NCBI GenBank assembly: GCA_027622655.1
Contig: JAQBYI010000035.1
Location: 1-33,544, forward strand
Direction of reading: 5' to 3'
Source: Gemmatimonadota bacterium
Lineage (GTDB): Bacteria; Gemmatimonadota; Gemmatimonadetes; Gemmatimonadales; Gemmatimonadaceae
Length of the DNA stretch: 33,544 nt
This document shows, piece after piece, positions 1 to 33,544 of the stretch; the first letter of the stretch is position 1; every line of letters starts with the position of its first letter. The notes beneath the pieces are model-generated. The model was not told the DNA's origin. It worked only from the letters and a program-made list of their open reading frames with translations, and ran no database searches. A program made the position numbers and the translations under genes.

Positions 1-36
1 CCGCTCGCGCCACCGCTCGCGCCACCGCTCGCGCCA
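1..36. repeat. 12-bp tandem repeat, three perfect copies
   Basis: The unit CCGCTCGCGCCA occurs three times head to tail and touches the window edge, so more copies may exist outside. It lies in frame in the RND adaptor gene (minus strand), where each copy encodes Gly-Gly-Ala-Ser. Because 12 is a multiple of 3, copy-number change would alter linker length without shifting the frame. Confidence 0.95.
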
Positions 37-1472
37 CCACGGCCTGCCGTAGCACCCGCCGCACCCGCACCCGCACCCGCAGCTGGCTGACCAGCAGCGG
101 CCCGCCCGCTGTCAGCACCAGCAGCTGCGCCACGTCCACCGCGTCCACCGGCGGCGCGGGCCTGGCACGCGCCAGCAATCGCAGCGTCAACACCAAGCTC
201 CTTGTACGCGGTCTCCTGCTGAGTGCGCAGCGCCGCGCGGTCTGCGTCGGGGTCGCGCATCTTCGTCCGCAGGTCGTCGAGCATCTTGGCCGCTGCCGGT
301 TTGGCCGTGCGCGCAACGTCGATCTTCTTGCAGTCAGCGTCGGTCACTTGTGGTAGCTGCGCCCGCCCGCCGCCCTGACGCCCGCCACCCTGGCGACCGC
401 CCTGGATCAGCATGGGGTCGAGTTCGGCGCGGCTCGTCGTGGCCTGCGGACCGCCACGAGCGCCACCGTTCGCTCCGCCAAAGCCGCCCCGTCCGCCGCC
501 GGCCTGTTGGATCTTTGCCGCCACGCTGTCTGGATCGAGGAACAGCGCCCGCGCCGCTACATCCCATTCGCGCGTAGAGCGAATCGCGTCATTTTCGATG
601 GTGAGTATTTGCAAGCGTTCGTCGGTACGGACACTGACTTCGCCGTTCATTCCGGGACGAAGCAGCCCTTCGGAGTTATCGAGCGAAATGAGCACGGGGA
701 ACATCGTCACGTTTTGCTGAACCACGGCCTGTGGTTCGACTTTCTCGACCGATCCGTTGAAGGCTCGATCGGGGAAAGCGTCGACGCGCACGACGGCGTC
801 CTGACCGACCGCCACCTTGCCAATCTCAGTCTCGGCCACGAGCGCGCGGGCGCGAACCTCGCTCAGGTCGGCCATCGTTGCGATGACCGTGCCGGCGCTT
901 TGCCCGCCGCTACCCGCTTGAATGACCTGCCCCTTGGCAACAGGCCTCGTGAGAATCGTGCCCTCGACGGCGGCCACGACTCTTGAGTCCTTGAGTCGCT
1001 GCATTTGCAGTGTCACGTTCGTCTTGCGCGACAGCAGGCTCGCGTTGGCACTCGCCTCGGAGTTCTGCGACTGCTCGAGCACGTCCTTCGTGATGACGCG
1101 CTGCGCATAGAGGGAGGTGTTCCGGTCGAGCACTGACTTCGCGACGTCATACGCCGACTGAGCCGCCGCCTGGTCCGACAGATTCTGCATCAGGCTCGTG
1201 TGCAGGTCCGTCGTGTCAATCTGGACGATCAAGTCGCCGACGCGAACGTAACTGCCGACCTCTATGGACATGTCGATGACCTGCCCGGAGGCGGTTTTCG
1301 ACTTGACCTCGACAACGTTGATCGGTTCGACCACGCCGGTCGCTTCGGCCTCTACGAGAATGTCTCGTCGCTGGACCGTGGCCGTCTGGACCTGAATAGT
1401 GGCGACGGGCGCCTTGTTGCAGGCGACCACGCTGGCAACGACTAGCGTAAGGATGAAAAACTTGCGGTTCAC
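1..1472 (-). CDS. RND efflux periplasmic adaptor lipoprotein, 3' end beyond the window
   Basis: Membrane-fusion subunit of a tripartite RND exporter, linking an inner-membrane pump to the TolC channel encoded just upstream. The start is GTG at 1472, about 9 nt after GGGAG, and gives a lipoprotein signal ending VVAC (Cys 18), so the protein should be lipid-anchored. A biotinyl-lipoyl-like block follows (VVEVKSKTASGQVIDM, then GSYVRVGDLIVQID, about residues 38-80), then an alpha-hairpin of about 80 residues, a second lipoyl half (VVAAVEGTILTRPV) and a beta-barrel (ending LLRPGMNGEVSV). After residue 300 the chain becomes Gly/Arg/Ala-rich with two cysteines and is still open at base 1. Such low-complexity tails are not part of the standard adaptor fold. 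The pump gene presumably lies beyond the left edge. Substrate cannot be read; a MacA/HlyD-type adaptor is the main alternative. Confidence 0.88.
   Translation of the reverse strand, partial: MNRKFFILTLVVASVVACNKAPVATIQVQTATVQRRDILVEAEATGVVEPINVVEVKSKTASGQVIDMSIEVGSYVRVGDLIVQIDTTDLHTSLMQNLSDQAAAQSAYDVAKSVLDRNTSLYAQRVITKDVLEQSQNSEASANASLLSRKTNVTLQMQRLKDSRVVAAVEGTILTRPVAKGQVIQAGSGGQSAGTVIATMADLSEVRARALVAETEIGKVAVGQDAVVRVDAFPDRAFNGSVEKVEPQAVVQQNVTMFPVLISLDNSEGLLRPGMNGEVSVRTDERLQILTIENDAIRSTREWDVAARALFLDPDSVAAKIQQAGGGRGGFGGANGGARGGPQATTSRAELDPMLIQGGRQGGGRQGGGRAQLPQVTDADCKKIDVARTAKPAAAKMLDDLRTKMRDPDADRAALRTQQETAYKELGVDAAIAGACQARAAGGRGGRGAAAGADSGRAAAGQPAAGAGAGAAGATAGRGGASGGASGGAS
52..80. repeat. GCACCC hexamer repeat in adaptor coding sequence
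   Basis: Three full GCACCC units plus a partial one lie at 61-80, with one more copy at 52-57. Read on the minus strand they encode alternating Gly and Ala in the C-terminal low-complexity tail of the adaptor. With the 12-bp repeat next to it, this points to slippage as the source of the tail. Confidence 0.85.
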
Positions 1473-1533
1473 TTCGAACTCCCGGTGGGGACGATTTCGT
1501 CTGTAAGAACAGGTGCTGAGCGTAATGAGCCGG

Positions 1534-2871
1534 CTACTTCAAGTCGCGGCCAATCAGCGACTCAATGTTGGCTTTGGCGAGGCGTGCGTTCTGGCGCGAT
1601 GTGATCAGTGACGTGCGGGCGTTGTCGAGCGACGTCTGCGCGGTGAGCAGGTCCAGCAGCTGCTTGGTGCCGAGGTTGTACTGTTGCTGCACGACGCGGA
1701 GGTTTTCCTCGGCGGCCTGAATCTGAAGCTTGTTGAGTTCGATCGTCAGCGTTGCCGTGCTGAAGTTGTTGAGGAACGTCGTGAGGTTCTGCTGCGCGAG
1801 GAACTTCTGGTCGCGGAGGTTTGCTTCGGCGTTCTCAACACCCACGCGCGTCGTGATGATCTGCTGTTCGCGCTGAAAGTTGTTGAAGAGGGTGTAGTTC
1901 AGATTGAACCCGAGGCTGGTGCTGTTGCCCGATGGCGCGCCCCACTGGTAGTGCGCCGAGTTGTCCACGGTCAGGCCGTAGCCCATGGTCATGGAGAGTG
2001 TCGGCATGTACGGCGCGCGCGCGCCGCGCGCGGCCGCCTGCTGCGCTGAGACCTGGGCGTCCGCCTGGCGTACGGCTGGACCTTCGAGCGCCATCGCCAC
2101 GAGAGACGTTTCGTCCAGTTCGATTGGCGCGATATCCGACGTGTCTGCCGCCGTGGCGGTCACTGTGAACGGCGTGGCGACATAGCGCGTGAGCTGGGCA
2201 TTGGCGTTGCGGAGTTGGTTCTGAGCGGTCAAAATCGCCTGACGCGCGTTGCCGACCGCGATGGCGCCGCTCAGCGAATCGGTACGGGTTGCGGACCCAG
2301 CATTGATCTTTGCCGTCGAAACGCGAAGCTGCTGCTCTGCCTGCTCGAGCTGACGCTGTGCGGCTGACTCCTGCTCGCGAGCCGTGAGTACGGCGTAGTA
2401 CGACGTCTTCACGCTGAGCGCCACGTTGTATTGCTGGCTGATGAGCGTGGCTTCACTCGCTGTCAGATTCGACTGCTGCGTACGGTAGTTGTTCCACCGC
2501 TGTCCACCGTCGAACAGCGTGATGGCGCCGATGTTCAGGCCGCGGCTGTAGCTCCACGGGTTTGGCGTTGTCGGCAGCTTCACGCCTTCTGCGTAGCGTT
2601 CGCCACCACGCTGGGTTGCTCCCGTGCTGATGCCGAGCGTCGGTATGTATCCCAGGTTGAACCGCGCCTGCCTCACGTTCCCCGCGCCCGTGCGCAGTGC
2701 GTTACGTGCTTGAATCGTGGACGGCTGGTTGAGCTGCGCCAACCGTACGGCTTCGTCGAGGGAAATGGCGCGCGCCTCCCCTCCGACCTGCGCCGAGAGC
2801 GCGACTGGGGCCAGCGTCATCGTAAGCGTCATCGCCAGCGCCATCGTGACACCCTTCACCAGCATCTTCAT
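1534..2871 (-). CDS. TolC-family outer-membrane efflux protein
   Basis: Outer-membrane channel partner of the RND adaptor encoded immediately downstream. It has 445 residues, normal for the family. A Sec signal peptide occupies about residues 1-27 and ends ALSAQ. The mature part shows the two-fold repeat of long amphipathic helices typical of TolC trimers: ISLDEAVRLAQLNQP at the start of the first half, long Gln/Ala/Leu helices around 150-225 and again from about 350, and NYTLFNNFQREQQI for a strand-to-helix turn. The ATG at 2871 follows AGGAG and GGAG motifs and overlaps the TGA of the CpxP-like gene by 4 bp, so translation is probably coupled. The adaptor starts about 60 bp further on. Substrate specificity cannot be judged. 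Confidence 0.9.
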   Translation of the reverse strand: MKMLVKGVTMALAMTLTMTLAPVALSAQVGGEARAISLDEAVRLAQLNQPSTIQARNALRTGAGNVRQARFNLGYIPTLGISTGATQRGGERYAEGVKLPTTPNPWSYSRGLNIGAITLFDGGQRWNNYRTQQSNLTASEATLISQQYNVALSVKTSYYAVLTAREQESAAQRQLEQAEQQLRVSTAKINAGSATRTDSLSGAIAVGNARQAILTAQNQLRNANAQLTRYVATPFTVTATAADTSDIAPIELDETSLVAMALEGPAVRQADAQVSAQQAAARGARAPYMPTLSMTMGYGLTVDNSAHYQWGAPSGNSTSLGFNLNYTLFNNFQREQQIITTRVGVENAEANLRDQKFLAQQNLTTFLNNFSTATLTIELNKLQIQAAEENLRVVQQQYNLGTKQLLDLLTAQTSLDNARTSLITSRQNARLAKANIESLIGRDLK

Positions 2872-3266
2872 CTCCGTTCTCCTGAGCGCGCCGAGCCTTC
2901 GCGATTTCGGCGCTCTGCCTGCATCTGGTCGTAGATCGCCTTCTGCTCCGGTGTGAGCAGCTGCGCAAGTCGCTGGCGCCAGTCGGCGTCGATGTAATCC
3001 TGCGCCGCACGCAAGGGGTCGAGGATCGCTTTCTGTTGATCCATCAACGTCCTGTACTTCTTGTCACGGTCGTCGAAGATGGCCGCAGCCGAATCCCTCT
3101 GGCCAGGCGTCAACTCCAATCGGTCGAAATACCGTGTGCGTGACGACCGTGCATCCGTTGCGCGCCCACCGCCCTGCATTGCGCGGTCTGCCGCGAGCGC
3201 GATTGCCGCTCCGGCTAGCGCCGTGCCGAGGTACATGGCGAGTGCGAGTCCCTTCGTTCGTGACAC
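2868..3266 (-). CDS. CpxP/Spy-like periplasmic protein
   Basis: A 132-residue protein with an N-terminal hydrophobic segment (about residues 8-26), either a signal peptide or an anchor. A helical, charged remainder carries two LTP-x-Q-type motifs: LELTPGQR near residue 52 and LLTPEQKAIYD near 108. Paired motifs of this kind mark the CpxP/Spy/ZraP group of periplasmic chaperones and stress or metal sensors; the resemblance is at motif level only. The GTG start at 3266 has AGGG a few bases upstream and lies 9 bp after the anti-sigma gene; its stop overlaps the TolC start. In this operon it could monitor envelope damage and feed back on the sigma/anti-sigma pair, but that is inference. Confidence 0.65.
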   Translation of the reverse strand: MSRTKGLALAMYLGTALAGAAIALAADRAMQGGGRATDARSSRTRYFDRLELTPGQRDSAAAIFDDRDKKYRTLMDQQKAILDPLRAAQDYIDADWRQRLAQLLTPEQKAIYDQMQAERRNREGSARSGERR

Positions 3267-3275
3267 GTCAGCACC

Positions 3276-3653
3276 CTATTGGTGGCCTGTGAGCTTGCGC
3301 AGGGTTGCCTGTTCCTGCGAAAGAGGCTCGCGCTGCGCGAGAGCCGACTCCAATCCCTCGACTTCCACGATCGCTTTGTACGCCATCGTGCGGTCGAGGC
3401 GCGCCTGCTCGCGCAGGTACAGCCCGCCAGCAATGACCAGCGCCGCAGCTGCGGCCGCGAGACCCACCCGCGTCCAGCGATCAGGAACCGTCCACCACGT
3501 CTCGGACTCGTCGACGCGGTTCATTATCCGTTGCTCGAGCGCCGCCCAGTATGCCTCACCGGTCGGCTTGCTGTAGATGGCACGCAACGCTGTGGTCAGT
3601 GCGTCTTCGGGCACTGCTCTTGGGCCCTGGGGACCGCGATGCTCATCGTTCAT
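3276..3653 (-). CDS. putative membrane anti-sigma factor
   Basis: A 125-residue protein whose ATG overlaps the stop of the ECF sigma gene by 4 bp, the usual place for a cognate anti-sigma factor. An N-terminal cytoplasmic part of about 60 residues is followed by one predicted membrane helix (VGLAAAAAALVIAGGLYL, about residues 63-81) and a short periplasmic tail rich in Glu, Gln and Arg. No His-x3-Cys-x2-Cys zinc motif of the ZAS type was found. The call therefore rests on gene position, topology and size rather than a recognised domain. The periplasmic tail is only about 40 residues, so a separate sensor, perhaps the CpxP-like neighbour, may provide the signal. Confidence 0.6.
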   Translation of the reverse strand: MNDEHRGPQGPRAVPEDALTTALRAIYSKPTGEAYWAALEQRIMNRVDESETWWTVPDRWTRVGLAAAAAALVIAGGLYLREQARLDRTMAYKAIVEVEGLESALAQREPLSQEQATLRKLTGHQ

Positions 3654-4264
3654 AGTTTGCTCCTCACTTCGCCAAGTACGCCGCGCAAATGTGTCCGCGC
3701 GTAATGCAGGTCAGATCGGGCCGTCCCTTCCGGAATGCTCAGGATTTTGCCGATTTCGGAATGCTTGTATCCTTCCACGTCGTGCAACACAATCACGGCG
3801 CGTTGCCGCGCCGGGAGCGTGTCCAGCGCCGCTGTCAGGCGACTCCTGAGCTCGCTCCCTTCTGCCGGATCGCGAAACGGAGATGCCACCGTTTCCGGTA
3901 GCTCGTCCGCGTCGCGCACCTTGCGCCGCCGCGTGATGTCCAGCGCCGCATTCGCGACGATCCGGTGCAGCCACGCGCCAAACGCCTTATCCGGCAGAAA
4001 CCGATCGAGGGCACGGTACGCGTGCAGGAATGCGTCCTGCACGGCGTCTTCTGCGTCCTCGTGATTGGCGACAATAGCACGCGCCACCGCGTACGCTCTC
4101 CGTTTGTGCATGCGCACGAGTTCGGAGAACGCCGACCGCTGGCCGCGCTGCGCGGCCAGTACGAGCGCACGCTCGTTTGCCGGCCGCTCAGTCACGAACC
4201 ACCGGGCCTTCCCGGTAGCCTGCGTCGCCTTGGAACCACCAAGAGCCAAGACGGCGCTGGTCAT
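3650..4264 (-). CDS. ECF-type RNA polymerase sigma factor
   Basis: Group IV sigma factor that directs RNA polymerase to stress promoters, probably including its own operon. Region 2 is visible from about residue 40: AFSELVRMHKRRAYAVARAI, then DAEDAVQDAFLHAYRAL and FGAWLHRIVANAALD. Region 4 follows from about residue 145: TLPARQRAVIVLHDVEGYKHSEIGKI, with helix-turn-helix continuation SIPEGTARSDLHYAR. With the ATG at 4264 the protein is 204 residues. An in-frame GTG at 4195 would remove 23 residues with no family features (181 residues, a commoner ECF size), and GGGAAGG lies about 12 nt before it, so either start is possible. The stop overlaps the anti-sigma start. All five genes down to the RND adaptor are on one strand with gaps of at most about 60 bp. 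Confidence 0.92.
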   Translation of the reverse strand: MTSAVLALGGSKATQATGKARWFVTERPANERALVLAAQRGQRSAFSELVRMHKRRAYAVARAIVANHEDAEDAVQDAFLHAYRALDRFLPDKAFGAWLHRIVANAALDITRRRKVRDADELPETVASPFRDPAEGSELRSRLTAALDTLPARQRAVIVLHDVEGYKHSEIGKILSIPEGTARSDLHYARTHLRGVLGEVRSKL

Positions 4265-4377
4265 GCAATCCGCTCGTCAATCACAATCTCCCATACGCGC
4301 CGACTGGTATGTCCGTTGGACGTCCAGGACGCCGTTCAGTTAGTCTGCCGACCCACCCGGCCAGGCCGGCGGACCGC
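4265..4377. promoter_or_regulatory. upstream region of the sigma operon with two palindromes
   Basis: This 113-bp gap should hold the sigma operon promoter. Two perfect palindromic elements are visible: TGGACGTCCA at 4317-4326 and CCGGCCAGGCCGG at 4357-4369, the latter just after the HD gene stop. Neither is followed by a T-run, so no intrinsic terminator is claimed. No confident ECF-type -35/-10 pair was found. Confidence 0.35.
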
Positions 4378-4968
4378 TCAGGCGCCGTCCAGTCCCAGCA
4401 GCGCAGCGCGCTCCCGCATGGATCCGATGACGCGCGCAATGTGGGCGTCCAGTTCGACGCCGAGTTCCGCCGCGCCGTGTATGACGTCCTCGCGGTTGAC
4501 GCCGCGCGCAAAGGCCTTGTCCTTCATCTTCTTCTTGACACTTGAAACCTCGAGATCGTTCACGCTGCGCGACGGGCGCACGAGCGCGCAGGCGGTGACG
4601 AGTCCGCAGAGTTCGTCCACAGCGTAGAGCGACTTCGCCATCAGCGTCGTTCTTGCCACACCGGTGTAATCTGCGTGGCCGAGAATAGCCTCAAGCACGT
4701 CGTCGGGATAACCAGCCGAACGCAGGTGGCGCACGCCTTCGCTCGGATGCTCGGTGTCGGCCGCATGCGCGTTGTTGGGGAACCGCTCGTAGTCGAAGTC
4801 GTGCATCAGGCCCGCGAGGCCCCATCGGTCGGCGTCCTCTCCGAAGTGCGCGGCGTAAGCGCGCATCGCTCCCTCCACCGCGAGCATATGCCCGCGGAGC
4901 GACGCACTCGGCGTCCATTCCTCCATCAGGGCGAGCGCATCGGCGCGGGCCGGAAGTCCGTTCGTCAT
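4378..4968 (-). CDS. HD-domain phosphohydrolase-like protein
   Basis: A 196-residue cytosolic protein of the HD superfamily of metal-dependent phosphohydrolases. Visible ligands are His 27 (in RGHMLAVEG), the HD pair at residues 56-57 (GLMHDFDYE), a His in EHPSEG and another in LGHADYTG, followed by the Asp of YAVDELCGL. The layout matches small bacterial HDIG-type proteins often described as hydrolases, whose substrates are mostly unknown. Length is normal for that group. The start is ATG at 4968 with no clear Shine-Dalgarno. It is 137 bp downstream of the metal ATPase on the same strand, so it may be a separate unit. Nothing links it to a specific nucleotide substrate. Confidence 0.75.
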   Translation of the reverse strand: MTNGLPARADALALMEEWTPSASLRGHMLAVEGAMRAYAAHFGEDADRWGLAGLMHDFDYERFPNNAHAADTEHPSEGVRHLRSAGYPDDVLEAILGHADYTGVARTTLMAKSLYAVDELCGLVTACALVRPSRSVNDLEVSSVKKKMKDKAFARGVNREDVIHGAAELGVELDAHIARVIGSMRERAALLGLDGA

Positions 4969-5105
4969 GCGGCAGAGGGTGTCGGGAACTCGTGATTCCG
5001 TGCCGGTCGTCCCAGTGAGCAGCCGGTCGGCGCTGCCCTCCCGTGGGCGGAGCGTTCTATAAATGTGTCAACGCGTCCCGGGATTCGCGACGGCGTCCCC
5101 TGGAA

Positions 5106-7001
5106 CTACCCGCGCGAGGCGCGAAGTGCGTTGAGGATCACCGCTACGTCGATGCCTTCCTGCAGGAGCGCGCCGGCTGTCGGGGGGATGTAGCCCATCG
5201 CGGCGGCCACCATCGCAATGCCGCTCAGCCCGAGTCCAACGACGATGCTTTGGCGGGCGATCCCGGTTGCCCGACGTCCGATCTGCATCGCGGTCGTGAC
5301 GCGCGTGACGTCGTCGGCGAGGAGAACAATGTCCGCTGCTTCGGCCGAAATGCCGCCTCCGTGCGCGGCGAGCGCGATGCCGACAGTCGCGGACGAAAGG
5401 GCGGGGGCGTCGTTGGTGCCATCGCCGGTCATGAGCACGCGCCTGCCTTCGGCAAGCAACGCGCGCACAACGTTGACCTTGTCGTCGGGCATCATGTCGC
5501 CGCGCGCTTCGGAAATGCCGAGCGTCGCCGCGAGCTCCGCGACGTTCTCGTGGTGATCACCAGACACCAGGAGTATCCGCGTCACGCCGAGCGTGCGCAG
5601 TTCGGCGAAAAACTGCGGGAGCCCGTCGCGCGTTCGATCGGCGTATTCGATCACTCCGGCCGCGTGGCCGTCCACCGCGACATAGGCGCGCAGGCCATGG
5701 CCGCTCGCCCGCGCGGCGGCGATTGCCTCCGCCGCGCTCGCCTGTTCGGCCGAAACGAACTGACTTGATCCGACGCTTACCCGACGGCCGCGCACCATTC
5801 CGGTGACGCCTTGACCCGGTGCTTCGATGACATTGCTCGCGGCGGGAATCACGACAGCGCGGCGCTCGGCCTCCACAATTACCGAGCGCGCGAGCAAATG
5901 GCCGGAGTGTTGCTCGACGCCGGCTGCAAGATCGAGCACATCCAGCTCCGACAAGGTTCCGATGGCTCGCACCGCTGCGACTTCGGGGTAGCCGACCGTA
6001 AGCGTTCCTGTCTTGTCGAATACGGCGGTGTCCACGGACCCGATCTGCTCGAGCGCCGCGCCGGAGCGCACGACAATCTGGTGGCGTGCGGCCCGATTGA
6101 TACCGCCGATCACGGCGACCGGTGTCGCGAGTATCAGGGGGCACGGTGTGGCTACAACGAGCACCGCGAGTACCCGGAGCGGGTCGCCCGACGCGGCCCA
6201 CGCCGCAATGCACGCGACGATTGTGATGGGAGTGAACCAGACGGCGTAGCGGTCAGCGAGACGCTGAATGGGCGACTTCTCGCTCTGCGCAGTTCGGACG
6301 AGTTCCACGATTCTGGCGTAGAGGCTTTCGCTTGCCAGTGCGGTCGCCCGCATGTGAAAAGCCCCTTCCAGGTTGATGGCCCCCGAGCGCACAACGGAAC
6401 CAGGTGCTACTCGTTCGGGCGAAGGCTCACCGGTGAGCCGCGCGACTTCGAGGTGAGACACGCCTGTGGAAACGACTCCGTCGCACGGGATCATTTCACC
6501 GGGCCGGACGAGCAGGTCGTCTCCGACAGCGATGTCGTCAACTGCGATTACCTCGATGACCGAGCCACGCGTCCGATTGGCTCGCCGTGGTGCCCGCGCC
6601 TCGAGTTCCCGAACGGCGGCTGATGCGCGCCCTTCCGCGTAGCGCTCGAGAAGATCTCCGCCCGTCTGCATGAGAAGGATCACCAGCCCTGCCACGGGCT
6701 GCCACAGAACGATGGCTCCGACGATCGCGAGCGCGGCCACGATGTCGGCGGCAAAGTGTCCTCGCAGCGCTCCGCGTGCAGTGCGAGCAACGACCGGTCC
6801 GCCCGTGGCAACGAGGAGTGCGATCCCGATTTCGTCGCTCCAGCGGTAGTCGGCGGCAGTAAGGCCGATGGTCACGACGAGAGCCGCCAGGGCTGCAGCC
6901 GGAAACCGCCACGCGGGTGACGCGAGGCGGGAAATCGAAAGCGCCCCGTGGCTGTTAGCCGTGGGGCGCTTCAGGTGCGCTGCCGGTGTCGAGTTCGCCA
7001 T
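5106..7001 (-). CDS. P1B-type heavy-metal transporting ATPase with a TPC motif
   Basis: Membrane ATPase that pumps a transition metal across the inner membrane. Core motifs are present: TGEP in the actuator domain (about residue 192), TPCPLILATP in the ion-binding helix (Cys 287), the phosphorylated Asp in DKTGTLT (Asp 329), and GDGTNDAPAL (about 527). The pre-phosphorylation motif is TPC-x6-P, not CPC, which in the published subgrouping points towards P1B-5 rather than copper or zinc pumps. The usual HP dipeptide region reads HSGHLLA, so the proline is replaced. There is no N-terminal CxxC metal-binding domain and no C-terminal hemerythrin domain, and the N-terminus seems short of a full set of helices. 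631 residues. A terminator-like hairpin overlaps its first codons, so the start deserves checking. Metal specificity is not determined. Confidence 0.85.
   Translation of the reverse strand: MANSTPAAHLKRPTANSHGALSISRLASPAWRFPAAALAALVVTIGLTAADYRWSDEIGIALLVATGGPVVARTARGALRGHFAADIVAALAIVGAIVLWQPVAGLVILLMQTGGDLLERYAEGRASAAVRELEARAPRRANRTRGSVIEVIAVDDIAVGDDLLVRPGEMIPCDGVVSTGVSHLEVARLTGEPSPERVAPGSVVRSGAINLEGAFHMRATALASESLYARIVELVRTAQSEKSPIQRLADRYAVWFTPITIVACIAAWAASGDPLRVLAVLVVATPCPLILATPVAVIGGINRAARHQIVVRSGAALEQIGSVDTAVFDKTGTLTVGYPEVAAVRAIGTLSELDVLDLAAGVEQHSGHLLARSVIVEAERRAVVIPAASNVIEAPGQGVTGMVRGRRVSVGSSQFVSAEQASAAEAIAAARASGHGLRAYVAVDGHAAGVIEYADRTRDGLPQFFAELRTLGVTRILLVSGDHHENVAELAATLGISEARGDMMPDDKVNVVRALLAEGRRVLMTGDGTNDAPALSSATVGIALAAHGGGISAEAADIVLLADDVTRVTTAMQIGRRATGIARQSIVVGLGLSGIAMVAAAMGYIPPTAGALLQEGIDVAVILNALRASRG
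6939..6971 (-). terminator. hairpin resembling an intrinsic terminator inside the start of the ATPase gene
   Basis: A 9-bp perfect outer stem (6939-6947 with 6963-6971, AAGCGCCCC pairing GGGGCGCTT) encloses a 4-bp inner stem (6950-6953 with 6957-6960) and a 3-nt loop. On the minus strand it is followed by TTTCGATTT. It sits 30-62 bp inside the ATPase gene and 63 bp after the 53-residue protein gene ends. It could attenuate read-through from the cyclophilin/small-protein genes into the ATPase, or end that transcript if the ATPase has its own start further on. Confidence 0.5.
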
Positions 7002-7033
7002 GGGGCGCTCGCGTCACGCCATGAGCTGGCGCG

Positions 7034-7195
7034 CTAACGCATCGCGCTCGCGGTAGACGTTACTTCTTCGTGGCCTTCGAACTTTTTGGCCGTGAGCTTG
7101 CTGACCACCACCACGACGATCGCAAGCGCGATCACGCCGAAAATGAGTCCGGCGAACGCGGCGTTGCGGTCGGATGGCGCCTGATGTGCTGACAT
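7034..7195 (-). CDS. 53-residue single-pass membrane protein
   Basis: A small gene with a clear ribosome site: GAGGA lies about 5 nt before the ATG at 7195. The product is polar at the N-terminus (MSAHQAPSDRN), then has one hydrophobic helix of about 20 residues (FAGLIFGVIALAIVVVVVSK) and a charged tail (KLTAKKFEGHEE). The charge pattern suggests the N-terminus outside and the Lys-rich side inside. It lies 27 bp after the cyclophilin gene and 32 bp before the metal ATPase, so it is probably co-transcribed with one or both. I do not recognise a family. A regulatory or stabilising partner of the ATPase is possible but rests only on position. Confidence 0.75.
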   Translation of the reverse strand: MSAHQAPSDRNAAFAGLIFGVIALAIVVVVVSKLTAKKFEGHEEVTSTASAMR

Positions 7196-7222
7196 GGAGT
7201 TCCTCGTGGGGTCTGGTGCGGG

Positions 7223-7684
7223 TCAGGAGACGCGCACGGAGTTCATGACGTCGTTGGCCTTGATCTTCTTCATCACATCGAGCCCGGCAGTCACTTTGCC
7301 AAATACGGTGTGCACGCCGTTGAGGTGCTTCGTGTTCGCTTCGCTGAGCACCATGAAGAACTGACTTCCGCCAGTATCCTTTCCGGCGTGGGCCATGGAA
7401 AGCGCTCCCACTTCGTGCTTGCGCGGATTGCCTGCGGTCTCGCACTTGATGTGGTAGCCCGGTCCGCCGGTGCCAACACGGGGGTTGCCGTTCGGCAGGT
7501 CGCGCGAGAGCGGATCGCCGCCCTGAACAACGAAGTCCGGGATCACGCGATGGAACTTAACGCCATCGTAATACTTCTCGTTCGCAAGCTTCTCGAAGTT
7601 GGCGACAGTTCCCGGCGCGTCGGCGTCGTAGAGTTCGGCGGTAATCGTGCCGAGATTGGTTTCGAAAATGGCGGTCTTTGGCAT
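7223..7684 (-). CDS. cyclophilin-type peptidyl-prolyl cis-trans isomerase
   Basis: Catalyses proline isomerisation in protein folding. The 153-residue chain is a single cyclophilin domain without a signal peptide, so it should be cytosolic. Family blocks are clear: [20 protein letters not shown] (with the catalytic Arg), [15 protein letters not shown] and GVHTVFGKV. The Trp seen in human cyclophilin A before LDGKH is His here ([10 protein letters not shown]); bacterial members often differ at this site and bind cyclosporin weakly. The start is ATG at 7684, 9 bp after the endonuclease III stop, so it is probably in the same transcript, although no strong Shine-Dalgarno is visible. Confidence 0.95.
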
Positions 7685-7693
7685 CGGGGAAAC

Positions 7694-8428
7694 TTAACGC
7701 GCCGGCGTGGCAGATGGGCAGAGGTTTGCCAGCACGCATTCGGAGCACCGTGGTTTGCGGGCCTCGCAGACTCGCCGCCCGTGCCAGATGAGCAGGTGGG
7801 CCAGCATCGTCCACGAGCGGCGCGGGAAGATCGCGGCCAGCGCCGCCTCGACTTTCACCGGGTCGGTATGCCGGGTGAAGCCCAGTCGTCGTGCAAGCCG
7901 TCCGATGTGGGTGTCCACGACGACGCCCTCGTTCTTCCCAAACGCATTGCCGAGTATGACGTTCGCCGTTTTGCGGCCGACTCCGGGCAGCAGGACGAGC
8001 GCGTCCATCGAGTTCGGAAGGTCGCCCCCGTGTTGTTCGACGACTCCGCGGGCGAGGCCCGTGATGCTCTTCGCCTTGTTGCGGAAGAAGCCGGTGCTCT
8101 TGATGATCGCCTCGACCTCACCGATTCGCGCCGCAGCCATCGCGCGTGCGTCGGGAAAGCGGGCGAAGAGCATCGGTGTCACCATGTTCACGCGCTTGTC
8201 GGTGCACTGTGCGCTGAGCACGGTGGCGACGGCGAGTTCGAACGGATTTCGATAGTCCAGCTCGCAGCGCGCGTCGGGATAGAGCTTCGCGAGTCGGCGA
8301 TAGATCGTCCGGCCGTGCGACGGGAGTTCAGCGCGCTTCGGTCGAGCCGGTGGAGCCGATTTCGCTGACGTGGCGCCAGGTGGTGACGCGCCCGCGCCGG
8401 CGCGCGAGGGCGACCGGCGCCTGGCGAT
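7694..8428 (-). CDS. nth: endonuclease III, base-excision repair glycosylase/AP lyase
   Basis: Removes oxidised pyrimidines and cleaves the resulting abasic site. The helix-hairpin-helix LLPGVGRKTANVILG carries the catalytic Lys (about 153), VVVDTHIGRLARR carries the catalytic Asp (about 172), and the C-terminal [4Fe-4S] motif C-x6-C-x2-C-x5-C is complete. Homology-like sequence (LYPDARCELDYRNPFELAVA) extends well upstream of the first in-frame GTG at 8221, so that codon is not the true start. Between the neighbouring gene and 8221 there is no in-frame ATG, GTG or TTG. The best-placed candidate is ATC at 8428, 7 nt after GAGG; CTG at 8434, overlapping the upstream TGA, is the alternative. A sequencing or assembly error (ATG read as ATC) is also possible. 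About 244 residues, with an Ala/Pro/Arg-rich N-terminus longer than in E. coli Nth. Confidence 0.9.
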   Translation of the reverse strand: MARRRSPSRAGAGASPPGATSAKSAPPARPKRAELPSHGRTIYRRLAKLYPDARCELDYRNPFELAVATVLSAQCTDKRVNMVTPMLFARFPDARAMAAARIGEVEAIIKSTGFFRNKAKSITGLARGVVEQHGGDLPNSMDALVLLPGVGRKTANVILGNAFGKNEGVVVDTHIGRLARRLGFTRHTDPVKVEAALAAIFPRRSWTMLAHLLIWHGRRVCEARKPRCSECVLANLCPSATPAR

Positions 8429-8430
8429 GG

Positions 8431-8877
8431 TCAGTCCTCGATGCCCGCGTGCGCGGCGAGCCTGTCGATCAACGTGTGGAGCTGCTTCTCGGTGAGTTCG
8501 ATTTCCTGCGCGGCTCCGTCCATATCGAGCAGCCCGGCGCGCATCGAAATCGCCAGCTGGTTCAGGTAGCGGATTTTCGCGAGCACTTCGTCCGTGGCGC
8601 GACGGAGGCCGTGGAATTTGCGCTTTTCAGCGACGGCGCGGTGATGGCGCCGCACCATCTCGTCGGGCGTGAGCCGAGTAACGAGCGCGAGGACCTCTTC
8701 TCTCGTTCGCCCCGGAAAGGCGGCCCGGTCCGGCAGCCACAGGTCGTCCCACGATTCGTCAGCGAACCAGAGGCGCCCCACGAATTCGATGCCGTCAAAT
8801 ACGACGCGGCACGAGACGTTGTACCGGCGTCCGTCGCTCTCGATTGTCGCGATGTGCGGCTGCGTGATCTCGTTCAC
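8431..8877 (-). CDS. protein of unknown function in a repair/folding operon
   Basis: A 148-residue soluble protein not recognised here. The N-terminal half looks beta-rich (RRYNVSCRVVFDGIEFVGRL, then WFADESWDDLWLPD). The C-terminal half is helical and charged (TPDEMVRRHHRAVAEKRKFH, then ELTEKQLHTLIDRLAAHAG). The GTG start overlaps the stop of the alpha/beta hydrolase gene by 4 bp, and its own TGA overlaps a possible CTG start of endonuclease III. Coding is supported by this tight packing and a plausible composition. No signal peptide, membrane helix or metal motif is visible, and no function is proposed. Confidence 0.75.
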   Translation of the reverse strand: MNEITQPHIATIESDGRRYNVSCRVVFDGIEFVGRLWFADESWDDLWLPDRAAFPGRTREEVLALVTRLTPDEMVRRHHRAVAEKRKFHGLRRATDEVLAKIRYLNQLAISMRAGLLDMDGAAQEIELTEKQLHTLIDRLAAHAGIED

Positions 8878-9779
8878 GGCGTGTGGTGCGGCGCGGCGGT
8901 TCTGTTCCCGGTCAGGAACTCCCGCAGCGTGGTGAAAAGAGCGTCGCGTTGTTCAACATACGGCACGTGGCCACAGTCCTCCAGCACGACGATCGGTGCC
9001 CCCAGCGCGTGCGCGACCGCTTCGGAAGATGCCAGCGGAATCGGATCTTGGCGTCCGTGTATGACGAGGGCGGACGTGCGCACGTCACCCAGAGCGGGTA
9101 CGAGGTCGAACTCTCCGAGCGACTCCCATACCTGCTGCTGCACACGGCCGGTGACCCGGAACGGCGTAAGGTCGGCCGCGCGCTTCGGGTCGGCAAAGTA
9201 TCCGGCGACGCTCAGCTCGAACCCACGTTGTCGGTGCGCCGCCGGGTCTCGTTCGCGCAAACCGCCAGCCGCGAGCTGCTCGCGAAGCCCGCGAATGGCC
9301 GGGCCGGCGCTGCGGGCGGCAAACTCGGACTCGAACTGGGCGCGGAACGTCCGCGATACCGGCGCAGGGTCAACGAGCGCAAGCACTGCCGGCGCGGGAC
9401 CGCGACGTCCTGCGGCGGCTTCAATCAGATACAGCAGTGCGAGCAGCGCGCCCCACGAGTATCCGACCACGGCGGGAGCGGCGCCGAGGAGTTCGGCAAT
9501 TGCCTGTTCGAGATCTTCAACATGGGTGCGCCATGTGATGGGCGCCGGATCATCGGTGCGCGACTGTCCGCCACCGCGCTGATCGTAAAAGAGCAGGTCG
9601 AATTGGTCGCTGAGGTCGAGAAAATGCGGAAGCAGGTAGTCGTGATGCGCACCTGGCCCGCCGTGCAGCATCAGGAGTTGCGGGGCGCCCGCCGTACCGT
9701 AGCGGCACCAGTAAAGCGGAACTGCAGTGGTGCGTGTGAATCCGGATTCTCGCGGCGGCGGGATCGGAAGCGGCGTCAT
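8874..9779 (-). CDS. alpha/beta hydrolase, proline iminopeptidase-like
   Basis: A 301-residue alpha/beta-fold hydrolase. It carries the oxyanion motif HGGPGAHHDYLLPHF, the strand-turn FDLLFYDQRGGGQS, a nucleophile elbow GYSWGALLALL (catalytic Ser), the acid region LVIHGRQDPIPL (Asp) and the catalytic His in EDCGHVPYVE. HGGPG plus DQRGxGxS is typical of prolyl iminopeptidases and related S33 enzymes, which remove N-terminal proline from peptides. A general esterase role cannot be excluded. There is no signal peptide, so it is cytosolic. It starts at ATG 9779, 42 bp after the secreted M28 peptidase. Extracellular breakdown followed by intracellular peptide trimming would fit this order. Confidence 0.85.
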   Translation of the reverse strand: MTPLPIPPPRESGFTRTTAVPLYWCRYGTAGAPQLLMLHGGPGAHHDYLLPHFLDLSDQFDLLFYDQRGGGQSRTDDPAPITWRTHVEDLEQAIAELLGAAPAVVGYSWGALLALLYLIEAAAGRRGPAPAVLALVDPAPVSRTFRAQFESEFAARSAGPAIRGLREQLAAGGLRERDPAAHRQRGFELSVAGYFADPKRAADLTPFRVTGRVQQQVWESLGEFDLVPALGDVRTSALVIHGRQDPIPLASSEAVAHALGAPIVVLEDCGHVPYVEQRDALFTTLREFLTGNRTAAPHHTP

Positions 9780-9821
9780 GTTCGCCGCGGCTCACGTCCC
9801 GCCGGTCGTCCCGCCGAATGC

Positions 9822-11141
9822 TCAGCCGCCACGGCGGGTGAGCGTGACGTTGATCGTGATCCGTTCACGCGCGGTTCCCCGAAGCACCACCACCGCTATC
9901 GAGTCGCCGGGTTTGTACGAGCCGATCGCGTCGGTGTAGTCGTAGATGTTCTTGACCGGCTTGCCGCCGAACTCGACGATCAGGTCTCCGCCCTTGAGGC
10001 CAGCCTTCTCGGCGGGTCCGCCGGCGCTTACGCCCGAGATACGCATTCCGTCTTCGTCACTGGCTCCCATATCAGGGATGGAACCGAAATACGCGCTCCC
10101 CGTGCTCGGGCTGGACGCGGCCCGCGCGGAGGCGGGCGCTTTCGTGAATGTCAGGCGCGTCGGTCTGTCCGCAATCGTGCGCACGGCGCGCTCGGCGAGG
10201 TCAATCACGCAAACTTCGCCAGCGACATTGATCTTGTCGGCGTCATCGCTCGCGCGGTGATAATCCTCGTGAGAGTCCGTGAAAAAGTGGAGAACCGGGA
10301 GGTCCTTCGAGTAGAAGGAACTATGGTCCGACGGGCCGAATCCGTCTCCTACTGCGGTAAGCCTGAGTGGCGCGGAGGCGTTGGCGGAATCGAGGATCGA
10401 CTTCATTTCTGCCGCCGTCGCGACACCGTACACGATCAGCTTGTCGTCGCGCATCCGGCCGACCATGTCGAAGTTGACCATGGCGACCATCGTGGCCAGC
10501 GGCACCGGTGGATTCTCGACGAAACGCGCCGAACCAAGCAATCCTTGCTCTTCGCCGCTGAAATGGGTGATGAGGATCGACCGTTTGGTGGGGCGCAGTG
10601 CAAGGCGCCGGGCGAGCGACAGAACCGCGGCCGAACCACTGGCGTTGTCGTCGGCGCCGTTTCGAATAGCGTCTCCACTGTGCGGATCCATCGCGCCGAC
10701 CGTCTGGCGGCCCAGGTGATCGAAGTGGGCACCGATGACGACGTACTCGTCACGGAGCGCGCGATCTGTTCCACGGATGATTCCGGCGACGTTCTGCGTG
10801 GCGAGGCGCGCCGGCGGCTGGTCGCGAATCGACTCAAACACGACAATCGGAAGCAGGTACGACGCTGCACAACCGGCGGCGCACGACGGATCCTTGCCTG
10901 GCGTAGGTTCGAGCCGCAACGCGGCATATCGGGAAGCGAGATAGTCGGCCGCGCGGTTGTTCCCGACGCTGCCCGTGCGGCGTCCCTCGAAGTCGTCCGA
11001 CGCGAGCATCTCGATGTCGCGCTGCACCTGCGCCGAGTCAGAAATGCTGGTGCTGGCAACGGTTTGAGCGGCCGGGGTGCGGCAGCCGGCGCTGAGAGCG
11101 ATGGCTGCGATAATCGTGCAGCGGGATGTGAAGGACGTCAT
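9822..11141 (-). CDS. M28-family zinc peptidase lipoprotein with C-terminal PDZ domain
   Basis: Exported aminopeptidase-type metallopeptidase of 439 residues. Starting at ATG 11141 gives a short lipoprotein signal with lipobox ALSAGC; a longer upstream reading adds 29 residues with no signal character. The zinc site is complete: GAHFDHLG (about 138), NGADDNASGSAA (about 163), FSGEEQGLLGS (about 198), NFDMVGR, and EDYHRASDD near the end of the catalytic domain. A protease-associated segment lies between residues 40 and 125. The last 85 residues form a PDZ domain (ISGVSAGGPAEKAGLKGGDL, then IVEFGGKPV). M28-PDZ proteins are usual in secreted peptide-scavenging sets. It heads the minus-strand run and is divergent from the HEAT-repeat gene, with about 90 bp between them. 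Confidence 0.93.
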   Translation of the reverse strand: MTSFTSRCTIIAAIALSAGCRTPAAQTVASTSISDSAQVQRDIEMLASDDFEGRRTGSVGNNRAADYLASRYAALRLEPTPGKDPSCAAGCAASYLLPIVVFESIRDQPPARLATQNVAGIIRGTDRALRDEYVVIGAHFDHLGRQTVGAMDPHSGDAIRNGADDNASGSAAVLSLARRLALRPTKRSILITHFSGEEQGLLGSARFVENPPVPLATMVAMVNFDMVGRMRDDKLIVYGVATAAEMKSILDSANASAPLRLTAVGDGFGPSDHSSFYSKDLPVLHFFTDSHEDYHRASDDADKINVAGEVCVIDLAERAVRTIADRPTRLTFTKAPASARAASSPSTGSAYFGSIPDMGASDEDGMRISGVSAGGPAEKAGLKGGDLIVEFGGKPVKNIYDYTDAIGSYKPGDSIAVVVLRGTARERITINVTLTRRGG

Positions 11142-11230
11142 AAGCTGGTACCACGGATGAGGTTGAGGGTATGTTATTCCGGCGCGCGAGTCGGCACCAG
11201 TTTTCTCGCCGGTCGCGCACACATCCACGC

Positions 11231-12664
11231 ATGGACGACTCTTTCAATCTTGCGCGCCACATCGCCCGGTTCATGTCGCATCTCATGCGACAGCCGGACG
11301 CCGTAGAGCAGCAAAAACTCGAGCTTCGAGCGATTGCCCTGCTCACGAAGGACGGCACCGTGCGACTCACAACGCGCGCGGGCCAGCTCGTCGCGAACGG
11401 CATTGGCGTGCCGCAAGTGCTTGTCGGCGTGCGCGACGTGGCGGAGCAGATGCTTGGTCATGGCGTCGAGGCGATCGAGATCAATCGGGGAATGTCGCCG
11501 GGCGAACTGCTCGCTCTGTTCCGCGTCATCGCGGAGCCGCTCACCCACGAAAGGCGCGCCCTCCACGGCCGAATTCGCGCGCTGGCCCTGACGACAATCG
11601 TCGTAACGATTCCGTCGGAGATTGCCGAAGAGAAAGCGGTTTCTGAAGAAACTCCTGTTGACCTGGCACCTAAGGCCGGGTCCCCGGAACGCATATCGTT
11701 CCTTCTTGAGCGAGCCGCGCGCGGCGGAGACGGGCAGCCGCTGGTTCCGCATTTCGATGAAGTAGCGTTCGCGGTGGAGCAGGCGATTCGTGAAGGACGC
11801 ACCGACGACGCAATTGGCGTGTTTTGTCAGCTGATCGAGTTTGAGGCCAAGGCGGTAGACTCGGAGATACGGCGTCAGTTTCTGCTCACCGTTCGGCGGC
11901 TCGTCAAGCCGACGCTCCTCCACCCGATCGCACTCAAGCTCGCTGATTCCGATGAGGGCCACCCCAAAGCTCTGGCGATTCTGACGCGATGCAGCACCGA
12001 CGGCAGCGATGCAGTGATCGATCAGTACGGACGTGCGATTACTGCTGTGGAGCGCACCCGTTTCAGGACGGCGTTGGATCTTCTCACCGCAACCGATTTG
12101 TCGCTCGTTTCGATGCTTGGCGATGCGCGCCCGCACATGGTTCGGCTTGCGGCAACGCTGCTCGGTGAGCGGCAGCCGGTTGACGGTGACAGGGCGCTGG
12201 CCGACGAGCTTACCTCCGACGACCATCGGGTCCGCCGGGCGGTCGTGCGGGCGCTGGGGCGCTACGACACACACTTCGCCATCGATGCGATTGCACGCGC
12301 CCTGACCGATCCGATCGTGGAGGTGCGCCTGGAGTCGGTGGCCGCGCTGGGCAAACGGCGCTCGCCGCGTGTGGGCGAAATCCTCGGACGCGCGATCGAC
12401 GAGGAAGATGAAGAAGAGGTCCAAATCGGCATGCTAGGCGCTCTCGGCCGGGTCGGGACGAGCGAAGCCGTGTCCATGCTCGCGAAGGCAGCCGACGCCG
12501 GCTCCGGTTTGTTCGGGTCGCGCAAGGGAGCCGCTATGCGAGTCGCTGCCGTGCGGGCGCTCGGCGAGATTCGTTCGGCCGGCGCCATGAGCGCACTGCT
12601 CGCGCTCGCGAACGACAAGGAACGCGAAGTACGAGAGACCGCAAAGCGCGCGGCAGCGCGCTAA
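11231..12664 (+). CDS. HEAT-repeat protein
   Basis: A 477-residue soluble all-helical protein. Its second half has recognisable HEAT/PBS-lyase-type repeats: DDHRVRRAVVRALGRYDTH, DPIVEVRLESVAALGKRRSP, VQIGMLGALGRVGTSEAV, and MRVAAVRALGEIRSAGAM followed by KEREVRETAKRAAAR. The first 200 residues are helical without a named domain. An acidic run (DEEDEEE) lies in the repeat region. Such proteins are protein-binding scaffolds, and the partner is not evident. The ATG at 11231 removes a 20-residue Arg-rich upstream extension beginning at 11171; neither start has a strong Shine-Dalgarno. It converges on the cobalamin-binding protein gene with only 3 bp between stop codons and no clear terminator. 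Confidence 0.85.
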   Translation: MDDSFNLARHIARFMSHLMRQPDAVEQQKLELRAIALLTKDGTVRLTTRAGQLVANGIGVPQVLVGVRDVAEQMLGHGVEAIEINRGMSPGELLALFRVIAEPLTHERRALHGRIRALALTTIVVTIPSEIAEEKAVSEETPVDLAPKAGSPERISFLLERAARGGDGQPLVPHFDEVAFAVEQAIREGRTDDAIGVFCQLIEFEAKAVDSEIRRQFLLTVRRLVKPTLLHPIALKLADSDEGHPKALAILTRCSTDGSDAVIDQYGRAITAVERTRFRTALDLLTATDLSLVSMLGDARPHMVRLAATLLGERQPVDGDRALADELTSDDHRVRRAVVRALGRYDTHFAIDAIARALTDPIVEVRLESVAALGKRRSPRVGEILGRAIDEEDEEEVQIGMLGALGRVGTSEAVSMLAKAADAGSGLFGSRKGAAMRVAAVRALGEIRSAGAMSALLALANDKEREVRETAKRAAAR

Positions 12665-12667
12665 CCG

Positions 12668-13618
12668 TCAGCTGGCGGGCAGCTGCCGGGCCACGGATCG
12701 CCTGCAGGGCGGGAACAACGTCGGGGCGAAGATGTGAGCCATTGTCTCGATGCCTTCCACCAACGCGGGGCCGGGGCGACTGGTGAGCGCGTTGCCATCC
12801 AGCGCCCATACGTTGCGCGTTTCGAACCATGGGTCGCTCGCCACCAATCGCTCCGCTTCTGCGAAAGCACGGTCCATCGGAAACCCGCACGGTGCGACGA
12901 TTACGATCTCGGGGTCCGCAGCGCGCAGCTGGCTGGCAGTAACGACGTGTGAGTGAGTCCCCGGTTCGCCGAGGACATCGCTGCCGCCGCCGCGTCTGAC
13001 CTGGTCCGGTACCCAATGACCGGCGTTGAACAGCGGGTCGGTCCACTCGATCACGGCCACGCGTGGTCTGGGCGCGCGCGCCGCTTTCAGTTTCTCGTGC
13101 ACCGTTCGCATTCGTCGGCGGAGCCCCATGGTGAGTTCATCCGCGTCGGACACCAGCCCGATCGCTCCACCAAGCGTTGCGATGTCGGCAAGAATGTCTT
13201 CGATCGTCGAGCCGGCGAGCGTCAGTACGGTTGGCGACGGCGTCATCTGTGCGGCGAGCGCACGTACCTCGGCCTCGCTGACGGCGCAAACTTCGCACAA
13301 TGCCTGAGTGACAATCAGGTCGGGGCCGAGTCGCTCAATGGCATCACGGTCGAGGGCATGCAGCGCGTGGCCGGCTGCCGCGCTCGCCCGCACCGATGCG
13401 TCGATTGCGCCGCTCGCCGCTTGGGCGTCTATGCGCGACGTCGTTACGCGCGGCAGATCGGGAACGCCCGCACGGCTCACGTCGCACGTGTGTGACACGC
13501 CTACGAGCGACGCGGCACCACCGAGCGCAACGATGATATCCGTTGCGCCGGGCAACAGCGATATGACCCGTGTCGTTACGGTACCCGGTTTTCGAACACG
13601 AGCTTCCCGCCTACCCAC
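12668..13618 (-). CDS. BtuF-like cobalamin/metal-chelate binding protein
   Basis: Periplasmic-binding-protein fold (TroA/BtuF superfamily) that, in characterised members, captures vitamin B12 or iron chelates for an ABC importer. Family signatures are RVISLLPGATDIIVALG, VGVSHTCDV, RLGPDLIVTQALCEVCAVS, and a long helix near the middle. There is no signal peptide and no permease or ATPase gene nearby, so it may act in the cytosol, as in many stand-alone cobalamin-binding annotations. The given start is GTG at 13618, which overlaps the amidohydrolase gene by 43 bp and adds 14 residues before the fold begins. Homologues normally start right at the RVISLLPG strand. The only codon there is ACG at 13576, sharing a base with the TAA of the upstream gene, so the start is unsettled. 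Possibly connected to the cobalamin-dependent MetH in this window. Confidence 0.8.
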   Translation of the reverse strand: MGRREARVRKPGTVTTRVISLLPGATDIIVALGGAASLVGVSHTCDVSRAGVPDLPRVTTSRIDAQAASGAIDASVRASAAAGHALHALDRDAIERLGPDLIVTQALCEVCAVSEAEVRALAAQMTPSPTVLTLAGSTIEDILADIATLGGAIGLVSDADELTMGLRRRMRTVHEKLKAARAPRPRVAVIEWTDPLFNAGHWVPDQVRRGGGSDVLGEPGTHSHVVTASQLRAADPEIVIVAPCGFPMDRAFAEAERLVASDPWFETRNVWALDGNALTSRPGPALVEGIETMAHIFAPTLFPPCRRSVARQLPAS

Positions 13619-15282
13619 GTGGACACGACGCGCGTCTTGAGCACCAGCGGCGCTGGTACACGCATGATGTCCTGATCGAGCACGGTGAAGTCGGCATACT
13701 TGCCCGGCGTGAGCGAACCGAGCTCGTTCTCCTGAAACGCTGAGTATGCCGGCCAGATGGTCATAGACTTGAGCGCCTCTTCCCGCGTCATCACCTGCTC
13801 CGGATACCACCCAGCCGCGGGCCAGTCATTGGCGTCCTGGCGCGAAATCGCCGCGTGGAATGAGAGGAGCGGGTTCACGAACTCCACTGGGAAGTCACTG
13901 CCGTTCGGGATCACGACGCCCGTGTTGAGGAGCGCGCGCCATGCGTAGGCACCGGGAAGCCGGTGCGTGCCGAGCCGCGCACCTGCCCAGTACATGTCGC
14001 TCGTCTGGTGGCTCGCCTGCATCGCCGGAATGACACCGAGCTGTGCGAAGCGCGGGATGTCTGCGTAGTTGATGATCTGGGCGTGTTCGATGCGAAAGCG
14101 GTGGTCGGCGACGGGAACTTGCTTGAGCGCCGCCTCGAACGCGTCGAGGGTCACGCGGTTCCCGCGGTCGCCGATCGCGTGGGTGTTGACCTGGAATCCC
14201 GCCTTCAATGCCTTGACGGAGACGGCCTCGATGAATTTCGGGTCGCTGACGAGAAGGCCGCTGTTACTTGCGTCGTCGCTGTAGGGATCGAGCAGCGCCG
14301 CGCCGCGCGAGCCGAGTGCGCCGTCGGAATAGAGCTTGATGCTTCGAATCCAGAGCGTGCCACCGTTGAGGCCACTTTTCGGCCCTGTGGCGATGATGCG
14401 GTCGAGGGCTGGACTCTCGCTGCGGCCGCCGGAAAACATCGCGTACATCCGGAAGTTCATCTGCCCGGCCTTGCCAAGCTCGTCGTAAATACCGAGCACC
14501 TGCTCGCTCGATCCGGCATCGTGCACGCCCGTGAGGCCCCACTTCTGCGCCTCGGCGATCGCGGCGAGGACGTTGCGCTTTACCTCGTCCCGCGTAAGCG
14601 CTGGCATAACCCGGCTGACGAGGCCCATCGCGTTGTCCACGAACACGCCGGTTGGATTTCCGTTCGCATCGCGGAGAATCTGCCCGCCATCGGGATCCTT
14701 CATGGCGGCGGTGATCCCAGCGAGCTCCATCGCCTTGCGGTTCATATAGCTGGCGTGGCCGTCGACGCGTGTCAGGACTACAGGGTTGTTCGGCACGGCT
14801 GCCGTGAGCTTGTCGTGCGAGGGGAACCGAGTGTCGCCCCAGCGGTTCTGGTCCCACCCGCGGCCCACGATCCACTCGCCGGCTGGGCGACCAGCAACCT
14901 TGGCGACCACACGAGCGATGACGTCGTCCACGCTCGTGGAGCCTACGAGATCCACGTTCGCGAGCGCCGAGCCGAGGTTGGCCACGTGGCCATGCGAATC
15001 GACCATTCCTGGAATTACTGTGCGGCCCCCCAGGTCGAGCACGCGGGTCTGCGGGCCGCGCAGAGTCATCGCGCCGCGCTCGTCGCCCACGAACGCGACC
15101 CGGCCGCCGCGCACCGCCATCGCGCTCACGAACGGCCGCGAGTCGTCGACCGTGTAGATGCGCGCGTTGGTAACGATCACCTCGGCCGGCGCGGCAGCGC
15201 CGCCCGCCTGCGCGTGTGCCACCGTGGCCAACACGCTGGCCGTAAGTGCAGCGAGCGTCGTAGTAACGGTATGCCTGATCAT
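13576..15282 (-). CDS. secreted YtcJ-like amidohydrolase
   Basis: Metal-dependent hydrolase of the amidohydrolase superfamily, 568 residues. A Sec signal peptide covers about residues 1-25 and ends AHAQ. The mature protein begins with the composite-domain strand EVIVTNARIYTVDDSRP. The metal site is readable: VDSHGHVANLG (HxH), NTHAIGDRGNRVTLDAFE (His), FRIEHAQII (His) and NGSDFPVEFVNP (Asp). The C-terminus closes the composite domain with LGSLTPGKYADFTVLDQD. YtcJ-type enzymes are widespread and the natural substrate is usually unknown; an N-acyl or carbamate-like amide is likely. The ATG at 15282 overlaps the stop of the preceding unknown gene by 4 bp. A longer in-frame upstream reading is only noise from that gene. 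Confidence 0.92.
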   Translation of the reverse strand: MIRHTVTTTLAALTASVLATVAHAQAGGAAAPAEVIVTNARIYTVDDSRPFVSAMAVRGGRVAFVGDERGAMTLRGPQTRVLDLGGRTVIPGMVDSHGHVANLGSALANVDLVGSTSVDDVIARVVAKVAGRPAGEWIVGRGWDQNRWGDTRFPSHDKLTAAVPNNPVVLTRVDGHASYMNRKAMELAGITAAMKDPDGGQILRDANGNPTGVFVDNAMGLVSRVMPALTRDEVKRNVLAAIAEAQKWGLTGVHDAGSSEQVLGIYDELGKAGQMNFRMYAMFSGGRSESPALDRIIATGPKSGLNGGTLWIRSIKLYSDGALGSRGAALLDPYSDDASNSGLLVSDPKFIEAVSVKALKAGFQVNTHAIGDRGNRVTLDAFEAALKQVPVADHRFRIEHAQIINYADIPRFAQLGVIPAMQASHQTSDMYWAGARLGTHRLPGAYAWRALLNTGVVIPNGSDFPVEFVNPLLSFHAAISRQDANDWPAAGWYPEQVMTREEALKSMTIWPAYSAFQENELGSLTPGKYADFTVLDQDIMRVPAPLVLKTRVVSTWVGGKLVFENRVP

Positions 15283-15734
15283 TCCTGAGTCTCCGGGTCG
15301 GCAGTGCGCAGGTCGCGCACGATTTCGAGTGATCCGTTCTGCAATGCCACGTCGCCCACATCCGTACCTTCCGGGAACAGCCGGGCGAGTGAGATACCGA
15401 TGAATTTTCCGGACGCTGCAATGCAATCGCTGAGCCGCTGGCCGGGCGCCGCGGGGAGGTATCCGCGCACGACGCGTCCGCCGACGAGCACGAGTTCGGC
15501 GAGGCGATCGCCGGCGCCGCCGGTCGACGTATTCGCGACCTGCACCGAGCCGTCCGGCGAGCTCGCCATGATGATGTGATCGGTGTGGATGATCATGTGG
15601 CCCGGCGGTTCGTCTGTGCCGGCCCGCTTCGCCTGCGTCACGTTCATCCATCCGGTCCGGCTGTTCAGGAACGAAACTAGAGACTGGTTTTCACCAACCT
15701 GAACCATCCCCTCAACAGCCGTGCCGTCGCGCAT
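15279..15734 (-). CDS. unknown protein between two secreted hydrolase genes; start uncertain
   Basis: A soluble protein without recognised catalytic motifs. It starts in beta-rich sequence (HPLHFLMRDGTAVEGMVQ, then SLVSFLNSRTGWMNVTQAKR), continues through GHMIIHTDHIIMASS and ends with a second beta-rich block (LVLVGGRVVRGYLP). The coordinates use ATG 15734, giving 151 residues, but the fold seems to begin about 8-15 residues earlier. A TTG at 15968 would add a Pro/Arg-rich stretch and overlap the aminopeptidase gene by about 90 bp. An in-frame ATC at 15779, with GGAG 5 nt upstream, would give 166 residues and include the whole domain. The stop overlaps the amidohydrolase ATG, so the two are probably made together. 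Confidence 0.65.
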   Translation of the reverse strand: MRDGTAVEGMVQVGENQSLVSFLNSRTGWMNVTQAKRAGTDEPPGHMIIHTDHIIMASSPDGSVQVANTSTGGAGDRLAELVLVGGRVVRGYLPAAPGQRLSDCIAASGKFIGISLARLFPEGTDVGDVALQNGSLEIVRDLRTADPETQE

Positions 15735-15822
15735 CAAGAAGTGCAGCGGGTGGGGCTTGGCAACGTTGACCCGGCCGATCCTGTCTCCGGGACGTGGCGG
15801 CCGGACCGGTGGGCGCCCAGCT

Positions 15823-15858
15823 GGGCGGCCGGGCGGCCGGGTGGGCGGCCGGGTGGGC
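15823..15858. repeat. GC-rich short tandem repeat between genes
   Basis: Overlapping copies of GGGCGGCC, spaced first by 8 and then by about 12 bases with GGGT between them. The repeat lies in the roughly 100 bp between the aminopeptidase stop (15877) and the plausible starts of the next minus-strand gene. In the frame of that gene it would encode a Pro/Arg/Gly-rich stretch. It is not an inverted repeat with a T-run, so no terminator is claimed. Confidence 0.7.
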
Positions 15859-15876
15859 GCGGGCGATCGGGAGGTG

Positions 15877-17376
15877 TCATGGGCGGATTTTCCGGTAGGC
15901 CTCGACCATCGCTGAATCGCGGGCCGTAGTGGTTGCAGGCTTGGCCATTTCCCGCTCAATGTCGTCAATCTCGCGCGGTGCGTCGGCGCTTATCCGCTCA
16001 AATCCGTCCTTCGTGACGACATAGTCGTCCTCGATGCGCACGCCGATGTTCGCGTACTTCTTCACCGCAGACGCGATCTTGCTACGGAACGCCGCGTTCG
16101 CAGGTGTATCCGGAATGATGTCGACCGTGTTCGCTCGCACGTAGACGCCCGGCTCGATGGTGAACACGCTCCCTTCAATGAGCTGGCCAGCCGAGTAGGC
16201 GTCCACGTCGTGGACATCGAGTCCGATCGGGTGCCCGAGTCCATGCATGTAGTAGAGCGTGTATTGCGGCGTCGCCCGCCCGCCGTTCTCATAGGTCGCG
16301 TTCGCCGACTCTGTGAGGCCGAGTCGGGCAAGCCCGTTGCGGAGTACTGCAACTGCCGAGTCGTTGAGTTGTCGAAATCCATTGCCTGGCTTCACCTGCC
16401 GTTCGGCAGCTTTCTGAGCATCGAGTACGACGGTGTACACGTCGCGCTGCGCTGACGAGAATTTTCCGCTCACCGGAATCGTGCGGGTAATGTCCGCACT
16501 GTAGCCGCCGTAGTACGTGGCCATATCCATGTTCAGCACTTCGCCCGCGTTCATGAAGCGGTCATCGCGGTTGTAGTGTAGAGTCGTGGAGTTTGGGCCG
16601 GAGCCAACGATCGATCCGTACGACGGCCGGTCGCCGCCATTGCGCCGGAACGTGTATTCGGCGAGCGCCTGAATTTCGAACTCATTCATCCCCGGCGCGA
16701 CGTTCGCCAGAACTTCCTTGTGCGCAGCCGCGCTCACGCGAGCCGCCGTGCGGATCAGCGCAAGTTCCGCCGCGGATTTCTTGCCGCGCAGCTCCCTCAC
16801 CTCGCGCACCGCATCCGTCACTTTCAGTTCCCTGTTCCGTTCTTTCACTGCGTCGAGGAACTGATCGTCCACAGTTCGCGGCGCACGCGAGCTGGGCACG
16901 TCGGCGCCGCCCCCACGCGAAAATTCGCCCACGGCAAAGAGCTGCGTACCGCCGGCGAGCACCGAATCGAGCACCGCGCGAAGGGTGCGCGCGTCGCGTC
17001 CTTCCATACCTGATTTTGTCCGAACGCCTTCCACTCCCAGCCGCTCGCCGGTCCACACTTCCTGCGCCGGATCCTTTGGCGCGACGAAGAGCATTGCCCG
17101 ATCGCGCCCGCCTTTGCGGACCATCACCAGCGCGGCGCCAGGTTCGAGGAATCCGGTGAGATATCGAAAGTTCTGGGCTTGCCAGAAATTCTCGTAGTTC
17201 GCTTCCGGTTCCGATGCGCCGAGCACCAGATAGACGCCGTCGCCGAGCCGCGAGGTCAGCGCTGCCCGCCGGGACGCGTATTCCGGTTCCATCACCTGTG
17301 CCTGCAAAGCAGCGGCCGTTGACAGCAGGAAGACGGCCGGAAGGGTTGCCCGCACGATTCGATGGTACGTGCCCAA
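15877..17376 (-). CDS. secreted Xaa-Pro aminopeptidase (M24B family)
   Basis: Dinuclear metallopeptidase that releases the N-terminal residue before proline, about 499 residues. The start chosen is TTG 17376, 4 nt after GAGGA; GTG 17355 is the alternative. Both give a signal peptide ending ALQAQ. An N-terminal creatinase-like domain (RRAALTSRLGDGVYLVLGA) is followed by the pita-bread domain with the five metal ligands in place: NMDMATYYGGYSADITRT (two Asp), HGLGHPIGLDVHD (His), FTIEPGVYVR (Glu) and IGVRIEDDYVV (Glu). E. coli PepP is cytosolic and of similar length, so export is the notable feature. It fits with the secreted M28 and M14 peptidases nearby. It is divergent from the M14 gene, about 130 bp away. 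Confidence 0.92.
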   Translation of the reverse strand: MGTYHRIVRATLPAVFLLSTAAALQAQVMEPEYASRRAALTSRLGDGVYLVLGASEPEANYENFWQAQNFRYLTGFLEPGAALVMVRKGGRDRAMLFVAPKDPAQEVWTGERLGVEGVRTKSGMEGRDARTLRAVLDSVLAGGTQLFAVGEFSRGGGADVPSSRAPRTVDDQFLDAVKERNRELKVTDAVREVRELRGKKSAAELALIRTAARVSAAAHKEVLANVAPGMNEFEIQALAEYTFRRNGGDRPSYGSIVGSGPNSTTLHYNRDDRFMNAGEVLNMDMATYYGGYSADITRTIPVSGKFSSAQRDVYTVVLDAQKAAERQVKPGNGFRQLNDSAVAVLRNGLARLGLTESANATYENGGRATPQYTLYYMHGLGHPIGLDVHDVDAYSAGQLIEGSVFTIEPGVYVRANTVDIIPDTPANAAFRSKIASAVKKYANIGVRIEDDYVVTKDGFERISADAPREIDDIEREMAKPATTTARDSAMVEAYRKIRP

Positions 17377-17504
17377 AGGGTCCTCGGGAGCGAAGGGTCT
17401 GGCCAGCGGATGGCGACGGGTCGCCGTAGATTCTAATGTACGCTGCACTGTGCGCCCATCACCACAGGGCGCCGAGGACCATACCCCTCCGGAGTCTTCC
17501 AAAC
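17377..17504. promoter_or_regulatory. shared upstream region of the M24 and M14 peptidase genes
   Basis: A 128-bp divergent intergenic region. An AT-richer island at 17427-17439 contains TAGAAT on the minus strand (17430-17435), one mismatch from the sigma70 -10 consensus, but no good -35 hexamer lies 16-18 nt away. For the plus-strand gene, GGAG lies about 11 nt before its ATG. It probably drives both peptidase genes; the exact promoters are not resolved. Confidence 0.3.
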
Positions 17505-20366
17505 ATGCCCCGTATTTCGCTGCACCGCCGCCTCACGTCCGTGCTGGCGGCCGGGCTGGTCACCGCCGTCGCGTTCGGACTATTCGCGACCACGGCTGCC
17601 GCCCAGTCAGTTACCGCGCCGAAGGCGTTTTTCGGCCACGACATTGGCGACGACTATTGGCTCCCGACCTACACGCAGTTCACGGGATACTGGCAGAAGA
17701 TCGCCCGGGAGTCGCCGCGTGCCCGCCTGGACACGATGGGCCTGACCGCCGAAGGTCGCCCGCAGCTCTCGATGATTGTCTCGAGCGCGCAGAATATCCG
17801 TTCGCTCGACCGCTACCGGAATATCTCCAAGCAGCTCGCAGACGCCGAGATCGACGAAGCGACGGCGAAGCGGCTCGCGAGCCAGGGAAAGTCGGTGGTC
17901 TGGATTGATGGCGGCCTGCACGCGAGCGAAGTGCTCGGTGCGAGCCAGCTGATCGAAACCAGTTATCAGATGATATCCGGTACCGACGCCGAGACAATGC
18001 GCATCCTCGATGATGTCATCATCGTCTTCGTCCATGCGAATCCAGACGGGATGGAGCTCATTGCGAACGCGTACAACAGCGAGCCCGACAACGCGCTCAA
18101 GAGCACGAGCATCCCGGTACTCTACCAGAAGTACATCGGCCACGACAACAATCGCGATTTCTTCATTGCGAACCAGAACGAGTCCATCAACATGAACAAG
18201 TGGATGTACCTGACCTGGTATCCGCAGATCATGTACAACCATCACCAGACCGGTCCGGCGGGCGCCGTGATGTTCGCACCACCGTTCCGCGATCCCGCGA
18301 ACTACTTCTTCCACGAGTCCATCATCACCGGCATCGACATCGTGGGCGCGGCCATTCACGCGCGCGCCGAAATGGAGCACAAGCCAGGAGTGGTGTCGCG
18401 CTCGATGGCGTCGTACTCCACTTGGTGGAACGGCGGCCTTCGCACGACCGCGTACTTCCACAACATGATCGGAATCCTGACTGAGACGATCGGAAACCCG
18501 ACGCCCCAGACGATTCCAATGATCGCGTCGCGCCAGCTGCGCTATGCCGACTATACGTATCCGCTCGAGCCGTTTCAGACCTGGCATTTCCGTCAGTCGG
18601 TGGACTATTCCGTGACGGCGAACAAGGCGATTCTCGACCAGGCCTCGCGGTACCGCGAGACCTACCTCTGGAACATCTACCGGATGGGTCGCGACATGAT
18701 CCAGCGTGGGTCGCAGGACGACTGGGTTGTAACGCCGACGATCCTCGCCGAAGCTGAGAAGGCCTTCGCTGCCGGTGCTGCTGGTCGAGGCGGTCGCGCC
18801 GGGGCCGGCGCAAATGCCGGCACAAATGCCGGCGGTCGCGGGGGACGCGGCGGAGGCGCTGCGACCAAGGAACAGTTCATGGAGGCGTTCAGGAACCCGG
18901 CCAACCGGGTTCCGCGCGGCTTCGTTCTACCGAGCGACCAGCCTGATTTCCTGACGGCTCAGAAGTTCCTCGTCGCGTTGCAGAAGGCCGGTATCACCGT
19001 CCATCGTGCCACGGCCGGTTTCTCTGCTGGCGGCAAGCAGTATCCGGCGGGCTCGTATGTAGTGAAATCGGCGCAAGCGTTCCGCGCGCACGTACTCGAT
19101 ATGTTCGAGCCGCAGGATCACCCGAACGACTTCGCATACCCCGGTGCTCCGCCGAGCCGTCCGTATGACGTCGCGGGATGGACGCTCGCAATGCAGATGG
19201 GCGTCAAGTTCGACCGCATTCTCGACGGCTTCGACGGACCGTTCAGGCGGCTCGATCCGCTGAAGGATCGGATCATGCCGGATCCGGCAACCGTTGCAGC
19301 GTCGGGCGCTGGCTGGGTGCTGTCGCCACGCGCGAACGACTCGTTCCATGCCATTGCGCGCCTCTGGTCGGCCGGCGCGGATGTGTACCGACTCGATCGC
19401 CCGATGACGATTGGCGGCACGGCCTACCCGGCGGGTTCGTTTTACGTCCCGGCGAGCGCCAAGAGCACACCGGTGGTGCAGAAGTCGGCTGCAGATCTCG
19501 GCGTGACCTTCGCATCGTCGGGCGACCTGATGGCGAGCGGTTCAAAGTTGCCGCCGGTTCGAATCGGGCTGTGGGATCGTTACGGCGGTTCCATGCCGAG
19601 CGGGCACATGCGGTGGCTGTTCGAGCAGTTCGAGATGCCGTTCAAGCTCGTCTATCCGCAAGAACTCGACGCCGGTAACCTGCGCGCGAAGTTCGATGTC
19701 CTGATTTTCCCCGAAAACTCGATTCCGACGCTGAGCGAAGAAGCCGGCGGTCGTGGTGGACGCGGTGGTGGTGGTGGGCGCGGCGCGGCGACAATTGCGC
19801 CCGAGTACGAGTCGTGGACTGGTACAGTCACGACCGAGAACACGATTCCGAAGCTCAAGGAGTTCGTTGAGCAGGGTGGTCGGCTTATTGCCATCGGTGC
19901 GTCGTCAATTAACGCCGCCGAGCAGTTTGGATTCCCCGTCACGAACCACCTCGTCGAGCGCACGCCGACAGGAACGAGCCCGGCAGAGCTCCCGAGCGAG
20001 AAGTTCTACGTGCCTGGCTCGCTGCTCGAAGTCGCGTATGACACGACCACGCTATCAGCGCGTGGTCAGGACCCGCGCGGCATTGTGTTCTACAACAACA
20101 GCCCGGTGCTCAGGCTCGGACCCGACGCAGCCGCCAGGGGTGTGAAGCCGATCGCCTGGTTCGACAACCCCGCTCCGCTCAAGAGTGGGTGGGCGTGGGG
20201 CCAGAACTATCTCGAAGGCGGCGTCGCCATGGCCGAAGGCAAGTACGGCCAGGGCACCGTATATATGTTCGGGCCCGAGATCACGTTCCGCGCTCAGCCG
20301 CACGGAACGTTCAAGCTGCTGTTTAACTCGATCGTCGGAGACGGTAGGTCGAACATCGTCCCCTGA
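17505..20366 (+). CDS. secreted M14-family zinc carboxypeptidase, large form
   Basis: Exported metallopeptidase of 953 residues with a Sec signal peptide ending AAAQS (about residues 1-31). The M14 domain carries the HxxE zinc pair in GLHASEVLG (His 139, Glu 142), the downstream His in YNHHQTGP (246/247) and the catalytic Glu in LTETIGNP (327). A long C-terminal part follows with ThuA/glutamine-amidotransferase-like strands (LDAGNLRAKFDVLIFPENS, then GRLIAIGASS), probably not catalytic. Two Gly/Arg/Ala-rich inserts interrupt it, near residues 425-450 and 747-762, and look like linkers between folded parts. Start ATG 17505. It is followed by a perfect 12-bp terminator hairpin. It likely digests external peptides; a cell-wall peptide role is an alternative. 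Confidence 0.92.
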   Translation: MPRISLHRRLTSVLAAGLVTAVAFGLFATTAAAQSVTAPKAFFGHDIGDDYWLPTYTQFTGYWQKIARESPRARLDTMGLTAEGRPQLSMIVSSAQNIRSLDRYRNISKQLADAEIDEATAKRLASQGKSVVWIDGGLHASEVLGASQLIETSYQMISGTDAETMRILDDVIIVFVHANPDGMELIANAYNSEPDNALKSTSIPVLYQKYIGHDNNRDFFIANQNESINMNKWMYLTWYPQIMYNHHQTGPAGAVMFAPPFRDPANYFFHESIITGIDIVGAAIHARAEMEHKPGVVSRSMASYSTWWNGGLRTTAYFHNMIGILTETIGNPTPQTIPMIASRQLRYADYTYPLEPFQTWHFRQSVDYSVTANKAILDQASRYRETYLWNIYRMGRDMIQRGSQDDWVVTPTILAEAEKAFAAGAAGRGGRAGAGANAGTNAGGRGGRGGGAATKEQFMEAFRNPANRVPRGFVLPSDQPDFLTAQKFLVALQKAGITVHRATAGFSAGGKQYPAGSYVVKSAQAFRAHVLDMFEPQDHPNDFAYPGAPPSRPYDVAGWTLAMQMGVKFDRILDGFDGPFRRLDPLKDRIMPDPATVAASGAGWVLSPRANDSFHAIARLWSAGADVYRLDRPMTIGGTAYPAGSFYVPASAKSTPVVQKSAADLGVTFASSGDLMASGSKLPPVRIGLWDRYGGSMPSGHMRWLFEQFEMPFKLVYPQELDAGNLRAKFDVLIFPENSIPTLSEEAGGRGGRGGGGGRGAATIAPEYESWTGTVTTENTIPKLKEFVEQGGRLIAIGASSINAAEQFGFPVTNHLVERTPTGTSPAELPSEKFYVPGSLLEVAYDTTTLSARGQDPRGIVFYNNSPVLRLGPDAAARGVKPIAWFDNPAPLKSGWAWGQNYLEGGVAMAEGKYGQGTVYMFGPEITFRAQPHGTFKLLFNSIVGDGRSNIVP

Positions 20367-20385
20367 TATCCCCTCAGAGATTGTG

Positions 20386-20413
20386 GCCGGGTGCCCCGCA
20401 GGGGGCACCCGGC
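20386..20413 (+). terminator. intrinsic terminator after the M14 peptidase gene
   Basis: GCCGGGTGCCCC (20386-20397) is the exact reverse complement of 20402-20413, giving a 12-bp perfect stem with a 4-nt loop, 20 bp after the stop codon. A weak T-rich stretch (CTGCTTTCTATCC) follows. The stem is very strong; the T-run is modest, as is common in GC-rich genomes. Confidence 0.8.
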
Positions 20414-20499
20414 ACTGCTTTCTATCCACATCTTGCTTGCGTTCTCGTGTCGCGAATCACTGCAGCCTCGCGCGCAAGGAGGGAGATTCGTCAACTGCC

Positions 20500-21615
20500 A
20501 TGGACCCTGCCTCGATGAAGCACTCCGACCGGTCGCGTGCCGCGACGATCAGCCGTGACTCTCACGGCCTTCCGCTCGCCACGGTGGGCCATCTGTACCT
20601 GTGGTACGGATCGGCCAGCGCTCGCGAGAAGGTACGGGGCGTTCTGGATCGTTTCGCGATTCCTTTCCTGGTGGAAGAGGGCGACTGCGTTGTAGCTCGC
20701 GTCGACTGGTTGGAAATGCGGGCGTTGATCATGCCCCTGCGCCGTAACCTCACTCATATGGAAGCGAGCGCGATCAGCGTTCTGTTCAAGGCCGACGGCA
20801 AACCGCTTTCCCCAGCAGACATTCCCCGCGTCAAGAGCTACACGCAGTTCGCCATGGTCGCCGAATCGCAGTGGTTGACCGAGCTGCTCGACGAGGAGCG
20901 GTTCACGAGCGTGCTGCAGAACATTGTCCACTCCGGCGCTCCAGCACGCGTCTTTGCGCGCGAGGCCCTGCTGCGTGGAATCGGGCGCGACGAGTCGATC
21001 ATTCATCCTGTATACCTGTTCGACGCGGCGCGCGGTTGCGGAATGCTCGACCGGCTCGAGCTTGCTGCGCGCAGGGCGGCGATCAACAGGATGCTCATCG
21101 ATGAAGTCCAAGAGTTGTTGTTCGTCAACGTGACGCCGAACGCGATCGAGGACCAGCTGGCGAGCCTGAACGAGACAATCGCCTGGATCGACACCGCCCG
21201 TATTCCTCACGCCCGCATCGTGTTTGAGATCGTCGAATCGGACAAGGCTTCCGATCTCCCAAGCCTTCAACGGCTGCTCGCAGCCCATCGTGCGGCGGGG
21301 TTCCGGGTTGTGCTCGACGATGTGGGCGCCGGCTATTCCGGCCTGAACCTCCTGCACCAGCTCCGCCCGGACTTCATCAAGCTCGACATGGAGCTCATCC
21401 ACGGCGTGACCAGCGACCCCTACAAGGCGCTGATCACGAAGAAGATCCTCGAGATCGCGTCGGAGCTCGGCATTCAGAGCATTGCCGAAGGTGTGGAAAC
21501 GATGGATGAGTTGGCGTGGGTTCGCGACAACGGCGCGACGTACGCGCAGGGTTTCGCGATTGCACGTCCCACGACACCGACGCTGCACGGACGGACGCCG
21601 CACGGCTTGATGTAG
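20500..21615 (+). CDS. EAL-domain cyclic-di-GMP phosphodiesterase-like protein
   Basis: A 371-residue cytosolic protein. The EAL domain occupies about residues 125-360 and keeps the residues expected for c-di-GMP hydrolysis: AREALLRG (Glu 155), FVNVTP (Asn), FEIVESD (Glu), LDDVGAGYSGLNLL (two Asp), FIKLD (Lys), IAEGVET (Glu) and AQGFAIARP (Gln). Loop 6 reads DDVGAG instead of DDFGTG, and the Thr-to-Ala change could affect activity. The first 120 residues (LYLWYGSASAREKVRGVLDR and onward) are not a GGDEF, PAS or receiver domain that I recognise. The ATG at 20500 lies about 15 nt after AAGGAGGGAG; ATG 20515 is too far. Transcribed alone after a strong terminator. Confidence 0.88.
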   Translation: MDPASMKHSDRSRAATISRDSHGLPLATVGHLYLWYGSASAREKVRGVLDRFAIPFLVEEGDCVVARVDWLEMRALIMPLRRNLTHMEASAISVLFKADGKPLSPADIPRVKSYTQFAMVAESQWLTELLDEERFTSVLQNIVHSGAPARVFAREALLRGIGRDESIIHPVYLFDAARGCGMLDRLELAARRAAINRMLIDEVQELLFVNVTPNAIEDQLASLNETIAWIDTARIPHARIVFEIVESDKASDLPSLQRLLAAHRAAGFRVVLDDVGAGYSGLNLLHQLRPDFIKLDMELIHGVTSDPYKALITKKILEIASELGIQSIAEGVETMDELAWVRDNGATYAQGFAIARPTTPTLHGRTPHGLM

Positions 21616-21652
21616 TCGCGTCGGGGTGCGCGGCTGCCGGTATCTTTCGCCG

Positions 21653-22114
21653 ATGCACGCGTCATCTGCGGGGACGAGAGCCGGGCTGGTGATGCTGATC
21701 GCGGGCGTTGCGGCTGTCGGGTGCGCATACGCCGGTACCGTCGTCGATGGCGCGCCGCCGGCGTGGGCGCCGTGGGCGCTCGCGGGTGGCACGTCATTCG
21801 CGTCCGTGGCGCTCTTCGTGCTTGGTGCTGCGACCCGCCGCACCTTGTCGCGCGGAATTGCCGCGCTCCTCGGTGCGCTGTTCGTCGTGCTCGTCGCGGC
21901 CTTCGGAGCTGCGCTCGCGCTCACGCCTGAGATCGGTTCGGGTGAGGCACTCCTGCTTGGGCTTCCACTACGGCTCTCCATCGTTTTCTACGGCATCGGG
22001 TTGGTGCCGCTTCTCATTCTGCCGATTTCGTTTGCGCTCACGTTTGATCCGACTGCGAACGGACCTGGCGACGCAGCGAGCCGACGATTGAGTCGCACCG
22101 CGCCGCCCGAATGA
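21653..22114 (+). CDS. small four-helix membrane protein paired with a sodium symporter
   Basis: A 153-residue integral membrane protein with about four predicted helices: AGLVMLIAGVAAVGCAYAG, WALAGGTSFASVALFVLGAA, IAALLGALFVVLVAAFGAAL, and LSIVFYGIGLVPLLILPISF. Its stop overlaps the start of the sodium:solute symporter by 4 bp (ATGA), indicating coupled synthesis. Several symporters of that family are encoded with a small membrane partner (for example DUF485 with ActP, DUF997 with PanF). This protein resembles those in position and topology, but I cannot assign it to either family. The ATG at 21653 is chosen because the 9 residues encoded upstream add nothing hydrophobic. Confidence 0.75.
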   Translation: MHASSAGTRAGLVMLIAGVAAVGCAYAGTVVDGAPPAWAPWALAGGTSFASVALFVLGAATRRTLSRGIAALLGALFVVLVAAFGAALALTPEIGSGEALLLGLPLRLSIVFYGIGLVPLLILPISFALTFDPTANGPGDAASRRLSRTAPPE

Positions 22115-23637
22115 GCGAATCTGCCGGATTTGCAGTCCTGCCGTTACTTCAGTCGGCCGCGCTTCCTCGTGTAGGTGGCGCGACCACTGCGGTGTCGATG
22201 GTGGCATACATCCTCGTGATTGGCGCGATCGCTGTCTGGGCGGCTCGGCGTACACATAGCTCCGCGGACTTCTTCGTTGCCGGTCGTTCGCTGGGCACTG
22301 TCGTCCTCGGCATCTCGGCCATGGCCGCGACGCTCTCGGGATTCGCGTTCATCGGTGGGCCGGGGCTCTTCTATTCGCTCGGGGCGACTGCGCTCTTCAT
22401 CGTGCTACCGGCTTCGCTCACGAACACGATGGGCGCCTGGGTACTAGCGCGGCCGTTGCACGATCTCGCTCGCGAGCGCGGTGTCATTACGATTCCGGGC
22501 GCGATAGGTGCCCGGTACGATTCTCGCGCCGCACAGGGATGGGCGGCCACGGCAATTCTCATTGCGCTGCTTGGCTACATCGCCACCAACTTCCTCGCAC
22601 TTGGATACGTACTCGACGCGGTGTTCGGAACGGGATTGTCGCTCGGAATCTGGATCGGCGCCGCAGTCGTGCTCGCCTACACGGTCGCCGGTGGCATCCT
22701 GGCGGGGGTGTACGCCGATGTGTTTCAGGGAGCCGTCATGGCCGTCGCGTCGGTCGCAGCTTGCTGGTACGCCATGCGCTCAGGCGGCGGTCTGGCGGAA
22801 ATCAGCCGCACCATCATGGGAGCCGATGCGACATACCTCGGGCCCTGGGGGAAGGGCGGGGCAATGACCGCGCTCAGTTTCTTCTTTGTGTTCGGGGTCG
22901 GGTCGCTGGCTCAGCCGCACATCGCCCATAAGTACCTCATGGCTCGTGACGCGAAGCAGTTCCGGTGGTATCCGCTGGTCATGACCGTCGCGATGACGCT
23001 CTCGCTCCTGCTCTATCTCGTGGTCGGCGTCGCGGTGAAGGCACTCGTCGTGCGCGGCGTAGTTCCGCCGCTCGCCCGGAGCGACGATGCGATGCCAATG
23101 TTTCTAATCGCGACCGTTCCGACTGCGCTTGCCGGGATCGTGTTTGCCGGCGTCGCGGCCGCGATCATGAGCACGGTGAACTCGTTTCTTTCCGTCGGGG
23201 CGGCGGCGATCACGCACGATCTGCCCCGGGCATTCGACCGTAGCCCAGCGGGCGATGCCGTGCGCGGCCGGGCGGAATCAACCAACCTCCTCGCTCGCGG
23301 ACGAATGGCGACCGTGCTGATAGCACTGGGCGCCGCGCTCGTCGCCCATGCGCCGGGAGCGCAGGTCGCCTTCCTCGGCGTGTTTGGCTACGGGCTGTTT
23401 GCGTCCACGCTGGTACCGGCGCTCGCGATCGGACTCAACTGGAAGGGCGCCACCGCGCGAGGCGCTATCGCATCCATCGTAACCGGGCTTGCGCTCACAC
23501 TCGTTGGCGAATCGCTCAGCTATTTCGGAGCGTACCGGCTTCCCGCCGGAGTCCCGTGGAGCGGCGTGGCGTTGGTCGCGGCGCTTCTTGTGTTCGTTGC
23601 AGCCGGATCGTCATGGACCCGTTCTTCGCGGCCCTGA
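22111..23637 (+). CDS. sodium:solute symporter (SSS family)
   Basis: Sodium-coupled transporter with the LeuT-like fold, 508 residues, about 13 membrane helices. Family features are visible: SSADFFVAGRSLGTVVLGIS near the start, then SGFAFIGGPGLFYSLGA, and the signature region around AYTVAGGILAGVYADVFQG, where the Gly-Gly and Asp-x-x-Gln pattern is typical. GVAAAIMSTVNSFLSVGAAA matches the helix that carries sodium ligands (Ser/Thr) in vSGLT and PutP. Family members carry sugars, amino acids, organic acids or vitamins; substrate cannot be read. It overlaps a four-helix membrane protein gene and converges on the DUF1684 gene with a 16-bp gap, so the two transcripts probably overlap. Confidence 0.92.
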   Translation: MSESAGFAVLPLLQSAALPRVGGATTAVSMVAYILVIGAIAVWAARRTHSSADFFVAGRSLGTVVLGISAMAATLSGFAFIGGPGLFYSLGATALFIVLPASLTNTMGAWVLARPLHDLARERGVITIPGAIGARYDSRAAQGWAATAILIALLGYIATNFLALGYVLDAVFGTGLSLGIWIGAAVVLAYTVAGGILAGVYADVFQGAVMAVASVAACWYAMRSGGGLAEISRTIMGADATYLGPWGKGGAMTALSFFFVFGVGSLAQPHIAHKYLMARDAKQFRWYPLVMTVAMTLSLLLYLVVGVAVKALVVRGVVPPLARSDDAMPMFLIATVPTALAGIVFAGVAAAIMSTVNSFLSVGAAAITHDLPRAFDRSPAGDAVRGRAESTNLLARGRMATVLIALGAALVAHAPGAQVAFLGVFGYGLFASTLVPALAIGLNWKGATARGAIASIVTGLALTLVGESLSYFGAYRLPAGVPWSGVALVAALLVFVAAGSSWTRSSRP

Positions 23638-23653
23638 TGTACAGCCGGATCGG

Positions 23654-24616
23654 CTAGCTCCCCGGCTTCCCGGCGACGATCTCCACGTAGTGCGGATTCC
23701 ACTCTCCCGCCTCAACGCGCAACGGGAGGTCGTTGCCTCTCGGCGGGAACGGGCACGTCGAGTACGGCGTAAATGCGCACGGGGGATTGTACGCCTTGTT
23801 GAAGTCGATCACCGTCCGGCCAAGCGAATCGGGTGGCGTCACCGATACGTACCGCGTCGATGGGTACGATTCCTTTCGGCTCGTCGAGTCGGTGAACATC
23901 ACGAAAAGATTCTTGCCGTGATCTTCGGGTTCGCGAATGATCATCAGCGAACGTCGCTCACCCATCAGCGTGAACGTCAGATTGCCTTCGTAGGACATCC
24001 GCGTTTCCATCCCCAGCACACCGATGATGCTCACCGAATCGGGTCGCGGCAACGGGGTGTATTTGGCTTGCACGCGCCACGCGATGTCGGTGGGGAAGTA
24101 CCGCAGCGGCTTCGGGTTTGCCAATGCCGGGTTGAGCGTGTCGCGTACGCGGATTCCGTGGAAGTACTTGCCGCGATCTTCGCGCACGATGTAGTGCACC
24201 ATTAGTGATCCGTACCGAACGATTGTGGCTTTCGGCTGGAGGTCGCTGCGCATCCGCGCCGTTGTCACCCGGTCGGGAAGCGAATCAACAGTGACGGTCA
24301 CGCCCGGCGCCGCGGCGAACCAGGTGGAGTCGGCTGACACGTTGATCGTGCCGAAGCGTCTGGGGGCGCGGTCGGCAGGCAGGACCATCGCGTTCGATGA
24401 ATCTGAGCCGATCGCCGTCGCACCCGGTTCGATCCACCACATCCCAACCATCGCGCCCCACCCTCGGGGCCCGTAGATCCCCAGGTGGCGGGCATTGTGC
24501 CATCGGTCGATGGAGTCGCGGTGTACGGCGACGTCGACGGCGGGAAGGGGCGGCGGTTCGCCGCCGCAGGCTGCGACGACAGCGATGGAAATCAGGCAGG
24601 CGAGTGAAGGGCGCAT
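23654..24616 (-). CDS. DUF1684 lipoprotein
   Basis: A 320-residue exported lipoprotein of the DUF1684 family, whose function is unknown. The C-terminal family signature is very clear: DFNKAYNPPCAFTPYSTCPF, followed by PPRGNDLPLRVEAGE. ATG 24616 gives a lipobox VVAAC near residue 17; a TTG two codons upstream is less likely. The N-terminal half (residues 60-160) looks like a beta-sandwich and may be a degenerate FHA-like part, as described for some members; that assignment is uncertain. There are no catalytic motifs. The gene lies about 80 bp downstream of the acyl-CoA dehydrogenase gene and could be the last gene of that transcript. Confidence 0.9.
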   Translation of the reverse strand: MRPSLACLISIAVVAACGGEPPPLPAVDVAVHRDSIDRWHNARHLGIYGPRGWGAMVGMWWIEPGATAIGSDSSNAMVLPADRAPRRFGTINVSADSTWFAAAPGVTVTVDSLPDRVTTARMRSDLQPKATIVRYGSLMVHYIVREDRGKYFHGIRVRDTLNPALANPKPLRYFPTDIAWRVQAKYTPLPRPDSVSIIGVLGMETRMSYEGNLTFTLMGERRSLMIIREPEDHGKNLFVMFTDSTSRKESYPSTRYVSVTPPDSLGRTVIDFNKAYNPPCAFTPYSTCPFPPRGNDLPLRVEAGEWNPHYVEIVAGKPGS

Positions 24617-24699
24617 GCCCAAACATCGCGTAACCGGGTAACCGGTCGCAAGCTGGCCGAGTCTGCAATACGACTCTCACGCACGTCCGTGCGCCGCGC

Positions 24700-25857
24700 C
24701 TACTTCAGCAGACTCTTGGCGATCGTCTGCAGCTGCATGTTGTTCGTTCCCTCGTAGATCGTGCCGATCTTGGCATCGCGATAGAACTTTTCCACGGGGT
24801 AGTCCTTCGTGTAGCCGTAGCCGCCGAACAGCTCGACGCAAAGCGACGTCACGCGCTCACAGACCTGCGACGCGAACAGTTTCGCCATTGCCCCTTCGCG
24901 TGCGATGTCGTGCCCGGCGTCCTTGAGGCGGGCCGCGTTGTACACCATCAGCCTCGCGGCTTCGAGGTCGGTTGCCGCCTGTGCAAGCTGGAACTGCACA
25001 CCCTGGTTGTCAGCGATGGCCCGTCCGAACTGGTTTCGCTCCTTGATGTACGCGATGGCCGCGGTGAGCGCGCCATGCGCGACGCCGATCATCTGCGCTC
25101 CAATCCCGATCCGCCCTTCATTGAGAGTCTCGATCGCGATCTTGTACCCTTGGCCGACGGGGCCGAGCACGTTGGCCCCCGGAACGACCACGCCGTCCAG
25201 GATGAGCTCACACGTGCTCGATGCACGGATGCCGAGCTTGTCTTCTTTGCGTCCGACACTGAATCCGGCCCACTCGCGCTCGACGATGAACGCCGTGATC
25301 CCTTTGTATCCCTTTGACAGATCGACGTTGGCGAACACGATGAACAGGTCCGCCTCGGCGCCGTTCGTGATCCAAAGCTTTCGGCCGGTCAGAACCCAGT
25401 CGTCCCCCTTCTGGACTGCGCGCGTCTGCAACCCAAACGCATCCGATCCACTCGTCGCTTCGGAGAGTGCGTACGCGCCGACCTTCGACTCGCAGAGCTG
25501 AGGGAAGTAGCGCTGTTTCTGCTCGTCGGTCGCCGACGTGAGCATTGGGCAGGCCACGAGGGTGTTTTGCACATCAACCATGATCGCAGCCGATGCGTCC
25601 ACCTTGCTCAGTTCTTCCACGGCAATCGCGACCATCATCACGGTTCCCGCCGACCCGCCGAACTCCTCCGGCACCTGCAGCCCCATCAATCCCATTTCGA
25701 AGTACTTGGGGATCAACTCGGGGTCGAGCTTCGCGGCGTTTTCCATGGCGGCGACCCGCGGCGCCACTTCGCCACGCGCGAACTCAGCGACAGCGTTCTG
25801 GAACGCGCGCTCGTCTTCCGTCAGCACCGACAGGGGCTGCGGGGCGAACTCCGACAC
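24700..25857 (-). CDS. acyl-CoA dehydrogenase
   Basis: FAD enzyme that introduces the alpha-beta double bond into acyl-CoA, 385 residues, a normal length. N-terminal helices carry GLMGLQVPEEFGGSAG. The FAD-binding beta domain has YALSEATSGSDAFG and WITNGAEADLFIVFA, then GIRASSTCELILDGVVVP. The C-terminal helices carry LFGGYGYTKDYPVEKFYRD and the catalytic Glu in IYEGTNNMQ. The position of the Glu in YEGTN is that of short- and medium-chain enzymes. GTG 25857 lies 6-7 nt after GAGG and 8 bp after the response regulator-EAL stop, so these two are co-transcribed. Chain-length preference is not determined, and no electron-transfer flavoprotein genes are nearby. Confidence 0.94.
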   Translation of the reverse strand: MSEFAPQPLSVLTEDERAFQNAVAEFARGEVAPRVAAMENAAKLDPELIPKYFEMGLMGLQVPEEFGGSAGTVMMVAIAVEELSKVDASAAIMVDVQNTLVACPMLTSATDEQKQRYFPQLCESKVGAYALSEATSGSDAFGLQTRAVQKGDDWVLTGRKLWITNGAEADLFIVFANVDLSKGYKGITAFIVEREWAGFSVGRKEDKLGIRASSTCELILDGVVVPGANVLGPVGQGYKIAIETLNEGRIGIGAQMIGVAHGALTAAIAYIKERNQFGRAIADNQGVQFQLAQAATDLEAARLMVYNAARLKDAGHDIAREGAMAKLFASQVCERVTSLCVELFGGYGYTKDYPVEKFYRDAKIGTIYEGTNNMQLQTIAKSLLK

Positions 25858-25865
25858 CGCCGGCC

Positions 25866-27047
25866 TCAGAACTTCGGCGGAACGAACGTCGCGCTGGGCA
25901 TGCCAAACGCGTGCCCCTGCGCGAGATCGGCGCCGAGCGCGGAGAGCGCATCGCGTTCGCCGGCAGTCTCAACTCCCTCCGCGATCACCGGTACACCGAG
26001 CTCACGGCAGAGTGCGTAGATGCCGCGGGTCATCCGGGCGCTCGCGTCGTTTGTATCGAGGCCCTGAATGAGCCGACCATCGAGCTTCACGAAATCGGGG
26101 GCGAGTTTTGCATACGAATTCATTCCCGAACCGCCGGTGCCAAGGTCGTCCACGGCGATGCGGTATCCCGCGCCACGCAGCGCCGGTATGCCGTTGGCGA
26201 AGGAGTCGATCTGCGCCGGCGACGTGCGGTCGCTGATCTCCAGCACTATGCTCCGCGCGAGCGGTTCCAGCGGCGCCTCAGCGCCCGTGAGCAACCCTTC
26301 CTGCGCGTCCCACGGATGCACGTTGACGAACAGCAGCGCGCCGTCGGGGAGTTCCGAGCACGACGCCGCGATCCGTTGGTAGATGGTCCGCGCCATGAGC
26401 GGGCGCCACGCAACGCGGTCGGATGCGGCAAGCAGCGAGGCATACGATGCGAAAAGCGTTTCGTCACACCGCATCAGCGCTTCGTACCCGAGAAGCGACT
26501 TGGACTTGAGCGACACGACAGGCTGGAAGGCAATCCGAATCGTTTCGTATGCGCGTTTGAGCACCGCTTCGAGGTCGGCGCGTTCGTCCAGCGATACTGA
26601 CTTGCGCCCCCCACCGGCCAGCGCGTCGCGTTTCGCGCGCGCGAGCTCGCCGAGCGCTACCGCGCGGCCGACGGCAGTGACGAGCGCGTCCGGTTCAACT
26701 GGCTTCAGGAGGTACTGTTGTGCGCCGTATTCGACGGCGTCGATCGCCGAATCCAGCGTGGGGCCGGCGGTCATCAGGATCACCGGCACATCGAGGTCGT
26801 GGCGCCGCAGTTCTCTGAGGAACTCCACGCCCGTCATTTCCGGCATGATGATGTCGGAGAGAATCGCGTGGTATTTCTTCTGTGGGATCAGTGCCAGAGC
26901 GTCCTTTGCGCTCGACATCGTGTCTACGGTAAACCCGCGCCTCTGCAGCACGATGCCCAGTACCTTGAGAACGGCCGGTTCGTCGTCAATGACGAGCACC
27001 CGACGGGCGCTGGCGGACACTGATAATGGAGTCGCGGCGGCTGACAT
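25866..27047 (-). CDS. response regulator with receiver and EAL domains
   Basis: Two-component output protein that should hydrolyse c-di-GMP under phosphorylation control, 393 residues. The receiver (about 15-135) has VLVIDDEPAVLK (acidic pair), the phosphoacceptor Asp 65 in ILSDIIMPEM, Thr in LMTAGPT and Lys in LLKPVEPD. The EAL domain (about 165-390) keeps YEALMR (Glu 188), FVNVHP, LEISDR, DDLGTGGSG, FVKLD, IAEGVET and AQGHAFG, so it is probably active. No histidine kinase is encoded nearby. ATG 27047 lies 6 bp after the metH stop; TTG 27053 is the alternative. Being wedged directly behind metH and in front of an acyl-CoA dehydrogenase is unusual for a signalling protein. Confidence 0.92.
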   Translation of the reverse strand: MSAAATPLSVSASARRVLVIDDEPAVLKVLGIVLQRRGFTVDTMSSAKDALALIPQKKYHAILSDIIMPEMTGVEFLRELRRHDLDVPVILMTAGPTLDSAIDAVEYGAQQYLLKPVEPDALVTAVGRAVALGELARAKRDALAGGGRKSVSLDERADLEAVLKRAYETIRIAFQPVVSLKSKSLLGYEALMRCDETLFASYASLLAASDRVAWRPLMARTIYQRIAASCSELPDGALLFVNVHPWDAQEGLLTGAEAPLEPLARSIVLEISDRTSPAQIDSFANGIPALRGAGYRIAVDDLGTGGSGMNSYAKLAPDFVKLDGRLIQGLDTNDASARMTRGIYALCRELGVPVIAEGVETAGERDALSALGADLAQGHAFGMPSATFVPPKF

Positions 27048-27053
27048 ACCCAA

Positions 27054-30000
27054 TTATCGGCCCGAAGCGCCCTCTCGCGCCAGCACCCGGTCGTAAGCGA
27101 GGTTCGGGGACAGCCAGCGTTCGGCGACTTCGACGGTAATCCCCTTACGCTGCGCGTACGCTTCAACCTGGTCGCGTTCGATCTTGCCGACGCCGAAATA
27201 CCGGGACTCAGGACGCCAGAAGTACGTCCCGGAGACTGCCGACGCCGGCAGCATCGCGAAGCTTTCCGTCAGGGATATGCCAGCCCGCGCCGTAGCGTCG
27301 AGGAGGCGAAAGACCGTCGCCTTTTCAGTGTGGTCGGGACACGCCGGATAGCCTGGGGCAGGTCGAATTCCCTGATACTGCTCGCGGATGATCGCGGCGT
27401 TGTCGAGGTGCTCATCCGGCGCGTACGCCCACAGTTCGCGTCGGACACGCTCGTGCAGGGTTTCCGCGAAAGCCTCGGCCAACCGGTCCGCGAGAGCCTT
27501 GAGGAGAATCGCGGAATAGTCGTCGTGCGCCGCTTCGAAAGCCTCGGCGCGTTCGGGTAGCCCGATTCCCGTTGTCACGGCGAACAGGCCCATGTAGTCG
27601 CGCACGCCCGACGACGTTGGCGCCACGAAATCGGCGAGCGCGAAGTTGGGCCGGGCATCGGTCTTCACCATCTGCTGACGTAGCGTGTGCATGGTGGCGA
27701 GCGGTTCGGCGCCGGCGGCGCGCGCAGCGTCGTCGGCCCAGAGGCGAATGTCTTCTGCGTCATCGCTGTTGGCCGGAAAGAACCCGACCACGGCGCGCGC
27801 GTGCAGCCACCGTTCGGAAACGATTCGGCCAAGCATTTCCTGAGCGTCGCGAAACAGGTTGCGCGCCGCCTCGCCTACCGTCGCGTCTTCGAGAATAGCC
27901 GGATAGCGGCCGGCGAGCTCCCACGTCTGGAAGAATGGAGTCCAGTCGATGTGTGGAACGAGTTCACCGAGCGCGAAGTCATCGAACGTCCGAACACCAA
28001 GGAACGTTGGCTTCGGCGGGATCATGGCGTTCCAGTCAATGCGCAGTCGGTTGGCGCGGGCCTGCTCGAGAGTCTGTTTCGGCGCGTCCTGACGGCGTTC
28101 GGCGCGGCGAACGCGGACGTCGGCGTACTCGGCGCGTACGTCGGACACGAGCGAATCACGCTGCGCCGGATTGAGCAGCGCCGACGCAACACCGACCGCG
28201 CGCGATGCGTCGAGCACGTGGATGACCGGTCCGCTGTACCCCTGCTCGATCTTCACGGCCGTGTGCACTTTGCTCGTCGTCGCGCCGCCGATCAGCAGCG
28301 GAATGGTCATTTTCTCGCGTTCCATTTCGGTCGCGATGAACGCCATTTCCTCGAGCGACGGTGTGATGAGGCCGGAAAGGCCGATGATGTCGGCGTTCTC
28401 TGAGCGCGCAGTTTCGAGAATCTTCGCGCACGGCACCATCACGCCGAGATTGACGACTTCATAGTTGTTGCACTGCAGCACGACGGCCACAATGTTCTTG
28501 CCAATGTCGTGCACGTCGCCCTTTACCGTCGCGAGCACGACTTTTCCCTTGGCGCCCCGTCCGCGACCCGACGTCCCTTTGCTGTCCTGCGCAACTCCGC
28601 TGGCCGCCTCCTCGGCCGCCAGCGCGTCGCGTTCGGCTTCGATGTACGGAACGAGGTGCGCCACCGCACGCTTCATGACCCGGGCGCTTTTCACGACCTG
28701 CGGCAGGAACATCTTGCCGCTCCCGAACAGATCGCCGACAATGTCCATCCCGTCCATCAACGGGCCTTCGATCACTTCGATCGGATGCTCGGCGAGCCGT
28801 CGGGCTTCTTCGGTGTCGTCCACGACGAAATCCGCGATTCCGTGAACCAGCGCGTGACTGAGCCGCTCGTGCACAGGTGCCTTGCGCCACTCGAGGTCCG
28901 CGGTCCTGGCCTTGGCTTCACCCTTCACGCTCGCTGCAACTTCCAGGAGTCGTTCGGTAGCGTCGCCGCGGCGATTGAGCACCACGTCTTCGACGCGTTC
29001 GAGAAGTGCGGGCGGAATGTCCGAATAAAGCGGGAGGCCGCCTGCATTGACGATCCCCATGTCCATGCCCGCGGCAACGGCGTGGTACAGGAACGCCGCG
29101 TGAATCGCCTCGCGAACCGGATTGTTTCCGCGGAATGAGAACGACACGTTGCTCACGCCGCCCGAGACGCGAGCGTGCGGCAGTTTCGCCTTGATCTGCC
29201 GTGTGGCTTCAATGAAGGCCACCGCGTAATCGTTGTGTTCGTCCATCCCGGTGGCGATTGCGAAGATGTTCGGATCGAAAATGATGTCTTCGGGCGCGAA
29301 ACCGACCGTCTCGGTGAGAAGTCGGTAGGCGCGCTCGCAGATCGAGACTTTGCGCTCGACGGTATCGGCCTGGCCCTGTTCGTCGAACGCCATCACGATC
29401 ACCGCGGCACCGTAGCGACGGACAAGTTCGGCGTGCCGGAGAAACTCGGCTTCGCCTTCCTTGAGGGAAATCGAGTTGACCACACTCTTTCCCTGGAGGC
29501 ACTTGAGACCGGCCTCGATAACGCTCCACTTGGAGGAATCCACCATCACCGGCACCTTGGCGATGGCGGGTTCGCCCGCCGCGAGATTCGTGAAACGGCG
29601 CATCGCGTCTTCGGCGTCCAGCATTGCCTCGTCGAAGTTCACGTCGATGATCACCGCCCCTGCTTCCACCTGCTGCCGCGCGACGATGAGCGCCTCGTCG
29701 TATTTCTCCTCGAGGATCAGCGTGCGGAACTTCGCCGAGCCGGCCACGTTCGTTCGCTCGCCGACGTTCACGAAGTTCGAGTCGGGCCCGATCGTCAGAG
29801 GTTCGAGTCCGGACAGGCGGAGGCGGCGTTCGATGGTGGGTCGCTTGCGCGGTGGCTGGTCGCGCACCGCATCAGCGATGGCGCGAATGTGCGCTGGCGT
29901 GGTTCCGCAACATCCTCCGACCACGTTCAAATAACCCGCCGTCGCGAACTCGCGCAGCACACTTGCCGTGTAATCGGGTGTCTCGTCGTAGCCGCCCATT

Positions 30001-30863
30001 TCGTTCGGGAGGCCGGCATTCGGGTGGATCGTCACCCACGACGGCGAGACGCGCGACAGTTCCTGGATGTAGGCGCGCAGGTCCTTGGCACCGAGCGCGC
30101 AGTTGAGTCCCATCGAGAACGGCTGCAGGTGGCTGACGGAGTTGTAAAATGCCTCGGTCGTCTGGCCGGAGAGCGTCCGGCCACTCGCGTCGGTGATCGT
30201 GCCAGAGATCATGACGGGAAGCCGTTCGCCGAGTTCATCGAAGAGCGATTCGATCGCGAAAATCGCAGCTTTCGCGTTCAGGGTGTCGAAGATGGTTTCC
30301 ACCATCAGCAGGTCGCAGCCACCGGCGACGAGTGCGCGCGCTGCATCACGGTAGGCGGCGACGAGCTCGTCAAACGTGATGTTGCGGAAGCCGGCGTCCT
30401 CAACCTTCGGCGAGATGCTCGCCGAGCGGTTTGTGGGCCCGAGCACTCCTGCTACCCAGCGTGGCCGGCCGTCGTTGGCCTCGAACCGATCGCAAGCAGT
30501 ACGGGCAAGGCGCGCGGCGCACTCGTTCAGCTCTACGACGACACTCTCCAGCCCGTAATCGGCCTGAGCAACGCTGGTGGAGTTGAACGTATTCGTTTCA
30601 ATGATGTCGGCCCCGGCATCCAGGTAAGCCGTGTGGATGGCCGCGATCGCGCTGGGGCGGGTCAGCGCGAGGAGATCATTGTTGCCGCGGAGTTCCGACG
30701 GCCAGTCGCGGTAGCGGTCGCCGCGGTAGTCCGCCTCGGTGAGTCGCAGGGCCTGAATCTCGGTGCCCATGGCACCGTCGAGAACAAAAATGCGCTCGGC
30801 GAGCGTAGGCTCGAGGAGCGCCAGGCGCGCGGCACGGGTGAAGCCAGCGGGTGTGCGGCTCAC
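27054..30863 (-). CDS. metH: cobalamin-dependent methionine synthase
   Basis: Transfers the methyl group of 5-methyltetrahydrofolate to homocysteine through methylcobalamin. 1269 residues, close to the 1227 of E. coli MetH, with all four modules. The homocysteine domain has zinc Cys residues in MGLNCALG (about 255) and [12 protein letters not shown] (about 317). The folate domain starts at [17 protein letters not shown]. The cobalamin cap precedes the B12 domain with DVHDIGKN (His about 784) and NLGVMVPC. The activation domain has [19 protein letters not shown] and [19 protein letters not shown]. The start is GTG 30863, 3 bp after the metF stop, inside a heptamer repeat. Its reactivation by SAM and SAM-II-type control upstream would form a feedback loop. 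Confidence 0.98.
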
Positions 30864-30934
30864 GGTTTACGGCTGACGGTTGTCGGTCGTGCGCGGTGCC
30901 GGCGGCTGTGAACCGGCAACCGTGAGCTGTGAAC
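30862..30934. repeat. degenerate heptamer repeat across the metF/metH junction
   Basis: On the plus strand, ACGGTTT, ACGGCTG, ACGGTTG and TCGGTCG follow one another at 30862-30889, a period-7 array. Further on, at about 30908-30934, lie related pieces containing TGTGAACCGG, CAACCGTGAG and CTGTGAAC. The array supplies the metF stop, the metH GTG start and the last roughly 20 codons of metF, which show no MetF family character. It looks like a short mobile or dispersed palindromic-type repeat that inserted at the gene boundary. Confidence 0.7.
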
Positions 30935-31799
30935 TCTCGGTAGACGTTCCGCCCGGCCTCAGTCCAAGGATGTGGCAGAGCGCGTAGGTCAGGTCGGCGC
31001 GGTTGAGCGTGTAGAAGTGGAACTCCGTGACGCCCGCATCGGCGAGTTTCTGGCACTGATCGGCGGCGACGGTAACGGCGACGAGTTTTCGGGTCTCAAC
31101 ATCGTTCTCGAGTCCGTCGAAAAGCGGCGCCATTGACCGGGGGACCGTCGCGCCGGCCATCTGCGCGAATTTCATCATCGACTGGAAATTCGTGACCGGC
31201 ATGATGCCCGGAATGATCGGTACGGTGATGCCGGCCTTTCGAGCCGCGTCGACGAAGCGCAGGTACGCCCAGTTGTCGAAAAAGAACTGCGTTATGGCGC
31301 GCGACGCGCCCGCGTCGATCTTGCGTTTCAGGTTGTCGAGTTCGGCATCGAGCGAGCGCGAGTCCGGGTGACCTTCGGGGAACGCGGCCACGCTGACATC
31401 GAAATCGTGTCGGGCCCGAAGACCTGCGACCAGTTCTGATGCCCAGGGGTAGCCGTCCGGCGTGGGCTCGTAGTGCGCCGTTCCAGCCGGCGGATCGCCG
31501 CGCAGGGCCACGAGGTGCCGCACGCCGCTTTCCCAGTAGGCGTCCGCCACGGCATCGAGTTCGGACTGCGTTGCGCCAACGCACGTGAGGTGGGCCGCCG
31601 GGGTGATTTCCGTTTCGGCCAGAATGCGTTTCACCGTGCGGTGCGTCCGCTCACGCGTGCTCCCACCGGCTCCGTAGGTAACCGAAACGAACTTCGGCGC
31701 GAGCGGCGCCAGACGCTGGATAGCGCGCCAGAGTGCCTCCTCCGACTCGACGGATTTCGGAGGGAAGAACTCAAACGATACAGAGAACGGAAGCGGCAA
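30867..31799 (-). CDS. metF: 5,10-methylenetetrahydrofolate reductase
   Basis: FAD enzyme that makes 5-methyltetrahydrofolate for MetH, the next gene. 310 residues, TIM-barrel. Family blocks are SFEFFPPKSVESEEALWRA (with the active-site Glu), VSVTYGAGGSTRERT, HLTCVGATQSEL, LVALRGDPP, VAAFPEGHPDSRSLDAEL, ITQFFFDNWAYLRF and PIIPGIMPVTNF, then GVTEFHFYTLNRADL. The final 20 or so residues come from a heptamer DNA repeat. The only usable start is TTG 31799, without a clear Shine-Dalgarno; the codons upstream contain no ATG or GTG. It is preceded on the same strand by a promoter, a SAM-II-like riboswitch and a terminator. Confidence 0.97.
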   Translation of the reverse strand: MPLPFSVSFEFFPPKSVESEEALWRAIQRLAPLAPKFVSVTYGAGGSTRERTHRTVKRILAETEITPAAHLTCVGATQSELDAVADAYWESGVRHLVALRGDPPAGTAHYEPTPDGYPWASELVAGLRARHDFDVSVAAFPEGHPDSRSLDAELDNLKRKIDAGASRAITQFFFDNWAYLRFVDAARKAGITVPIIPGIMPVTNFQSMMKFAQMAGATVPRSMAPLFDGLENDVETRKLVAVTVAADQCQKLADAGVTEFHFYTLNRADLTYALCHILGLRPGGTSTESSQLTVAGSQPPAPRTTDNRQP

Positions 31800-31861
31800 G
31801 CGGATTCGAGGTAGAAGGGGAGATGCGCGCGCGTAGGGCCGACCGAACCAGACTCAAATCC

Positions 31862-31903
31862 AAAAAAAACAAAAAGCCCGCTGCGACGAAGGCGCACCGG
31901 GCT
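31862..31903 (-). terminator. intrinsic terminator in the metF leader
   Basis: On the minus strand, AGCCCG pairs with CGGGCT (31898-31903 with 31875-31880). Inside, TGCG pairs with CGCA after a G/G mismatch, closing on a CCTTCGT loop. A T-run follows directly (TTTTTGTTTTTTTT, 31862-31875). It is about 60 bp before metF and immediately after the riboswitch-like RNA, the position expected for transcription attenuation. Confidence 0.88.
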
Positions 31904-31904
31904 G

Positions 31905-31956
31905 GCGCTTTAGCAGGATATTTAACGTGGCCGCAATTTGCCTCCAAATCGCCACG
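31905..31956 (-). ncRNA. SAM-II-type riboswitch controlling metF-metH
   Basis: Read on the minus strand, P1 is CGTGGC (31951-31956) pairing GCCACG (31926-31931). The loop begins GATTTGG and ends TTGCGG just before the 3' strand of P1. Directly after P1 comes TTAAA, six variable bases, then GCTAAAGC (31907-31914). These blocks and their spacing match the SAM-II family (as in metA and metX leaders of Alphaproteobacteria), where they form an H-type pseudoknot around S-adenosylmethionine. The one weak point is P2: between the loop and TATCCT only AGG/CCT pairs well by eye. Position between a promoter and a terminator in front of metF-metH supports the call. Binding of SAM should lower expression. 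Confidence 0.8.
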
Positions 31957-31975
31957 GGTATCAGTTGTGTTCATC

Positions 31976-32004
31976 AGTCTATCCGGATAAACAGATGGTG
32001 TCAA
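31976..32004 (-). promoter_or_regulatory. sigma70-type promoter of the metF-metH operon
   Basis: A perfect -35 TTGACA (31999-32004) and a -10 TAGACT (31976-31981, four of six consensus bases) are separated by exactly 17 nt. Transcription should begin near 31969, about 13 nt before P1 of the riboswitch. The spacer contains the palindrome TATCCGGATA (31980-31989), which might bind a regulator. Confidence 0.75.
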
Positions 32005-32272
32005 GTCTGGCCGTGGCCCGGGCCCCGAGGGTCTGGCCGGAACGCCGTCTTCAGGCGTCGCCGATGACCGCCCCCCCCCAAGTCGCCTCTATCGGTGACG
32101 CCAGAGTGACGGCGGCAAGAAGATTACAGTCGGCGTGAATTGGTGATGGGTTGGGCCTGGGGTCACTGCAAGTTCGCAGCTGCCCCGGAGTGGGACCGCA
32201 TGGCCGCCGAGGTGTGAAGTGAGACTCGCAGAACTGGACGAAACCATCTCTCACACTTTGGAGGTTTTACCA
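32005..32272. other. non-coding upstream region of the lipoprotein gene
   Basis: With the metF leader this is the only gene-free stretch over 300 bp. It contains the palindrome GGCCCGGGCC at 32015-32024 and a run of nine C at 32071-32079. GGAGG at 32260-32264 is the ribosome site for the lipoprotein gene, 8 nt before its ATG. No clear plus-strand -35/-10 pair, tRNA or further coding sequence was seen; a 24-codon reading that includes the C-run is not convincing. Confidence 0.6.
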
Positions 32273-33286
32273 ATGCGTCGAGGACAGATGCTTATCGGGG
32301 TAGGGGCTGTCATGCAGGTTCTGGTCGGTTGTCAGGACGCTGCACCCCCAACGGTCGCGCCGACGTCAGCCGCGTCCGCGGGTGTGCCGGCGGCTGCGAA
32401 GTCACCCGCTGCCCGAACCCGCGTGACCGCGGCTGAATTTCACGCACGGAATCGGATGGACTGGGTCGGCGTGACCCACAATGAGGCTATGGACGAGATT
32501 CGCGCGGTCGTGCGTCGTTCGAAGCCCAAGGACATGTGCAACGTGATCGAACGCATCGCTGTTGACGCGACTGGTCGTGGCGGTGAAAAGACTCAGCTCT
32601 CGCCGGCCGAACGGCGGGCGATAGGAAAATCCGCGATTGACAGAGTTGGATGTCGCGGCAGGGGGGGGCGCACCCGCAATGCTTCCGACAATGCGCGGAT
32701 CCGTCCTTCGAGTTCGCCCGTGATGAATGCGTCGCGGTCAAGCGGCGACTACGAACTTTCCGCCGATGCGTGGCTGTTCGTGGATCGGATCACGGACGCC
32801 GGCGAGTCGGCAGGATCGGCCGGGGATCTGGCGACGGAGCTCGCCGCGATTACCGCCGAGGCACAGTCACTCAGCCCCGACGACCAGTCGGTAATTGAGG
32901 CGATGGCGTCGGTATCTCTCTCGTCATTCGAATACTGGGAGGACAACTCTGAGGCGATGGCCGCGGAGATGGCTGACGCGTACGGATCGTGTGTTGGGGG
33001 TGGAGGTGGGGAGTCCTGCTACTACGCGAGCTCGAATCCGCAGGTGCAATACTCGCTTCCCGCCCCATTTCGGCTGGCAGCGAACACCGCGACCGCATCG
33101 GCCTGCGAGATCAACAAGGGCCTTATCTGGCGCGGCGACAAGTGGGGCGCCAGTGTCGGATTGTCGATCGGGCTGCTTTCCAGGACCGTCCAGGGTGCAA
33201 TCGGCGGAATGTTTGCCGGCGCCGCTGTCGGCTCGGGCGGCGCCGCGACGTACGAGTTCGGACGTTACTTGTCGTGCGTGTTCTGA
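32273..33286 (+). CDS. unrecognised lipoprotein with a glycine-rich hydrophobic C-terminus
   Basis: A 337-residue exported lipoprotein of no family I recognise. ATG 32273 has GGAGG 8 nt upstream and opens a signal peptide ending VLVGC. Next come an Ala/Pro/Ser-rich spacer, a helical block with RNRMDWVGVTHNEAMDEIR, a region rich in Arg and Ser, an acidic helical part (about residues 165-230), and Cys-containing sequence (GSCVGGGGGESCYY). The last 50 residues have a glycine-zipper-like hydrophobic stretch (LLSRTVQGAIGGMFAGAAVG) and end in LSCVF. Four Cys in the C-terminal part could form disulfides. The tail resembles membrane-inserting segments of bacteriocin-like or pore-type proteins only in composition. 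A run of eight G lies in the gene. It is followed 37 bp later by a small membrane protein gene. Confidence 0.75.
   Translation: MRRGQMLIGVGAVMQVLVGCQDAAPPTVAPTSAASAGVPAAAKSPAARTRVTAAEFHARNRMDWVGVTHNEAMDEIRAVVRRSKPKDMCNVIERIAVDATGRGGEKTQLSPAERRAIGKSAIDRVGCRGRGGRTRNASDNARIRPSSSPVMNASRSSGDYELSADAWLFVDRITDAGESAGSAGDLATELAAITAEAQSLSPDDQSVIEAMASVSLSSFEYWEDNSEAMAAEMADAYGSCVGGGGGESCYYASSNPQVQYSLPAPFRLAANTATASACEINKGLIWRGDKWGASVGLSIGLLSRTVQGAIGGMFAGAAVGSGGAATYEFGRYLSCVF
32661..32668. repeat. G8 homopolymer inside the lipoprotein gene
   Basis: Eight consecutive G residues within the coding frame, encoding part of the Arg-Gly-Gly stretch near residue 131. Slippage by one base would truncate or alter the C-terminal two-thirds of the protein. 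It could be a contingency tract or simply a place where sequencing errors arise. Confidence 0.9.
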
Positions 33287-33323
33287 TCGCAGAATTCACC
33301 TTGTCCGAGAGAGGGAACTCACG

Positions 33324-33527
33324 ATGCAGATCTGGATGACGAAGCGCGTGTCGCCCGAGCGGGCGCGTGAACTGGGCCTGTGGGCGACACTGCTGATGCT
33401 GCTCGGGCAGCACTTCTTTGAGGGAGGCCTGCAGGACGGTCACGTCGCCTCCAGCCTTGGTACCGGGCTGGGCATTTGGCTGGTGTTCCGATATTTCCTG
33501 GGTCCTTCTCAGGAGGGCGGGCGCTGA
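33324..33527 (+). CDS. 67-residue two-helix membrane protein
   Basis: A small gene with a good ribosome site (GAGGGA, about 7 nt before the ATG at 33324). The product begins with a basic stretch (MQIWMTKRVSPERAREL), then a first hydrophobic helix (LGLWATLLMLLGQHFF), a short acidic turn (EGGLQDGH) and a second helix (LGTGLGIWLVFRYFLG), ending in polar residues. Both termini should be cytoplasmic. No family was recognised. It starts 37 bp after the lipoprotein gene on the same strand, so the two are probably one unit. A partner or immunity-like role for the lipoprotein is speculation from size, topology and position. Confidence 0.7.
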   Translation: MQIWMTKRVSPERARELGLWATLLMLLGQHFFEGGLQDGHVASSLGTGLGIWLVFRYFLGPSQEGGR

Positions 33528-33544
33528 GGCGTTGGGCTGCGGCG

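Follow-up and report, generated by a model that had tools for sequence, protein, structure and literature searches.

How expression of metF and metH is controlled in a Gemmatimonadota bacterium, and what part a SAM-II-like RNA ahead of these genes plays in it, is the question raised by this locus, which lies on the minus strand of a 33,544-nt stretch of DNA (the window), contig 50 of a 3.1 Mb genome. The nearest named relatives of its MetF are proteins of Gemmatimonadota (84, 78, 71 and 80% identity), which places the host in that phylum, in agreement with a preliminary description of this DNA that had suspected a phylum other than that of the Alphaproteobacteria. The same description had placed metF and then metH downstream of a promoter TTGACA-17 nt-TAGACT. 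Both genes pass curated models (TIGR00676 for metF; TIGR02082 for metH, which is also above the cut-off for NF007024), and the promoter is present on the minus strand (32004–31999 and 31981–31976). It matches the sigma-70 consensus at 10 of 12 positions and is the sole promoter-like site in 31750–32250, where shuffled sequences give an expectation of 0.1. No in-frame ATG or GTG was found near the beginning of metF; the first listed start is TTG 31799, with no clear Shine-Dalgarno sequence ahead of it. A gene for a response regulator with an EAL-type domain (25866–27053, same strand) begins directly after the metH stop codon and may be cotranscribed with metH. The features of the locus are collected in Table 1.

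Table 1 Features of the metF-metH locus, in order of transcription (coordinates are those of the window)
Feature	Position	Strand	Basis
−35 hexamer TTGACA	31999–32004	−	6/6 match, 17-nt spacer
24-bp palindromic operator ATCTGTTTATCCGGATAGACTGAT, two overlapping ATC-N10-GAT sites; predicted ArsR-methyltransferase (SahR/SamR-like) site	31973–31996	−	genus conservation
−10 hexamer TAGACT, inside operator	31976–31981	−	4/6 match
Expected transcription start, A31970 or A31968	31968–31970	−	inferred from −10 distance
SAM-II (SAM_alpha) aptamer	31890–31965	−	RF00521, 45.2 bits, E 3e-7, full model 1–79
P1: CGTGGC 31956–31951 with GCCACG 31931–31926	31926–31956	−	sequence and Rfam structure line
P2 pseudoknot	31904–31942	−	P2b GGC 31942–31940/GCC 31906–31904; P2a UUGC 31936–31933/GC(U)AA 31914–31910; G31932/C31916
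Candidate antiterminator helix 1: GGAGGC 31945–31940/GCCUUC 31893–31888, extended by GCGA/UCGC	31888–31945	−	minimum-energy folds
Candidate antiterminator helix 2: GCGCC 31908–31904/GGUGC 31898–31894	31894–31908	−	shorter-prefix folds of window leader and about half of metF-type relatives
Intrinsic terminator hairpin	31875–31903	−	−18.4 kcal/mol
U tract TTTTGTTTTTTTT (T4GT8)	31862–31874	−	sequence
metF, methylenetetrahydrofolate reductase	30867–31799	−	TIGR00676, 343.5 bits (cut-off 293.7)
metH, cobalamin-dependent methionine synthase	27054–30863	−	TIGR02082, 1720 bits (cut-off 1011)

The preliminary description had recognized a SAM-II-like RNA by its conserved blocks and had proposed a search with the Rfam SAM-II model and an alignment of metF leaders for covariation. 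All blocks are in place, with GATTTGG at 31950–31944, TTAAA at 31925–31921 and GCTAAAGC at 31914–31907, and the RF00521 match is significant (45.2 bits against a gathering cut-off of 36 bits); RF00521 is the sole Rfam family matched in the window. In the alignment, the P2 pseudoknot covaries in relatives; the platform pairings of the metF group do not covary significantly. The position G31932-C31916, formed by the base before the P1 3′ strand and the base two before GCUAAA, covaries as GC in 27, CG in 14 and AT in 12 non-redundant leaders (53/66), with six more of G-U type. Canonical P2b covaries in metH-type leaders (11/2000 permutations) and is invariant within the metF group; these permutation tests, like those cited below, remove phylogenetic relatedness incompletely. 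By homology, the RNA ahead of metF is a genuine SAM-II riboswitch, ordinary as an aptamer, which we infer to bind SAM. Immediately 5′ to P1, close to where the transcript is expected to begin (31968–31960 in the window), the leaders share a conserved ACAAY-YGAT-like segment that is not part of the Rfam consensus.

The intrinsic terminator with a long T-run noted earlier after the aptamer is likewise present, as a hairpin at 31903–31875 followed by T4GT8, which a simple terminator scan overlooked since it allowed loops of at most 8 nt. This layout supports the earlier reading as transcription attenuation, but not the contrast then drawn with known SAM-II elements, since terminators are already the commonest predicted SAM-II platform in alpha- and beta-Proteobacteria (Barrick and Breaker, 2007; PMC2258182). 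The alternative pairing suggested at the same time, between CGCCA (31907–31903) and TGGCG (31954–31950), is real as complementarity but covaries in no group, with permutations reaching the real value in 500/500 cases for metF and 245/500 for metH. GGCG/CGCC does occur when the full leader, and some of its prefixes, are folded to minimum energy; in the full fold TGGCG/CGCCA coexists with the terminator and so would not by itself turn the genes on, and we consider it highly improbable that this pairing is the SAM-free state.

In a better switch model, each of the two P2b strands would, in the absence of SAM, pair with the terminator. Such partners exist for either strand in the metF group to which the window belongs: GGAGGC can pair with GCCUUC or GCCUC, and GCGCC can pair with GGUGC. 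Helix 1 appears in the minimum-energy fold of the window transcript before the terminator closes (RNAfold, which cannot model the pseudoknot), and the full-length antiterminator and terminator forms of the leader, at −34.9 vs −35.6 kcal/mol, are 0.7 kcal/mol apart. The same helix is in the minimum-energy fold of 13 of 23 metF-type leaders and absent from the other 10. Antiterminator covariation within the metF group is not significant (23/500; 440/2000 after a redundancy cut) because the sequences hardly vary, and the metF antiterminator therefore remains a model. In sister groups the platform pairings do covary: in metH leaders the P2 3′ strand (GCUAAAACGC) can pair with the loop of the terminator (GCGUUUUGGC or a variant of it; 0/500, and 7/2000 after a redundancy cut), and in GCCGC-loop leaders (metX, metY, hom and panB types) the P2b 5′ strand covaries with the terminator arm (0/500 and 0/2000). 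The class holds natural switch variants in which different aptamer strands would capture the terminator.

These sister-group covariations also bear on whether SAM-II control is exerted chiefly through translation or RNA stability behind a constitutive terminator, as reported for S. meliloti metA, where the terminator limits expression in both media and translational control operates at a distance (PMC9373788). Translational SAM-II platforms seem to exist in the class, as the metH leaders L007, L008, L010 and L023 are without a terminator and have an ATG 8 nt after GCTAAAA. At the locus studied here, however, more than 100 nt separate the aptamer core from the first listed metF start and the aptamer contains no obvious Shine-Dalgarno sequence, and we regard such a mode of action as unlikely; attenuation through the terminator is the reading we retain.

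SAM-II matches were found in 171 of 295 genomes of the class (139 above the family cut-off) and in 17 of 18 genomes of the genus, with none in 14 control genomes. The first genes after 126–128 distinct leaders belong mostly to the methionine pathway: metH about 52 times and metF about 28 times, the remainder including metY/metZ-like, metX, hom, threonine-synthase-like, ATP-grasp and panB genes (names other than metF, metH and panB were read from cluster-representative sequences rather than scanned singly). A terminator-like hairpin, defined by the loose test of −8 kcal/mol or better plus a T tract, follows 112 of 126 aptamers vs 12 of 42 shuffled controls; by this test the terminator is weak or undetected in some metF leaders other than that of the window (L143, L155, L165, L205 and L212).

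The source genome carries a second, weaker SAM-II copy, whose score of 35 bits falls short of the cut-off (36). A second element just upstream of panB, the gene for ketopantoate hydroxymethyltransferase, occurs in this genome and in four other genera (L002, 1501–1575, minus strand; L288, 8659–9967, contig 103 of the source genome; L290, L291, L292 and L293); in the source genome, a MoeZ-like gene and a threonine-synthase-like gene come next. MetF and PanB both use 5,10-methylene-THF, and panB is not among the SAM-II targets reported in the literature compared. Within the class, SAM-II leaders (L178, L170, L209, L113, L132, L136, L137, L152, L003, L168, L181 and L184) are also found ahead of sulfite/nitrite reductase-, sulfurtransferase-, MoaD/ThiS-like sulfur carrier-, threonine synthase- and ATP-grasp-like genes, and these suggest that SAM-II may control sulfur-transfer routes to homocysteine. 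Outside Gemmatimonadota, the closest relatives of the MetF of the genus are alphaproteobacterial (about 60–65% identity). An old transfer of metF is possible, though the alphaproteobacterial loci are without SAM-II; joint transfer of SAM-II with metF was rejected, as no convincing aptamer was found in alphaproteobacterial metF leaders (L037–L112).

The promoter carries a further element that the preliminary description had overlooked, a palindrome (ATCTGTTTATCCGGATAGACTGAT) covering the spacer and the −10 box; upstream of metF-type aptamers it is visible as a conserved ATCCGTTCATCCGGATANACTGAT. Searching the whole genome with at most one mismatch returned one place besides the metF promoter, overlapping the start of a gene for a 312-aa regulator with HTH_5 (ArsR-type helix-turn-helix) and Methyltransf_11 domains, after which ahcY follows. 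Of the 18 genus genomes, 17 have the exact core ATCNGTNNATCCGGAT at the promoter of the metF SAM-II leader. In 14 of these the core recurs only at the start of the regulator gene, in two it does not recur, and in the remaining one, G240, the second palindrome lies elsewhere, at a place with neither the regulator nor ahcY. There are about two operator places per genome, and the regulon is very small. A reversed-pattern control gave no match across the genus genomes. ATC-N10-GAT is present in 27 of 28 metF-type SAM-II promoters and in none of the other approximately 98 leaders, as well as in nearly all of the regulator promoters retrieved from the family, and ahcY lies within 1.5 kb in 30/30 regulator loci.

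Homologues of the regulator (26–38% identity) adjoin metF in 50 of 80 mostly alphaproteobacterial metF loci, and the alphaproteobacterial homologue loci have ATATAAAGATATCTTTATAT-like palindromes of their own. SahR and SamR share an ATC-10 nt-GAT consensus, the SamR site spans 24 bp, and the core targets are sahR, ahcY, metH, metF and metK (Leyn et al, 2014; PMC4239095). Four of these recur here as predicted targets of the regulator: ahcY, metF, metH and the regulator gene itself. We take it to be SahR-like, equating it with published SahR through gene context and motif; its homology and the make-up of its regulon lead us to expect a response to SAH or SAM. A MetR operator was also considered and rejected, as the palindrome does not fit ATGAA-N5-TTCAT (PMC4239095).

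The palindrome might instead belong to the core promoter or serve an activator, conserved for reasons that have nothing to do with SAM or SAH, leaving a plain SAM-II attenuator. Its overlap with the spacer and −10 box means that part of the conservation could reflect promoter constraint, and SAM-II attenuators without the palindrome serve other genes in the same genomes. Yet the palindrome reaches beyond the −10 box, is missing from other SAM-II promoters and fits the SahR/SamR consensus, and in the genus, apart from the metF promoter, it occurs at the start of the regulator gene and hardly anywhere else. We therefore give this explanation little chance, and prefer to see the palindrome as the operator of the SahR-like protein.

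Taken as a whole, the evidence makes it likely that metF-metH is under two-layer feedback control, by a repressor on DNA and by SAM-II on RNA, so that the level of SAM (and perhaps SAH) is probably checked twice. In the first layer, the ArsR-family regulator, which carries a fused SAM-dependent methyltransferase domain and whose gene sits elsewhere in the genome ahead of ahcY, would bind the palindrome that spans the spacer and −10 box and so repress initiation. In the second, the transcript would start with the SAM-II aptamer. With SAM bound, P2b (GGC/GCC) would form, the terminator at 31903–31875 would fold and transcription would end before metF; without SAM, the free P2b strands would pair with terminator sequence (GGAGGC/GCCUUC and GCGCC/GGUGC), the hairpin would be delayed or lost, and metF-metH would be transcribed. 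A more specific version, in which the SahR-like repressor releases the promoter at high SAH and the SAM-II attenuator opens at low SAM, would make the leader a gauge of the methylation index, with metF-metH fully expressed only at a low SAM/SAH ratio; we put this forward tentatively, as a possibility somewhat less probable than its converse.

Each part of this arrangement has a known counterpart. The element resembles alphaproteobacterial SAM-II, such as that of S. meliloti metZ, for which a terminator switch has been predicted (Scheuer et al, 2022; PMC9373788), in aptamer sequence, pseudoknot, terminator platform and association with methionine genes. It differs in its targets, which are listed elsewhere as metY, metA, metX and hom (Leyn et al, 2014; PMC4239095) and are here, in Gemmatimonadota, metF-metH, and in a platform pairing that varies with the gene group. 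SAM-II, described for Proteobacteria and Bacteroidetes in the literature compared, is hereby extended to a class of Gemmatimonadota in which most genomes carry it; a search of one literature collection, which is not proof of novelty, found no paper linking SAM-II, SAM_alpha or SAM riboswitches with Gemmatimonadota.

SahR is known from alpha-, delta- and some gamma-Proteobacteria and SamR from Xanthomonadales (Leyn et al, 2014; PMC4239095). The system described here shares with them a probably homologous ArsR-type protein (by context and motif), the predicted targets ahcY, metF, metH and self, and the ATC-10 nt-GAT motif, and with SamR also the 24-bp palindrome. It departs from them in its operator core, ATCCGGAT as against the ATATAAAGATATCTTTATAT-like sites beside the alphaproteobacterial homologues, and in the linkage of the regulator gene to ahcY rather than metF. 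A close parallel is the hom-metXC operon of Oceanicaulis alexandrii, for which joint control by SAM_alpha and a SahR has been described (Leyn et al, 2014; PMC4239095). With SahR/SamR, terminator-type SAM-II and O. alexandrii all known, the parts and even their combination have precedents. O. alexandrii, however, is a single noted case in another phylum and on another operon, whereas here the combination is kept over at least two genera, on metF-metH. At this locus a real SAM-II follows a conserved SahR/SamR-like operator, a setting less ordinary than the aptamer itself. It would be a well-conserved case in which one promoter is governed in series by a riboswitch and by a protein regulator that respond to related metabolites; novelty lies in the phylum and the operon, in the conservation of the combination, and in the variants of the platform.
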